Virus record (IMG/VR): IMGVR_UViG_3300050343_000150
Coordinates: 1 to 64,000 of that record
Strand: one strand, 5' to 3'
Origin: a virus
Length of the DNA stretch: 64,000 bases
The first letter of the stretch is position 1, and each line of letters begins with the position of its first letter. The translations under genes and the position numbers were made by a program. Of the stretch, positions 1 to 64,000 are shown one piece after another. The notes below the pieces were generated by a model. That model ran no database searches and was not told the origin of the DNA. It was given only the letters and a program-made list of their open reading frames with translations.

Positions 1-2273
1 AAAGTACTTAGTGTATTATTGAATGATGAAGCAGTGTTTGCTTCCTTTATTCATTATGCTATGAGAAGTCACAGTTCTGCTTTACCAAAAAAAGCATGGG
101 AGGAGTCAGAATTAAAACCTGATGAAATCACTGATGGTGCTAATGGATTAGATATATCACCCAAAGATATTCCATTGTATATTATAGAACATTATGGAGA
201 CGATAAAGATAGTAAGCGAGTTAAGGGTAAGTTTGGAAATGCAATGAAACTATTAGAGCAAGTATATCAAAGTCAATATTCAGAGGAAAAGTGGGAAAAC
301 TTAGAAGATTTAGATATTGCTAAATCTGAACAAGAAAAAAAAGCAGGTATAGATTTTATTAAACCTAACAAACCAATGTATCGGATTTTCGAGATAGATG
401 ATATTAGATGACATTAAAAGGGGTTAACGTGGAGAGTTTGTTGTTCAAGAAAAGTACGATGGTATGAGAATACAAATTCATAAAGTTCAATGATGAAGTT
501 AACTATATATTCCTTACAATCAAAAGGATATTACTTCTAAATGTCCAGAACAAGTTAAGCATATGGAAAAGAAACAGTTTGGAGATTGTATCCTTAGATG
601 CAGAATTACTGTTGTTTATGGAAGATGAACCGTTACACCGAGCAGATACTATCACTCATGTATTCCACAGAAAAAACAGAAGGCACATTGAAGGCTCACG
701 TTTTTGATATTATGTTACACGAAGGTAAAGATATTACAGACGATACTCCATTAAGAGAAAGAATTAATATTTTATTATATCAATACGCTCAACATTCCTC
801 AGAAAAACTAGCATTCCCATCTAAGAAAGATACTAGAATTGCTGACTCAAAGAAAGAAGTTGAAAACTATTCTCAAGATATTATGAAACTACCTGCGTCA
901 GAAGGTGTGGTTATCAAAGACATTGAATCTACATATTACATAGGAAATAGAAAAAATCCAAAGTGGATTAAGTGGAAAAAATTTGTTGATTTAGATGTTA
1001 GTGGTTTTAGACGATAGAAAGACAAAAAGTAATCTACATTCTTATACTATGGGAATCGGCCCTGTTACAGCAGAAGTTGCTAGAAACTATTCTACTGTTG
1101 AATTATGAAGATAAAGCATATTTAGAAGTTGGTAAGGCTCTCAACACTAAAATAAATGTTGACATTGGCTCTATTGTTAGAGTTAAAGTTGATGAAGTAA
1201 CTAAGAAGAAAAACGGATTCAGTTTGTATTCTGCCAAAGTAATAGAATTACCGGAAGTAACACAATCTGATAATATTGCTACTTTAGAAAAATTAGCAAG
1301 CAAAAGTAAGAAATCTCTTAGCACTTTAGTACAGGGTCTTGCAGGTAAAGTTCCTAAGCCATTTAGAATTATGAGTGGTATGGAATCCGATTTAGTAAAA
1401 CCTAAAAAACTTAAGAAAGGATATTATATTACAGATGATACGCACGGTGTTGCTGAAATAATATTAAAGGAAAATTTAGAAGGCTATACTTTATATGGAT
1501 TTGAGGGCGATAATTTAATGGAGAAAAATGCTCTGCATAATATTGATTTGTGGAAAGAAGAATTAAATCAATTAATAAAAAGTAAACGTTCCGAATTAAG
1601 AATATCAATTCGTAATGAAATATTAGATAGTGGTAAAGATGCTCTAGAGTTTGATAAAATATTACTATTTGTTAGAAAAAATCATATGGATTTATACCAA
1701 AGTCTTTTTGATTCACTCGAATCTAAATTAATGAATTGGATGAAAAAACAAGATTCGTTCATTTACAAACACCCTAATACTTTCATGTCTAACGAAGAAG
1801 TTTTAGAAAAAGATACAGATGATATGGTTATTCATAAAGAAGAATCTAGAACGGGCGAGTTTACAATAACTAAACAAGAAGACGGCAATCTTAATTTTAT
1901 AATTGATTATAAGAAAAAACGGTTTGCTTGGTTAATAGACATTGAAGATACTGATGATGTGTATAATTTATTTGGTAAATCGAATAAATACCCTGCTATT
2001 GTAGCAGAAAAAATAAACGGTGGTAAAGTTATAGACAAGGGAAATGTTATTCTAGGAGTCCAAAAGGATGGCTACCATGAATATAAATTAGAAGGAGATA
2101 AGTTCGACACTAGAATACACGTTAGAGTAGTGCCTCTTAATGAGAAAAAAACATGGATAGTTTGGACAGGTAAAAAACAAGATATGTTGAAGGATGAAGA
2201 TGACGTAGATGTTTGGAATATTCAAGAGGATAAATATTCCAATTTAGAATTTCCACCTAAAATTAACGATTAG
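1..2273 (+). CDS. ATP-dependent DNA ligase-like protein in the head module (5'-partial, frameshifted)
   Basis: The reading frame is open from base 1, so the start lies outside the window. Stitching the frames gives a nucleotidyltransferase: motif I KYDGMR (Lys codon at 452-454), motif III DAELLLF near 597, motif IV EGVVIKD near 904 and motif V KWIKWKK near 960. An OB fold follows (IGSIVRVKVDEV near 1170, ending ELPEV). A further 330 residues continue to the stop; their last third (about 1,850-2,180, ending WIVWTGKKQD) vaguely resembles a LigD 3'-phosphoesterase-like fold, a weak inference. The roughly 135 residues before motif I are not recognised. At least four single-base frame breaks interrupt it (near 411, 490-600, 700, 1,010-1,110). 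It lies directly upstream of the prohead protease, and a second intact ligase sits at 56.7 kb, so this copy may have a packaging, repair or structural role. Confidence 0.75.
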
Positions 2274-2306
2274 TTAATATAGTAAAACTAAAAAGACAAA
2301 AAAATA

Positions 2307-3495
2307 ATGCTCATGCAGCCATCTATTTTAATGCAAGTAGATAAAGAACATGAGTTTACTATTCTCAAGTCTGATGATTTAGTTATTGGAGGCTATGCTT
2401 CAATAGAAATTGTAGATAAGCAAAATGATTTAATTACATTAGAAGGCGTTAGATGAAGCAGTTGAAAAATATATGTCTGAAAAGAAATATAGGAATGTTA
2501 TGTCTAATCATTCTAATGTACAGGTAGGAGAAGTCATTGAAAAGTATAGAGATACTAATGGTACTCTACACAAGACAGGAGTAGATGATGTAGGGTTTTA
2601 TGTTGTTATTAAATTAAGAGATGACATAGAAAAAGCAAAAGAAATTTCAAGAAGTATTAGAAAAGGAACTTTACGTTCTTTTAGTATTGGAGGTCAAGCG
2701 ATTTCTAAGAAACAAAAAACATCGGATGAGTTCGGTGAATACAATGAGATAGACAGATTGGAGTTACACGAAGTAACTATCTGTGAAAAGGGGATTAATC
2801 CCGAAGCAAAATTCGACATTTTAAAAATGGAGGATAAAACAATGAGTGAGAAGTTGGAAAAAGCACTCGAAGAGTTGAATGACTTGATGAAACAAGTTAA
2901 CGGACTCGGAGAGGAAGGAAAATATGACGAAGTAACGAAGAATGAAATGGCATATATGGATGCCGATGATGATGAGGAAATGGAAAAAGAATCTATGGAT
3001 GAATCTGAAATGGAAGAGAAGGCTCTTGATGAAGATTCAACTAGAGACTACGAAGCAGGTGAATTAGTAGTAAGTGGCGGTAAGCCTACTGCTGCACCTA
3101 CTGAACTAAAGAGTGAAGGCTTAGAGGCTTCTGACTTCTAGTACTCTTAACCTAAGTGCAGAAAATGTTGAGAAAGCATATGCACAATTCAAAGCAGAGC
3201 AGATGGAAAAACTTGCATACGATAATCTTTCTAAGCAATTTGAAGCAAGACTTTCAGAAGAACTTGCAGTTAAGAAATCAGCAGCAGAATCCGCATCATA
3301 CGATGCTAGAACAGATGTAGCAGCACTAAAAGAAGAGTTTGCTCTACTACGAAAATCTCTATCAGAGAAAGACGAATGAGAATTCGCAAAAGCGCGGAAA
3401 TGTCAATGGCATTACCGGAAGGAATACCTACAAGTTTAGAGGCAGCAGCTGATATGACTTGGGATGACGTACATTCTCTTGTGAGGGGAAATTAA
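2307..3495 (+). CDS. Prohead maturation protease with scaffold-like C-terminus (frameshifted)
   Basis: Start ATG at 2307. The N-terminus (DDLVIGGYASIEIVDKQND) is joined by a one-base shift near 2,449 to the protease core: NHSNVQVGEVI (candidate catalytic His), GTLRSFSIGG (candidate Ser) and LELHEVTICEKGINPEA, the pattern of caudovirus/XkdF-type prohead proteases. An acidic Glu/Met-rich linker follows. After another shift near 3,138 comes a helical, charged scaffold-like segment (ENVEKAYAQFKAEQMEKL), and after a third near 3,380 the tail MTWDDVHSLVRGN. Fusion of protease and scaffold is common in HK97-type heads. Known role of the family: it cleaves scaffold and capsid N-termini during head maturation. 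Its position just before the capsid gene supports the call. The stitched length is about 395 residues. Confidence 0.82.
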
Positions 3496-3507
3496 GGAAG
3501 TGAAATT

Positions 3508-4921
3508 ATGAGTGGATATATTAAAACAATGAAAGATTTAGAAGCAGCAACATACGGATATGGCGGAACAGGAAGCGGCAATGCCTTGCTTAAAGCAGGT
3601 GGAGTTGTAGGTGGTTTCGGTACTCCTCACGATACTAGTGCTAATGCATTTACGGGTGCAGCAGGTCTAGGTGATTTGTACAACCTACTATATGGACAGA
3701 AAGTTTGGTCAATGTATTAAACCAAGAAGTAAACCCTCTAGCAATGCTTGCTAAGAGACCATACACATCTAGTGGATGGAGAGTTCTGAAATCACGACCT
3801 ATTGGTGGTAGTGACGCAGCATTCGGTACAGGTACTAATGCAGTTACCGCTAGTATTTCATCAGCAGATGCAGCAACTCCTAGAGCAGACCAAATTGGTG
3901 GTGTTGGAGAAAACGCAACATTAGGTGGTGCAGATGGTTTCAGAGCAATTGCTCCTGAATATACTAAACTATATGTTAGCCCTAAGACTATTGCACATCT
4001 ATTCGAGTTCTCAGAACTTGGAATGGAAATGGCTGCAATAGATGATGGTGTTGGTGATATTCGTGCTATTGTTAGAGAAGACATGGGTAAACTACACGCA
4101 GAAGTTCAGAGCAAAATGTTAGTTATGCCTCTTGAGAAGTATACTCGAGAACGGTACTACAGGTATTGAGAAGAACTACACTTCACTGATGAAGATAGTT
4201 TCATCTGCTGCTGAAATTGGCAATGTATGCAAGAAGATAACGTCTTCCTAACACAAGAAAACGATGGTACATTCAGCACAACTTGCTGATGCTACAACTA
4301 TCTTTGGTTCAACTAGAACTGTTACTGTTAACACATCAGGAAGCAGTGGAGCATTACCTACACAGGTGTACCATCTTTCTTAGATGCAGAAGTTGATTTC
4401 GGAGCAGGTTATACCTATCAGCTGAATGTAGAGTTCTAACACTAAGCCTACTTAATGATATGATTAGGAAGAATCCGTACAAAACGGTGGAAACCCTAAA
4501 GTTATCTTACAGGATACGATACCATACAGAAAATCTCTGACTTACTACAAGCACAAGAGAGATTTATGGATAGGAAAGAAATCGTTCCTTCCCATAATGG
4601 TGTTCGTGGTGTTAAGGGTCAAGAAGTTGGTTTCAGAGTTGCAACATACTATGACATACCAATCATCCCTGCTAAAGATATGCCGTCAACAGGTAAGTAC
4701 ACATGTAACAGAACCGTATCAGTGATATATTAGTTCTAGATACAGACCACCTGTGGCTATCTGTAATGAAACCTACACAATACTTCGAAGATGGTATTAC
4801 TAGTGGAAACCCATTCGGTGTTGGTAAACTTGGAAACCAAGGTATGTACCGCACTATGGGTGAAACATGCTGTTCTTTCTTCAAGGGACAAGGTAAGATT
4901 ACTAACCTAAAGAGTGCTTAA
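3508..4921 (+). CDS. Major capsid protein, HK97-fold (frameshifted)
   Basis: Start ATG at 3508. The first 70 codons are Gly/Ala-rich; a shift near 3,715 joins them to LNQEVNPLAMLAKRPYTSSGW and then a Gly/Ser/Ala-rich stretch. The C-terminal half is recoverable only by hopping frames: GIEKNYTSLMKIVSSAAEIGN near 4,160, LTLSLLNDMIRKNPY near 4,438, VGFRVATYYDIPIIPAKDMP near 4,630, VMKPTQYFEDGI near 4,765, and the end KGQGKITNLKSA. The stitched length of about 470 residues and the place after the prohead protease fit a HK97-fold major capsid protein. At least six single-base breaks make this the worst-read gene of the window. I assign it mainly from gene order and overall character; no short diagnostic motif exists for this family. 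Confidence 0.75.
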
Positions 4922-4949
4922 GTACTTCATTAATAAGTGAAAACGTAAA

Positions 4950-4991
4950 GTAGTAGTCTCTACTCCGAAGTATCGGGGTAGGGATTACTAC
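4950..4991 (+). terminator. Hairpin after the capsid gene
   Basis: Two 14-base arms (4950-4963 and 4978-4991) pair over almost their whole length, with two G-U type mismatches in RNA. The hairpin lies 29 bases after the capsid stop and 25 before the next start. There is no strong T tract, so it may be an mRNA-stabilising or processing hairpin rather than a terminator. Confidence 0.4.
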
Positions 4992-5015
4992 CAATATAAA
5001 AAAGGGTTGATAATT

Positions 5016-5477
5016 ATGGCATTAGTGAAACTTGTAAACACATAGACCTGAATGGCGAGACTGGTAATAAGAGGGGCAGGGGAAACATATTCCATTAGGA
5101 GCGCAACATGGTCCTTGCGAAGTTACCTGCAAGACATTGCAATAGATTGTATTTAGGAGATGAATCAATTCTTATTGATTTTACACAAGATGATAAGAAA
5201 GGATATTTTCAACTTAGACGGAAGAAGGTTAAAATATCTAAAAGCACATTTAATGTTGCAGAAGAAGAGATGTTTTATCTATCTATATCCAAAGAAAAAA
5301 AACTCCTGTAAAGAAGAAAGGTAGAAGAAGTAATGGAAACATGTTGTTGAAACTGTAATTGAAACTATCCTGCTAAAGGAAGAAAAGGTGATAGAGAAAA
5401 CACCTGCCGCTAAGAAAACCCCTGCAAAAAAGAAAACCCCTGCAAAAAAGACTACTACTAAAAAGGAAGTGAAGTAA
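5016..5477 (+). CDS. Small head-region protein with Lys/Pro/Ala tail (frameshifted)
   Basis: The best start is ATG 5016, preceded by AGGGTTGAT. The frame breaks within ten codons and again near 5,090, 5,310 and 5,340. Recoverable pieces are NGETGNKRGRGK, LYLGDESILIDFTQDDKKGYF and an extremely basic C-terminus with three TPAKK-type repeats. The stop overlaps the next ATG. Lys/Ala/Pro tails of this type occur in DNA-binding or capsid-associated proteins. The position after the capsid suggests a virion or head-completion role, but no family is recognised. Confidence 0.5.
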
Positions 5478-5752
5478 TGGTTTCCGCAGGTAGTCCTGTA
5501 AAAACTGCAAGTGCAGTAGTAAATGATGGCAGGTGCAAATTAACAAGCATCCATTTTTGTTCTACCGGAACTGCTACATTAAAAATATACGACCATAACA
5601 ATACATCTGTTGGTTCAGCAGATGAGGTTGCTAGATTAATTCTAACTGCTAATAGCACAATAGAATTTGATATGCACAATAGGTCAATGGGTACAGGAAT
5701 AACTGCAATTCTAACAGGTTCGGGCGGTTCATACTCTTGCACATGGAGTTGA
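5477..5752 (+). CDS. Small beta-rich head protein, possible capsid decoration protein
   Basis: It has 91 residues and overlaps the preceding stop (TAATG). The sequence is Ser/Thr/Gly/Ala-rich with alternating hydrophobics (TATLKIYDHNNTSVG, STIEFDMHNRSMGTGITAIL), as expected of a small beta-sandwich. Proteins of this size and style directly after the capsid gene often decorate the capsid. That role is inference; no diagnostic motif is visible. Confidence 0.55.
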   Translation: MVSAGSPVKTASAVVNDGRCKLTSIHFCSTGTATLKIYDHNNTSVGSADEVARLILTANSTIEFDMHNRSMGTGITAILTGSGGSYSCTWS

Positions 5753-5756
5753 AACA

Positions 5757-6182
5757 ATGCCTAGTATTGATACAGATACAAGATTAGTAATGACTATACT
5801 TTTCGTTGGTGCTATTAGTGGCACTAACATTTATTTTTACACTATATATGGAGTTGACTTTCCATACACGGGATTATCCCACGCAGTACTGTTTGGAATA
5901 TGTACAGTAGGAGGTATTATGTTATTGAAGGCATTATTTGATTTAATGTTAAATGATATTATTGAAGATTTTTTATTACAAAGAAAAATAGATGCTTATT
6001 GGAATAGAAAAGCAAGAGATGAGGAAAATCGTAAAAGAGTTAGAGAATCACTTAGAAGTTTCAATCAATCATTCGGTCAACCTTTCTATGGAGATGCTAA
6101 TTTACCTGCAATGCAACAACAATCACAACAGTTTGAAGGGAATACAATTAGCCCAACATTTTTAACAGGGTTCAATGAGTAG
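5757..6182 (+). CDS. Two-helix membrane protein of the head/GTPase gene group
   Basis: It has 141 residues. Two predicted transmembrane helices lie near residues 10-30 (LVMTILFVGAISG) and 42-65 (AVLFGICTVGGIMLLKALF). A basic, helical segment follows (about 75-105, rich in Arg/Lys/Glu) and then a Gln/Asn/Pro-rich tail. It is the first of three closely packed genes (gaps of 8 and 6 bases) ending with the small GTPase, so a membrane partner for that GTPase is a reasonable inference. No family is recognised. Confidence 0.6.
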   Translation: MPSIDTDTRLVMTILFVGAISGTNIYFYTIYGVDFPYTGLSHAVLFGICTVGGIMLLKALFDLMLNDIIEDFLLQRKIDAYWNRKARDEENRKRVRESLRSFNQSFGQPFYGDANLPAMQQQSQQFEGNTISPTFLTGFNE

Positions 6183-6190
6183 GTGATTAT

Positions 6191-6415
6191 ATGGTAGGAG
6201 AAATCCTAATGGGGTTCGATGAATCCACATTAGCCTATGATTTACAAAGAGCGCATTCTGCTGATATTTGGTTTTTAAGAGCAAGATTTTTTCTTTGGAG
6301 TGGTATTGCTTGTGGAATTAGTTTCTTGGTCGGCCATGCAATATCTTTGTTTGGTTATAATTTGTTTACTTCTACATGGAATGGGATAGTTAATTTATGG
6401 CATCATTTATGGTGA
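6191..6415 (+). CDS. Small membrane protein next to the GTPase
   Basis: It has 74 residues, with one clear hydrophobic helix (WSGIACGISFLVGHAISLF, about residues 36-54) and a Trp-rich end (IVNLWHHLW). The spacing to both neighbours suggests co-translation. An alternative start at codon 7 (ATG, MGFDEST) is possible. No homology is recognised. It may anchor or regulate the adjacent GTPase, which is inference from position only. Confidence 0.55.
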   Translation: MVGEILMGFDESTLAYDLQRAHSADIWFLRARFFLWSGIACGISFLVGHAISLFGYNLFTSTWNGIVNLWHHLW

Positions 6416-6421
6416 TATATA

Positions 6422-7090
6422 ATGTCAGTAATGGCGGGCTTCGCTATTCTATTAGTAGAAGGTATGAATAAAGTTTACCAAAGATTACATTCTATACCAT
6501 TTGGGGTATATGGAGCAAGTAAAGCAGGTAAAACTACATTACATCATCAATTAAGAACTAGAGGTGAAGTTCCTTCTATTACAGATAGAACCGTAGGGCT
6601 ACATAGAGCCTCAAGAAAATATGTAAAATTAGACGGTGATGCTCATACTGTTAAAACTGCTGATGTCGGAGGTGAAACAGTATTTTGGCAAGAGTGGGTA
6701 GAAGATATGAGAACTCGAAAAGTTAAATATATAATTTTTATGTTAGATGATAGACATATGGATAAGCACTATGATATAGAACAACAATTATGTTGGACTT
6801 TTTTGGTAGATACTATTTGTAGTCCTTATTGGAATATTGGCGGAAAAAGAAAAAAGAAAAAGTTACATGATTATCCCGTAGCAGTTGGTCTTTGGGCTAA
6901 CAAACATGATTTGTGGAAAGACAAATATGATTATGAAACAATAGAAAAACATCCAATATTTGAATCCTTTAGAAATGGTATGCAGAAGTTAAATGATAAA
7001 GGAATACCATGCTACAAATATATAGTAAGTGCCAAATCTGATTCAGAGATGGTATATAGAGGAATCCTAACAATGATAAAGGACTACTAA
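6422..7090 (+). CDS. Arf/Ras-type small GTPase
   Basis: It has 222 residues with all five G-box signatures in order: P-loop GASKAGKT (31-38), switch I Thr in RTVG (T57), DVGGE (81-85, the Arf/SR-beta style of G3), ANKHDL (159-164, matching NKxD) and SAK (203-205). Trp residues shortly after G3 (FWQEW) are also Arf-like. The first 15 residues form a short hydrophobic or amphipathic stretch before the domain, reminiscent of the Arf N-terminal helix. A Lys-rich insert (KRKKKKK, about 142-147) precedes G4. Family knowledge: such proteins are GTP-dependent switches, often at membranes. It lies between two membrane-protein genes and the head-tail genes, so a role in virion assembly or membrane interaction is inferred. 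I know of no standard tailed-virus head gene of this type. Confidence 0.85.
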   Translation: MSVMAGFAILLVEGMNKVYQRLHSIPFGVYGASKAGKTTLHHQLRTRGEVPSITDRTVGLHRASRKYVKLDGDAHTVKTADVGGETVFWQEWVEDMRTRKVKYIIFMLDDRHMDKHYDIEQQLCWTFLVDTICSPYWNIGGKRKKKKLHDYPVAVGLWANKHDLWKDKYDYETIEKHPIFESFRNGMQKLNDKGIPCYKYIVSAKSDSEMVYRGILTMIKDY

Positions 7091-7092
7091 GG

Positions 7093-7326
7093 GTGAATTA
7101 CCACATGACAATGAACTACAACCCAACAAACCTTATTGGCGCACAGTCAGCCCATGTGGGAACTAACCCATTTTTAGATAGATTTTCTGCCGCAAGAGCA
7201 GCAGGTGCAATTATACAATATGAGTATAAAAACCTAAAGCCCAAAAAACAATTGAAAGAAATAATCAAAGTATTGATGCCCGAAAAGAAAGAAATTCTTG
7301 AAAATACCATACCGATTCAAATATAA
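7093..7326 (+). CDS. Small protein of unknown function downstream of the GTPase
   Basis: It has 77 residues and begins three bases after the GTPase stop. The N-terminus is Asn/Thr-rich; the middle (LDRFSAARAAGAIIQYEY) may be a helix, and the C-terminal part is basic (LKPKKQLKEIIKV). The internal ATG at codon 5 is an alternative start. It overlaps the next gene. No family is recognised. Confidence 0.5.
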   Translation: MNYHMTMNYNPTNLIGAQSAHVGTNPFLDRFSAARAAGAIIQYEYKNLKPKKQLKEIIKVLMPEKKEILENTIPIQI

Positions 7327-7486
7327 TTTAAAAGATAGATGTGTGGTATGTGGTTCACAAAAAGTTTGGGAAGCAGGTGATGTTAGGAGACCTCCTCTAC
7401 CTTTACATAAAGTGCGAAAAGGATATCCAATGAGAGGAACATATTGTGAAAAACACGCTCAATGCATAGACAATATGAAATGTTAG
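7298..7486 (+). CDS. Small zinc-binding protein
   Basis: It has 62 residues and starts at TTG, overlapping the preceding gene by 29 bases. CVVCG near residues 15-19 and CEKHAQC near the C-terminus form a plausible four-ligand zinc site, with a Pro/basic loop between (RRPPLPLHK). The next gene starts within its last 25 bases. Similar small zinc ribbons are frequent in phage head modules, but the specific role is unknown. Confidence 0.55.
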   Translation: MKIPYRFKYNLKDRCVVCGSQKVWEAGDVRRPPLPLHKVRKGYPMRGTYCEKHAQCIDNMKC

Positions 7487-7779
7487 AACAACAAATATTA
7501 GCAGAACAACATGGACTTTCTTTTAGTGCATATATACCATCTGCTAAAAGTTTAAATCCCGTTAATCTTGTTAAGGCAGGACCAATGGTTTCATTGAAAC
7601 AAGAGGAAATTAATTCTTTAGTTTCAGTAGGATGGAAAATTATCCCACCTACTAATGAAGCATCCTCGAAAGAAGAACAGTTGTATGCAATGATGGTAGA
7701 AAACGCTGCTATGTCTGAAAGGATTAAATCTTTGTTAGCAGACGGTGTTAAAGTAAGCGTAGAGGGGAGTGAGGGCTAA
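7462..7779 (+). CDS. Small structural-module protein of unknown function
   Basis: It has 105 residues and overlaps the genes on both sides (ATG of the next gene shares its stop, TAATG). There is an N-terminal Gln/Glu-rich helix, a central segment with PSAKSLNPVNLVKAGP and a C-terminal coiled-coil-like helix (LYAMMVENAAMSERIKSLL). The pattern suggests a small assembly factor. No family is recognised. Confidence 0.5.
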   Translation: MHRQYEMLEQQILAEQHGLSFSAYIPSAKSLNPVNLVKAGPMVSLKQEEINSLVSVGWKIIPPTNEASSKEEQLYAMMVENAAMSERIKSLLADGVKVSVEGSEG

Positions 7780-8489
7780 TGGGACTTTTTGGAACAAGTA
7801 ATGGTAATCTTTCAACACAAATGAATACTATGGGACAACAGCAATTTAAGTCAGTAAATAACTTATTGACATTACAAGAGAATCATGTAGAAGAGTTTTT
7901 TCAATATCATGGAGAGCCTTTTTTAAATGCATTAGAAAAAATGTTTGAAGATGTAGTAACTAGAGTTGTTAGTCAAATGTTAGTTAAACAAAAATTTGTT
8001 ACTAATACAAATGGAGATTTAGAAATACACCCTGAATCATTATCTGAATTCACTTCAATAACACAAGAAAACATTGATTTGGATATTGTTAATCTTTTGG
8101 CTACTGCGGTTAATTCAGAAGTTATCATGCAACGTAGAATGGCTAAACAACAATATTTAGAATCTCAGGGATTTGCTAGCCCAAGTGCTGGACAACAACA
8201 AGCGGCTATGCCACCACAAATGGGAATGCAAAATCCTCAAGGTTTGAATCCAAGTCAGATTCAAGGTGGGGGAATGGGAGTCAACATTAACAATACTATG
8301 GCTCAACAACAAATGGCTATGAATAATGGTAGTGGTTATCCTGTACCTCCTCAAGGATATGATATGAATAATAACCCATATTGGATTGACCCTGCTACTG
8401 GACAACCTTCCTATACACCACCTCAAAGTGGTTTAGGGTTAGGTGCTGCTATAACTAAAGGTGTAGCGTGGGCTAAGTGGCTAGCATAG
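7779..8489 (+). CDS. Structural protein with Gln/Met/Pro/Asn-rich low-complexity half
   Basis: It has 236 residues. The first 125 are helical (LLTLQENHVEEFFQYHGEPFL and a following amphipathic stretch). Residues about 130-215 are rich in Gln, Met, Pro, Asn and Gly, with repeated PPQ and QQQ tracts, and look disordered. A short hydrophobic C-terminus (GLGLGAAITKGVAWAKWLA) could be a membrane-active or packing helix. It is probably virion-associated given its position; no homologous family is recognised. Confidence 0.55.
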   Translation: MGLFGTSNGNLSTQMNTMGQQQFKSVNNLLTLQENHVEEFFQYHGEPFLNALEKMFEDVVTRVVSQMLVKQKFVTNTNGDLEIHPESLSEFTSITQENIDLDIVNLLATAVNSEVIMQRRMAKQQYLESQGFASPSAGQQQAAMPPQMGMQNPQGLNPSQIQGGGMGVNINNTMAQQQMAMNNGSGYPVPPQGYDMNNNPYWIDPATGQPSYTPPQSGLGLGAAITKGVAWAKWLA

Positions 8490-8504
8490 GATGGGGTTTA
8501 ATGG

Positions 8505-9806
8505 ATGAGTGTAGATGTTAATATTTCAAATGTCCAAGACCCCGGAATAAGAAATGAATATCAATTAACCAAAAATGAAGTAACTTCTGCAAATATTGCA
8601 AATATTGGAAAAGATGATGCCAGTAAATTGTTAGGTCAGTTAGTAAAATACATTTTTATCAATGCCAAAGGAGCATTTAAGGATGCATCAAAGGCACAAC
8701 GAGTGCAAACAGAAGTCCCATTAATTTTACAACTACCTTCAGATGCTTTTGATTCAGATGAAGAATTATCTTCATATAAAGAATATATGAGAACCTTACT
8801 AGAAAAGGCTGGAGATGTCCCTATTATTACGGCTATTGAAAAAATAGAAGAAATAAAAGGAGCGTTTGCTATACTAGGAGCAAAATCAAAAAATAGTGCG
8901 CATCAAAAAATAGAAGAAAAGAATATAACTTTTAGAGAATTAATTACTTCTCCGGAAACCTTTGGATATCAATATGAAGTAGGAGCAGGAGAAAAAGAAG
9001 AAACTATTGTCGAAAACAAAAAAACCACTAATCTGATGAATGCAATAGATAAAGGAGAAAGTCTATTCGAAAGAAATAGAGTTGAAGATGCTATTAAAGT
9101 TGAACCCGGACTTGTTAAATTAAGCATTCGTGATTATTATGCTAAGATGTTTAAGGATTATGGATTTGGGGATATACGAGTTCAAGGTGGTTCTCCATTC
9201 AAAATACTAATACATAATGCCGACATTAAAGAACTAACGGATAAGGTCTTTGAAGCATTAGAAGTAGTTGACTATAAAGATACCATAAAAGCAAATGGTG
9301 TTAAAACATATTCAAAAGGTAAAACGGAACTTGTTGCTGAAGAGGGTAAAACAGTTAGAAGATTAAAAAGAAATACAAAAGGTGCAGTGATAGTAGATAT
9401 TGATGAAGTAAATGACTTCAAGGATAAATTACTTAAAGAAAGTACGCAGGTAGCGAAAGAATATTTATCTTTAAACGCAGAGCGTTTACTTGGACCTTAC
9501 ATGCAATCTACAACTTCTTCGGGTACTTCAGTAAATAGACAGATTTTATTAGGAGATATTAGTGTAGAATTTAACATTAATGAAATTTTACTAAACGACT
9601 TAGTTGAGAAATATAGTACTAGTAAAAGAGAACTGACTAACAAAACACCTAACCAATCTGAAAAGGGATTAATTCCATTTACTATTAAAGTTAACATCGA
9701 TGAGAAACTCATGGCTTCAGAAGGAGTGTTTCCTGATATGGAAGAAAGTAGAACTATCGGTGGTATTAAACGAGGTTATGCCTCATTACGGAGAATGGTA
9801 TCATGA
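8505..9806 (+). CDS. Virion-module protein of unknown function (433 aa)
   Basis: This is an intact charged protein of mixed alpha/beta character. Notable segments are VPLILQLPSDAFDSDEEL, a Lys/Glu-rich helix around residues 110-140, and a C-terminal beta-rich domain (RQILLGDISVEFNINEILL and GLIPFTIKVNIDE). Its stop overlaps the next ATG by four bases. The position between small head proteins and the head-tail adaptor suggests a head or neck component. I do not recognise a family. Confidence 0.55.
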   Translation: MSVDVNISNVQDPGIRNEYQLTKNEVTSANIANIGKDDASKLLGQLVKYIFINAKGAFKDASKAQRVQTEVPLILQLPSDAFDSDEELSSYKEYMRTLLEKAGDVPIITAIEKIEEIKGAFAILGAKSKNSAHQKIEEKNITFRELITSPETFGYQYEVGAGEKEETIVENKKTTNLMNAIDKGESLFERNRVEDAIKVEPGLVKLSIRDYYAKMFKDYGFGDIRVQGGSPFKILIHNADIKELTDKVFEALEVVDYKDTIKANGVKTYSKGKTELVAEEGKTVRRLKRNTKGAVIVDIDEVNDFKDKLLKESTQVAKEYLSLNAERLLGPYMQSTTSSGTSVNRQILLGDISVEFNINEILLNDLVEKYSTSKRELTNKTPNQSEKGLIPFTIKVNIDEKLMASEGVFPDMEESRTIGGIKRGYASLRRMVS

Positions 9807-10879
9807 GTAAATTATCCTCACCTAGTGATTTCACAAATATAAATGTCAATTATACTAATGGTAGTGGGTATTATACTACTCATGGTGACATATCTAAGAT
9901 GCTACAAATAGCACCATTTACGACTGGAACTACACCTAGTATTGCAGAAGTAGGACTATTAATTAAGAAATCAGAAGAAAGAGTAGACGATATTGTAGGA
10001 CATAGTTATCGTCCAGTAATACATTCTAATGAATTTTATGGATTTGAAGCGTTTAATCATGGTGCTTATCCTGTTCACAGATTCAAAGACTATGTTGGCT
10101 TTGTACAATTAGAAAGACCTAGAGTTCAAAAAATTGTTAGGTTAGAAGTATGGCAAGGTGATAAGTATGTTGATTTAGCATCTGCAACTGCTAAGGTGAA
10201 AATGCCACCTACTCCTCAAAGTGGTAATTGGACTATTACCTTAGGTGTAGGAACTTATACATTTGTTCTTGATAAAGGAATAGATTTCTTTGACAATTTT
10301 GGTCCTAAAACTACTGCTAGTCAAGTAGCCGATGCTATTAACGAAGTTTTCCCCCATAAGACAGCGAAGTTTACAGGAGAAACTGCTGCTAAATCTATTA
10401 CTGCAAATGGTAATAATGCAGTTCATATTTCAGATTTCTTTTATGCCACAACAGATAGTGAAGGAGGAGACACCGTTATTATTTCATCACTACTATTAGG
10501 AGAAGATGGGTCTGCATGTACTATTTCTTCAACCCTTGGTTCAGTTACAGGGTTTACTGATAATCAAGACCAACGTAGGATGGGAGACTACTGGACGATT
10601 GACATTGATGGTAAAATATTCTTTTTGAAAAATTATCCTTACTTACGTTCTCATTCTGTCAGAGTTACATATGTCACTGGTGAAACGAGAGTTCCGGCTA
10701 CTGTACACGATGCGGCGACCAAGTTAGTTGCGGCTGAAATAATTAGACATGATGATAATTCTATACTTATCGCTGATACAGGTTCTAATATTGATTTAAA
10801 GACAAAACATGATATTCTTTTAGAAGAAGCCAATGCTATATTAGATGGTAAAAAGGACGTTATACATTTTATTGCGTGA
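9803..10879 (+). CDS. Head-tail adaptor (connector) protein with inserted domain
   Basis: It has 358 residues. The N-terminal helices (DISKMLQI, AEVGLLIKKSEERVDDIVGHSYRP), followed by FEAFNHGAYPVHRFKDYVGFVQLERPRVQKIVRLEVW and, at the end, a helical segment carrying VHDAATKLVAAEIIRHDD, match the layout of HK97 gp6/SPP1 gp15-like head-tail adaptors. A beta-rich insertion of about 120 residues (about 130-250) splits this core. The function inferred from family and order is the dodecameric ring between portal and tail. Confidence 0.6.
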   Translation: MSKLSSPSDFTNINVNYTNGSGYYTTHGDISKMLQIAPFTTGTTPSIAEVGLLIKKSEERVDDIVGHSYRPVIHSNEFYGFEAFNHGAYPVHRFKDYVGFVQLERPRVQKIVRLEVWQGDKYVDLASATAKVKMPPTPQSGNWTITLGVGTYTFVLDKGIDFFDNFGPKTTASQVADAINEVFPHKTAKFTGETAAKSITANGNNAVHISDFFYATTDSEGGDTVIISSLLLGEDGSACTISSTLGSVTGFTDNQDQRRMGDYWTIDIDGKIFFLKNYPYLRSHSVRVTYVTGETRVPATVHDAATKLVAAEIIRHDDNSILIADTGSNIDLKTKHDILLEEANAILDGKKDVIHFIA

Positions 10880-10883
10880 TATT

Positions 10884-11078
10884 ATGAGTGAAATTCGCAG
10901 GAAATTTTTTGAAATATTGCGTCTCGAAAAAGAACGTAATTTAGCATTAGAGGAAATATCAGAATTGATTGGGTTTGACATTAGTTTTTCTTCTGAATTA
11001 ATTATAAAAAATGCTACTGATACGTTTTTAAAACTGAGAACAAAGGAAAAAATTCAAGAGTTAATGGTGATGTTTTAA
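10884..11078 (+). CDS. Small helical neck-region protein
   Basis: I prefer ATG 10884 (64 residues) over an in-frame upstream start inside the adaptor gene. The product is almost entirely charged helix (RKFFEILRLEKERNLALEEI, TKEKIQELMVMF). The next gene begins at the base after its stop. No family is recognised; its location suggests a connector accessory protein. Confidence 0.45.
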   Translation: MSEIRRKFFEILRLEKERNLALEEISELIGFDISFSSELIIKNATDTFLKLRTKEKIQELMVMF

Positions 11079-11612
11079 ATGGATGAAGTGACATTTATAA
11101 TTACATTACTAAGAGATAATTGGTCTAGTGCAGGAAGTGCATTAGTTTCTGCTGGTGAAATAACAGCCAGTCACAATGCTACACCTAAATTTATTGATGT
11201 TCGTTCAATAGAAGCAAATGAAGGAATGCGAGTTGATATCGATTCTGAATCAGTACTAATTGTATACGAAGATAGTGCGACTACTGGATATCGGTCTATT
11301 GACTATGCAGCGCGAGATGAAACATTTACCTTTACTCTACATCTACGAATTTTACACCGTCGAGATATGACAGTAAATACATTTTCTAGAGATAGATTAC
11401 AAGCATTATATCGAATCATCAGATATGTTTTAGAAAAGAATGCTTTTAGGCCAACTGTCTATACGACACCCGCAGACGACGCATCGCCGCCGATAGGAGA
11501 CGCAGATTTAATCAAGTTAACTAGTAGGAATGAAGCAAATGATAGAGGAAAAAGACTATTAGGGTATAAAATAGGCGTAGAAATGAAAAGATTCGCAAGG
11601 ACGACAATATAG
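11079..11612 (+). CDS. Putative tail terminator / tail completion protein
   Basis: It has 177 residues. An alpha/beta layout with a central beta strand set (MRVDIDSESVLIVYEDSA, FTFTLHLRILHR) is followed by the helix RDRLQALYRIIRYVLEKN and a C-terminal strand (LLGYKIGVEMKRF). This is the usual architecture of siphovirus tail completion proteins, which cap the tube and join it to the neck. It lies directly before the major tail protein, where that protein is normally encoded. The call rests on order and secondary-structure pattern. Confidence 0.55.
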   Translation: MDEVTFIITLLRDNWSSAGSALVSAGEITASHNATPKFIDVRSIEANEGMRVDIDSESVLIVYEDSATTGYRSIDYAARDETFTFTLHLRILHRRDMTVNTFSRDRLQALYRIIRYVLEKNAFRPTVYTTPADDASPPIGDADLIKLTSRNEANDRGKRLLGYKIGVEMKRFARTTI

Positions 11613-11621
11613 GGTGAAAAA

Positions 11622-13148
11622 ATGGTAAGTAATGAAGTATTTGTAGGTGCTAATGCACAAGTTGGAATCGCTCCTGAAGTTGACATGTTTTTGAATGCAA
11701 TGGTAAGAACTAGCGATACTGTGTTGACACTACATTCATCTGCTAGTGATGTATATTTATTAGTTGAAGGGCTATATGTAGGATGTACTATCAAACTTAC
11801 TGCCGATGGAAGTACAGCAAGTCCTACTTACTACACTATTACCGCTAATACCACAACTACAATTACAGTAGATTCAACAATTGTACCGTCTAGTGGTGCT
11901 ATTGATGGTACAATATTATCGTTTGGTGCGCCTTGCTACGGGCCTAAAAACGGTACTGCTGGAACTATTCTTTCAGATAATTGGGTTGGGTTATTGAATA
12001 CATTTACCCCACCTAATGTAGAAGTAGAAATGAAACAACTTAATCTTGCTGCTGCTGGTGGAAGAAATTTTGATTTTCAATATAAAGGAGCAGAAACCGT
12101 TAGTGGCGGTTCTTTAGAATTATCATTAAATAACGGTTCGTGGTTATATTATGCTTTAGGTAAAATAACTAGTTTGTCAGAAGATGGTGCAGATACTGCT
12201 GTGGCAGGAACAAATGCAAAAAACGTTATGGCATATAATACGTCTAACAAAAATATAGTACGTTCTATTGGGAATAACTTGTATCCGGAATTTGCCGAGG
12301 GTGCAAACGAAGCAGCAGAAAATACTGTCAATATTTTACCAACTGGTACTAAATTTACATATACTTTTGGTGAAGCGGATGACGACGTATTGCCATCATT
12401 TGCACTAGATGTAGCATACCGCAAAGGAGGCCATAGTTCGACTACAACTTTAGATGCACTGACTCCTCATGAAAATATGTATTCTAGAATTTTTACAGGG
12501 TGTCAAGTCAATTCGCTAACTCTTAATTTTGAAGAAGGCCAAGAACTTACATCATCTGTTGAGTTAGTTACACGTAGAGCGTTTGACGCACCTAATGGAT
12601 ATCTACCACTACGCGGCAAAAACACTCTTGCTGCTACTACTAATACTAGTGCAACTGAGGCTGGTCTGATTAATTTTAGTGCAACTGATGCTGATAACTA
12701 TCCTTTCTTATTCTCCGATGGAAGCATCACACTATTTGGACAAACTGTTGCTAGAGTAAAAAGTGGTTCTATTACTATTAGTAATAACTTAACTCCACAG
12801 CGATTTATTGGTAATTACAATAGACAAATAGTATCTGCACATTTACCAGCACAGAGAACATATGAAATCTCATTAACTATGTTAATCACAGACACTAAAC
12901 TATGGGACGAACTTAGAAAAGATGCAGAGTCAACAGGTAGTCTAAAAGTAGAGTTTACAAAATCCGGAGGAGAAAAAATATCTCTTGAGTTTGCTGACTA
13001 TCTAATTAATTCAGTAACTATTCCTTTCCCCGAAGATAAGGGCGCGGTTGAAGCCGAAGTAACAGCACAGGCTAGAACATTAACTGCTGCTTCATATATA
13101 GGTAAATGGGCTATCCCAACTTTAGGCGGAACAGCAACAGGTAATTAG
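11622..13148 (+). CDS. Major tail tube protein
   Basis: It has 508 residues, preceded by GGGTGAAAAA. It is beta-rich and Ser/Thr/Asn-rich. Features expected of tube proteins are present: MYSRIFTGCQVNSLTLNFEEG followed by a strand pair (QELTSSVELVTRRAF), and later SDGSITLFGQTVARVKSGSIT with the C-terminal ISLTMLITDTKLWDELRKD. It is longer than most tube subunits; an extra Ig-like or decoration domain in the N-terminal third (about residues 25-110) may account for that. A hairpin follows the gene. Confidence 0.72.
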   Translation: MVSNEVFVGANAQVGIAPEVDMFLNAMVRTSDTVLTLHSSASDVYLLVEGLYVGCTIKLTADGSTASPTYYTITANTTTTITVDSTIVPSSGAIDGTILSFGAPCYGPKNGTAGTILSDNWVGLLNTFTPPNVEVEMKQLNLAAAGGRNFDFQYKGAETVSGGSLELSLNNGSWLYYALGKITSLSEDGADTAVAGTNAKNVMAYNTSNKNIVRSIGNNLYPEFAEGANEAAENTVNILPTGTKFTYTFGEADDDVLPSFALDVAYRKGGHSSTTTLDALTPHENMYSRIFTGCQVNSLTLNFEEGQELTSSVELVTRRAFDAPNGYLPLRGKNTLAATTNTSATEAGLINFSATDADNYPFLFSDGSITLFGQTVARVKSGSITISNNLTPQRFIGNYNRQIVSAHLPAQRTYEISLTMLITDTKLWDELRKDAESTGSLKVEFTKSGGEKISLEFADYLINSVTIPFPEDKGAVEAEVTAQARTLTAASYIGKWAIPTLGGTATGN

Positions 13149-13151
13149 GAG

Positions 13152-13186
13152 GCGTAACCAAACAGGTAACGCTTATTCCTTTTTTA
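13152..13186 (+). terminator. Hairpin plus T-rich tract after the tail tube gene
   Basis: The arms GCGTAACC (13152-13159) and GGTAACGC (13165-13172) pair with one mismatch and are followed by a T-rich tract with six consecutive Ts. A second hairpin (13192-13213, arms ACTAAC/GTTAGT) follows. Together they could attenuate transcription after this highly expressed structural gene. Confidence 0.5.
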
Positions 13187-13235
13187 ATTCCACTAACACG
13201 TTTGTTTGTTAGTATATAGTTAGGTGGATAGAAAA

Positions 13236-13604
13236 ATGATAGAAAGAAAAATTGTAAGTGATAAGAATGCGCTGTTCGCAAGAGCAGCAACCGAATGCCA
13301 TCAAATTAGGGTATCCCCTGATTCTGATGAATACCTCCAAGTATGGATTAAAGAACCAACTTGGTTACAGGTAGAACAGGCGTTATCGTCTGTAATGGAT
13401 ATGGATTCCCAAGGTCAAACTATGGGCATCAATCTAAACAAAATGTACCGTTACATGGTTGAGAACTTTGTAGAAAAGACTGAACCACATCTAAGTGCTA
13501 CTGAACTTATTCGATTAAATCCCTATATTGGTGCGCAACTAAAAGAAATACTCCCTAACCCATTCGTGGATGTTATGGGGGATGATATGGGAAACGAAAA
13601 CTAA
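13236..13604 (+). CDS. Tail assembly chaperone, short form (gpG-like)
   Basis: I choose ATG 13236, which has GGTGG about seven bases upstream, over an upstream GTG. The product has about 122 residues: an N-terminal strand region (SPDSDEYLQVWIKEPTWLQVEQAL) and a helical C-terminal half. The size, the position between tube and tape measure, and the -1 slippery heptamer near its end (GGGAAAC, 13589-13595) match lambda gpG and its many analogues. Family role: it binds the tape measure and recruits tube subunits. Confidence 0.75.
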   Translation: MIERKIVSDKNALFARAATECHQIRVSPDSDEYLQVWIKEPTWLQVEQALSSVMDMDSQGQTMGINLNKMYRYMVENFVEKTEPHLSATELIRLNPYIGAQLKEILPNPFVDVMGDDMGNEN

Positions 13605-13807
13605 TTCGGAGAGCATTAAAAGGAGGAAAGGTTGAATCGGCAATAGGTATGAAAATTATGCTTTATACTTATTGTACTACGTTCTCAATTAATCCTTCGG
13701 AGGCATACGAAACACCAGCATCGCTGATAAAAGAAATGTTAGAAATACATGGAGAAGTAAAGAGACTGGAATCGGAGGCAATAAATAAAGCAAAAAGTAG
13801 CACGTGA
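13236..13807 (+). CDS. Tail assembly chaperone, -1 frameshift form (gpGT-like)
   Basis: The zero frame reads ATG GGA AAC across 13587-13595; slipping back one base gives GGG AAA CGA. The -1 frame then stays open for 70 codons to TGA at 13805-13807, six bases before the tape measure ATG. The added segment contains VESAIGMKIMLYTYCTTF, then PSEAYETPASLIKEMLEIHGE, and is helical, like lambda T. The joined product has about 190 residues. A purine-rich GGGGGATGAT just upstream of the slip site could act as a stimulatory Shine-Dalgarno-like element. The extension has no good start codon and ribosome site of its own at its beginning, supporting a frameshift product. Confidence 0.78.
13589..13595 (+). 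promoter_or_regulatory. Programmed -1 ribosomal frameshift slippery site
   Basis: GGGAAAC lies in the exact X XXY YYZ phase (atG GGA AAC) near the 3' end of the short chaperone gene. The downstream -1 frame is open for 70 codons and the zero frame ends nine bases later. It closely matches the GGGAAAG site of lambda G-T. Confidence 0.8.
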
Positions 13808-13812
13808 TTATA

Positions 13813-15822
13813 ATGGCTGAAGATATTGACGACATGTTAGACAAGATAAGAGGGTCTTTCAATGATGTCGATACTCAAATTATCAATGGCGCAAAAAATA
13901 TGCGTGCCATGCAAAGTCAAATTAGTAAAACAAATAATATTCTAAAATCTGATGGATGGCAAATATTTTCTAGATTCATTTCAGGTTCAGGACTTTGGCA
14001 AATACAAAACAAAGTACGTGCTAGTATAATGCTAGTAGAAGGTATGATGAGTGCCGAAGAAAGACGTAGAAAAAAACAGGCAGAAGAATTGAAAACTCTT
14101 GCTGAAATTGCTAAATCTTCTGAAATAGTAAGAGAGATGAACGATAAAATTACTACCGCAATTAGAGGAACTGTTGCCGAAAGGGAAGCAGTTTCAGAAC
14201 AGTTGAAAAAAGAATCAGAAATTTATGCTGGTTTATTATTCAAATATGGAGACGCAACTGTTGCATTAAAAGCAATGCAAGACCAGTTATCTTACCAAGT
14301 TAAAAATGCAGATAAGTTAGAAAAAGCCGCAAATAGACGAGCAGCAGCAGAAAAAACAGGATTAATACGTGGGTCTAAAACCTTAGAGTTGGCTAATAAT
14401 ATATCAGATGCAATGGAATCAAAAGTGGAATCTATAAAGAAAGAAATTCCTTTTATGAGAGTTCTCAATACTGCTGGAGCGAGGTCTTTAGCAATGGAAG
14501 AAAAACTTGCAAAACTGAAAAGTGATTTACCTTTTAACTATTCTAATAAAATTGGTACAGCAATGAGTGCTGATGGTAGAGAAAGGTTGACAGGACCAAA
14601 AGTAAGAGGTAAAGGTAGCGACAAGGGTAAAATGGTTCAAAGATTTAACATTGGACAGAGATTCAATAAAAACCTAATAAAACAGGTTAAAGATATTCAG
14701 AAATTAGAAAAGAAAGCATCAAAAATTCGAAGTAAAGGAATTAAAAGAGCAGCAAGAATCGAAAAATGGGAAAAATCTTGGGTAGGTAGACCACTGCTAA
14801 ATATATGGAGACTTACTAAAAGAATGCTTGGCGGTTTACTTAAACTACTAATGACATTTTTGAAACTATCTGCTGTATTTTTATTAGTAATATTAGGTTT
14901 AGCACTATTGGCTTCATTACTAAAAGAAACTAAAGGACAATTGATTGAAGGATTTGAGGCTATGAAGCAAACGTTCTCTTTTGGTTTAGGTATAATTGGT
15001 AGTGGTCTAGGTAATTTAATAACGAGTGTTACTATGTTATGGGATGCATTACAAAGCGGAGAAATTGTAAATGCTTTACAAGCAGGTGGAGGAATACTAT
15101 ATTCAGTTGTCGAAATATTAAGTGGAATCATCGTTGCAACTATTGGAGCATTATTAGTTGGTATTGGGACATATTTGATGGGAGTATGGAAAATGGCAGG
15201 TGCGGAACTCACTAATACTAGAGAAAAATTCGTTGCTGGCTTTTTCAATGTAATAAGAGTAGTAGCAGGAATTGTAGCAGGAATTGCTTTCGTGGCGGCG
15301 TTAATATTTGGAATGCCAGCGATAATTGTTGGAGGAATTGCTTTAGCATTATTTATGGCTGCTACATTCGCATTAAAACACATTACCCCAATTACTAATT
15401 TCTTAGGTTCGATATATGATTTCTTTTTGGGCATTGCTGAATTCTTTGAGTTAGACAAACTTGCCAGTGCAATTGCTGACGCAGTAAGAGAAGCAGTACC
15501 TGACCCTAAGGGAACTGCCAAAGCAATTGGTGGAAGAATAAGAGGAATTGTAGGATTAGCCGAAGGTGGAAGAATAAGTCAAGGTGGACTCGCAGTTGTC
15601 GGAGAAAAAGGACCGGAATTAGTTACATTACCTAGAGGCGCGCAAGTACATTCTAATTCCCAATCTAGAGCAATGGCTTCTACTGTAACTAATAATATTA
15701 CAGTTCAGGTTACAGGAAGAGTAGGTGCTAACGATGCTGAAATTAGAGATATAGCACAAAAGGTATCTAGAGAAATAAACTCTCGAATGAATAGAACCTC
15801 AACAACGGCGGTGAACTTTTAA
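13813..15822 (+). CDS. Tape measure protein
   Basis: It starts at ATG 13813 (about 669 residues); a GTG nine bases upstream is less likely. The N-terminal 330 residues are charged, Ala/Lys/Glu-rich coiled coil. A hydrophobic middle section (about 345-540) has several membrane-like helices (LLMTFLKLSAVFLLVILGLALL and others). The end carries the phage tape-measure signature GGLAVVGEKGPELVTLPRG followed by a Thr/Asn-rich tail. Known role: it sets tail length and is ejected with DNA. At this size a tail of roughly 100 nm would be expected from the usual length rule, which is inference. Its stop overlaps the next ATG. Confidence 0.88.
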   Translation: MAEDIDDMLDKIRGSFNDVDTQIINGAKNMRAMQSQISKTNNILKSDGWQIFSRFISGSGLWQIQNKVRASIMLVEGMMSAEERRRKKQAEELKTLAEIAKSSEIVREMNDKITTAIRGTVAEREAVSEQLKKESEIYAGLLFKYGDATVALKAMQDQLSYQVKNADKLEKAANRRAAAEKTGLIRGSKTLELANNISDAMESKVESIKKEIPFMRVLNTAGARSLAMEEKLAKLKSDLPFNYSNKIGTAMSADGRERLTGPKVRGKGSDKGKMVQRFNIGQRFNKNLIKQVKDIQKLEKKASKIRSKGIKRAARIEKWEKSWVGRPLLNIWRLTKRMLGGLLKLLMTFLKLSAVFLLVILGLALLASLLKETKGQLIEGFEAMKQTFSFGLGIIGSGLGNLITSVTMLWDALQSGEIVNALQAGGGILYSVVEILSGIIVATIGALLVGIGTYLMGVWKMAGAELTNTREKFVAGFFNVIRVVAGIVAGIAFVAALIFGMPAIIVGGIALALFMAATFALKHITPITNFLGSIYDFFLGIAEFFELDKLASAIADAVREAVPDPKGTAKAIGGRIRGIVGLAEGGRISQGGLAVVGEKGPELVTLPRGAQVHSNSQSRAMASTVTNNITVQVTGRVGANDAEIRDIAQKVSREINSRMNRTSTTAVNF

Positions 15823-16571
15823 TGGCAACAAGTGAAAATTATAGCACGTTTACAGTGTGGTTAGAATTACAAAGAAGAAATGAAGAGGGAGGAGATAGAG
15901 CCATAAATAGGATACCACTATTTCTTTCTGAGATAGGTATTACTACTACCAAAACAATACCTACAATTCCTATTCCTTTTGCTGCTATGGCTAGTGGAAA
16001 ATCAGAAACATTAGCATTTGATATGGGACTATCTAGTAAATCTCTTAGTTTAACTGGCATTCTATTAAATCAAACCATTGTAAAAAATACAGGAGAAGAT
16101 AGTAATTCTACTAAAGAACGGGTATTGTCACCATTTGAATTAGCGCAACTAATACACTCTTACGTTGATAGTAGTGTTGTACAGGATGACCAAGCAATAA
16201 ATAAATTAATTGTACTTATTCCTAGTAGGATAGATACTGAGTTTGATTATCACAATGCTAATACTGAAACACAAGATATTAGTGACCTACCTAGAATACC
16301 TTTTACTTTTGATAATAGACGATATGATGAAAGATTTAAACGGGCAGTAAATGATAATGTGGAAAGTGTAGTTGGAGGTAGTGATGTATTGGGATTGTCA
16401 CCAACATCGTCATTTACTCCAACGACTAATATAGACGATTTGAAAGGAATGTCAGGATTTATTCGTAATTTCTCTACTACTCTTTCGGGTGAACAACCTA
16501 ATTCTGTTGCTTTTACTATGGAGTTTGAGGTGGCAACGGTATTATCAGAAAATCCAATTAGTAACATGTAG
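15822..16571 (+). CDS. Distal tail / baseplate protein
   Basis: It has 249 residues and shares a base overlap with the tape measure stop (TAATG). It is beta-rich with Thr/Ser-rich strands; DMGLSSKSLSLTGILLNQT and the late segment EQPNSVAFTMEFEVATV resemble the tube-like fold of distal tail proteins. It is located where Dit-like proteins are normally encoded. I infer a baseplate ring component; no decisive motif is visible. Confidence 0.5.
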   Translation: MATSENYSTFTVWLELQRRNEEGGDRAINRIPLFLSEIGITTTKTIPTIPIPFAAMASGKSETLAFDMGLSSKSLSLTGILLNQTIVKNTGEDSNSTKERVLSPFELAQLIHSYVDSSVVQDDQAINKLIVLIPSRIDTEFDYHNANTETQDISDLPRIPFTFDNRRYDERFKRAVNDNVESVVGGSDVLGLSPTSSFTPTTNIDDLKGMSGFIRNFSTTLSGEQPNSVAFTMEFEVATVLSENPISNM

Positions 16572-16576
16572 GTGAT
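16571..16576 (+). promoter_or_regulatory. Shine-Dalgarno-type site GGTGAT
   Basis: GGTGAT is placed three bases before ATG 16580. The same core occurs before the genes at 6191 and 41023 and, on the other strand, before the 41715 and 51942 starts. This indicates leadered mRNAs recognised by a common anti-Shine-Dalgarno sequence. Confidence 0.5.
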
Positions 16577-16579
16577 AAT

Positions 16580-19501
16580 ATGGTTAGTACAGTGCATGTT
16601 GGTAAAAGTCGAGCATTGGTTTTCCCAGTTATGTCTGATGGACACCTAAAATTTGAGTTTGATGATTCTAATTCAATAACATATAATTCTTCTACAATAA
16701 CTGTAAATTCTAATTCTTTAACTGAGGCTTCTAATGTTTCAGCAGCCACTGCTACTGGTTCTATAACTATTTCAAATTACGCAAACTTACCTGCAAATGG
16801 TGTAGAAGGTTATACTACTGCTGTGGCTTCTAGTTCTGCTTCATTCTCAGTTTCTACTCAACCAACAACAAGTAGTAGTACCTTAGATACGAGTACTACT
16901 TCTGCTGCTGTTGCAATGGGGGCTATAACATTCAGTACTGGTTGGAATCCTACTCCTATAACAGCAAGTACAACTGCTAGTAATAACAATGCTATCATTC
17001 TCAGGAACAGACAAACAGGTTCGGGAACTACTGCAAATAAAACATTCAGATTCTTTTACATCGATAATTCTGCTAGTAATGGTTTTCCTGCTGACATGCA
17101 AGGGCCTAGTGCAAGAATATCGGATATAGCAGGTATTAATGGTATGACTAACGGTGGTCTTACTGCTGATACATTAATTGCCTCAGGATATTTGGATAAT
17201 GATATATTCGTTCCTGAAGTGGGGTTAACTTCTAGTGGTAATAATCAACATTTTAGATTCATGTTAACCCAAGCAATCAATTCATTCAATGGTATTGGAA
17301 GCAACCCAAGTTCAGGGTTGGATATAACAGCCTCAACTTCCAATACCACTGGTGTTACAGGAAGTATTACGTTGACGCAAGATGCTGCTGGGACAGCAGG
17401 AAACCATAACACTACCCCTAACACTGGCCCTGTTATTGGTTCAACTATTGCTAATGGTAGTAAGTTGTCTGCTACTGTTTTCTCAGGAGGCACAAATGCA
17501 ACAAATGCAACTAATATCAATGAATATATGACAATTACTATGCGTAATAGTAGTGGTAATTTGGTCACAAAGAATTTTAAATTCATTCCATCTGCAAATG
17601 GTAATACTAATTCTGTCGGTACAACCGCTAATGGGACTTCGGTTGTTAGAGTAGTAATTGGTGGTAATACCACCGCAACTGCCAATGCTTTAAGAAATGC
17701 AATAAATCATACTAATGGTTTTAATTCGACAGTTGCTTCTGTTAGTGGTACAACAATAACAATATCTTCTCCTAGCCTAACTAATTTTAGTGGACAATCA
17801 ATTAGTCGAACTTCTGCATATAGTAGTGCAAGTATCTTAGGAAGTATTACTGGTTTTACTGGTGGTGTCCTTGCCCATGACCCCGGCTCTTACATACAAC
17901 TTACTGACTCTTTAGGAGTAGTAAAAAAATTCTCACCAGTTAAGGTAGGAGATGCTGTTTCAACAGGAGATACTGGTACGATATCAGTTAGTGGTAGTCC
18001 ACATAGTGTTATATTTTTTCAATTAGGAACTAATAACAATACTACTGCAACAAATTTAGGTACTGCAATTCATGGTGCTTCCGGTTTCAATATTACTAGG
18101 TCTGTAAGTAATAATATAATCACCTTAACTCAAGGTACAGTAGGCACAGATGGAAATACTAATATTGTTACTCAGACATTTGGAGGAACTAGTAAAAGTG
18201 ATTTTAGTGGTGGAGTTAATGCCGGTGCAAACGTACAAAATCAATATATTTCGATAACTAACTCTCAAGGGGGGGTTAAAAAATATCATGCTCACGCTAC
18301 TGAATCAAATGGAGCAACTAATAATACGTATGTTTGGTTTCAAAATGGAGCAGATAATAATGCTACCGCAGAGAATTTAAAAAATGCGATAATTAATGCT
18401 ACAAATGGACATGGACAGACATTAATAGTATCTCGAACTAATAACGTACTAACACTTACTGCTACTACTCAAGGTGGTAATGAAGCCTCTTCATTAAATA
18501 ACTTATCCGGAGTTGTATTGGCTAGTTGGAGTGGGGCTGGTAATTCCAGTTTAGGTAGTATATGGAACTATAATAGGAGTTTTACAATAGAAGCACTAAT
18601 TACCCCATATGACGTTAATGGTATTGGACATAGAACTACTGGTCAAGGTAGATTAGATAGTACAAAAACTCCACCTAGTCCAAACTTAGGTCTAGATAAC
18701 CAACTTGACGCAATTTCTAATTATCAGAGCGTTACCTTTTTTGGTGCAAATAGAAATACACATAAAATGATGCTTTTTGCAAATACTTATTTTAAGTTCT
18801 ATTTACAAAACACAACTTCTTCTAATTTTAATCAACCAGCAGAATATAAATTAGTTTGTGAAATTACTGATTCTTTATTCACACCCATAACTCATACTGT
18901 TGCAAGCGAACCTGTGTTTATTTCTAAGAGCAAATTATTTGGTTATTATGACCCAACTGGGTTTTATTCAGGGGCAACTACTTCGTTGGCTAGAATTTCT
19001 ACTACTGCTTCAGCATCTTCATCTAATATTACCGTTAGCAGTGGTGAGGCTAATGCTATTTCAACCGGAAATAAAATATATGATTCTAGCGGTGTGTTAA
19101 TAGGTACAGTTTCTTCAGTTTCATCTAACACTATTACACTATCTGCATCTCCTGCGACTACTGTAACTTCTACAATTTATACCTCACAACCTAAAGAAGC
19201 ATTGTATGTAGAACAAATTTCTAGAGTCTCATGTGTTTTTAATGGAAATACTGTCACATTGTATGTTAATGGAAACATTGTAAAGGCTGCAAGAGTAAAC
19301 ATAGGCCATTTTACTATGCATCCTTCTGACTGTTTCATTGGTCAGGATGGTAATCTTGATGCTACAAACAGAAAACAAACACAATTTATGGGAGAGTTAT
19401 ATGAGATTTCTATGTGTAAGGGTGCATCTACTAGTTTGTCAAATACTTCATTAGACCCTAATTATGCACAAACATTATTTTATTATAGGTTTGGTGAATG
19501 A
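16580..19501 (+). CDS. Large tail protein with tandem repeats and LamG-like domain
   Basis: It has 973 residues. The first 300 are low-complexity Ser/Thr/Asn/Gly. Three tandem modules of roughly 120 residues start near bases 17,515, 17,885 and 18,238; each opens with a strand like YMTITMRNSSGNLVTKNF or YISITNSQGGVKKY and contains a TATANALRNAI-type helix. The C-terminal 300 residues form a concanavalin/LamG-like sandwich: RSFTIEALITPYDVNG, LYVNGNIVKAARV, and FMGELYEISMCKG. Such domains bind glycans or other surface ligands in tail fibres and baseplates. The stop overlaps the next start. Confidence 0.65.
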   Translation: MVSTVHVGKSRALVFPVMSDGHLKFEFDDSNSITYNSSTITVNSNSLTEASNVSAATATGSITISNYANLPANGVEGYTTAVASSSASFSVSTQPTTSSSTLDTSTTSAAVAMGAITFSTGWNPTPITASTTASNNNAIILRNRQTGSGTTANKTFRFFYIDNSASNGFPADMQGPSARISDIAGINGMTNGGLTADTLIASGYLDNDIFVPEVGLTSSGNNQHFRFMLTQAINSFNGIGSNPSSGLDITASTSNTTGVTGSITLTQDAAGTAGNHNTTPNTGPVIGSTIANGSKLSATVFSGGTNATNATNINEYMTITMRNSSGNLVTKNFKFIPSANGNTNSVGTTANGTSVVRVVIGGNTTATANALRNAINHTNGFNSTVASVSGTTITISSPSLTNFSGQSISRTSAYSSASILGSITGFTGGVLAHDPGSYIQLTDSLGVVKKFSPVKVGDAVSTGDTGTISVSGSPHSVIFFQLGTNNNTTATNLGTAIHGASGFNITRSVSNNIITLTQGTVGTDGNTNIVTQTFGGTSKSDFSGGVNAGANVQNQYISITNSQGGVKKYHAHATESNGATNNTYVWFQNGADNNATAENLKNAIINATNGHGQTLIVSRTNNVLTLTATTQGGNEASSLNNLSGVVLASWSGAGNSSLGSIWNYNRSFTIEALITPYDVNGIGHRTTGQGRLDSTKTPPSPNLGLDNQLDAISNYQSVTFFGANRNTHKMMLFANTYFKFYLQNTTSSNFNQPAEYKLVCEITDSLFTPITHTVASEPVFISKSKLFGYYDPTGFYSGATTSLARISTTASASSSNITVSSGEANAISTGNKIYDSSGVLIGTVSSVSSNTITLSASPATTVTSTIYTSQPKEALYVEQISRVSCVFNGNTVTLYVNGNIVKAARVNIGHFTMHPSDCFIGQDGNLDATNRKQTQFMGELYEISMCKGASTSLSNTSLDPNYAQTLFYYRFGE

Positions 19502-22500
19502 TTATGGCTAAGACAAATGGTACAATTACATATCCTTTAAAGTCGGGAGTTTTAACTTCAGATGCCAATGAAGCATATGGTAGTTTAACAACTGAATTTA
19601 CAACAAATAAAGCGTTCAAGGATGTTTCTATAAATCCTGTTCTGAAAACTACATATTTAGAATCAGAACATACAGGCACTGGTTCGGCTACTTCTGACGT
19701 AGTACCTTCTGTAATATTCACTGAAATTAGAAAAGCCCCACATGCAGGTAGTGTTTCTAATGATAACACTAGTAGTATAGGAAATAGAATATTACCAACA
19801 AATACCACAATAACTAGTTATTCTACTAATAAAGAAATTACTCCTTCATTCAAAATTAGAGTTTATGATAGTAAAATTTCTGATTCCGAAACAAATAGAA
19901 AGTTTGTTTATTCTACTGATGACTCCCCTGCGTCTGATACTCTTGGAATTGATATTGATAACTATGATTATTTTATTATGATTAATCCTGAAATTTATGA
20001 TTCTACTACTAGGCAAGATTCTGTTAGACCACATTTTGCTAAAATTACTACAATAACTACTTTTGACACGTTTGGAGACGGATTAGAATTTACTCCAAAA
20101 TATACTGGAACTATCCCTAAAGATACTAATTTTGAAATATACAAAGGACCACATAAAATAAATGATAGTGATATTGTTGCAGTTAGTTATGGGTTAAGAG
20201 GGGATAATTTGGCATCAACAAATAATTATGATGCAATTAATATTGTCGCTACTCCAACATTTTATTTCTATAATGAAAGATTAGAACAAGAAAACCAACT
20301 AGATTATATGGAAAAATATACTCTAACTAGACTAAGATGGTTTTCTACATTAACTAACATAACTATTACTGATACAGATGCACATGCTAAACATCAAGAA
20401 GGTAGTGGTACTGTAAGATTCGAAGTTGCTAATTCTGCTCACACAAATATGTTATGTGAAGGAATGTCTATATTTAATAGTAGTAATATTTTCTTAGGTA
20501 ACATAAAAGATATTACTGGTAACTTTTTCCAATTAGATTTTGCTAGGGTTGTAATAACTGGAAGTACCAGCAATAATCAAGTCTATAAAATTGGTAAAGG
20601 AATACAAAATATAGTTTTTAGAACAGAGTCTAACCTAAAAGGAACATTTACTAATTTAGGAAAAGGTAACTTAGATATCACATTAGTTGATAATTTAAGA
20701 AATGCTGACGATATAGACAGTAATTTTAATCCTTTATTTTGGCACACTGCATTTACTAATATGAAAAGACATGAGTTAGATAGTACGACTCCTACTGCAA
20801 ACGATGCGAATAATTTTGATGGAAAGATGAATGGTCCTTCAAGATATATTACTTCTGACCCTCGACCATTAGTTGGGATATTGTTCCTTTTGTTGGCGAC
20901 AGGATAATAAATAGTCCAAAAAACAGAATAAGTCAAATAGCCAAGGTGGATATAGGCAATCAATCCGGTATGGTATTGAAAAAATACACAAATGGTCAAA
21001 AAATGGTAGTTTCTAATTCTGTTTTTAATGATAATACACGTAAGAAAATACTACCATTTACTGCATCTAAAGTGTCCGGTAGTAACACTATTAGACTAAA
21101 CGATTTAGATAGTGCATATGATTATAAATTATCAGGTAAAATTACTACAAATACAATGCTAATAATAGATAATAGATTTTATGTTGTTGATGCAGTAAAT
21201 AATAAAAGTGGAACACATCAAGATATTACGGTTAAGGCAAGTAAAATTATCTTTCCTCCTGTTAATACATTTACCGTTGCAGGGACAGTTCATGAGTTTA
21301 CAAATGAGTCTGTTTACATATTATCTTGGTCAGGAGTATTGAATACAGAAAAATTTGATTCAGATACTCAAGTACATTATTCTGATAATAATAGGCTAAC
21401 TATTTCCGGTGCAACTATACAGAAGGAGGAGAGTAAATTCTACGACACAAGAGTTGTTTATGCAAATTTACCTTCACATTTGAATAAAGTAGATTACATA
21501 GATAAAGACATGGGCTATGTTAAGTTTCAAGATGCTGATAGAAAATTTTACCAAGACAATACTATTAGTCGATTTTATTATTATGATGGAGCATTTTCTT
21601 TACAAGAAGAAATATTTAATGGGACAATTGAAAAAAGTGACAGCCTACAAACACAACAACCCACTGCTAGATTAGAAGGTAGAGATACTGCTTCAGCATT
21701 GTTAAATTCGACTGTAAATAAAAATTTATCTTATTCTGAAGATATAATTCATAGTACCATTAATCCAGTAATTCCATATTCTTTAACTGAAAGTCTAACT
21801 AATGTATCTGTTAGTGGTAAGGTGATAACTCATAGTTCCGGAGATGGGTTTACGCCGACTAAATATACATTATTATTTACTAGAACTAGTGGAATTTTTA
21901 TTGGTGAAGTTGCTTCGGCTACATCTACTGCAATAACATTAACCCATCGTCCGTTAATTAATATGAGTACTACTACTAACATCTACTACTATGACCCGTT
22001 TATAGAACCAACTTATGTTTCCGGAACAAAGGCCATCGGTAGTAATCCAGTACTAACAACAAGAACAACTGATTTTTCAAGTATTAGTGATAAAGGATTA
22101 ATATTTCAAGATAGTTTTTCCTTCGATAGAAATTTGAATAGAACTAGACTAGAAGGAACATCTAATTCAGGTTCATATTTATCTAATCGAACATTGGGGT
22201 ATGATGTTGCTAAACCAATTAGCATTAACACATTGAGTAGTGATGTTAGTTCTGATGATTCTACTTTTGCAATACAACTATCAAATGAGTTAGGAGCATC
22301 AACCACAGCAAAAAATTTCATGTCGTTTTCTTCTGAAAGATTTGATGTAGTTGAAATAATTGAAAAAGATAATGGTGAAACTACTTTGAAAATTGCTCCT
22401 ATTGTACCAATAGTTATGGGTAGAATAGAAAATAACACACTGGATACTAGGTCCAACTTTTCATTATATTTAATAAATAATAATCTTAATAGTGGAGGTT

Positions 22501-25500
22501 TTATTCATAGAATAGACTCTCAAGTAGATACTGGTAATTTAGATTCTATTAGTTCAGATGACCTATGGACTCCTAGAGAAACATTCCGATATTGGGACTT
22601 ACAGAAATTCAATGCGGGTACTCTAACTAGAAAAGGAGATGATATGTATGGCAAAACTCCTAGTTTACTGAAAGGATATAGTATTGCTTATCCAATTAAA
22701 GGAAACGGAGATGCTTCATCGGCAACTGTTTCAACTACTACTAAACCTCTTTTGGGTAGTAATTTAGTCATAGATGAAAATTATACTTTACTTAATGCAA
22801 TTAATAGTCCTTGGAGAAACTTAACTTGGGACGGAACTTCAACACCCATAGTACCACCATTTGAATTAGCACATAGTGGTGGGACGGCTGGCGCGGTGGT
22901 TACTAATAAAACAGTTTATAATGCTAAAAAAATACTAAATTATGATGGTAAAGCACAAAATTATGAATTGTTATCTACTGGAGATTTGTTTCCATATTCT
23001 AAATTACGATATAATAACATCGGCAGTCAACCACTAAATTATAATGACTTATCTTGTGTGTTAGAAAGTGAAAGTGCGACTTCATCAACTATTACATCTC
23101 ATTCCGAATATATAGGAAGTAGTAGTATGTCTGAGACTAAAGATAGTAATTATGAACGAATGTCAATTAAGTCTGCTAATAAGACTACTAATGAAATAAA
23201 AAGATTCGGAATTGCTAGATTAGTAGAGGCTACGTTTGATTGGCACTTTAATCCAGTAGATTCTGATAAGTTACAAACTGCTGAAAATATAGAAAATGAT
23301 TTAGTTGGATATCAAATGAGTAGAGCAAGAGCAAATTATAATGAACTAAAATTGACGCGAAGTGGGGGTTTAAATCATGCTCTTTCCGGATATAGCGGTA
23401 GTATATCTTTTGATACAGGAGACTGTATATTTGAGGCTAGTACTGGTAAAATGTTGTTGATGGTGAAGAGTGCGTTTACTTACAGTAGTGGAAGTACCAT
23501 AACTAGTTCAAAATATTTTCACGTTAATTACACTACCTCGGAGTGGAGTAGTGGTGCTAAAAATGTATATGTGGTACATGAATATACTGACTTATCTCAT
23601 AGACTAAAGACGTTTACTAACGGGTTTCAAGACCCAATCAATTCTACTGATTTAAGAAAAGACCTGTCTAGTGTATTTTTAATTAGACCTAATTATGTTT
23701 CTGAAGATGATAAATTTAAATATGCTTTACTAGAAAATGGAGACTCAGAAAATTTTAATCCACCCAATATGTTCATTCCATTTGTATTCCAAGCAGGGGA
23801 AAACGTCACTAGTACTCCTGATATGGAAGATTTTAATCAAAGTCCCTTTCACCCTGATGATGAGTGGAATTCTCTGTTAAACAACCATGCGTATAGACAT
23901 AGTTCTAGAGTTATCGCTGCTTTGCTACAAAACAGACATAGTACTGCTTCTTTAACTCATATAGATAAATTCGGATTAGATGAATATTCTCATCTATATG
24001 AAAACTGTATTGCGGTATTTAGAAACATTAGACAACTCAGTAGTGTAGGACCGGATGTTTCGAATATACAACAAACAAGTGCTATACTTGGTAGTCGTCA
24101 AGAACATGCAGCATACGTTGATTATGCTGATAGTGGACTTACGGCAGGAAGGCGTGACCAGCATACAGTAAACACAATGGTTTGGAGAAATTCTGCTACT
24201 AGTAGTATAGGGTATGCTATTTCAGGCTCACACACTAGAAGTGGGCAGACAAATCCCAATAACCAAACTTTTGCAGACGGCGGTACTCGTTATTTCTTAG
24301 AATCTAAAGAAGGAAGTAAACTTAGTACTACTAGACATTTATATCATACTGAACCATCTGAAAATGATGGGGGTGGATTATACAAAGCACAGATGTTGGT
24401 TAAACCAGTATTGAATATGACAGATGCTAATATTACAAATGGTACGACTGTAACGATAACAGTTGATATAAATGACGCTGATTCTGCTCACACATGGTTA
24501 AATTTTGTTCCGGATTTAACAGGATATTATTTAGTTTCAGAATCTAGTATACATTCTAAATCAGTGACCTCATTAGGAGTAAATGATGTTACCCCAAATG
24601 ACGCAACTAATCTTAGTTCTTATAATACTATAAATACAACTTTTATCGCTAAAATACTTTCGCACACTAGTAATCAAACGACAAATGATGACTTAGCCTT
24701 TGTACATACTATTGTATTAGACAAAGCCCCTACAACTTACAGTAGTCCTAGATTTAGATTAATGAGATTTGCAGAAACAACATTTAGAGATACACCCAAC
24801 GAAATAATAATCAATAGGTTATTTGATACTGGATTAGATTATTCGACCAAAACCTCACATTTTATGACAGGAGAAAATGAACTACAAAGACTTGCAGGTA
24901 TTACTGACTATATGCAAGAAGGAGTGTTTAGTATGTATGTTTTAGTTAACACTGATTCTGCTCCTAATACTAATAATGAAACACATCAAATGGTTATTTC
25001 CGAAAATTATGTTCAGGCATTTAATAGACTACCATATAATGATGGTGACACTTTCGAATGTTATGTTACTGATGGTAATAACTCTGAACAAAAGAATATG
25101 ATGGTTAGTTATGGAAGCCCAAGTTCACTATTAGGAATACGTAGAGGGGAGTTAAGATTAATTTATGACGGAGTACTAAATGGTGATGGGTTAGTTTCTT
25201 TTGGTGAAACTGTAAATCTTGATTTGGCTAGGAAGCCTTTATTGAGTAATATAACTAAGTGTCATATAGGTTCTAGTATTATTGTTGGAGATGAGATAGA
25301 AATAGAAATGGAGAGGGTAATTAAAAATTCAAACTTAGAAACTAATATTATTCAAAGTCAATCAGAATTTACTGGGAACATTGTTAGTTCAGTATCTAAT
25401 AATGTGATTACTTGTAAAGCAACAGTTCAAAATATCTTAGACGGCGATATACTCTATACACATGAAGGACATCCGATAGGGAAGGTTTCAGGAGTATCAG

Positions 25501-26408
25501 GGACTACAATAACTATTGAAAACGTCCACGATGATACTGATATCGATTTGTGGTATGTTCCTTCAGTAAATGACGAACTAATAAAACGAGATAAAAAAAC
25601 TTTCATTGCCACAAATAATTTTACCCAAGTTCCTGCGTTTGATGCTTTGAATTCATTAGCATCTAAAAAAGGGTTAGATTTTACAATTAAAGGTAAAAAA
25701 GTAATATTTAGAAACGTTAATGATACAAGCCTATTGCGAAAACAGACGATTTCTTATAAAAGCCATAAAATAATAAGTATAGAAAAGTCTACTTCTATGT
25801 TTGCGAAAGCAGATATTGTTACTGTTATTGGAGATAGAATACAAGCAACTGCAAATAGTGGAGTAAGAATAGAAGATGTTCCTAAACAAATAACTGTTGT
25901 TGACCCAACTATTAGAAATATTTCTGATGCTAAAATTAAGGCTGGAGAAGTTTTACAATTACATCAATCGGATGCTGAAATGATAACTTTACGTATTTTA
26001 AGAGAAGGATTAGAAACCTTAGAAGCAGGAGATGTAGTTTATTTAGACTTTCCTAGACAAAACATTAAGCCAAATGACTACATGATATTTGAGATTGAAA
26101 ACGTACTTTCACCTATTTTAACTATGACAGTAGGTACATTTAACAAAACTATTGCTGAACGTTTGTCTGAAATAAATACCCAACTTAGAACATCTAATGC
26201 TACAACATATTCAGTAAATAGCGAAATAGTTGGAGGGGGCATTTATCTACAAGATTCTATATCGTTAAAGACTACCTTAGTAGAGTACACGATAACTGGT
26301 ACGGGGGAGACATCTAATTTAGGTTTCGACGACGTATTTGGTTTTACAGAAGAAGTAGGGTTTGAAACAGGGACAGTAGTAATAAGTTCGTATAGTAGTG
26401 AGGATTAA
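19498..26408 (+). CDS. Giant baseplate hub / tail-tip protein (one frameshift)
   Basis: There are two open segments, 19498-20907 (469 aa) and an overlapping frame through to 26408 (1,820 aa from its first ATG). The second frame is open upstream of that ATG and reads DIVPFVGDRIINSPKNRI exactly where the first frame runs into a poor hydrophobic end, so one missing base near 20,875 (likely in GTTGGG) splits a single protein of about 2,300 residues. The C-terminal 270 residues (LNSLASKKGLDFTIKGKKV, ADIVTVIGDRIQA, LEAGDVVYLDFP) resemble hub or gp27-like domains of tail tips. The remaining body is beta-rich, Ser/Thr/Asn-rich and unassigned. Inferred role: the tail-tip scaffold joining tube and fibres. 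Confidence 0.65.
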
Positions 26409-26410
26409 AA

Positions 26411-26770
26411 ATGACAGTAGTAAATGAAGGATTAAATGCAATTGCAACTTTACTTGCATCGGAATATACAGTGATAGCAATTGGTGATGGTCGAGATAGT
26501 ACGTCTGCTTCACATACAGGACTAAATAATTGGATAGCACAAAAAACAGGAATAACTCCTACTGTTACTGGTACAACATTGACATATAATGTTAGTTTTA
26601 CAGGAAGTGAAATACCTGCTTCCGGTGTGGCAGAACTTGGTGTTTTTGCTACTGGAACAACAAATGGAAACGGCACTTTATTGAGCCGAGTTACCTTCAC
26701 GTCTACTGGTGTTGTCGGGGCAAGCGATACTGTTGCGTTTACAATTAGAATAGAGGTGGGTAGAGAATGA
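26411..26770 (+). CDS. Small tail protein preceding the fibres
   Basis: It has 119 residues and starts three bases after the hub stop. It begins with a helix (VNEGLNAIATLLAS), then IAIGDG and Thr-rich beta strands, ending DTVAFTIRIEVGRE. Short proteins of this pattern often precede fibre genes in marine phages and may link fibre to baseplate. The stop overlaps the fibre start. The role is inferred from position. Confidence 0.5.
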   Translation: MTVVNEGLNAIATLLASEYTVIAIGDGRDSTSASHTGLNNWIAQKTGITPTVTGTTLTYNVSFTGSEIPASGVAELGVFATGTTNGNGTLLSRVTFTSTGVVGASDTVAFTIRIEVGRE

Positions 26771-29700
26771 GTTCAAATCCGGGTATAATTTCAACACTTA
26801 GTAGTAACCCAACGGGTGTACAATTAGTAGATGGTACAGACAATATACACTCAGGTATTATCAAGGCTTTACATGCTGCTACTGGTGAAAATCGAGCAAT
26901 AAGTGGGTTTAATTTAACACAGACTACATCTAGTGGTCGAACTGCCTTTCAAGTTGCAGCAGGTATAGTACTTAGGAATGGTAAAGTTATTTCTGTTACT
27001 GGTGGTCTTTTATCAACTACAACAGCCCAAATTTCTGCTAATAGTGTAGATTGGTATGGTGTTATTGTTGTGGCATCTGATAACTCCTTAGCGTGGAGAT
27101 TTGGTGCAGTAACAGGAAAAGCAAATGCATCTACGTCAACTGTTGCAGAATTAGCAACTGGTGATATTCCAGTTATTGTTGTAAAAATAGATTCTGCTGA
27201 AGCAAATAACTCAACTTCTAGATTACATCAATATGTAGGATATACTCAAACAGATAGAGAATTTTCTGCAATAGATAATAATGTAGAAAGGTTGAGAATA
27301 AACAAGGGAGGCACATTAACACATATTCCTAGTTCTACTGCATATACACTAACACTTCCTTCTTCGACTGGTACATTAGCATTAACTAGTCAAGTAACTA
27401 ACATTGGCACTAGTGCAATATCAAATGATGCTATTACTGCTGCTAAATTAGCAGATAATGCAGTTCTTACTACTAATATTCTTAATGCTAATGTAACCAC
27501 TACTAAATTAGCAGACGATAGTGTTACGTATTCAAAGATTCAAAATCTCTCAACAGGTAATAGAGTATTAGGAGCGACTAGTGCTGGATTGATTGGAGAG
27601 GTTCAAGTTGCTACGGATATGATATCGGACGGGGCTATTACTTCTGATAAAATAAATAACGGTACTATTGCTACTACTGATATCGCTAATGATGCAATAA
27701 CATACGCCAAGATACAGAATGTCTCTGCTACAAACAGGATACTTGGTAGAGACTCTTCAGGAGCAGGAATTGTTGAAGAAATTACCCCAACTAATTTGTT
27801 AACTATGTTAGGTGTAGAAGCCAGTGCAGACGTAACAGACACGACGAATGTTAGGGCTGCTCTACATAATGCAAATTTAGGAACTTTTAGTCTTGGTGAT
27901 ACGAATGATAACATTAGTGTTGGCAATTTAACTATTGGTGGGAATCTAACAATTTCAGGAAGTACAACCACAGTTAACTCAACTACTGTTAACATAGGAG
28001 ATAGTATAATTACTCTTAACTCAGATGAAACTGGGACTCCTTCAGAAGATGCTGGTATAGAAATAGAGAGAGGAAATCAAACTAACAAGACGTTATTTTG
28101 GGATGAGAGTGCTAGTAGATGGACAGTTGGGAATGAGACTTTTGTTGCAGGAACTTTTATTGGAAATGTAACTGGCACAGTATCTTCCGCAGGTGTATTA
28201 TCTACCGCTAGAAATTTTGCACTCACAGGTGATGTAACAGCATCTGCTGTTTCCTTTAATGGGTCAGGTGATGTTTCACTTTCAACTTCACTTTCAGATG
28301 GTACAATTACAACTTCCAAAATAGCCAACAATGCTGTCACTGCTGCTAAATTAACTGGCAATTCTGTTGTCAATGCTTCAATCGCAACTAATGCAGTTAC
28401 CACTGCTAAAATAGCAGATGATGCTATTACTACGGCTAAAATAGCAGATGATGCTATTACCTCTGCCTTGATTGCTGATGATGCTATTGTGTCTGCACTA
28501 ATAGCAGATGATACAATAACTAGTGCTTTAATAGCAGATGATGCTGTTTTAAATTCACATTTAGCAGGAAGTATTTCTCAAAGTAAAATTACAGGATTAA
28601 CTTCTGCGCTGTCGGGTAAACAATCAACCTTAGCATTTGGTAATGCTTTAACTAACACTAGTGGAACTGTTAATGTTGATATCGATTCTCTAAGCATTGA
28701 GACTGGTATTGACTTGAGTAACGATTATCTGATGTATGATGATGCGACAAATGGACTACGAAGAATTAATTTATCTACAATATTTAGTAAATTAAACGCA
28801 TCCCATATACCTAATTTATCTGCTAGTAAGACAACTAGTGGTGTATTTAACATAAGTAGAATACCGGATATGTCTACTAGTAAAATAACTAGTGGAACAT
28901 TTTCAACAGCAAGAATCGCAAACGATGCAGTTACTTTTGATAAAATACAAAATATAGGAGATACTGTAATATTAGGTAGACAGACTAGTGGTTCAGGAAG
29001 TATAGAAGCGTTGAATGCTTCACAGGCTAGAGCAGTATTAGGGGTAGATACAGCAGGAACAGATAATTCTACCAACGTTACTTTAGCAGGAACTAGAAAC
29101 TATCTTACAATTAGTGGGCAAACAATTACTAGAAACGTTATAGATATCGGGGATGATACTAATTTAGTTGCCGGTAGTCGCATTAGTTTAACCGGAGATA
29201 CATTAAATGTAGATGGAGATTTGGCTAATTATGATAACAGTAACAGTGGATTCTTAACTGCCCATCCCACTATTAGTGGGGCAGCATCTTCTGTTAATAA
29301 TGACGGTAGGACATATATACAAGATATTACATTAGATTCTAATGGACACATTACCGCAATAACATCTGCTACTGAAACAGTAACAGATACTCAATATAGT
29401 GTGGGGGATGGAGGTCTTACCGAAAATAATTTTACTGATACATTGAAAACTAAATTAGATTCAGTAGATAGTAATTCTAATTATTATACTCTACCCATTG
29501 CTACTTCTTCTGCATTGGGTGGTTTTAAGGTAGGTAGTAATTTATCAATTAATTCTATCACCGGAGTTTTATCTGCCGATACCCAATCTGACGTTAATTT
29601 TACTTCTGCACTAAATACTAAATTATCAGGAATAGCAACTAACGCTACTGTTGGTGCAAATTGGGCAACTAACGTTTCAAATATCTCAGTAACGAATAGC

Positions 29701-32700
29701 CAATTAGCAGGTAGTATAACAAATGCAAAGTTGGCTAATTCAACAATTACACTGAATGGTAGTTCTATTGCCCTTGGTGGAACTGCTACTTTAACCACCT
29801 CAAATATAGCAGAAGATTCAAACTTATATTTTACTGATGAACGAGTAGATGATAGGGTTAATGCTTTACTAACTGAAGGAGAAGGAATCACTACTACATA
29901 CAATGATGGTGGGGGAGCATTAACAATTTCAGCAGAAGACGCTACTTCTTCTAACAAGGGTATTGCTTCTTTTGCAAGTGCTGACTTTGATGTTAGTAGT
30001 GGAGCAGTTACCGTAAAATCAGGAGGAATAAGTAATACTCAACTTGCTGGCTCTATCGCTAATAGTAAGTTATTAGATATTGCCCAAAGTAAAGTAACTG
30101 GATTAACTTCTACATTAAATACTAAAGTAGAAACTCTTAGTGATTTGAGTATAACTGCTTCTGCCGCAGAGATAAATATACTAGATGGAGTAACGGGAGT
30201 ATCTGCAACCGAAATAGGACACCTCGGTGGTGTTACTTCTGCAATTCAAACACAACTAAATGCAAAACAGGCTAGTGGTAATTATTTAACTACATCAGCA
30301 TCACTAACTTCTTTAGCAGATGTTAATGAATTTGACCATGATTTTAGTAGTATAAGTGCTAACCATGATTCAGTACCATCAACTAAAGCCGTCAAAACAT
30401 ATGTTGATTTGATATCATTTGATGCAAATGATACACAATATGCTTTCTCTGTTGAAGACACCGCCGATGTAGGTACTAAGAAATTAAAACTGACAGGAAC
30501 AGATGGCTCATTTACTTCGGTAAATTTTGAGGGGTCAGGAGCAATATCTGTCACAAGAATCAATGAAAGATTATTAATTACATCTAACCAACAAGCAGTT
30601 AATGCTGCAAATTTTGCAAATAATACATTAACCTTGACGAAAACTGATGGAAGTACATTGACTACCACAATTAATACTACGTCAACTGCTTCTGAAGTAC
30701 GTGCATTAGTAGAGTCAGCATTAGATTCAAATGTATTTACTGATGCAGACCATACTAAATTAAATGGTATTTCTACTAGTGCAAATAACTATTCAATTTC
30801 ATCAGATTTACTAGACGAAGATAATATGGTTTCTAATTCAGCAACTAAAGTTGCTAGTCAACAGTCAATAAAGGCTTATGTTGATACAGAAGTGGCGGGG
30901 GTCATTGCTTCTGCTCCTGCGGCATTAGACACACTTAATGAGTTAGCAGCCGCCTTAGGAGATGATGCTAATTATGCTACAACAACTTCAACTGCATTAG
31001 GTAACAGATTACGAGTTGATGTTAACAGTCAAGGACTTAATGCTACACAACAAGCAAATGCTATAACAAATTTAGGCATTACACCTAGTTTAGCAGAAAT
31101 AAATATTCTCGATGGAGGATTGTCTGCAAGTGATATACCAAATTTAGCCGCATCTAAAGTTACAAGTGGTACGTTTGCAACAGTAAGGATACCGTCACTT
31201 TCTGCTTCAAAGATTACTAGTGGTACGTTTGCAACTGCGAGAATTGCAGATGATGCGATTACAGTTGATAAGATAAATGGTCTTACCGATTTAGGTAGTG
31301 GGACAGTTATTAGTTCATCAGAACGGACTAAACTATCCGGAATTGAAACGTCAGCAGATGTAACGGATGCAACTAATGTTGCGGCGGCAGGGGCTGTAAT
31401 GGATGGAGACTTTAGTAGTAATGGATTCATGAAAAGAACAGGCGCAGGAAGTTACACTGTTGACACTAATACATATCTAACTGCTCATCCTAATATTTCA
31501 GCCGCTAGTAGTAGTAACAATTCAGGAAGAACATACATTCAAGATATAACATTAGATTCTAACGGTCATGTAACAGGCATTGCAACTGCAACAGAAACAG
31601 TAACTAACAGTGATACTCAGTTAACCCAAGAACAAGTAGAAGACTATGTGAATGGATTGATTGTTGCAGGTACAAATGTAACTAAAACATATGACGATGT
31701 AGCAGGGACTTTAACCATTGCTTCCACTGGAAAAACACAAGAAGAAATTGAAGATATTGTATCAAGTTTAGTTGTTGCAGGAAGTAATATCACAAAAACA
31801 TATGATGACTCAGCAGGAACTTTAACTATTTCCTCGACAGATACTAATACTCAATTAACTCTTTTAGATGAAGATAATATGGCTACTAATAGTGCCACAG
31901 CAGCAGCATCACAACAATCTATCAAAGCCTACGTAGACACTGAAGTAGCAAGTTTAGTAGATTCTGCTCCGGCTACCTTGAATACATTAAACGAATTAGC
32001 AGCCTCTATTGGTGATGACGCTAACTTTTCTACTACAATTACAACTGCGTTGGGTAATAGAGTTAGAACAGATACTGCTAGTCAAGGGTTAAACTCCACT
32101 CAAAAATCAAATGCTAGAACTAATATTGGTGTTGATGTTGCCGGGACAGATAACTCTACCAATGTAACTTTGGCTTCTGTTAGTAATAATTATTTAAGTA
32201 TTTCAGGACAGGCTATTACTGCTGGAACTATACCTTTGACTCTAGGAGGTACAGGAGCAACATCTGCTTCTGCTGCTAGAAGTAATTTAGGGTTGGGGAC
32301 AGCAGCAGTCTTAGCAGGTAATGGTGCAATCGCTAATGGTAATGCAGGTTTAGTTACAGGAGATGTGGTTTTTGATTATATAACATCACAAGGGTTTGGT
32401 TCGGGTAACGGAGACATTACTAGTGTAGTAGCAGGAACTGGACTTAGTGGAGGTGCAACAAGTGGAGATGCAACACTAAATGTAGATGCTGCTCAAACAC
32501 AAATAACTAGTGTTGGTACTCTAAGTAATTTAACAGTTTCAGGAGATGTTACTGTTGATAGTACGACGTTTAAGATAGATACTACAAACAACCGTGTCGG
32601 TATCGGAACATCAAGTCCCGGCTACAAATTACAAGTAGAAGGTTCATTTGCTGCGCAAACTAAGTCTTTCGTTATCCCACATCCTACACAAGAAGGAAAG

Positions 32701-32997
32701 ACATTACAACATGGTTCTCTTGAAGGGCCGGAACATGGGGTATATCATAGAGGTAGAATAACTGGTAGTGATAACATGGGAGTGTCAATAGAACTCCCTG
32801 AGTATTGGGAAGAATTAGTTGATGAAGAAACAATTACAGTACAATTAACTGCAAATGGTGAGTTTCAAATGTTATATGTAGAAAAGATAGAAGACAACCG
32901 CGTGTTCGTAGGCAATGCAGCAGACGAGGGCGTTGACTGTTTTTACATAATACATGGTGAAAGAAAGGACGTTGGAAAGATGGAGGTTGAATACTAA
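26767..32997 (+). CDS. Giant tail fibre 1 (2,076 aa) with cyanophage-type C-terminal domain
   Basis: The protein is intact. The N-terminus looks like a baseplate-binding region (SGIIKALHAATGENRAISGF). Many heptad-like copies of IADDAIT/TAKIADDAI around bases 27,420-28,560 form a fibrous shaft. Two copies of the module that opens LLDEDN and contains LNELAAALGDD lie at about 30,811-31,140 and 31,861-32,140. The C-terminal 120 residues (KSFVIPHPT, GSLEGPEHGVYHRGRI, IELPEYWEELVDEETITV, HGERKDV) match a domain widespread in marine cyanophage tail fibres. It is expected to form trimers that bind the host surface. Confidence 0.8.
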   Translation: MSSNPGIISTLSSNPTGVQLVDGTDNIHSGIIKALHAATGENRAISGFNLTQTTSSGRTAFQVAAGIVLRNGKVISVTGGLLSTTTAQISANSVDWYGVIVVASDNSLAWRFGAVTGKANASTSTVAELATGDIPVIVVKIDSAEANNSTSRLHQYVGYTQTDREFSAIDNNVERLRINKGGTLTHIPSSTAYTLTLPSSTGTLALTSQVTNIGTSAISNDAITAAKLADNAVLTTNILNANVTTTKLADDSVTYSKIQNLSTGNRVLGATSAGLIGEVQVATDMISDGAITSDKINNGTIATTDIANDAITYAKIQNVSATNRILGRDSSGAGIVEEITPTNLLTMLGVEASADVTDTTNVRAALHNANLGTFSLGDTNDNISVGNLTIGGNLTISGSTTTVNSTTVNIGDSIITLNSDETGTPSEDAGIEIERGNQTNKTLFWDESASRWTVGNETFVAGTFIGNVTGTVSSAGVLSTARNFALTGDVTASAVSFNGSGDVSLSTSLSDGTITTSKIANNAVTAAKLTGNSVVNASIATNAVTTAKIADDAITTAKIADDAITSALIADDAIVSALIADDTITSALIADDAVLNSHLAGSISQSKITGLTSALSGKQSTLAFGNALTNTSGTVNVDIDSLSIETGIDLSNDYLMYDDATNGLRRINLSTIFSKLNASHIPNLSASKTTSGVFNISRIPDMSTSKITSGTFSTARIANDAVTFDKIQNIGDTVILGRQTSGSGSIEALNASQARAVLGVDTAGTDNSTNVTLAGTRNYLTISGQTITRNVIDIGDDTNLVAGSRISLTGDTLNVDGDLANYDNSNSGFLTAHPTISGAASSVNNDGRTYIQDITLDSNGHITAITSATETVTDTQYSVGDGGLTENNFTDTLKTKLDSVDSNSNYYTLPIATSSALGGFKVGSNLSINSITGVLSADTQSDVNFTSALNTKLSGIATNATVGANWATNVSNISVTNSQLAGSITNAKLANSTITLNGSSIALGGTATLTTSNIAEDSNLYFTDERVDDRVNALLTEGEGITTTYNDGGGALTISAEDATSSNKGIASFASADFDVSSGAVTVKSGGISNTQLAGSIANSKLLDIAQSKVTGLTSTLNTKVETLSDLSITASAAEINILDGVTGVSATEIGHLGGVTSAIQTQLNAKQASGNYLTTSASLTSLADVNEFDHDFSSISANHDSVPSTKAVKTYVDLISFDANDTQYAFSVEDTADVGTKKLKLTGTDGSFTSVNFEGSGAISVTRINERLLITSNQQAVNAANFANNTLTLTKTDGSTLTTTINTTSTASEVRALVESALDSNVFTDADHTKLNGISTSANNYSISSDLLDEDNMVSNSATKVASQQSIKAYVDTEVAGVIASAPAALDTLNELAAALGDDANYATTTSTALGNRLRVDVNSQGLNATQQANAITNLGITPSLAEINILDGGLSASDIPNLAASKVTSGTFATVRIPSLSASKITSGTFATARIADDAITVDKINGLTDLGSGTVISSSERTKLSGIETSADVTDATNVAAAGAVMDGDFSSNGFMKRTGAGSYTVDTNTYLTAHPNISAASSSNNSGRTYIQDITLDSNGHVTGIATATETVTNSDTQLTQEQVEDYVNGLIVAGTNVTKTYDDVAGTLTIASTGKTQEEIEDIVSSLVVAGSNITKTYDDSAGTLTISSTDTNTQLTLLDEDNMATNSATAAASQQSIKAYVDTEVASLVDSAPATLNTLNELAASIGDDANFSTTITTALGNRVRTDTASQGLNSTQKSNARTNIGVDVAGTDNSTNVTLASVSNNYLSISGQAITAGTIPLTLGGTGATSASAARSNLGLGTAAVLAGNGAIANGNAGLVTGDVVFDYITSQGFGSGNGDITSVVAGTGLSGGATSGDATLNVDAAQTQITSVGTLSNLTVSGDVTVDSTTFKIDTTNNRVGIGTSSPGYKLQVEGSFAAQTKSFVIPHPTQEGKTLQHGSLEGPEHGVYHRGRITGSDNMGVSIELPEYWEELVDEETITVQLTANGEFQMLYVEKIEDNRVFVGNAADEGVDCFYIIHGERKDVGKMEVEY
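30811..31140 (+). repeat. Fibre module copy 1
   Basis: About 110 residues opening LLDEDN and containing ASQQSIKAYVD, LNELAAALGDD, NRLRVDVNSQGLN and LAEINILDGG. The same order is found in three more copies in the two fibre genes. Confidence 0.75.
31861..32140 (+). repeat. Fibre module copy 2
   Basis: It has the same motif order as the other copies (LLDEDN, ASQQSIKAYVD, LNELAASIGDD, TASQGLNSTQ) but diverges earlier and lacks the AEINILD end. Confidence 0.7.
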
Positions 32998-35900
32998 TGG
33001 CTGATTCAGATAAAGATATTGTAATTACACCAAATACAGGGAACACCACAAAACCAAAAATAGAATTTACTGGTGCAGATAATTCGGTTAAATATCTACA
33101 AGTTAACGATGATGGTAGTCTAACATTCAATGATACGATAACCGCAACATCCGGTTCAGTTGCAAATGGGAATCAAAATTTAGTTACTGGAACTGCGGTG
33201 TTTGGTTATATTTCTGCGCGAAATTTTATATCAAACAATTCTAATATAACAGTTGGTAATAATATAGGATTAGCAGGAGCATCAGGTAATAGTTTACGAA
33301 TTACAACTGCACAAGCGGCCTCTAATGGTGCGATTTTATCATTCGTTGGAAGTGATAATAACAGTATAAGTAATCTGACAATACCATCGGGTGATGGAAC
33401 AATATCAACTTCTGACACTCAACTTACCACTGAAGAAGTTCAAGATATAGTTGCCGCTATGATAGTCGGCGGTACTAATATTTCCGCAGCATATAATGAT
33501 TCAGGTGGACTTTTAACTCTTGCAGTAAATGGACATAGAACAGTTACAGCAGGTGGTAACACATTAGGTGCAACAGAAACACTTGCCCTAACTGCTGGCT
33601 CTAATGTTACGATTAGTGAAAGTGGAGGAGCAGTTACTATTGCTTCAACAGATACTAATACTGACACAAATACACAGAATGTTTTCACATCCTCATTTGT
33701 TGATTCATCTAATGATACTATACTCAGGTTAACTAAAAGTGGTGCATCAAGTGGTACTCAGGACATTAAGTTTGTAGCAGGTTCTAATGTAACATTAACA
33801 CCTAGTGGAACAAATTTAACTATTGCTTCTACTGATACTAATACACAATTATCATTACTTGACGAAGATAACTTTGCATCAAACAGCGCAACTGCTGCTG
33901 CTAGTCAACAGTCAATTAAATCATATGTAGATACTTCAGTTTCTAATTTGGTGGCATCTGCACCTTCTGCATTAGATACTTTAAATGAACTTGCAGCAGC
34001 CTTAGGAGACGACGCGAGTTTTTCCACAACAACTGCTACTTCTCTAGGTAATAGACTTAGAATAGATGTAAGTAATCAAGGATTAAATTCTACACAACAG
34101 AGTAATGCTTTAACTAATTTAGGAATTACAGCAACATTAGCAGAAATAAACATATTAGATGACGGACTTGCAACAGGAGATATACCTGCATTAGCCACTT
34201 CTAAAATCACATCGGGAACATTTGCTGATGCTAGAATAGCACAATCGAATGTTACTCAACATCAATCGGCTTTATCTATAACTGAATCACAAATTAGTGA
34301 TTTACAATTTAAATTATTACCTGAAGTTCTATTTAACGATACTAATTTTGGGTTCAGTTTACTAATACAAACAGGTACTACTAACGCTGCCCCAACAACA
34401 GGTACGCTAGATAATGCAACTTTCAATATAGGATTAGGAAGTAATGTATTTTCTTCATTAACATCAGGAACAAGAAATGTTGCTGTTGGACATGAAGCGG
34501 GGAGAAATTTAACAACTTCTGCTAGAAATACATTACTTGGTGCAGAAGCAGGACATGATATTACTACTGGTGGTAACAATGTTGCAATAGGAGATTTAGC
34601 CGGAGATAAAATTACTACTGGAAGCCAAAATACGTTGATTGGTGCAGAAAGTGGAGGAAATATTACTACTACATCATACAGTATAGGTTTAGGTAATAAA
34701 GCATTACTAGGTTCAACTGGAACAGCAAATATAGGAATAGGTTATCAGAGCCTTAACCATACTTCTCATTCAGGTTCATACAATGTAGCAATAGGACATC
34801 AAGCCGCACATAATGCTACGGGGGCAAATGGTAACAACATCGGTATTGGTAAATCATCATTGTATAATGTTACAGGAGGTTATAATTATGCAATAGGTGA
34901 CGAAAGCGGTCAAGGTATAACTTCAGGTAGTAGTAATATTGCAATAGGAAGTAAATCTTTAGGAGGCTCAGGTACAGTTGTTACAAATGCACATAATATC
35001 GCCATAGGTAATAATGCTCTAAAAACTGGAGGTACACTTTCCGGTGGGTTGAATACTGCATTTGGATATGCTACTGGAAGTTCCTTAACAACAGGTCAAG
35101 GAAATTTATTATTAGGATTTACAGCAGGGAACAATATTACTACTGGTAGTGAAAATATAGTAATCGGTGCAGCAGATGTACCTTCTGCTACTGGTAATCA
35201 TCAATTGTCAATATCTGATAATGGTAATGGGTCAGTAGTATGGATTACAGGTGATTCTTCGGGACACGTTTCTTTAGGAAACTATGAATTTAACGCTGAC
35301 CAAACAGTAGGTTCAGGTCAAGACAATTACGTTTTAAGGTACGACCACTCAACCGGACAAATCGGTTTGGAAGCAGCAGGTGCAGGTGGAGAAAACAATC
35401 AAAATGCTTTCAGTAATGTAGCAGTAAGTGGACAAACAACTGTCGCAGCAGATTCAGCAACTGATACTCTTACTCTAGCCGCAGGTGCTAATGTTACATT
35501 AACAACTAATGCATCTAATGATACAGTAACTATCGCAGCAACTGATACTAACACCAATACTCAACTTTCAACAGAACAAGTACAAGATATTGTAGGTGGT
35601 ATGCTTGTTGGAACAGAAACAAGAATTGGTGTAAGTTATGATGATACTAACGGTAGAATTAACTTTGTTGTAGATGATATGACAACAGATACTAATACAT
35701 TTAGAACAGTAACTGCTGGAGGCAATACACTTGGTTCAAGTGAAACTCTTGCATTTACAGCAGGAAGTAATGTAACAATAACTGAATCCGGTGGTTCAGT
35801 AACAATAGCCTCAACAGATACCAACACTAACACTACTTACTCAGCAGGTAGTGGTATTGCTCTAAGTGGAACTACATTTAGTGTTGCAGGAGGAACTGGT

Positions 35901-38900
35901 TTATCCCAAACTTCTAGTGGGTTGGCATTATCACACTTAGGTATAGAAAGTCTTTCTGACCCTAATGCTGATAGGATTCTAATTTGGGATGATTCAGCAG
36001 GGGCTATTGCATTTGCTACACCAAACAGTAACATTTCAATTGATGGTACAAATATTAACACTACTAACACACAACTTTCTACTGAGCAGGTGCAGGATAT
36101 AGTAGGTGCAATGTTAGTAGGTACTGAAACTAGAATTGGTGTAACCTATGATGATACAAACGGCAGGATTAATTTCGTAGTAGATGACATGACGGCAAAC
36201 ACCCAATTGACGTTGCTTGACCAAGACAATATGAGTTCGAACAGTGCTACCGCCGCAGCAAGTCAACAATCTATTAAGGCATATGTTGATGCAGAGATAG
36301 CAGGACTTGTTGATTCGTCTCCTAGTGCATTAAATACCCTAAACGAATTAGCGGCGGCTCTTGGAGATGATGCTTCATTTTCAACTACTACGGCTACTTC
36401 TTTAGGAAATAGATTGAGAGTAGATGTAAATAACCAAGGTTTAAACTCAACTCAACAAGGAAATGCACTAACAAATCTAGGAATAACTGCCTCACTTGCT
36501 GAGATTAATATTCTAGATGGTGGATTAGCAGCATCTAACATTACTGAAATATCTAATTTGACAGCAGCAGAAGGAGAGCAATTAGAAAATATTGGTAGCA
36601 CAACAATCTCCGCAACACAATGGGGTTATCTCGGTGGTTTAACTGCGGCAAAAGTAATAGATTGGTCGGTATCACAAACATTTGATGATATTCATCCAAA
36701 TAATCAACACTCAGCAGGTACTAACCTCACATTAAGCGGTACTACTCTTAATGTTGATGATGCTTTCTTAGTCAATAATGCTAACGATACTACAACGGGT
36801 ACTATTACTGCGGCTGGTTTTACAACAGCAGGGATAGTTGATGGTGTTAATTTCAAAATAAATGGCGGTCAAGGTTCTGACGGTCAAGTTCTAACTTCAA
36901 CTGGTTCAGGAGTTGCTTGGGAAGATGCCGCAAGTGGTGGTGATTCAAATGCAGGTGGTGTTAATGGTTCAGCAGGTGCGCCTACATTTTCATTTGCTTC
37001 TGATACTAATACAGGAATGTATAGATTAACAGGTGATACTTTAGCATTCTCAGTTGGTGGTTCTAATGCTATGTATATGCAACCATCTAAGGTTGAAGCG
37101 AATAAAAGATTTGAAATTATTGCAGGTTCTAATTCTGCTCCGGGTTTGTCATTAGCAGGTGATGATAATACAGGAATATACCGATATGCAGAAAATCAAA
37201 TAGGATTCACAACAGACGGAACGGCTCAACTATTGATTAAAGATGGTGCAATAGAACCTGTTACTGATAATGATATAGATTTAGGAACATCCTCTCTAAA
37301 GTTCAAAAACTCATACTTTGGGTTAGTAGATGCTGAAAACTTCAAAGTAAATGGAGGGCAAGGTAATGACGGCCAAATCCTAACTTCAACAGGTAGTGGT
37401 GTTGCATGGGAAAATGCCGCAGTTGGTGGTATAGCAAGTTTAGCCGCAGATGACACGCCACAGTTAGGTGGAGATTTAGATGTTAATGGAAATAGTATTG
37501 TTTCAACTTCAAACACTGCAATAAATATTACACCAAATGGAACAGGAGATATACAACTTAATGCTGATACTATTAGAGTAGGAGATTCTAATGCAGATGT
37601 TACAATTGCACCTAATATTAGCAGTACAACTGCTAAACTTCAATTTCAATCAGATGGAGATACATTACTTAGAACAGCAAGTGGTACAGGAAATATGTAT
37701 CTTAATGCTAATTCATTAATGTCAATGCAAGCAACAACTTTTAGATTTGGTACTAGCGGGGGTAATCCAACATTAACTACATTAGGAACAAGTGATTTAA
37801 CTCTTAATACAAATAGCGGAACAAACTCCGGTTCTATTGTAATTGCAGATGGTGCTAATAGTGATATTAGTATTACGCCAAATGGAACAGGTCAAGTAAA
37901 CTTAGGTAACTTTCAATTTGATGTAGACCAAACAGTAGGTTCAGGCCAAGATAATTATGTATTAACTTACGACCATGCTAATACACAAATTAGTTTAGAA
38001 GCAGCAGGTGGTGGTGGTGCTTCTGATATTGGCGCACTAGATGATGTATTGATGGATGCTACTAATTTCACTAATTCACTTTTAATTCAAACCAACAGCG
38101 ATACATCCGCACCTACAACGGGTACACTAAGTAGTGCTAATGAAAATATAGGAATAGGTAGAGATGTATTCAAGGTCTTAACAAGTGGTTCACAAAACGT
38201 ATCAATGGGGAGTTACACATTAGATGCAGTTACAACAGGTAGTAACAATACCATCATCGGTCATAATGCGGGAACTAGAATTGAAGATGACTCAGAAAAT
38301 ACATACATCGGTCAGGGTGCAGGTGCTAATTCAATAGGCAGTTTCAACGTAGCATTAGGTTCAAGTACGATGACAGGTAGCAGTTCAACACTTCATACTG
38401 GTAGTCATAACGTAGCACTAGGTCGTGGCGCGATGACTAAAGTTCAAGGAGATGCGGCAGGTAACGTAGCTGTATAACACAACAACAGGTGGTTACAACA
38501 TTGGTATAGGTCAAAATGCTTTAGAAAGAAATACTACTGAAGGTAATCAGATTGCCATTGGTTCATCCGCTATGGGTGGTGCATATAATCAAGCGGCGAC
38601 AGGTGCATACAATCTTGCTATTGGGAATCAAGCCTTGAGATATGGCGCACAGGACAATGGAAACTTTAACATTGGAATAGGCTATAAAGCACTTTATGGC
38701 TCTAATGGTAATAGTAGTGCTGCTAATTATAATATAGCAATCGGTTATGAAGCGTTAGAGGCAAATACAACCGGAGATAGTAACGTAGCAGTAGGAACAC
38801 AAGCGTTAGAAGCAAACACAACAGGTACAAGAAATCTCGCAATAGGTTATCGTGCCTTAGATGCCGCAGATACAGAAAACGATAACATAGCAATAGGTTA

Positions 38901-41018
38901 TGATGCTTTAGGTGGTTCAGTAGCAGGTGCAGAATACACAGTAGCAATTGGGAATTACACGCTTGATGCTTTAACATCGGGAGATAACAACACAGCAGTA
39001 GGTTATAATTCTGCAACAGCATTAATCGAAGGAAATCATAACACGGCAATAGGTTCTTACTCTTACTTTAGAGCAACAGATGGAACATATAATTGTGTTA
39101 TAGGACAAAACTCAGGTGGAGGTTTAAGGTCGGGTAGTTATAACATAGTAACAGGCTTTAATACAATGGTCAAATAAATAATGACGGAGACTACAACGTA
39201 GCAATAGGCACACACTCTATGAATGCCGCAACAGGTAATGACGTTAATTATAACACAGCAATAGGCACAAGTTCATTACAAAGTATTACATCAGGCGCGA
39301 AGAACATAGCATTAGGACAAACTGCCGGAAATAATATCACTAGCGGAGATTTTAACGTAGTAATTGGTGCGGCTGATGTAGCAAGTGCAACAGGTGATAG
39401 TCAGTTATCAATAAGTTCTGGTGATGGTGGTGTTACTTGGATAACAGGTGCTTCAACAGGTGCAGTAGATATTCCCGGTTCTTTAACAGTAGCGGGTTCA
39501 GCAGTTGGTGGTGCTTCTGACCTCAATGGTTTAACGGATGTAATTAGTAATATTACTAACTTTACAGACAGTATGCTAATTTCTACTGATAATGCTGCAC
39601 CTCCACATGGCACACTAAGTAGTGCCAATGACAATTTAGGGATAGGTAAAGATGCACTTAGAACATTAACAAGCGGTACAAAAAACGTAGTTATTGGTAA
39701 CTATGCTGGAGATGCTTTGACAACTAGTAGGGAAGTTGTGTTGATTGGATATAATGCAGGTTCGTCAATAACAGGAAGTAAACACGATTCAGTAGTAATT
39801 GGTTCTAATGCGCTGTGTGAAGCAGCAGACCCAAGTAACACAGTAGCAATAGGACAAAGTGCAGGTCAATATGCTGAGGGCATTCAAAATGTAATGGTTG
39901 GAGTAAGTGCAGGTAAATACTGGCAAAATACCGGCCTTAATTCTCAAAAGAATGTATTTATTGGTAGTAGTGCTGGAAATAGAGGAACAGTTAATGGTGA
40001 ACAAACATGGGTTACTGTTGTTGGCGCAGATGCCGGTAGTAGAACAGCGATAGGGTCTTTTTCAACAATTATAGGTGGTGGTTCAGGGCTATGGTCTCCC
40101 GGACAAAGTAATACATTTCTTGGTCAGTATGCAGGTCAAGGAAATGCTAACGTAACTACATCCTCTAACAATAATATAGCAATTGGTAAACAGGCCTTGT
40201 ATGGTCATCAAATGACATCTTCAGGTAATAACGTAGCAATTGGGCCTTCAACGTTGTATAATACTACAACAGGTTCTTTGAATATTGCTCTTGGTAATAG
40301 TGCCTTAAATGATGTAACATCAGGCGGCAACAACATAGGTATAGGATTCGGTGCGGGGGATTTAATAACAACTGCTGATAAAAACATTACAATTGGTTAT
40401 GATGCTGGAAATAATATTACAACAGGTTCTAACAACGTAGTTATTGGTGGTGCTGATGCGCCTTCTGCAACAGGTAATGACCAATTAGTTATCGCATCCG
40501 GTGATGGTTCACCTACATGGTTAACAGGTAATTCGTCAGGAGTTGTTGACTTTCCCAATGGAACAACAGGTACAGGTTCTTTCTACATTACAGCAGAAGA
40601 AAGTAATTGGCAATTAAATGTAGGTGAGTCAAATGGTTTCCATTGGTCTTTTGGTAACGGTGCTGATATAGGAGATGCACCTTCTAGTAACGCAAAGAAC
40701 GAAGGTATTGCACTACCTGTTGATTGTACACTAAAGTTCTTACATTTAAACTGTGCAAATGACGGTAATGAAACCGCAGGTAACAGTGCAACTGTTCAGA
40801 TATACAAAGCAACTTCGGCCACTGCTACTCAATCGGCAGTTGCTAATACTGGAATAACTGCTACTGTTGCGACAAATGGACACGGTGTATCTGCTACTGG
40901 TGATTATGACGTTGATTTTAACAAGGGAGACATTATTCTTTTCCGTTCAACTACGGCTAATCAGTCAGGTATATATGTCGGAAGAGGAACAATATCAGCA
41001 TATTTCGTAGAGAGGTGA
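32997..41018 (+). CDS. Giant tail fibre 2 with YadA-like head repeats (two frameshifts)
   Basis: Three open segments (32997-38477, 38572-39177, 39219-41018) read as one protein of about 2,670 residues if a base is corrected near 38,470 and another near 39,172; the repeat consensus continues across both breaks. Two LLDEDN/LNELAAALGDD modules lie near 33,855 and 36,208. From about 34,410, and again 38,130-40,500, there are dozens of GxNNxAIGxxAL repeats, the left-handed parallel beta-roll repeat of YadA-type trimeric adhesin heads. The C-terminal 130 residues (NWQLNVGESNGFHWSF to GIYVGRGTISAYFVER) form a separate beta-rich tip domain. It starts at the base shared with the stop of fibre 1. Inferred role: host adhesion. 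Confidence 0.78.
33855..34165 (+). repeat. Fibre module copy 3
   Basis: This is the first copy in the second fibre gene; LLDEDN, LNELAAALGDD, NRLRIDVSNQGLN and LAEINILDDG are all present. It is close in sequence to copy 4. Confidence 0.75.
34410..35200 (+). repeat. YadA-like head repeat block A
   Basis: In-frame repeats of about 14-24 residues carry the consensus N-x-A/I-G-x-x-A-L/G (for example NIAIGSKSLGG, NIGIGKSSLYN, NIAIGNNALKT). It ends in NIVIGAADVPSATGNHQLSIS, which recurs at the end of the other blocks. Confidence 0.7.
36208..36520 (+). repeat. Fibre module copy 4
   Basis: LLDQDN, ASQQSIKAYVD, LNELAAALGDD, NRLRVDVNNQGLN and LAEINILDGG occur in order. Copies 3 and 4 share the run FSTTTATSLGNRLR. 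Confidence 0.75.
38130..39440 (+). repeat. YadA-like head repeat block B
   Basis: This is the second beta-roll block (NIGIGQNALERN, NIAIGYEALEA, NLAIGYRALDA). Both apparent frameshifts of the fibre gene fall inside it. It ends with FNVVIGAADVASATGDSQLSIS, matching the end of block A. Confidence 0.7.
39640..40500 (+). repeat. YadA-like head repeat block C
   Basis: This is the third beta-roll block (NVVIGNYAGDAL, NIAIGKQALYG, NIALGNSALND). It closes with NVVIGGADAPSATGNDQLVIAS, the same cap as blocks A and B. Confidence 0.7.
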
Positions 41019-41022
41019 TTAG

Positions 41023-41283
41023 ATGGTGGAAGAAACAGACATGGATTTAATGTGGGCAAAAATGAGAAGAGTGAGAAATGCACTGCTGTTGCAGTCGGAT
41101 AAATATGTATTGCCTGATTTATGGGAAGGATATACAGTTGCACAAAGAGGTGAAGTTAGAAGATATAGAATGGAACTTCGAGATTGGCCTGAAAATATTG
41201 ATACTCCATTTAGTCTAGGAACTAAACTACCTGCTAAGCCTTCTTTTGTAAAAGATGTAGGAACGTACAACCTTAGAAGATAA
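41023..41283 (+). CDS. Tail fibre assembly chaperone-like protein
   Basis: It has 86 residues, preceded by AGAGGTGATT. MWAKMRRVRNALLLQSDKY, then LPDLWEG, RRYRMELRDWPEN and a closing Pro-rich segment match the phage tail-assembly chaperone family, whose consensus contains RDxLLxxSDW, YRxxLRD and a terminal P..P motif. Such proteins are commonly encoded directly after the fibre and help it fold. It is the last gene of the rightward block. Confidence 0.7.
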   Translation: MVEETDMDLMWAKMRRVRNALLLQSDKYVLPDLWEGYTVAQRGEVRRYRMELRDWPENIDTPFSLGTKLPAKPSFVKDVGTYNLRR

Positions 41284-41309
41284 AAGATGTAAATAACTTT
41301 GACAACAGA

Positions 41310-41342
41310 TTTTGAAAACTTTCTAAAATTTTCAAAAAAAAG
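41310..41342. terminator. AT-rich inverted repeat between the convergent gene blocks
   Basis: TTTTGAAAA (41310-41318) and its complement TTTTCAAAA (41329-41337) flank a short AT-rich loop, and a run of nine As on the + strand (41334-41342) provides a T tract for leftward transcripts. It lies 27 bases after the last rightward stop and about 9 bases beyond the last leftward one. Confidence 0.6.
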
Positions 41343-41350
41343 GGCGCGAG

Positions 41351-41440
41351 TCAGATGATGACTTGAACAAACCATTTTAATATTCCAATTGATATTAATA
41401 CCAATCCGAATCCTAAAATTAATTTATCGAAATCATCCAT
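41351..41440 (-). CDS. 29-residue membrane peptide, last gene of the leftward operon
   Basis: It starts with ATG overlapping the stop of the zinc-ribbon gene. After MDDFDK there is one hydrophobic helix (LILGFGLVLISIGILKWFVQ). The tight coupling to its neighbour suggests a real peptide, but nothing further supports it. Confidence 0.4.
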   Translation of the reverse strand: MDDFDKLILGFGLVLISIGILKWFVQVII

Positions 41441-41579
41441 CTGACCACAACGCTTTACATTCTCTACATTGCCAAATGTATAGGGTTTCTTTTGACCCTA
41501 CTACTTTACCTTTAATTCGTCTAGGGATAGTTTCCCTAGAACAAAAGGAACAGGTTTTATGGAGAGCCACTGCGACCAC
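41433..41579 (-). CDS. Small zinc-ribbon protein
   Basis: It has 48 residues from GTG 41579 (a TTG at 41591 is an alternative). CSFC near residues 10-13 and CREC near 38-41 form a C4 zinc ribbon around a basic hairpin (RRIKGKVVGSK). It starts inside the end of the preceding membrane-protein gene and overlaps the next start. Such ribbons often bind nucleic acid; the role here is unknown. Confidence 0.5.
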   Translation of the reverse strand: MVAVALHKTCSFCSRETIPRRIKGKVVGSKETLYIWQCRECKALWSDG

Positions 41580-41715
41580 GTTCTTCGTCAATTAACGTAT
41601 CCATGTACTCTTCAATAGTGCGTTCGGAATATTTTGAATTCCCGAATGCAGCAAAGAATAACAAGGATATGATTATGACGAATACAATCCAACCTACTAT
41701 TTCCCAAGTTGACAT
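41557..41715 (-). CDS. 52-residue single-pass membrane protein
   Basis: The ATG overlaps the exonuclease stop (TAATG) and is preceded by GGAGGTGATT. There is one transmembrane helix (IVGWIVFVIIISLLFFAAF, about residues 6-24) and then a charged cytoplasmic-type tail (SERTIEEYMDTLIDEERGR). No family is recognised. Its place at the end of the early operon resembles small host-takeover or lysis-related membrane genes; that is speculation. Confidence 0.5.
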   Translation of the reverse strand: MSTWEIVGWIVFVIIISLLFFAAFGNSKYSERTIEEYMDTLIDEERGRSGSP

Positions 41716-42308
41716 TACCAAATCACCTCCAATTCTTTCATTTCTTCTTTTTCAATGGAGAAACCTTTCACCATTTTATTTTCTTTTCCATGTACCCACA
41801 AATCATAAACTAATTCGCAGTCTTTTAAACAATAATCTGCTACTTCAGTAAATTTCCCTGCTTTCCAAACTAACGGTGCATCTGCACTATCCATTAATTT
41901 TTCTGCACCTAGTGTATGATGTACTAAATTAGAAAGACTATATCTTTCACCGTGTTGTTTGTTTAGAATTCTACTGGTATCAATATACGCTTTGTCATCT
42001 AAATATTCTTTAATACAATAAATATCCATTGCATTTTTTAGTACCGCTAAATCAAAGGCAACAATATTGTGTCCCAATAATATACCATCATTTTGCCTGT
42101 GGTCATCTAAATCAAATTTTAACTGTGATAGTGGTTTAACAGACACATTTGATTTCCTAATAGATTTAATAGGTTCATCAATGTAAACTGTCCCTTGATT
42201 ACCGTCCCATGTACATACAGTAGAAACTTGAAACATATGGGTATTTCCCCATCCACCAATCTCATGTGAATAGTTCTTGGTTTCAATATCTAATGCTAAA
42301 ACATTCAT
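41715..42308 (-). CDS. DnaQ-like 3'-5' exonuclease
   Basis: I start at the ATG of MNVLALDIETK, whose ATG overlaps the preceding stop region. Exo I is LALDIETK (Asp/Glu), Exo II is GHNIVAFDLAVL, and Exo III is VADYCLKDCELVYDL with the YxxxD pattern, so the catalytic DEDDy set is present. The length is about 197 residues, a stand-alone exonuclease domain. PolB has its own exonuclease, so this one may act in repair, recombination or RNA degradation. Confidence 0.75.
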   Translation of the reverse strand: MNVLALDIETKNYSHEIGGWGNTHMFQVSTVCTWDGNQGTVYIDEPIKSIRKSNVSVKPLSQLKFDLDDHRQNDGILLGHNIVAFDLAVLKNAMDIYCIKEYLDDKAYIDTSRILNKQHGERYSLSNLVHHTLGAEKLMDSADAPLVWKAGKFTEVADYCLKDCELVYDLWVHGKENKMVKGFSIEKEEMKELEVIW

Positions 42309-42559
42309 TCTTCGCCACTGTCCCCTGCTGTCCAAAGATTTGCTAACTTTTTAGCCTGTGCTTCGGCAGGATTAGGTGCTAAGAAAATATTAGGTTTAAC
42401 CATCCATGCAACTAAGTGTTCACCCCCACCAACAGTTATCATAGTTGACAAATACCAACCATCTTTCCCATATGTATTAAGGGATTCATTTATTATTTTC
42501 GGGCCATCGCTAACGTTAAACACCAAAAACTGATGCTCATATGTATCTTTTTTACTCAT
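42305..42559 (-). CDS. DUF4177-like small protein
   Basis: It has 84 residues. YEHQFLVFNV, then INESLNTYGKDGWYLSTM, is the pattern of the DUF4177 family (strand, helix, then a G-x-x-GW-x-L motif). A Pro/Ala-rich tail follows. It overlaps genes on both sides. The function of this family is unknown. Confidence 0.55.
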   Translation of the reverse strand: MSKKDTYEHQFLVFNVSDGPKIINESLNTYGKDGWYLSTMITVGGGEHLVAWMVKPNIFLAPNPAEAQAKKLANLWTAGDSGEE

Positions 42560-44045
42560 TTTTCTTTTCCTCCTTTACTTTCAAATATGTTCTTACTCCT
42601 ATTTTTTTGTCCTCAAACATATGTGAAATTTCTTTGTACCATCTATAAATTGTAGATTGTCCCTTTTTAGTATCCTCTCTGACCATCTCCATTAACAGAT
42701 TCTTGTTTACCCATCCTTCATCATCTCTTTTCTTTAACTTTTCGTAGGCTCTATAAAATGCTGCTTTATTAACTCGGTCGTGTAAAGCGTGGGTTTTAAC
42801 CTTTAACGCTACGTCAAGCCACGACACCAGCGATTTATAGCATTGTCGAATGAGAGAAGATGCTTGTCGGACGTGTCTAGCAGTAACTATGTACCTTTTT
42901 GATTTGTCTTTTATGTTGGGTGCTTCTGCAATACAGCATAATATAGAGAACCTTACCATTGTCTGATTCATCCTAGTAATGAAGTTTCCAGCAATCTCAA
43001 AAACTTCAGGTCTACTATCAGAAATATAGTTTCTCATTTTATATGATTCATTTTTTAGTGCATCATTATATCCTTTACCGAATTGAATTGTTGTTAAAGG
43101 GTCTTCACCATTTTCCTTGAACCTTTGATATAAATTATCATAAATTATAACAAAATTTTCAGCGAATCTTTTTATTGGTGCTTCATTAGATTTGATAAAT
43201 CCTACTTCATCTAATATTTGGTCACGTAGTTCATCTTGTACTTCTTGTGGGATTTCTTTAACAAACATAGTAGAACGTTGAGTTACACCCTTTTCTGCTA
43301 CAACATTAGTTAATGTTTTAGGAATATAAGATGTAGCGTAAACACTGCGTTTACAGTCACATACAATTATATTACCATCCTTAAGTTTCTTTTTAATTAA
43401 GTATCCTTCTCCCCATAGAGTGTTCATTAGTTTATTCAAATACATAACAACATTTTCCTTGTGTTGCGATTGTTTGAATACTCCTGAATATTCAAATTCA
43501 TCATACGCAATCAAACCTTCACCTTGGAAACCACCGTTTATCTGAACATATTCTTCTTCGTATGTTATGTTACCATCATCATCTTCATGAGGAACTCTTT
43601 CTTTAGCAATTGAACCAATTAGAGCCGCATCAGTAGTATCGTCAACTCCGAACACATCGAAATCAGTACCATATTTACTATTAATTATCTTAAAGGTTTC
43701 ATTTGTTACTGGCCCAAAGAAATTGTACATTTCCGATTTACCAGTACCCGATGTCTGCAACCAAATGAAATGTATCCTAGTGTCATCCCTTCTTCTACCA
43801 CTTGGGATTGCAACCATATCTTTACACAGTTGTCCTAATAATACATAGAAACCAATTGTTGCAGGTATTTCATTATATTTAGAAACCTCAACTGCACTTT
43901 TAACATATTCTTCTACGATTTTAGGTAGAGAGTTATCTGTTTTTCTATCACGTGGAATTATCGGAACGGCATCATTTGTTAGTCCTTCGTAGTATAATCT
44001 ATCTTCATCATCACTTGTATATATATCATCATATTCATTATTCAT
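42552..44045 (-). CDS. AAA+ ATPase, probable MCM-like replicative helicase
   Basis: It has 497 residues. Walker A is SGTGKS (99-104), Walker B is GLIAYDEFEY (about 177-186), a sensor-like strand is CKRSVYATSYIP, and a candidate arginine finger is QRSTMFVKE. After the ATPase core comes a helical lid region (ITRMNQTMVRFSILCCIAE, ARHVRQASSLIRQCYKSL) like that of MCM proteins, then a winged-helix-like C-terminus. No N-terminal MCM zinc domain is visible, so it is reduced. DUF3987-type or SF3 helicase is the main alternative. No other replicative helicase is evident in the window. Confidence 0.65.
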   Translation of the reverse strand: MNNEYDDIYTSDDEDRLYYEGLTNDAVPIIPRDRKTDNSLPKIVEEYVKSAVEVSKYNEIPATIGFYVLLGQLCKDMVAIPSGRRRDDTRIHFIWLQTSGTGKSEMYNFFGPVTNETFKIINSKYGTDFDVFGVDDTTDAALIGSIAKERVPHEDDDGNITYEEEYVQINGGFQGEGLIAYDEFEYSGVFKQSQHKENVVMYLNKLMNTLWGEGYLIKKKLKDGNIIVCDCKRSVYATSYIPKTLTNVVAEKGVTQRSTMFVKEIPQEVQDELRDQILDEVGFIKSNEAPIKRFAENFVIIYDNLYQRFKENGEDPLTTIQFGKGYNDALKNESYKMRNYISDSRPEVFEIAGNFITRMNQTMVRFSILCCIAEAPNIKDKSKRYIVTARHVRQASSLIRQCYKSLVSWLDVALKVKTHALHDRVNKAAFYRAYEKLKKRDDEGWVNKNLLMEMVREDTKKGQSTIYRWYKEISHMFEDKKIGVRTYLKVKEEKKNE

Positions 44046-44747
44046 TTATATCACCATTTTATCTTCGGAGTTTAATACTCCTAGTATTCTTTTTGCTAGG
44101 ACATTACCAAGTCCCTCTATCTCACTTATTTCTTCTATCGAAGCCTCGCCTACTTCCATTATAGAACCAAACTTCTTAATTAACAACTTTGCCTTCTTTG
44201 GACTTATACCCTTGATAGTACAAAGTACATCTATACGTAAATCAGTAGTAGAAATTTTCTTTCTAACTAGACTTGGCGTATGAATTTCTCTATCTATTGG
44301 TTGCATTTTAGATACAACCGATATGAGCCGACCTGCCTCCTTAGCACTGTTAACCCATATAACACTACAATCAGTGTCTAATATTATTTTACCAAATGCC
44401 CCATCAAACTTATTTCTAAGTAAACGTGCTTGGTTTCCTCTATTTTTTGTTACCTTAACAAAGGTAAGATAATTTTCTATTGCTTCGGAAAAAGTACCAT
44501 ATACTATTACTACATTGTTCAAGAATGTAGCATCCATGTTATCTATCTGATTCCATAACCGTTTGTTTATTACTGATTGTAGAAAGTCAAAAGACGACTT
44601 GGCTTCAAAACATACATTTGCAAAAACATAATCACCTACATCTAACCACATCTTTTCATATGGTATGTTTAACATTTCACAGTTTCTTATTACATGTTCT
44701 GTTAGTTCTGAATTTTCCCTACTATCAATTTTAAGTACTTCCATCAT
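44046..44747 (-). CDS. ERCC4/XPF-family nuclease with helix-hairpin-helix domain
   Basis: It has 233 residues. The nuclease core shows IDSREN (residues 7-12), DVGDYVF and FEAKSSFDFLQSV; the usual ERK triad appears as EAK, a conservative variation. The C-terminal 65 residues hold two helix-hairpin-helix motifs (LCTIKGISPKKAKLLIKKFG and ISEIEGLGNVLAKRIL). XPF/Hef-type enzymes cut branched DNA in repair and recombination. It sits between primase and helicase genes, fitting replication-fork processing. Confidence 0.85.
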   Translation of the reverse strand: MMEVLKIDSRENSELTEHVIRNCEMLNIPYEKMWLDVGDYVFANVCFEAKSSFDFLQSVINKRLWNQIDNMDATFLNNVVIVYGTFSEAIENYLTFVKVTKNRGNQARLLRNKFDGAFGKIILDTDCSVIWVNSAKEAGRLISVVSKMQPIDREIHTPSLVRKKISTTDLRIDVLCTIKGISPKKAKLLIKKFGSIMEVGEASIEEISEIEGLGNVLAKRILGVLNSEDKMVI

Positions 44748-45747
44748 AATACCTCCAACATTTCCCTACACAATATCCTTGTGGGATAAGAACGTTAGTA
44801 CAACTAGGTGCATTGTATCCTTTTTCAACTATACCCCTAACATATTTTCTACTTGTCCTAACATCCCAATCCAACCACACATCTTCTTGATTAGACAGTA
44901 TTTCCAACTCAGACATTATAGTGTTAGTTATTTCTTCATTCTGCTCGGAGGATACGTTTCTGTTACCTAAACTTAGTAAGTCTCTGAACCACTGAACTAA
45001 GTATACTCTAGCATAATGACTAGGGTTCTCTACCATGACAGCATTATGTAAGCAGGGTAACATAGGTAATCTACCTACTGGTTTTGGTATTTCTATGTCT
45101 ATGTCATCCATAGATATAGGTTTCATTTCAGGAAAGACTACTAATTTTGTACCATGAGAACTTTGTATTCTTCTAGGTTTCTTAGCCATTGTTAATATTT
45201 CGGATAGGTCTTTTCTTAGGTCATCAACTAACAAAGGAATACAGAAATATGGATTACCATTTTCATCTGAACTACTAAGATTCATCGAATTAGGAAGCCT
45301 ACGTAGTCTATTAGTTTGAATACCTGTCCTATCCAATGTAGGAATATCTTCACTGATTGAGGAATAATACTGTTGAATGCCCCGGATATCATTTACTTGT
45401 TCACCAAAGACAAAGACATGGAATCCTTTACCACTAAAATACATTTTGAATATGATATCTCCTTCTATTAATTTCGATACTACCTTCTTTACGTCTCGAT
45501 ATGCATTATCTAATGGTTCATCATGTGCATCAAAATCTAAGAAAGCCCTGTCTAATATGACAGAATATTCTAATTTTATCCCATTACTAAAATCACTAAA
45601 ATCATAAACAGTTGTGTAACAATTCATCTTTCCATTGAACAGATTAAACCATTCAATAAATTCATTTTTTGTCTGTACTATCTTTCTTTTCATCTGTGGT
45701 GCGTTTCTTAGATGGCTTCCTGCCCACACTTCTCTTGGTATCTTCAT
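44731..45747 (-). CDS. Archaeo-eukaryotic primase, PriS core fused to PriL-like Fe-S domain
   Basis: I prefer the ATG of MKIPREVWAG; a longer start at 45801 would overlap the previous gene more. The catalytic core shows FLDFDAHD (DxD, about residues 70-76) and SGKGFHVFVFG. The C-terminal third (LPCLHNAVM, TSRKYVRGIVEKGYNAPSC, QGYCVGKCWRYY) resembles the PriL C-terminal domain with four Cys suited to a 4Fe-4S cluster. Catalytic and regulatory subunits are thus joined in one chain of about 339 residues. Role: RNA/DNA primer synthesis. Confidence 0.85.
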   Translation of the reverse strand: MKIPREVWAGSHLRNAPQMKRKIVQTKNEFIEWFNLFNGKMNCYTTVYDFSDFSNGIKLEYSVILDRAFLDFDAHDEPLDNAYRDVKKVVSKLIEGDIIFKMYFSGKGFHVFVFGEQVNDIRGIQQYYSSISEDIPTLDRTGIQTNRLRRLPNSMNLSSSDENGNPYFCIPLLVDDLRKDLSEILTMAKKPRRIQSSHGTKLVVFPEMKPISMDDIDIEIPKPVGRLPMLPCLHNAVMVENPSHYARVYLVQWFRDLLSLGNRNVSSEQNEEITNTIMSELEILSNQEDVWLDWDVRTSRKYVRGIVEKGYNAPSCTNVLIPQGYCVGKCWRYYDGST

Positions 45748-46036
45748 TTTTATTTTCCTCCTTAAATGAGACTTTTGCTTTGAGCAATTCTGCTCTAACA
45801 ATCTCTGCTATTTTTATTCTTAATTCTGCCATAATAGTATCCATATACAAATGGCCGAAGGGCGTTCTTTCTTCTGCGAAAACTTCTGTGTCCCATACTA
45901 ATTTTATTTTTTCAGTTGTTGGCATTTTGTCATAAACAGTTTGTGCTAAATTCTCTACTGTTTCTGACACGTTTGCAATCTCCGAAAAAGACCACACCTT
46001 TTGATTCAATTCTTGTTTAACTAATTCTTCTATCAT
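45662..46036 (-). CDS. Unknown protein with basic tail upstream of the primase
   Basis: It has 124 residues. The folded part (SFSEIANVSETVENLAQTVY, KLVWDTEVFAEERTPFGHLY, then an Ile/Ala/Glu helix) is alpha/beta. The last 35 residues are disordered and basic (SVGRKPSKKRTTDEKK). The primase gene starts inside this tail in another frame. No family is recognised; the basic tail suggests DNA contact. Confidence 0.5.
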   Translation of the reverse strand: MIEELVKQELNQKVWSFSEIANVSETVENLAQTVYDKMPTTEKIKLVWDTEVFAEERTPFGHLYMDTIMAELRIKIAEIVRAELLKAKVSFKEENKNEDTKRSVGRKPSKKRTTDEKKDSTDKK

Positions 46037-46092
46037 TTTTTATTCCTCTCTCTATATTCTTTCTTTCTTCTAAAATATTCTTTCCACTTCAT
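46033..46092 (-). CDS. 19-residue coupled peptide
   Basis: ATG to TGA with ATGA overlaps at both ends. The product is very basic and aromatic (MKWKEYFRRKKEYRERNKK). The exact coupling to both neighbours is the only support, so this is tentative. Confidence 0.3.
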   Translation of the reverse strand: MKWKEYFRRKKEYRERNKK

Positions 46093-46166
46093 TTTCTCCA
46101 CCTCTTAATTGTAGTAGATACTTTTCCTATGAAATATATTATTCGCACTGTCCATGTACCTTTCAT
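46089..46166 (-). CDS. 25-residue coupled basic peptide
   Basis: The start overlaps the nuclease stop (TAATGA) and the stop overlaps the next tiny gene (ATGA). It contains a short hydrophobic part (WTVRIIYFIGKV) and a basic end. It could be a real microprotein or only a re-initiation spacer. Confidence 0.3.
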   Translation of the reverse strand: MKGTWTVRIIYFIGKVSTTIKRWRK

Positions 46167-47065
46167 TAAAACCAACTCTCCATATTAGCCGCATCACATA
46201 TCCCAAAGAAACTACAATTAGCACATGTTTTAGCAAAATACTTTGCTGAAAATATACCCGTCTCATATGAATGTAAAAGTTGCGCTATGTTCTTTTTTAG
46301 GGAAGACATACTACTCTTTTTTACCTTCTCAATATGTATGTAGTTAGCAGCCGGATAATACCAGCCCCAATGTGATATTGGTATTTCGGGGTCTAATCCC
46401 ATTGCTATCAATTTATCCTCAGGTGTATTTTCAAATAACAATTGGTAGAATGCCATTTCTTTCCTCATCATGGTAGTTTTCCAATCTTTCCACCCACCTG
46501 TTTTCAACTCCATTGGTATGTACATGTTACCCTCTTGAAACATTCTATCAATAATACCTTGCAAATGTACTACGTAGTCTTGCTTCAATTCAAACTTAGG
46601 GTGTGTATTTTTATCTATCACAACCTTCGCATCTAACATTATTTCATTAATTACTGGTAGAAACTTATCGGTTGTTCCTTCTGTAACAGATTCCATAAAC
46701 CTATTCGCCTCGAAAATTGACATGGCTTCATACATTTCTGTGTTATCGTCAATTGGATGCAAACTCATACAATAGTTGATTAACTCATTATGTGATAGAG
46801 ATTCTGCTTTTTTAACATCAAAGGTATTAAAGAAATCTTCTCTAGCATTATGCACTAAAGTACCTATCAACATAACTGGCGTTGAATCTATTGGTAGTCC
46901 TTCTTTATATTGAAACTCATATCTTTTAGGACACCAATTATATGAACCCATAGAAGATTTAGATATCTTCAGAATAGGTTCTGTTCGTTTAGCATCATCA
47001 CTTGTGTAAGTTTCAGGATTCCACTGATATGTATATTCATTTGTGTTACTACTTCTTCTACTCAT
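46166..47065 (-). CDS. Cas4/RecB-like PD-(D/E)XK nuclease with Fe-S cysteines
   Basis: It has 299 residues. ISKSSMGSYNWCPKRYEFQY starts the domain, with Cys45. LIGTLVHNAREDFF follows. The active site is GIIDRM, then PMELKTG, giving the D, E and K of motif II/III, with FYQLLF as the Q-x-x-x-Y-like helix. The end has Cys281, Cys284 and Cys290 (CANCSFFGIC), so with Cys45 a 4Fe-4S cluster as in Cas4/AddB is likely. It probably resects DNA ends during recombination or degrades host DNA. No CRISPR genes are nearby. Confidence 0.8.
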   Translation of the reverse strand: MSRRSSNTNEYTYQWNPETYTSDDAKRTEPILKISKSSMGSYNWCPKRYEFQYKEGLPIDSTPVMLIGTLVHNAREDFFNTFDVKKAESLSHNELINYCMSLHPIDDNTEMYEAMSIFEANRFMESVTEGTTDKFLPVINEIMLDAKVVIDKNTHPKFELKQDYVVHLQGIIDRMFQEGNMYIPMELKTGGWKDWKTTMMRKEMAFYQLLFENTPEDKLIAMGLDPEIPISHWGWYYPAANYIHIEKVKKSSMSSLKKNIAQLLHSYETGIFSAKYFAKTCANCSFFGICDAANMESWF

Positions 47066-47492
47066 TTTTATTCCTCTGTGTCATTACTTTTGTTAAATCT
47101 TGCATAAAGATATTCATGCAATCAACACATGTACAATCTTTACTATGTTGTTTAATTTCAACAACGGTAGTATTCATTTTTTTCGCTTCTTCGATTAGAT
47201 TTGAAGGAGGTTTTGATATAAGTGTAATTACACCTTTATCATAAGTCAATCCAATATATTCTCTTGAATCAAAGAATATATTTTGTTTCTTATCACGATT
47301 AACTATTACTGTTTTATTTTTTCTAGATGATAGTTTTGTTTTAACCTTACCAATATCAGACTTAATTTCTTTTTTATAGAAAGAAAACCAGTCTTTAATC
47401 CATGTTGAAAAAGAAGATGTGCGTTTTTTTATATTATCCACTCTTCTCTTATTAGTCCATGATAGACTACTGTATAAATTATCTAAAACCAT
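47058..47492 (-). CDS. Unknown basic protein after PolB-C
   Basis: It has 144 residues. The N-terminal half is basic with several Trp/Tyr (WTNKRRVDNIKKRTSSF). The C-terminal half has strands and the motif CTCVDC near residue 121. Its start overlaps the PolB-C stop by ten bases. No family is recognised; a polymerase accessory role is only positional inference. Confidence 0.5.
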   Translation of the reverse strand: MVLDNLYSSLSWTNKRRVDNIKKRTSSFSTWIKDWFSFYKKEIKSDIGKVKTKLSSRKNKTVIVNRDKKQNIFFDSREYIGLTYDKGVITLISKPPSNLIEEAKKMNTTVVEIKQHSKDCTCVDCMNIFMQDLTKVMTQRNKNE

Positions 47493-48364
47493 TCTTCCAA
47501 ACTCCTTTGATTAACGTCTCGCATAATTTGTAGTGTGTTCCATCCCATTGCATTGAATACTGGTTCAGCCTTTTTAACGACTGATTCAGCATAATGTCTC
47601 CAATCAGGAGTAAACTGATTGAATTTATCTGCCGTTAATAGTGAAATATAGTTAGGAACAACTGTTTTACCAGTTATTGGATTATAGTAATTATTGTTAC
47701 AATCCTTGATTCTAATATAAAGATAAGAATCTTCTATTGGTTCATATCCTAATTTATGGTTGAATAGTACACCTTCAATACCCGAACCAATTGTGGGTCT
47801 TTTTCCACCAATAGTTTGGAAGGACTTGGGTGCAGCACAACATTCTTCTTCCATTAATTCAAAAATTGTACTTGTCTTTCTACAATTTTGACAGACAACC
47901 TTAAATCTTTCTTCGCGATATCTACTTCGCTTGATAATATCTGATAATGGTATCTGTCCATGCATAACAGAATTATATTTCTCATTTAAGTAAGAAACTA
48001 TTTCTTGTTCAGGTATATTGTTAACCCATTTTTTGAGAAGACTGATTTGCGTTTCCTTGGCTAATTTAGTTGAAGAAACTCTTTTAGCAGTGAAACCTGT
48101 CATAACAAATTCCTCTTCTTCTAAGAAGTCCCCATCTTTCCAAGTAATTAACCCTGCATTTCTATTTTTAGTAGCCCCTACACCTAATGATTTGAAGTAT
48201 TTTTCAAATTCTAAGGTTACAGGATGTTCTTTCAGACCCATAACATTGGGAAATAGTTCTCTAACATGTTCATTTAACACTACTAGTGCTTTTTCGGCAG
48301 TTTCAATGTTATTATCTTCTATTTTTACATAAATAGAATCAGTATGTCCATACACTACCTTCAT
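47483..48364 (-). CDS. Family B DNA polymerase, C-terminal subunit (motif C and thumb)
   Basis: It has 293 residues. Right after the start comes motif C as VVYGHTDSIYV: the family consensus YxDTDS has His in place of the first Asp, while the second, most critical Asp (residue 9) is kept. GFTAKRVSSTK follows as the KxY-like region, then the thumb helices. CQNCRKTS and EECCAAP form a possible zinc site (four Cys). The gene starts by ATGA overlap with the small membrane-protein gene that separates it from PolB-N. It must assemble with PolB-N to be active. Confidence 0.82.
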   Translation of the reverse strand: MKVVYGHTDSIYVKIEDNNIETAEKALVVLNEHVRELFPNVMGLKEHPVTLEFEKYFKSLGVGATKNRNAGLITWKDGDFLEEEEFVMTGFTAKRVSSTKLAKETQISLLKKWVNNIPEQEIVSYLNEKYNSVMHGQIPLSDIIKRSRYREERFKVVCQNCRKTSTIFELMEEECCAAPKSFQTIGGKRPTIGSGIEGVLFNHKLGYEPIEDSYLYIRIKDCNNNYYNPITGKTVVPNYISLLTADKFNQFTPDWRHYAESVVKKAEPVFNAMGWNTLQIMRDVNQRSLEEWF

Positions 48365-48567
48365 ATTAAGTTCACATCCTGTAATAGTGATATCGCACCA
48401 TATAAAAAGATAAAAACGATAGAAATCTTTGTAAATATTCTAAATACAGTATTAATATCTTTAAAAATCTGAATTGCTATCTGTTTTCTTAGTTCAAAAG
48501 GAGATAATTCTTCTTTTTCTTCTAAAAGAGACTCAGATAATTTTATTTCTGCGGTTTCAATAGGCAT
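48361..48567 (-). CDS. Small membrane protein gene inserted between the two PolB halves
   Basis: It has 68 residues. The first 35 are charged helix (ESLLEEKEELSPFELRKQ); then a single transmembrane helix follows (IFTKISIVFIFLYGAISLL). The ATG overlaps the PolB-N stop and the TGA overlaps the PolB-C ATG, so the three genes are translationally coupled. No homing-endonuclease or intein motif is present. Its role is unknown; it might tether the polymerase to the membrane, which is speculation. Confidence 0.6.
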   Translation of the reverse strand: MPIETAEIKLSESLLEEKEELSPFELRKQIAIQIFKDINTVFRIFTKISIVFIFLYGAISLLQDVNLI

Positions 48568-50300
48568 TTATATCCCTCACTTTGAAAGCGGCGGCTCTGA
48601 TTGCTTCTCTAGCACTAGCAGTAATACTAGCGGCTAAATCAACATTGGCCCAACCAAATCCCTGATACGCAATAATACCGTAGAAAGATGCAGATCAAGC
48701 CGTTTTACTGCTAACTGATTATTATTCCATTTAATGTATTCATCTTTAGTTGTTGCTTCTTTCATCTTTTTCTTATACTCGTTTCTTAAATCTTTAAGTT
48801 CAAGAACGGCTTTAGGTAGTACAGACCTAATTTGTCTGTTTTGTAATATCATCATCTCTTCTCTAGTAACTTCACTAGAAATCTTTAGGTATTTTTATAT
48901 TAACACCAAACTCTGTTACTACGTCTGGATTTAGTCTCCCATGAAATATTTCGTGCTATCATCATAGAGGATATAGTCCAGCAAAGTCAAATGCGGCTAC
49001 ACCCTGATGGAGTCCATTAGTACCCTCACTCAATGGGTCATATACCATTGCCCCATCATAGTTTATTCTGTCACCTTTCCTCCCCCGTAGGTGCTTTCCA
49101 AGTAGCATTACGCATGAAATATATTCCTCCCATGTTGCTTGCATAGAAACATGCATCAAATGGTGCTTTCAATAATCGTTGTAATGAGAGAACAGCGTCA
49201 ACACAATGATTCTATTCATCAATTCTTTTGATTAACTCAACATCCTTGAAAGCATATTCTAGATAGGTATCTGAATCTTCTAACCATGCCCTTCTAAAGA
49301 ACTCATTCTTATCAGGAAACTTCTCACTTACTAACTTAACATCACCAAGTACACTTTCTGAAACATAGTCCAAAGAAAGTGAAGGTAAAGTTCCACGTTG
49401 AGCATCATTCCATTGTCGCTCGAACACTAAATCAAGTGCTACTGTAATCATACCTTTAATTGGTTGAGATACAGGAGAGTAACCTTCTACTCTTGACTTC
49501 CATATAGTTGGCTTGTTCTTCTTCCAACCAATACCAGTTATCTCATCAAATGGAGATAGTAGTCTTGGGTCTATTCCATGATGTACCATTCTAGTCAATA
49601 GTACAGGTATGTCGAACTTCCATCCAAACCATGAGATAAGCATATCAGGTTCTTTGTCCATAGCAAATGCTAGAAATCCTGTAAGCATATTATGCTCTCC
49701 TGTATATCTATGAAGAATGAAGTTATCATTATCTTTCAATACTACATGTTTCCTAGCCTCTGAAAGATCAGGATACCAAGCAAATACATGATACTCATCA
49801 TCATAGTTATCGTATATTACAATACAAGTAATTGCTTCATCATACTTACCACCTTGTTGCCATTCCATATCCCAATACCATCTACGTAAGTTTTGTTCAG
49901 GTATTTCTTTTACTTCATCGACTGCATATCTATAATGATGTTGAACATCACCCTCATATGTTTTCATACCTCTAGCCTCTAGAACTATTCTTACATCTTT
50001 AGCATATTTAGGATGTTTGGGTTGCCAAGTTACTTTGACTAGTTCTTCATTATCTAAGTTAACCCAATCACCATTCGTATAACTTACAACTAACTTGTAG
50101 TGTGAGTTTGCTCCACCCCACTTTTCCTTGAGATATATATCTTCATTTAACTTATTATCTTGGTCAGGACTAAATACGTCAACTGCTCTAACAAAGAAAT
50201 ACGGAGAGAAGTCGTCATGAGAAATTGTATTCTCACAACGTACTCCTTCTACGTCTCTCCATCTAAGATGGATGCCTTGTTCTGTATCTGTAATTATCAT
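48557..50300 (-). CDS. Family B DNA polymerase, N-terminal subunit (exonuclease, motifs A and B; frameshifted)
   Basis: The first 362 codons are intact: Exo I YWDMEW (D144/E146), Exo II ISWFGWKFDIP and Exo III YLEYAFKDVEL. A break near 49,212 leads to APFDACFYASNMGG and, in another frame, motif A FDFAGLYP (near 48,970). Further breaks near 49,080, 48,960, 48,890 and 48,690 are needed to reach NNNQLAVKR and motif B ASFYGIIAYQGFGW. The frame then ends cleanly at TGA 48557 after AFKVRDINAY, overlapping the next start. About 580 residues when stitched. The palm is thus cut between motifs B and C, with motif C encoded separately. Confidence 0.85.
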
Positions 50301-50304
50301 TTTA

Positions 50305-51069
50305 TCATCCTGTAATATACGGTGCTTTAATTAAGATTTTATTCTCTGCTGTCCAAATAACAGGAGACTCATCTTTTAGATAAATTGTGACTGGTACAAT
50401 ACCACGAAAGAATTTGTGGAACTGTCCTGTTACCTCAACCGTAGATGGGTCGCCTTCTATGTTTAGATGATTTAATTCTGTTACAATTTTATCAACAGAT
50501 GATGCACCTTTTTGACTACCTAGAGTTAATGTATTACCATTGTAATCAAATAGATATCTAGCATTGTTAATAGTGTCACATCTTTTTACTGCATCTGTAA
50601 GGAAGGAAGAAGATGTATTGATTATTGTTTCAAAGGTTACATTACTAAACACGGGACTTTCCTGTGTAATATTATATCCTTGAATCCTAGCAATCATTGC
50701 AGAATTAGGATGATGTAATACTATCGGAAGTGTTGCTGTACTAACACCATCCGACAGTACAATATAATCATCAATATCTAATAGAGTGGTTTCGTTATAT
50801 GTTTTAAGATATGTTAACATCTTATCAATTTCAACCACAGTCATAGACTGTTCTGCTCCACCTAACCATTCATCTACATTTATGATAACTCTACATAACG
50901 TAGTCATGTCAGCGTTGTATAATGCTAGTTGTGTTTCACCAACCATTTCTAACATTGCATAATTTGAAAGTTCACTGTTTTTAGCAGACTCCCCATTATG
51001 ATACTTGCCTTTCATTTGTACATCTTGTAGTGCTTCACTCAATACTTTTGTCATTATTCTCATTTTCAT
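50305..51069 (-). CDS. PCNA sliding clamp
   Basis: It has 254 residues. The two-domain clamp layout is visible: the first half ends near LLDIDDYIVLSDGVS and the second contains FETIINTSSSFLTDAVKRC. The interdomain and C-terminal strands (TVEVTGQFHKFFRGI, SPVIWTAENKILIKAPYI) match archaeal PCNA. It lies next to PolB and upstream of nothing but ATPases, as expected of a replisome clamp. Role: processivity factor loaded by RFC. Confidence 0.75.
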   Translation of the reverse strand: MKMRIMTKVLSEALQDVQMKGKYHNGESAKNSELSNYAMLEMVGETQLALYNADMTTLCRVIINVDEWLGGAEQSMTVVEIDKMLTYLKTYNETTLLDIDDYIVLSDGVSTATLPIVLHHPNSAMIARIQGYNITQESPVFSNVTFETIINTSSSFLTDAVKRCDTINNARYLFDYNGNTLTLGSQKGASSVDKIVTELNHLNIEGDPSTVEVTGQFHKFFRGIVPVTIYLKDESPVIWTAENKILIKAPYITG

Positions 51070-51081
51070 ATTTATTCCTCA

Positions 51082-51942
51082 TTATATTTCACCCGCCTTA
51101 ATTTCGGGGAAACCAATCCATTCAACCGTACCATCGTTTATTGACAATACTTTTCTTCTTTTACCAATCAACTGTGGCATTTTAGCACTAGCCTCAACTG
51201 TTGCAGTATATTCTGCTCCGTTTTTACGTAAGTCCCTTTTCATTCTAATTGTAGCAGTAAAGATATCTTCAGTCGTAGAATGCCAATTTGCTTCTACTCC
51301 AATAGGATTTGGTGTGCCACCATATTTATCTTTAGAATGTGCTATTACTATTCTATGACACGGCATTTCTAATATTTGCTTGTGTAAGAAGTTCTTGTAG
51401 GGAGTATTTCTATCTCCCCAAACATACGGAGGTTGCTTAATTACTGTGTCAGCATCCATCTTGTGTTTATTTCGCATATATGTTTCACATACATCAGTTA
51501 GAAGTTTATCTGCTCCGTCAACTATTACTGCTTTTAACTTATCATCGGCAAGATATTCTTTTGCTAATGCATAAAAAGCCCTAGCGTTATCCATAGTTTC
51601 ATCGAAGTCTACTAAACTCTCATCTTTCCTAACAATAGGATTGTACACAATAATATTTTCTATATTATTATAGTGGTTTCTTTTGACATCGATTGCTCTA
51701 TTATCAAAATCAAATATTAATACATGCATTCCGTTTTTGATATCTTCTTCTGTTAAGATATCCATAGCCGTTGCTGACTTTGCAGATTTAGGTTCACCCC
51801 AAATACCTAAGCACAGGTACGATTTATTATTCTCCTGTACTTCCTTTATCCTAGCCAACATTGCTTTCTTTCGAAGAGCATAGTTTCCTTCTGCGTTCTG
51901 TTGTGTGTTTACTGCTGTTTTACCTTGTGTTTCCCAACTCAT
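51082..51942 (-). CDS. Sak4/RadA-like recombination ATPase
   Basis: I use the ATG preceded by GGTGAT (51942); an upstream ATG at 51954 is possible. Walker A is GEPKSAKS, Walker B is LKAVIVDGAD, and a central helix pair with HRIVIAHSKDKYGG follows. The length of about 286 residues and the single RecA core match phage Sak4-type annealing or recombination ATPases. The GxPxSxKS form of the P loop is typical for them. Neighbouring RPA-like and clamp genes support a recombination-replication role. Confidence 0.75.
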   Translation of the reverse strand: MSWETQGKTAVNTQQNAEGNYALRKKAMLARIKEVQENNKSYLCLGIWGEPKSAKSATAMDILTEEDIKNGMHVLIFDFDNRAIDVKRNHYNNIENIIVYNPIVRKDESLVDFDETMDNARAFYALAKEYLADDKLKAVIVDGADKLLTDVCETYMRNKHKMDADTVIKQPPYVWGDRNTPYKNFLHKQILEMPCHRIVIAHSKDKYGGTPNPIGVEANWHSTTEDIFTATIRMKRDLRKNGAEYTATVEASAKMPQLIGKRRKVLSINDGTVEWIGFPEIKAGEI

Positions 51943-52192
51943 ATTTATCACCATATTTATTCATATTAAATTGAATCCCTCTCCATACCCCCAATATATG
52001 GTTGAGTTCATCGATAGTTACTTTTAACCGGACATCCTTCTGACTGAAATGTAATTTACACCAGTACTCAGAAGTTTCTCCATTGAATTTCCATGTGATG
52101 AAATCCACGTTCTCCATAGGGATAGCATAACTAACCCCATGAAGAGTCATGGATTCACCATCAGGACTCATTGATATTGTATATTCAGACAT
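51920..52192 (-). CDS. Small unknown replication-operon protein
   Basis: It has 90 residues, with strands and a C-terminal helix (KVTIDELNHILGVWRGIQF). It contains WKFNGETSEYWCKLHF. It lies between the RPA-like and Sak4-like genes and overlaps the latter. No family is recognised. The size fits an accessory to the single-strand DNA machinery, which is inference. Confidence 0.5.
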   Translation of the reverse strand: MSEYTISMSPDGESMTLHGVSYAIPMENVDFITWKFNGETSEYWCKLHFSQKDVRLKVTIDELNHILGVWRGIQFNMNKYGDKYELGNTR

Positions 52193-52201
52193 TATAATCC
52201 C

Positions 52202-53362
52202 TCAATCAAAGAACCAACTGTCTTCATCTTCTTCTACGAAATCAATCTGTTCAGGACTTCCGCCTCTGTTTGTTACAACATATATTCCATTTACATTAAT
52301 AGTAGTAGGATTTGGCGCACCTGTTTCATCTCTAGATTGAGATGTTCTACCTACAACGATAACATTAGAACCGATTCCAAAGTCAATATTTACATTAGAA
52401 GGAATCCAACATGTAGTTCCACTCCAACCTTCATTATCGAAATCGAAGTCAGTGTTTAAATCATCTAGATTGATAATACGATTACCATTGCTTGTTGGTG
52501 TCATGTTGATACTAGTTACACTTCCGTCAGTGAAAACGAATCTATCAGCATATGCCTTTGACATAACTTGACTATGATATCTATCTAAGTCTACTAATGG
52601 ACTGTAATTACCTTCACAGTATTGCATAATAGAATCTTGTAGTGATATTGAATCTACATTTCTTTTCATTTCTGAACCATCAGGTAAATCTATATTGTAT
52701 ACTAGTGATTCTAGTGTCTGTGTAGTTCCACCACTAATTGCTTCTTTGTTAAAGGAATTAGGTATACATGTAAAGTGTACAAATTCGAAGGTTTTAGGTT
52801 GGAAAGTCTTCGAAGAATCTCCCTTGTATGAGAAAAACCATTTCCCCATTACACCATCAACTTCTCCCAAAAATACTCCACTTCTTCTATATTCTACCTT
52901 AGGTAGAGGTTTACCATAGTTTTTATTCCAATCACCTTGTCTAGTATCTAATGGTACTATAAACTGTTGAGTATCTACTTCAACATGATTAGCAGGTAAA
53001 TTATCCATTACTCGAATTACCTCTTCATTGTCTTTCATCATTCTTCCTTCGTATCCTTCGTCAAGTTGCGTGAAAATAGCAATCTTACCTAGGTCATATG
53101 TTGTAGCACTATCACGCATGTATTCATTTGTGATTCTCTCACGGTTCATCTTAGCCATATCTCTAGCATCATCTAGAGCAATAAAGAAGCCAAATGCTGG
53201 CTTGAACAAACTGTTACTTGATTGTTGTTGTGTGTTCTGTCTTTTCATTGCGTTTCTAGAATTGCTGAAGAATTGTCTCCAAAGTCCCCTTGCTAGAAGG
53301 GGTTCTTGTGACGCATCTACTGAGTTCTTAGAGCATATCTCCTCGAACTTACTCAGTTGCAT
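52202..53362 (-). CDS. RPA-like single-stranded DNA-binding protein
   Basis: It has 386 residues. At least one OB-fold-like strand set is visible near the C-terminus (SNVIVVGRTSQSRDETG, INVNGIYVVTNRG); a larger beta-rich region precedes it (SGVFLGEVDGVMGKWFFSY). The protein ends in an acidic, aromatic tip (EEDEDSWFFD), the style of the protein-interaction tails of SSBs. The N-terminal 60 residues include a Gln/Asn/Ser linker. Position between RFC and Sak4 supports the call. Confidence 0.62.
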   Translation of the reverse strand: MQLSKFEEICSKNSVDASQEPLLARGLWRQFFSNSRNAMKRQNTQQQSSNSLFKPAFGFFIALDDARDMAKMNRERITNEYMRDSATTYDLGKIAIFTQLDEGYEGRMMKDNEEVIRVMDNLPANHVEVDTQQFIVPLDTRQGDWNKNYGKPLPKVEYRRSGVFLGEVDGVMGKWFFSYKGDSSKTFQPKTFEFVHFTCIPNSFNKEAISGGTTQTLESLVYNIDLPDGSEMKRNVDSISLQDSIMQYCEGNYSPLVDLDRYHSQVMSKAYADRFVFTDGSVTSINMTPTSNGNRIINLDDLNTDFDFDNEGWSGTTCWIPSNVNIDFGIGSNVIVVGRTSQSRDETGAPNPTTINVNGIYVVTNRGGSPEQIDFVEEDEDSWFFD

Positions 53363-53426
53363 CTGACTCGGACATACCGAGCAGTTCTGCTGCTTTCCTT
53401 ATTTCATTCATTATTTCATCATTCAT
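53349..53426 (-). CDS. 25-residue coupled acidic peptide
   Basis: It runs from ATG 53426 to TAA 53349 and overlaps the SSB start by 14 bases. The helical sequence MNDEIMNEIRKAAELLG is strongly amphipathic. It might regulate SSB translation by coupling. The coding call is tentative. Confidence 0.3.
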   Translation of the reverse strand: MNDEIMNEIRKAAELLGMSESDATE

Positions 53427-53428
53427 AT

Positions 53429-53661
53429 TTATTTCTCCTTGTTTTTCATTTGTTTTATTTCTACCAATCCTTCTGTTAGCATGACTAAGCCACACAATAT
53501 CCAAAAGAAATTGGAATCTACGCTAATATAATTTAACGTGTTTAATACTGGTAGTACTATTAGCAACGCACCACCTAACACTATAATCTCATATCTCAAG
53601 TAAAAGATGTTACATCATCTTGGTCTACGACTCCATCTTTATTAATATCTAATTTACTCAT
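53429..53661 (-). CDS. Small protein with EF-hand-like loop and two membrane helices (one frame break)
   Basis: MSKLDINKDGVVDQDD contains the 12-residue loop pattern D-x-N-x-D-G-x-x-x-x-x-D of an EF-hand or dockerin. The frame stops after 21 codons; shifting one base continues into LRYEIIVLGGALLIVLPVL and FFWILCGLVMLTEGL, two membrane helices, then a Lys-rich end. One corrected base yields a protein of about 77 residues. Alternatively two separate tiny genes are present. The area around it has several sequence errors. Confidence 0.4.
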
Positions 53662-53728
53662 TTTTTACCATCTGTTTCTAGGACCATTATCTAACATTTT
53701 AATTAATAATTCTCAATCCAATACAACC

Positions 53729-54664
53729 CTAAAATAACTCTATCATTAAATCATCTGTCCTATCATCCAAGATGCCAAGCACTTTTGGAGTCATATTATT
53801 ACTCCTCCATTCAGCCTCCCCGATAACGAAGCAATTTGAACTTCTTGGCGGATTGCATGTCTGTTTTTATAACAACATCATGTAAATTAATACATATAGT
53901 CTTCATATCAACGGAATCGTAAATCAATTTATGCACCTTCTCTAAAGCATTTTCATAGTTATTTTCATTTATCATTTTAATATTTCAGAGTATACGGTTC
54001 TAAATTTTTGTCTATTTGACTATTGAGAGAGCTTCTTACTGTTGGATGCAGCCTGTAATTCAGTCAGCCCTCGTCTCATGTCACCCATGCAAATCTATAA
54101 TAAACCTTTCTAAATCATCTTCGGGAATATGTGCATTTATTTCTTCTTTTCCAAAATTTCGTTAGAAATATCTAATGCATAGTTCTTTTATTCAATCTTT
54201 AAAATTATAGTTAGCACATCTTGATTGTAAAGGGTGTAATAATTTTATGTCTATCATTACAGGTAATGATGAACCTACAATTATCTGCATACCTTTCCAT
54301 AATTCTCTTCAATGCATTTTGTGCATCTTTAGTCATACCATCCATCTCATCTAATAAGAATAATCTTAAATGGAACATCACCTATCTTTTAGTAGAAGCT
54401 ATTTCTTTGATTTGGTTTCTTACTGTTTCTAACCTTCCTATCATCAGAAGCATTAATCTCAAAGAAGTTATTTTCTTTGTGTTCCTTTAATAAGTCATTT
54501 GCTAGTGCTATACCTGCCGCAGTTTTACCTACTCCGGCTATACCGAATAACAATACATTGGGCATGTTATTATTCTCTACCCAACTTTCAGCGTCAATTG
54601 TGAAAGCATATTGTCCTACTACATCTGCTAACTTAGTTGGCCTGTATTTCTCTGTCCATAACAT
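53729..54664 (-). CDS. Clamp loader small subunit, RFC-S (frameshifted)
   Basis: It starts at MLWTEKYRPTKL; Walker A is GIAGVGKTAA and INASDD is the usual RFC box. From about 54,420 the frame breaks repeatedly, but the family motifs go on: ILLDEMDGMT (Walker B), NALKRIMERY, and FIITCN (sensor 1) near 54,230-54,390, then TPLQSRC. The end reads IGEAEWRS to TDDLMIELF before TAG 53729. The stitched length of about 311 residues is normal for RFC small subunits. It loads PCNA. Confidence 0.85.
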
Positions 54665-55143
54665 TATACCACTACCCTGAACCATGTTGGGGTTTCTGTT
54701 TTCCAAGTTGCAATGTGAGATTTTTCTATCATGTAGTAGTCTCGATATGCCTTAACAGCAGTAGTATCTCTACAATAATCGGGCATTGCTTGCGCGAATG
54801 GTGTTAGTCCTATGTCCGGTAGTACGGAAAGAAGACTATCCCAAACTGGATTGTATTCTTTAATTACCAGTTCACACTTGTGTATCTTATTATATCTCTT
54901 GGTGTACTCATGACACAATGCAATTGCATGTGTTTTAAGCCATTCAAAATTCTGCTTGGATTCTCTAGCCCAAATAGTACAGGGATGATTTAACATTACA
55001 GGTTTGTAAGGACTATCAAATCCTAAGTGGTCTGCAATAGTTGACATCATCTGTAAACTTTCTGTGGGCATTTTGACTGCGTGTTTATCTAACACATACG
55101 TTGCTGCTATTTTCGGGTTTTCATCTAATACAAATATATTCAT
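54664..55143 (-). CDS. Pyr_excise-family protein (pyrimidine-dimer glycosylase-like)
   Basis: It has 159 residues. MNIFVLDENPKIAATYVLDKHAVKMPTESLQM and its later boxes HPCTIWARESKQNFEWL, EYTKRY, PFAQAMP and AYRDYY are conserved in a widely distributed phage and algal-virus family (PF03013-like) that includes T4 endonuclease V relatives. Catalytic activity cannot be judged from the sequence. The stop overlaps the RFC start. Inferred role: repair of UV damage in surface waters. Confidence 0.65.
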   Translation of the reverse strand: MNIFVLDENPKIAATYVLDKHAVKMPTESLQMMSTIADHLGFDSPYKPVMLNHPCTIWARESKQNFEWLKTHAIALCHEYTKRYNKIHKCELVIKEYNPVWDSLLSVLPDIGLTPFAQAMPDYCRDTTAVKAYRDYYMIEKSHIATWKTETPTWFRVVV

Positions 55144-55159
55144 TTTTATTCCTCATTTA

Positions 55160-55996
55160 TTATAACCATCTCATTAAAGAAGTGGAAGGTGTTACTGGTG
55201 TTTTTGTTTTACTGGTTCTATTTTTACGTAGTTTAAGTACTCTCAGTTCAGTGACTGAAAGTGTGTTTTTACAGTAGTCCTGAAAATCAGGGCTTTTTAG
55301 TAAGTCTTTGAAAAGATATACTTGAGAAGGCCGCATTTTAAGCCTCCGCAAAATTCTCGGTAATCTAGAATACTCTTTTCTTTGTGGTGGTGTCATCTTT
55401 CTGTACATTCTACCATCGTGGGCATATGCTAACATCTCGTAGAAGTATGTTTTATTCCATTTTCTTTTTACTTTAGCATCAATAAACATTAATTTGTTAG
55501 GGTGAATATTGGGTGCTAGCCAAGAGATAAATTGTATATCAGCAGGTTCTGAAATTTTCAACATGTCTGCAATAACATCTCTATTTGAATTACGAAGGTA
55601 GTCGCCTACCATGGTGAAAATATCTACTTCATAATTTTGAGGTTCAACTGAACGTGGTGCGATTTCATTTATTTCGTCTCGTAATGATTTCTTGGTTGCT
55701 CTTTTTAGTTTACATAAATTGTATAACTTCTTAGGTACATCTTTTTGATTCATAGAACACAAAACTGTTTGTCCTCTATATTGTAAGATGGTTTTTCTAA
55801 TTAAGTCAATATTAGGTTTGTAATTACACTCTCTGATAATTATTCCAACATCAGCAGGAATACTTAGGTTGTCTTCGATATCATATTCATTAGCATACAC
55901 GATGATAGGAGTATCTGATGTGTATTCTTTTGCTTTAGTTATTTTATCTGTGCCTTCTTTTCCTACTATTATTATTGCTCTATTTTTATTGTTCAT
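55160..55996 (-). CDS. Degenerate P-loop ATPase-like protein, possible clamp loader partner
   Basis: It has about 278 residues from the second ATG. RAIIIVGKEGTDKITKAKE has the place of a Walker A but lacks the GKT core; VGIIIRECNY and GQTVLCSMNQKDVP follow the strand order of an AAA+ fold. A helical domain with KSLRDEINEI and a basic C-terminus (RILRRLKMRPSQVY) follows. A nonfunctional AAA+ subunit next to RFC-S would fit an RFC large-subunit substitute. This is inference; the family is uncertain. Confidence 0.45.
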   Translation of the reverse strand: MNNKNRAIIIVGKEGTDKITKAKEYTSDTPIIVYANEYDIEDNLSIPADVGIIIRECNYKPNIDLIRKTILQYRGQTVLCSMNQKDVPKKLYNLCKLKRATKKSLRDEINEIAPRSVEPQNYEVDIFTMVGDYLRNSNRDVIADMLKISEPADIQFISWLAPNIHPNKLMFIDAKVKRKWNKTYFYEMLAYAHDGRMYRKMTPPQRKEYSRLPRILRRLKMRPSQVYLFKDLLKSPDFQDYCKNTLSVTELRVLKLRKNRTSKTKTPVTPSTSLMRWL

Positions 55997-56303
55997 TGTC
56001 AATAGACTCATTTACAGCCCTCACTTCCATTATTTCTTCGTAAGTAGTTTTACATTGGTTACAATTTACTACTATTATGAACCAACGTAAGTCATTTTCA
56101 TACTTTACTCCTGCTTCATATGAGAATGTTTTACTGCCACATTCTCTACATCCATCTGAAACCCGTCTCAAAACATGGTGTTCAATGATGTCTTCGTCTG
56201 AAATCTTGTCTCCTGCACCTTTGACATATGATACTGTCAATTGACAAGGGACACAGTAATCAGAAACTGTTTCTCTTAAATTACATCTAGGACACAATTT
56301 CAT
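55986..56303 (-). CDS. Multi-cysteine zinc-binding protein
   Basis: It has 105 residues. CPRC and CVPC in the first 20 residues form one zinc knuckle pair; CRECG near 53 and CNQC near 82 form a second ribbon. Such double-ribbon proteins are common in archaeal viruses and can bind nucleic acid. It overlaps both neighbours. The specific role is unknown. Confidence 0.55.
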   Translation of the reverse strand: MKLCPRCNLRETVSDYCVPCQLTVSYVKGAGDKISDEDIIEHHVLRRVSDGCRECGSKTFSYEAGVKYENDLRWFIIVVNCNQCKTTYEEIMEVRAVNESIDNEQ

Positions 56304-56695
56304 AATAACCCCTTCATAGTTAAAATTTCATCTAATCCACTTGCGGATAAGTGTTGTTTAGATTTTACCATGAATAATGTTTTAGTGAACGTTGTCCATT
56401 CTCCATTAGTCGGTGTATCCAAAGTTAACAAATTTAGAACTCTTGTTAAATTATCTAATCCACTAATTATTAATATTGGTCTTGGTCTACCTTTGTGTTC
56501 CGATTCTTTGTAGTTAGATGTTATCTCATATTGTAATAGAGAACGTTGAATCCCTAATAGAAAATCAGAATTACCCCTAATACATATTCTCAATCTAACT
56601 CTATAACCTAAATTAGATTTGGGACTACGCACAATATTTACCTCCGCACTAGCAAGAGAAATGAATATTCCATTCAATGTATCGCTGTTGTACAT
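56300..56695 (-). CDS. LAGLIDADG-like domain protein (possibly non-catalytic)
   Basis: It has 131 residues. LNGIFISLASAEVNI occupies the position of the LAGLIDADG helix, but the acidic catalytic residue is not obvious. GYRVRLRICIRGNSDFLLGI, then RPRPILIISGLDNLTRVL, resembles the strand-helix pattern of that fold. Related domains in archaea can act as DNA-binding regulators. The assignment is uncertain and rests on pattern only. Confidence 0.4.
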   Translation of the reverse strand: MYNSDTLNGIFISLASAEVNIVRSPKSNLGYRVRLRICIRGNSDFLLGIQRSLLQYEITSNYKESEHKGRPRPILIISGLDNLTRVLNLLTLDTPTNGEWTTFTKTLFMVKSKQHLSASGLDEILTMKGLL

Positions 56696-56729
56696 AGTAC
56701 TACGATACAGTTGTAGTCAATATATGTTG

Positions 56730-58262
56730 CTACAAATTATCGCTTACAGTGATAATTGTGTCACATTCTGACGGATACTTATCATCTCTAATTCTTAGAA
56801 TTCTAGGAAACCTCATACCATAAGAACCGTCTTGATTTTTTGTTATTGCATCACAACTAACTTCTACTACAATTCTAGGTAAGAAATAGAAAGTGTCTGC
56901 TTTATATGAATCAACAATCTTCTTTAGTCGAACTGTTAAAGAATCTAACTCTTTCTCGGAAACTCCACTACCAACCTGTCCTATTTCAGTAAACCCTGTT
57001 ATTGAATTATCATCCCTTACAGAAACACCGAAACTAGATATTACAGTAGTTCTTCTACCAGTTCCATAGTTGCCGGATGTAATTACTAAATCCAACTCAA
57101 CCCTAGGAGGTTTATGTTTTAATAAACTACTACTTCTCTTAGATTCGTATGGGGAATCTAAGTTTTTTATCATAATACCTTCGAACCCGTCGTTAATTGC
57201 TGTGTAATATGCGGCTTCGATATTGTTATGGGAATACAATTTAGTTTGATATTCTGTTGGTACTAACTTCTTTAACACATCTAATCTAGATTCGTAAGTA
57301 TTATCTATTAATACATTTGACTCACTTAACAGAATATCGAATATTACTAGTTTAACAGGACACTTAAGAATGGCTTCTGCTTTATCCTTAGAATGTACTC
57401 TTGTTGCTAATGATTGATGTGCTGTCGGTTGACCTATATTGTCTACTGGATAAATCTCACAGTCAAATATTGCACTCTGTGTACTGAACATCAAAACTAT
57501 TTCAACTATATCTGAATATTGTTCAGTTACTATTTTTCCCTTTCGGTTAAAGATGATTACACTATCTCCATGTCTATGTATCTGATATCGGTTTCCATCA
57601 TACTTAGTATCAATTATATAATTGGTTGGTAAATTTTTACCATTGTACTTTTTAGCCAACATAGGTTTAACATATGCCCCGTGTACTAAGTTAGGCGGCG
57701 TTATATCATTCTCAAGATAGTGTACTATCATCGATAACGAATTAGTTTTCGCATACACATCGACTTCTGAAGTGTAGTATTTAGATAATGTTTTAGTTAC
57801 TATACTACAATCAACGCCATTTCTAGGTGTCCTCAACCAATATCTAACAAACCATTTTAATTCCAAAGCAGACATACTTCTTATTGCATCTCTTATGGTG
57901 TAGAAACTATTAGAATTCATAGAAGAACAATCTAGTTCTAACAATCTATGAAATTGCTCAGTAGATATTTGTGAATCAGAAGGACTTAAAGAAAACCCTT
58001 CTTGAATAAGGCCTTCACCTAAATCTAACCACTTGTGAGTAGCGTCTTCTATTTCCCATTCAAACACACCAAATATATCTGCTAACCATTTGACTGCTTT
58101 TTTCTCTGCTATATTGTTCATCTCATATTCACGTGATAAAATTCTGATAACTCTTGGTTTATCAGTAAAGTGAGATAGACTGGAATTAAGTATCTCTATT
58201 TTTCTTGTTGGTGTTACGGATTCTAGTGCTTCACACATCCTGCTCATTTTTATTAAACTCAT
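56730..58262 (-). CDS. ATP-dependent DNA ligase
   Basis: It has 510 residues and starts after GAGGAATAAT. There is an N-terminal DNA-binding domain (LELKWFVRYWLRTPRNGV), then motif I DTKYDGNR with the adenylated Lys at residue 220. The remaining adenylation motifs are AIFDCEIYPVD (III), GFEGIMIKNL (IV) and SSSLLKHKP (V), and an OB fold carries FLPRIVVEVSC. The order and size match archaeal/eukaryotic ligase I types. It seals nicks in lagging-strand and repair synthesis. It is distinct from the ligase-like gene at the left end. Confidence 0.9.
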   Translation of the reverse strand: MSLIKMSRMCEALESVTPTRKIEILNSSLSHFTDKPRVIRILSREYEMNNIAEKKAVKWLADIFGVFEWEIEDATHKWLDLGEGLIQEGFSLSPSDSQISTEQFHRLLELDCSSMNSNSFYTIRDAIRSMSALELKWFVRYWLRTPRNGVDCSIVTKTLSKYYTSEVDVYAKTNSLSMIVHYLENDITPPNLVHGAYVKPMLAKKYNGKNLPTNYIIDTKYDGNRYQIHRHGDSVIIFNRKGKIVTEQYSDIVEIVLMFSTQSAIFDCEIYPVDNIGQPTAHQSLATRVHSKDKAEAILKCPVKLVIFDILLSESNVLIDNTYESRLDVLKKLVPTEYQTKLYSHNNIEAAYYTAINDGFEGIMIKNLDSPYESKRSSSLLKHKPPRVELDLVITSGNYGTGRRTTVISSFGVSVRDDNSITGFTEIGQVGSGVSEKELDSLTVRLKKIVDSYKADTFYFLPRIVVEVSCDAITKNQDGSYGMRFPRILRIRDDKYPSECDTIITVSDNL

Positions 58263-58479
58263 TATTATTCCTCATTTTAATTACTTTTTCGAGAGCCTTG
58301 TGAACATCTTTCATCTCGTCCATGTTCATTCTAATACCTTTTTTGGTAGGATTACCATTTATATGCCAACGCACATCTACTACATGTAATTTCCAATATT
58401 CGCCAGTTCTGATGATTAACTCATTACTAGCGTCTCTTGGTATTCTCGCAATTATTTTTTCATCCTTCAAGCCAACCAC
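58231..58479 (-). CDS. PC4-like transcriptional coactivator / ssDNA-binding protein
   Basis: It has 82 residues from GTG 58479. LHVVDVRWHINGNPTKKGI followed by RMNMDEMKDVHKALEKVI matches the PC4/p15 core: a strand ending in a basic P-x-K-KG turn, then a helix. A charged, basic C-terminal tail follows. PC4-type proteins bind single-stranded or melted DNA as dimers and modulate transcription or replication. With TFB encoded in the same block, it suggests viral control of the host polymerase. Confidence 0.6.
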   Translation of the reverse strand: MVGLKDEKIIARIPRDASNELIIRTGEYWKLHVVDVRWHINGNPTKKGIRMNMDEMKDVHKALEKVIKMRNNNEFNKNEQDV

Positions 58480-58858
58480 TCCTAAATTGTTGTAGGGTTT
58501 TCCACGACTTAAAATATCGTGGTGATTCTTGTTTATCTATTCTGTGTGCAACCCAAACAACACCACCGAGACTACTTATCTTAACCAATTCATACGTTTT
58601 ACCTTCAACATCGAACATATCTTCTGTTTGCACATCAGGTACTAAACCAAACTTCTGTGATAACTCATTAGCCACCTCATCCATATGTTCAGCGACATAC
58701 TGAACAATCAAATGTCTTTGTATTGGTACTTTAGCATCAACTGTTACCTTAATCTTACCCTGCATTTCACATACCTTACATTTATTACCTTCACAAATAG
58801 GACAAGGGATTTCCGCAGGTAGCGGAGCAGGAAAGCGAATTGTTACAGCCTTCTTCAT
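58460..58858 (-). CDS. Zinc-finger protein with DnaJ-type cysteine cluster
   Basis: It has 132 residues from the ATG that overlaps the lipoprotein stop (ATGA). CPICEGNKCKVCEMQGKI near residues 19-36 has four Cys in a DnaJ/rubredoxin-like spacing. The remainder is alpha/beta (IVQYVAEHMDEVANELSQKFG, YELVKISSLGGVVWVAHR). No specific family is recognised. Confidence 0.5.
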   Translation of the reverse strand: MKKAVTIRFPAPLPAEIPCPICEGNKCKVCEMQGKIKVTVDAKVPIQRHLIVQYVAEHMDEVANELSQKFGLVPDVQTEDMFDVEGKTYELVKISSLGGVVWVAHRIDKQESPRYFKSWKTLQQFRSGWLEG

Positions 58859-59334
58859 ATTCTGCCATCCCAAATTCTGTATGTTACTTCGTAGGTAACA
58901 GTTACATCAAAAGGAAATGCTGCGAAATGTAAAGTGGCATTGCCAAATTCAGGAGCGAGTCCTTCTTGCCAATATACCTTCCCATTAACAGTATCCTGTA
59001 CAATATATCCTCTCATATCAAAAGAATAATTGTTAAAGATAACTGTATTGTTAGTCACAGTGAAACTTAGGTGGGTAGCGGTATAATTTAGACCACCTAT
59101 CTCTAACGCTCCATATGATGTATTAACATCTAACCATATAGTAGGAGCATAGATTAACGTTTGATTAGTGTTGTTGCTCATTTCTAATGTAAACTCTCCT
59201 GTTTCTGTTACCCATTCGTTTGTTGGTTCATCATCACTAAAAATTTCACTTGGTGATGGTATGCTCTCTGTACATCCTGCTAGCATTATACACACTAGAA
59301 GTAATGATATTATTTGTTGTTTCATAGTCGTCAT
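58855..59334 (-). CDS. Virus-encoded lipoprotein
   Basis: It has 159 residues from ATG 59334. A short basic start, hydrophobic helix (IISLLLVCIMLAGC) and lipobox LAGC ending at the modified Cys give a complete lipoprotein signal. After it come a Ser/Pro-rich linker and a beta-rich domain with five or more Asn-x-Thr/Ser sequons (NNTNQT, NYTATH, NNTVIF), suited to extracellular N-glycosylation. It would sit on the outer face of the cell membrane. Possible roles are superinfection exclusion or receptor masking, by analogy with phage lipoproteins such as T5 Llp (inference). Confidence 0.75.
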   Translation of the reverse strand: MTTMKQQIISLLLVCIMLAGCTESIPSPSEIFSDDEPTNEWVTETGEFTLEMSNNTNQTLIYAPTIWLDVNTSYGALEIGGLNYTATHLSFTVTNNTVIFNNYSFDMRGYIVQDTVNGKVYWQEGLAPEFGNATLHFAAFPFDVTVTYEVTYRIWDGRI

Positions 59335-59368
59335 AGTATTCAACCTATTACTTCGGAGATAGTGGAAG

Positions 59369-59380
59369 GCTATATATGTT
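59369..59380 (-). promoter_or_regulatory. Candidate archaeal TATA box upstream of the lipoprotein gene
   Basis: The minus strand reads AACATATATAGCC about 45 bases before the chosen ATG, a spacing that allows a start site about 25 bases downstream of the box. It sits in one of the larger gaps of this operon (about 110 bases). No clear BRE is seen, so confidence is limited. Confidence 0.35.
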
Positions 59381-59387
59381 ACACCAT

Positions 59388-59447
59388 TCAGTTAAAGATT
59401 AAACCGAATTCAACTAATGTTGTTTGTCTACTGTTTTCTATATTCAT
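59388..59447 (-). CDS. 19-residue coupled peptide after the JAMM gene
   Basis: The ATG overlaps the JAMM stop (TAATG) and is preceded by GGAGG. The product is MNIENSRQTTLVEFGLIFN. The strong ribosome site is the only evidence for translation. Confidence 0.25.
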   Translation of the reverse strand: MNIENSRQTTLVEFGLIFN

Positions 59448-59992
59448 TATTCTTCCTCCAATGCTTTTTCTGCTGCTTCAACCCATGCCGGTTTCTTAGA
59501 ACCTTCTTTTTGATAAATAGCATAGTTTACTTTCTTTGCAATTTCTGTTGCTGTATCATATGCAATATATTGGTTATCACCTAATACAGTTGCACTTAAC
59601 ATTACAGATTTCCATGTATGTATAGTGTTCCAATCTGTTCCGCTAAAGAATGCTTGACCAAAAGGGTGTGTGTGTATCCAACATTTGATTGGTAATTTCA
59701 TACCACCTAGTTGTTCTTCTTGGTCCTTGAAACTAACGAAACCAAACGTCCCTACACTAATGTATAAATCATCTTTGCTATCTACAATAACTTGTACTTC
59801 TCTAGGAGAATCAAATGCATTCAATGACATGTCCCAAATAACAGAATAAAATGCTTCTGTTGCTGCATTAGGATATGGATAACTAAACTGTATTTGTTGA
59901 AATACTTGTCTAATATTATCCTGCCATTTCTCATCCTTAATTTCAATTTTATTTTCTATCCAATCACTATCTTCTGTTTTTATTTCATTCAT
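59447..59992 (-). CDS. JAMM/JAB-family metalloprotease (isopeptidase-like)
   Basis: It has 181 residues. The complete JAMM metal site is present: H107-T-H109, seven residues, S117, two residues, D120 (HTHPFGQAFFSGTD), with E46 in a helix (ATEAFYSVIWD) as the likely catalytic Glu. Strands VQVIVDSKDDLYISVGTFGF and the C-terminal helices complete the fold. JAMM enzymes remove ubiquitin-like proteins or mature their C-termini. An E1-like gene lies 1 kb upstream in the same operon, separated by small zinc proteins, suggesting one pathway. It is not fused to a tail-type NlpC domain, so a tail role is unlikely. Confidence 0.82.
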   Translation of the reverse strand: MNEIKTEDSDWIENKIEIKDEKWQDNIRQVFQQIQFSYPYPNAATEAFYSVIWDMSLNAFDSPREVQVIVDSKDDLYISVGTFGFVSFKDQEEQLGGMKLPIKCWIHTHPFGQAFFSGTDWNTIHTWKSVMLSATVLGDNQYIAYDTATEIAKKVNYAIYQKEGSKKPAWVEAAEKALEEE

Positions 59993-60254
59993 TTTCCAAC
60001 ACTTCCTTTGCTTTAAGCAATGCTCCCACTAAATTATTAATGTCTCTAGCGTGTAGAGGTTCATTACTATTCATAAAAGCCATTTTTAATCTGACTGCCA
60101 TAACCACTGTATCATTACAGTTACTACAACACCTACCATTATTTATTGGTTCTGCGTTATGTCCTTCTGTCCAATAAGGCACACCTTCTTCTGTATATTT
60201 AATATCTATTACATCTTCACATATACTACATTGTTTCATTTCTATTTTATTCAT
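59985..60254 (-). CDS. GHNA/GRCC-type phage zinc protein
   Basis: It has 89 residues. CSICEDVIDI, then EGHNAEPINNGRCCSNCNDTVV, is a conserved block found in many unrelated marine phages: two Cys, a GHNA-P-GRCC box and CN. It forms a treble-clef-like zinc site. The C-terminal half is helical. Function unknown; position between the E1-like and JAMM genes is notable. Confidence 0.6.
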   Translation of the reverse strand: MNKIEMKQCSICEDVIDIKYTEEGVPYWTEGHNAEPINNGRCCSNCNDTVVMAVRLKMAFMNSNEPLHARDINNLVGALLKAKEVLENE

Positions 60255-60497
60255 TTATATTCCTCCCATTTGTTTTACTATTGTATCCTGAGCATTTTCA
60301 AATTCATGATATGCTCTATGACCTGCAATGAATCCACCTGCATGTCTTTTAGTTCCTAAGAACTCTTCACCACAAGCAGGGCAAGATACTTGCACAATCT
60401 CTGCTTGTTTGTAATATCCGTCGGTAGATATCACATCCATTATTTCACCGACATCTTCTTCTGATATATCATCTATGTTTGCGTCTTCTTTACTCAT
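60255..60497 (-). CDS. Small C2H2-type zinc protein ending in Gly-Gly-Ile
   Basis: It has 80 residues. An acidic N-terminus is followed by CPACGEEF and, 12 residues later, HRAYH-type histidines (HAGGFIAGHRAYH), giving a C2H2 site. The protein ends QMGGI. A near-terminal Gly-Gly in a gene between E1-like and JAMM genes invites the idea of a modifier processed at its tail, but the fold does not look ubiquitin-like. Otherwise unknown. Confidence 0.5.
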   Translation of the reverse strand: MSKEDANIDDISEEDVGEIMDVISTDGYYKQAEIVQVSCPACGEEFLGTKRHAGGFIAGHRAYHEFENAQDTIVKQMGGI

Positions 60498-60763
60498 ATT
60501 TTCACCTTCAAATAATACCTCAATGTTTTAGTTGGTTTGGGTATGTGTTCCAACGGAGATTCTACTTTCCTCTTGATAGTTTTCTTTACATCGACTTTCG
60601 ATACTTCTTGTCGTACAAGTATATCTCTTCTATATTGTTCCCTCCACATAACTTGAATACAGTCATTACATAACCTTCTACTATTTGCCAAGTGTTCAGG
60701 AACAGGCTCATCCTCTTTACCACAAAGAGTCTTACCTAATATTGAGAAGCAGATGTACTTCAT
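60494..60763 (-). CDS. Small Cys-containing basic protein
   Basis: It has 89 residues. Cys5, Cys14, Cys32 and Cys35 (CNDC) are spaced for one zinc site; the remaining half is highly basic (VDVKKTIKRKVESPLEH). It overlaps both neighbours by four bases. A nucleic-acid-binding role is plausible; no family is recognised. Confidence 0.5.
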   Translation of the reverse strand: MKYICFSILGKTLCGKEDEPVPEHLANSRRLCNDCIQVMWREQYRRDILVRQEVSKVDVKKTIKRKVESPLEHIPKPTKTLRYYLKVKI

Positions 60764-60990
60764 TCTCCCTTCTCCTTGTAGGCAGGATGTGTCTTCGGCA
60801 ACCTGTGCAGTCTTCTCACAATCATATTGTTTACTAAAGCAGCAGCAGATTCTGCACCGTCATTAAATCTCTTTAACGCGACTGCATCTCCGGTCGGACA
60901 CATCTCTTGTTCCAGTAAAGTTAGGTCTATCTCATTCATGATAAATTTCAATACTTCATACTCGACATGAATTTTAGATGCTGCTCTCAT
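60760..60990 (-). CDS. Small helical protein next to the E1-like gene
   Basis: It has 76 residues, mostly helical (VLKFIMNEIDLTLLEQEM, ESAAALVNNMIVRRLHRL). It overlaps the E1-like gene by four bases and the zinc protein by four. No E2-like Cys/His motif can be seen; it has a single Cys in EMCPTGDA. No family is recognised. Confidence 0.5.
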   Translation of the reverse strand: MRAASKIHVEYEVLKFIMNEIDLTLLEQEMCPTGDAVALKRFNDGAESAAALVNNMIVRRLHRLPKTHPAYKEKGE

Positions 60991-61583
60991 AGGTTCACCA
61001 TCTTCATATCTATAACATCATCATTATCATTAAACCAACGTTGAATCCACTGAACACCCATACCTGCTATTACCATATTCATACAGTTAATATCTTCCGC
61101 ACTACCATCCCATGATTGTGCTTGACATGAAAAAGAACCTTCTTCTCCTGCTAAAAGAGTATTCATTAAGTCCGGATTTATTTTGTATGATACTAATGCA
61201 GCGTTCCTTCCAGTGGAACGTAGGTCTAACCACTTTAATTTTGTATCATTCCCAAAACCCTGTTTGTATAATAAACGTCTTACTGCTAGGTTATCTGCAC
61301 AACAGATAACTAAATCATATCCTTTAAGTTGTTTTTCTACAAGTACATTAAATGGTTGTGCGTTAATACCTTGGATACATTCTACTTTCTTTTCACCTAT
61401 ATCTAATTCATCAAATGCTTGATAACCAAGATTCTTTCTATCCACAACATCATCGTCAAATACAGTAATGTCATACAGATGAGTATTTGGAGTGTTATTC
61501 CTGTGTGCTTGATTCATTCTCTTGAGAAACTGTACTAGATAACTACCAATTCCTCCTGCTCCTACAATCATAACTCTTCTCAT
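60987..61583 (-). CDS. E1/ThiF-like adenylating enzyme
   Basis: It has 198 residues. The Rossmann nucleotide loop is VGAGGIGSYL (7-16); TVFDDDVVDRKNLGYQAF matches the E1 box D-x-D-x-V-x-x-x-N-L-x-x-Q, with Tyr where most E1s have Arg. A conserved Lys follows in GEKKVECI, and CCADNLAVRR matches the D-N-x-x-x-R box. The protein is short: only the adenylation domain. Cys residues near 150 and 165 (SFSCQAQ, INCMN) could serve as thiol acceptors. It resembles PRTRC-type ThiF proteins in its NxGxQ-F-x-x-x-D-x-G run. With JAMM in the operon, a ubiquitin-like or sulfur-carrier pathway is suggested; no E2 or clear modifier is visible. Confidence 0.78.
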   Translation of the reverse strand: MRRVMIVGAGGIGSYLVQFLKRMNQAHRNNTPNTHLYDITVFDDDVVDRKNLGYQAFDELDIGEKKVECIQGINAQPFNVLVEKQLKGYDLVICCADNLAVRRLLYKQGFGNDTKLKWLDLRSTGRNAALVSYKINPDLMNTLLAGEEGSFSCQAQSWDGSAEDINCMNMVIAGMGVQWIQRWFNDNDDVIDMKMVNL

Positions 61584-61801
61584 TTCAAATCACCTTCCCA
61601 AATACCACTGAAAAGTATTAGGGTTTGTTCATCTATTTCCGATGTAAATATTGTACCGCTTCTCATATGTATATCAATTACATACATTGCCTTCTTCAAC
61701 ATTGAAGTTGGGGTTTTAGCCACGGTAAAGGCAACACATTCGGATACATCTATTGTTGTCATTCCACTTTTAGTTTCTATCTTTATTTTCTTTCTGTTCA
61801 T
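61580..61801 (-). CDS. Small beta-rich protein upstream of the E1-like gene
   Basis: I choose the ATG with GGAG nine bases upstream, giving 73 residues. It opens with a hairpin (KKIKIETKSGMTTIDVSE) and continues with strands VIDIHMRSGTIFTSEI. It overlaps the E1-like start by four bases. A beta-grasp modifier was considered because of the opening hairpin and neighbour, but the C-terminus (WEGDLK) lacks Gly-Gly. The family is unknown. Confidence 0.45.
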   Translation of the reverse strand: MNRKKIKIETKSGMTTIDVSECVAFTVAKTPTSMLKKAMYVIDIHMRSGTIFTSEIDEQTLILFSGIWEGDLK

Positions 61802-62027
61802 TTTCATTATCTCCATAATATATTTTTTGTTGTTGTTGGTGTCTCCATGCATCGATTATTTCATGCGTGATTCCATCCATTGTTGCGCCTACGACACTTA
61901 GTGCATCTTCTAACACAGTTCTTCGCACTACATTCCTCAACTGTGGTAGTTTTTCGTATTCTTCTATTACCATACTAAAATGGTATTGCATTTTCTTTAG
62001 TGTTTGTATTATATTATCTTCCATCAA
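61770..62027 (-). CDS. Small helical unknown protein
   Basis: It has 85 residues, helical, with TLKKMQYHFSMVIEEYEKL and EDALSVVGATMDGITHEI, and a Gln/Asn/Lys/Glu-rich end. It follows TFB with a four-base overlap. No recognised family. Confidence 0.45.
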   Translation of the reverse strand: MMEDNIIQTLKKMQYHFSMVIEEYEKLPQLRNVVRRTVLEDALSVVGATMDGITHEIIDAWRHQQQQKIYYGDNENEQKENKDRN

Positions 62028-62893
62028 TATGCCCCGCTTAAAAATTGGTCTACATCCATTTCCATTAGTTCTTTTTTAGTAAGACCTAATGAATTAGACA
62101 AGTCCTTGGTTGCCATACGCAATCCGATTGTAGAAGCATTTCCTGACTTATCTACTAACTCTGTTTGTGTATGGATTTCATCTTCCATCTGTCCTACTAA
62201 CCAAAGAGTAGCACAGATTAAATTGGTAGTATATCTTTTACCAACCTCATTGAAAAACACTTCAATGTGTTCAACAACTCGTATTGATTTACTTCTATAA
62301 TTAGAAGATACATTATCTAATTTGTCAAGAATACCTATTGTTATTAGAACAGGGTTATGTGATGACAGTATGTGTGATTTTCTAAAGAATCTTGCAATAC
62401 GTTTTGCGTATTTAGATATCTTACTTTTACTCACTTTACTATATCCACTGTGTTGTTTCAAAACAACTGGGACACCTGCCTCCTTTAACATAAAATATGT
62501 TAATGCTGCTGCTCTATCTTCTATTGGTATACCTCGTAAAACATGTTCATTTTTTAATGAGATAAAATATCCTTTGACACTATTCCTAATGTCTGAGGAA
62601 ACATTGTAATAAGACAATATCATATTACACAATCTAAACATTCTCTTATCTGCTTCAGTATAGGGATTGCTCCAAATATTTTGTGTTTTAAGTCTATAAC
62701 TCATCTTAGTAGGAGTTTCAATAATATGAGAACCTAAATCTCTTGTTACTTCGTAAGAAGAATCTTCTTTCCACTTAACCGTCTCTTCAAAGGGTCGTAT
62801 CATTTGAATCAACCCACAACTTGAACACACTTTTTCACCCAATACTTCGTCGAAGTAGTATGTATTGTGATTACACTCAACGCAAGCCATCAT
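62024..62893 (-). CDS. Transcription initiation factor B (TFIIB-like)
   Basis: It has 289 residues. The N-terminal zinc ribbon has Cys4, Cys7, Cys23 and Cys26 (CVEC, CSSC). A B-finger or linker region follows, then two cyclin-like repeats: the first includes DRAAALTYFMLKEAGVPVVL and SKSKISKYAKRIARFF, the second RYTTNLICATLWLVGQ and LGLTKKEL near the end. The size is normal for archaeal TFB. Viral TFBs can redirect the host RNA polymerase to viral promoters. Its place near the start of the replication operon suggests early expression. Confidence 0.85.
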   Translation of the reverse strand: MMACVECNHNTYYFDEVLGEKVCSSCGLIQMIRPFEETVKWKEDSSYEVTRDLGSHIIETPTKMSYRLKTQNIWSNPYTEADKRMFRLCNMILSYYNVSSDIRNSVKGYFISLKNEHVLRGIPIEDRAAALTYFMLKEAGVPVVLKQHSGYSKVSKSKISKYAKRIARFFRKSHILSSHNPVLITIGILDKLDNVSSNYRSKSIRVVEHIEVFFNEVGKRYTTNLICATLWLVGQMEDEIHTQTELVDKSGNASTIGLRMATKDLSNSLGLTKKELMEMDVDQFLSGAY

Positions 62894-63971
62894 TTATACA
62901 ACGCTCCCGGATATTTATCTTCGACCCATTTCTTGACAGGCATAGATTCTTCAGTATGTGTTAAATTAAATACATCACTATCACTTAGTCGATAAGTTGT
63001 AGAGTCAACACGTGCTAGAGTATGAATCATTGATTTAGCCACTACATCATTCTTCAATATCATTGCCCTTGCTGCTATTTGGTCGCCAATACTAGAATTA
63101 CCATGTAAATTATCTATACAGAAAGGCCCAAGATATTCGAACCCTCCACCATATGCATTACCTTCCTTACCTATCACGAATACAACTTTAACACTTTGAT
63201 GTCTAGAATCAGGAGAAGAAGGATAAACAATCCAGTCTCCTAACTTCCCTCTTACTAACATTGAGAAATCATAGGTTTTAGATATTGTAAGTTTACTAAA
63301 GTACTTAGAAAGCCACTTTTTATTACGTATTAAAAATAACTCTTTATGAGAATCATCTAATTCTACCAATAGTTCTTTGGCTCTAGTTTCCACCATCTTA
63401 GATGTTCTATTTTGTTTCAACCATGCTGTCATTAATGTAAGTTCGGAATCACTAGGTTCTGATTTCATTATGTTAGTCCACAATTTTTTAGGAGAAATAT
63501 TAGCCCACTTAGTAGACCTTGATTTATTATATCGGTAACTATCAATCAAGGTGTTGACATCTTTAATGTTTATACTTCCCCAAATACCATCACATAATTC
63601 TAGGGCGACTTCTTTTTTACTGATAGCAGTTAAATTAATCCTAACAGATATCTTCTGCCCCATTTCATAAAAATGATATGGCATTCTGTTCTCTAATGCA
63701 TACATTACATTTTCAGGATAATTTATACATCGGTCTATGTAATTATTCATAGCAACAGCACTTCTGTTATTTGCACCAAACATAATTATCTTTGATAGTG
63801 CAGAAACAATATCCTTCATGTTCTTATGCACCCCATTCATATGATATCTAGACGAATCTTTTCTTAATAGAATAGAACTATCACCATCATTGTACCTAAA
63901 GGTAACATATGTAATAAATTCATCATTATCGCTAGTCCACATAGTTGTAAAAAATGTTTTTTTAACAACAT
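62890..63971 (-). CDS. Unknown operon-leading protein, possibly continuing past the right edge
   Basis: It has 350 residues from ATG 63942, or 359 from the in-frame ATG at 63971. Charged alpha/beta protein with Trp/Tyr-rich segments (TKWANISPKKLWTNIM, GDWIVYPSSPDSRH) and VVFVIGKEGNAYGGGFEYLG. A run of seven As near 63,962 lies beside a second frame that is open to the edge (DDPLLVEFSNVVKK), so one corrected base would extend the gene beyond the window. The stop overlaps the TFB start. No family is recognised. Confidence 0.5.
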
Positions 63972-64000
63972 TAGAGAACTCTACTAATAGTGGGTCATCG

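Follow-up and report, generated by a model that had tools for sequence, protein, structure and literature searches.

A magrovirus-like virus, which on its gene content infects archaea, probably makes both a gpG and a gpGT tail assembly chaperone from overlapping reading frames by a lambda-type -1 frameshift; we put the probability of this reading at about 0.92. As for the mechanism, a lambda-type -1 frameshift appears almost certain in view of the conservation of the slip site, the synonymous constraint on it, the synteny of the locus and the profile matches of its products to tail assembly chaperones. The locus is found in IMG/VR record IMGVR_UViG_3300050343_000150, of which we analyzed positions 1-64,000 (referred to as the window in the following).

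Two overlapping open reading frames (ORFs), G and T, are located between the tail tube and tape measure genes on the plus strand of the window. G (13236-13604) starts at ATG 13236, with a GTG at 13224 as an alternative, and encodes a gpG-like tail assembly chaperone of 122 residues, which matches PHROG 25860 (E=3.2e-5) and is homologous to the G protein of haloviruses (hhalign E=5.7e-8, probability 94.7). Its 3' end reads ATG GGA AAC GAA AAC TAA and contains the in-phase slippery heptamer G_GGA_AAC (13589-13595); the stop codon (TAA, 13602-13604) begins nine bases after the start of the A-site codon AAC, which leaves a gap of six bases between heptamer and stop. The -1 frame contains no stop codon between 13586 and a TGA at 13805-13807. 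Its gpT-like segment (13595-13807) extends for 70 codons past the heptamer, and this part of the fusion matches the tail assembly chaperone family PHROG 9001 (E=1.6e-5). A -1 shift would thus join G and T to a predicted gpGT fusion of 190 residues (13236-13807). A previous, sequence-only reading of this DNA had noted that GGGAAAC stands in exact phase nine bases before the stop and that a 70-codon open -1 frame ends right before the tape measure gene, and we confirm both. The upstream neighbor is a tail tube gene (11622-13148; Pfam Phage_tube_2, E=7.5e-22), for which a tblastn search of the phage collection yielded only haloarchaeal tailed viruses as relatives; downstream, the tape measure gene (13813-15822; PHROG 19914, E=2.7e-7; PHROG 8892, E=1.6e-6) begins with an ATG at 13813. 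Among the 138 ORFs of at least 60 residues on both strands of the window, G is the only one with a slippery heptamer in phase within its final 45 nt and, in addition, 40 or more codons of -1 extension.

The affiliation of the virus can be judged from the genome as a whole. The record comprises 91,747 bases at 35% GC, with its structural and replication modules on opposite strands (plus and minus), and in size, AT-richness and opposed modules it agrees with the Magrovirales, whose genomes are about 90-100 kb long, AT-rich and organized in structural and replication modules of opposite direction (PMC10768690). Furthermore, the window encodes a TFB, an RFC small subunit whose closest relatives are archaeal, an ERCC4-type nuclease, a PolB and an ATP-dependent ligase, i.e. 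the gene set described for magroviruses of Poseidoniales (PMC10160649, PMC10768690). The phage collection contained no relatives of the GT fusion, and the genome collection contained none of G and thus offered no link to a host genome. This leaves gene content as the basis for the assignment, according to which the virus appears to be magrovirus-like and its hosts would be marine archaea (Poseidoniales), which are abundant. The minus strand of the window also encodes a protein with a JAMM-like motif (HTHPFGQAFFSGTD) near a ThiF/E1-like protein (59447-59992 and 60987-61583). The best NCBIfam match of the latter, PRTRC system ThiF, lies below the cut-off; the two may constitute a ubiquitin-like conjugation or counter-defence pair.

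To place the locus in a wider context, we collected relatives in searches with G alone. These yielded 340 loci, of which 217 are distinct in this region, and the frame of T was assigned with a T profile at each of the latter. The T domain is found in the -1 frame in 206 of them, in the +1/-2 frame in ten and in no frame in one (L095). All 206 loci of the first group share the layout of the window and possess a canonical in-phase heptamer, which starts 7-31 nt before the G stop and is AAAAAAC in 120, GGGAAAC in 49, AAAAAAA in 11, AAAAAAG in ten, GGGAAAA in eight, GGGAAAG in four, GGGAAAT in three and AAAAAAT in one. The sequence-only reading had proposed conservation of the heptamer and the -1 frame in relatives as a check, and both are kept in 206 of the 217 loci. 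It had also held that relatives with T as a separate gene, or with a slippery site that is not conserved, would speak against it; the heptamer has been maintained in the -1 loci, where no start codon recurs consistently for T and the positions of other ATGs vary from locus to locus.

The slip site is conserved beyond what the protein requires. In a FastTree tree of G and T, built with the slip region left out, the GGG and AAA types interchange several times while the site stays slippery. The codon preceding the GGG sites encodes Met, Thr, Glu, Lys, Leu, Ala or Ser and that preceding the AAA sites Glu, Gln, Ala, Gly, Thr or Ser, but the last base is always the required one, G in the former case and A in the latter. 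At the three slip codons, the ratio of observed to expected synonymous change is 0.015, 0.000 and 0.063, compared with a mean of 0.98 and a minimum of 0.061 in the body of G. T, in turn, evolves as a protein, with 58% of substitutions falling on third positions of the T frame. Two records of this collection are unusual. L095 (2800-2960) has kept the GGGAAAC site and has lost most of the T segment to an internal deletion, in what could be an assembly error or a broken gene in a single locus. IMGVR_UViG_3300021958_000021, with 184,733 bases twice as long as usual for magroviruses, carries two different chaperone loci (L162 and L216) about 91 kb apart and probably represents two virus genomes joined in assembly.

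In the mechanism that we infer, in its course as well as in its efficiency, most ribosomes would read G and terminate at TAA 13602, releasing the 122-residue product. A minority would pause owing to pairing between UGGGGGAUGAU in the mRNA and the 3' end of the 16S rRNA. In these ribosomes, tRNA(Gly), bound to GGA in the P site, and tRNA(Asn), bound to AAC in the A site, would then move back by one base to GGG AAA. The slipped ribosomes would then carry on in the T frame and produce the 190-residue gpGT. By analogy with lambda, gpG may coat the tape measure protein, while gpGT may recruit the tail tube protein.

Other explanations for the overlapping frames have to be weighed against this mechanism. 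One is that T is a separate gene, expressed by re-initiation or from an internal start, and that the overlap is incidental. An in-frame ATG with an upstream AAGGAGG is indeed found about 18 codons into T in the window, an ATG overlaps the G stop in one sub-lineage, and the genome of the halovirus HHTV-2 is annotated with two separate genes. However, ATG is absent from the first 25 T codons in 71 of the 206 loci, and ATG, GTG and TTG are all absent there in 14. Moreover, a separate start leaves unexplained the near-zero synonymous change at the slip codons and the enforced third base before them, and no stop interrupts the T frame across the slip site. We therefore consider separate initiation improbable and reject it for the -1 loci. 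It is even less probable that the frame is changed by RNA polymerase, slipping on a homopolymer, rather than by the ribosome: this would suit the AAA-type sites with their runs of six to seven A, but GGGAAAC contains no run longer than three, and yet the two site types interchange on the tree. Likewise, a Shine-Dalgarno (SD)-like element at fixed spacing and a stem-loop, both described below, would be expected to act on ribosomes.

The two remaining explanations, artefact and chance, are the least probable of all. An indel introduced into a single G-T gene by sequencing or assembly was considered owing to the broken genes in the same contig. In the window, the genes for the MCP (3496-4921), the RFC small subunit (54211-54751) and a fibre (38477-41018) are split over several frames, as if by indel errors; the family B polymerase of the contig is also in pieces, and separate genes for the N- and C-terminal parts of PolB are normal in magroviruses (PMC10768690). 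Given these broken ORFs, a frame change seen in this contig alone would be weak evidence, and relatives are needed to judge it. They rule the artefact out, with the same organization in 206 distinct loci from many samples and a conserved slip site; a second contig, L002, is identical to the window in the G/GT gene. As for chance, GGGAAAC on its own is not rare in the window (5 occurrences versus 4.3 expected), and 31 of the ORFs extend for 60 codons or more in the -1 frame; chance would here mean a common heptamer near a stop, followed by a spurious open frame. Such a coincidence is refuted by the conservation of the site, and the third-position bias in the T frame and the match of T to PHROG 9001 also speak against it.

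If ribosomes slip at the heptamer, they are probably aided by a sequence just upstream of it. The sequence-only reading had pointed to a purine-rich stretch as a possible stimulator; the element is indeed conserved beyond synonymous expectation, but it is best read as an SD-like, i.e. anti-SD-pairing, candidate stimulator. In the window, GGGGGATGAT is found at 13577-13586, within the SD-like element TGGGGGATGAT (13576-13586), whose GGGGG is separated from the heptamer by 7 nt and which would form a duplex of -11.5 kcal/mol with the anti-SD AUCACCUCCU. We take the latter to be the usual archaeal 16S 3' end, and the start sites of the virus itself support this choice, with a mean anti-SD duplex energy of -7.2 kcal/mol compared to -2.6 kcal/mol at random places. 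Over 137 distinct upstream sequences, the mean duplex energy before the slip site is -9.9 kcal/mol, as opposed to -6.0 kcal/mol in synonymous shuffles and -2.4 kcal/mol elsewhere in G. Of 151 distinct upstream sequences, 117 have a spacing of 7 nt. At the core of the element, Glu and Gly are consistently encoded by the rare codons GAG (106 of 111 Glu codons) and GGG (84 of 94 Gly codons).

Many relatives also appear to use a structure downstream of the site. In 70 of them, the RNA folds strongly directly after the heptamer (mean z -3.1, compared with -0.1 for a control in T). RNAalifold found no consensus structure on MAFFT alignments, and the stem-loop was tested by named pairs instead. In 36 diverse AAA-type loci, a helix of 14 pairs has 71% of its cells paired, compared with 42-55% when slid, a covariation score of 0.40, compared with 0.16-0.20, and 66 double changes, compared with 24 in shuffles. 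In the clade of the window, this proximal stem was not found. A distal hairpin about 44 nt downstream is strong in single folds there, but its covariation is not above that of shuffles, and we do not claim it as a stimulator. Consequently, the signal of the window is best described as a heptamer with a putative SD-like stimulator.

The A-site codon deserves separate mention. It is AAC in 169 of the 206 loci, and its C opens the next T codon after the shift, which usually encodes Arg. Where it does, 94% of the codons are CGN, whereas CGN makes up 29% of the Arg codons elsewhere in G and T; this suggests that T codon usage is not what maintains the C, and a zero-frame preference for Asn could also account for it. 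In E. coli, AAC in the A site is a poor shifter, less readily tolerated than by eukaryotic ribosomes (PMC4066793). Its strong use here raises the question of whether archaeal ribosomes behave like eukaryotic ones at the A site.

A different solution is seen in the ten distinct loci with T in the -2/+1 frame (L263, L267, L278, L288, L290, L293, L294, L329, L331 and L341). Their DNA is 72-99% identical among themselves, and their T is intact and evolves as a protein, with third positions accounting for 62% of substitutions. GAAAAAAAGG, read as GAA AAA AAG in the zero frame, is invariant directly before T, as is GAAAAAAAGGATGATT at the G stop region, and a -1 slip at A_AAA_AAG runs into a stop a few codons on. 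In a reduced set of eight sequences, all eight amino-acid-conserved codons among the last nine are identical throughout, compared with 11 of 31 comparable two-fold codons elsewhere. The SD-like element has retained its distance of 7 nt, and 92% of the cells of the stem are paired, compared with 33-57% when slid. GAAAAAAAGG allows perfect tandem -2 re-pairing, from AAA-AAG to AAA-AAA, and we regard the chances as about even that this lineage has switched the frame of T and that archaeal ribosomes perform -2 frameshifting there, as a counterpart to phage Mu. These sites would also be compatible with +1 slippage, polymerase slippage on A7 or re-initiation at the ATG that overlaps the stop codon of G. 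On the tree, the ten loci are placed among -1 loci, and the switch may have had several origins or reversals.

The sequence-only reading's claim of a lambda-type gpG/gpGT pair in an archaeal virus is thus strongly supported, but the virus is not the first archaeal one for which a -1 frameshift in this gene pair has been predicted. Its further statement that the frameshift functions on archaeal ribosomes goes beyond what a sequence can demonstrate. The literature that we searched, which is incomplete in its coverage, yielded no published description of frameshifting in magroviruses: a tail assembly chaperone is labeled in the ICTV profile of one magrovirus family, and frameshifting is mentioned neither there nor in the magrovirus survey. 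What is new here is the depth of the comparative evidence, the candidate stimulators, the AAC bias in the A site and the ten-locus lineage with T in the -2/+1 frame. With hundreds of natural variants of one site and mapped candidate stimulators in this family, the rules of archaeal slippage, such as the A-site codon preference, SD stimulation, the stem-loop and the choice between -1 and -2, become testable with short reporter cassettes. For annotation, ORF-based calling of magrovirus genes misses T.

The closest known counterparts are found in haloviruses. According to reviews and GenBank records, from which we take the site claims of 2013, a -1 g/gt frameshift was predicted in that year in HVTV-1 and HCTV-1/2/5; a prediction for Hardycor1 followed later (PMC5009743, PMC8211752, PMC7911831). 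HCTV-1 is reported with G_GGA_AAC, a heptamer identical to that of the window (PMC5009743). As of a 2021 review, the only archaeal -1 frameshift with experimental work is that of the Saccharolobus fucosidase, and the viral cases are predictions (PMC8211752). The GenBank records of HVTV-1, HCTV-2 and HCTV-5 contain a joined chaperone CDS in the same order as in the window (tail tube, G/GT, tape measure), with an in-phase heptamer at the joint that is A_AAA_AAC in HCTV-2 and G_GGA_AAG in HCTV-5 and HVTV-1. G is homologous and the tail tubes are the nearest relatives, whereas T matches its haloviral counterpart weakly (hhalign E=2.4e-4, probability 43.8). In the haloviruses, T forms a longer domain and the G stop lies 7 or 34 nt after the start of the heptamer, compared with 13 nt in the window. 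The strong SD-like element and, in many lineages, the covarying stem-loop are described here for the magrovirus loci alone. In HHTV-2 (L060, KC292024; 4519-5462), two separately annotated genes lie between tail tube and tape measure, but the -1 frame continues uninterrupted past the first stop. Its motif resembles that of HCTV-2 (GAG GAA AAC TGA to AAA CTG AGA), and the genome possibly contains an unannotated frameshift with an imperfect heptamer.

Chaperone pairs made by shifts other than -1 offer a comparison for the ten-locus lineage and its GAAAAAAAGG site: phage Mu uses -2, and +1 has been predicted for HSTV-2 and the HF1 group (PMC5009743, PMC8211752, PMC7911831, PMC7230728). The window itself, with its -1 shift, differs from all of these. 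In lambda, gpG and gpGT resemble the pair described here in their position between tail tube and tape measure, an X_XXY_YYZ heptamer near the end of G and a short T in the -1 frame. The lambda heptamer is G_GGA_AAG, whereas the A-site codon is mostly AAC in these loci; our comparison with lambda concerns this layout. Finally, the -1 frameshift of E. coli dnaX concerns another gene and product, and its likeness is functional only: it combines an SD-like element, a slippery heptamer and a stem-loop, as many of the relatives appear to do, while the copy in the window has support for two of these three elements.
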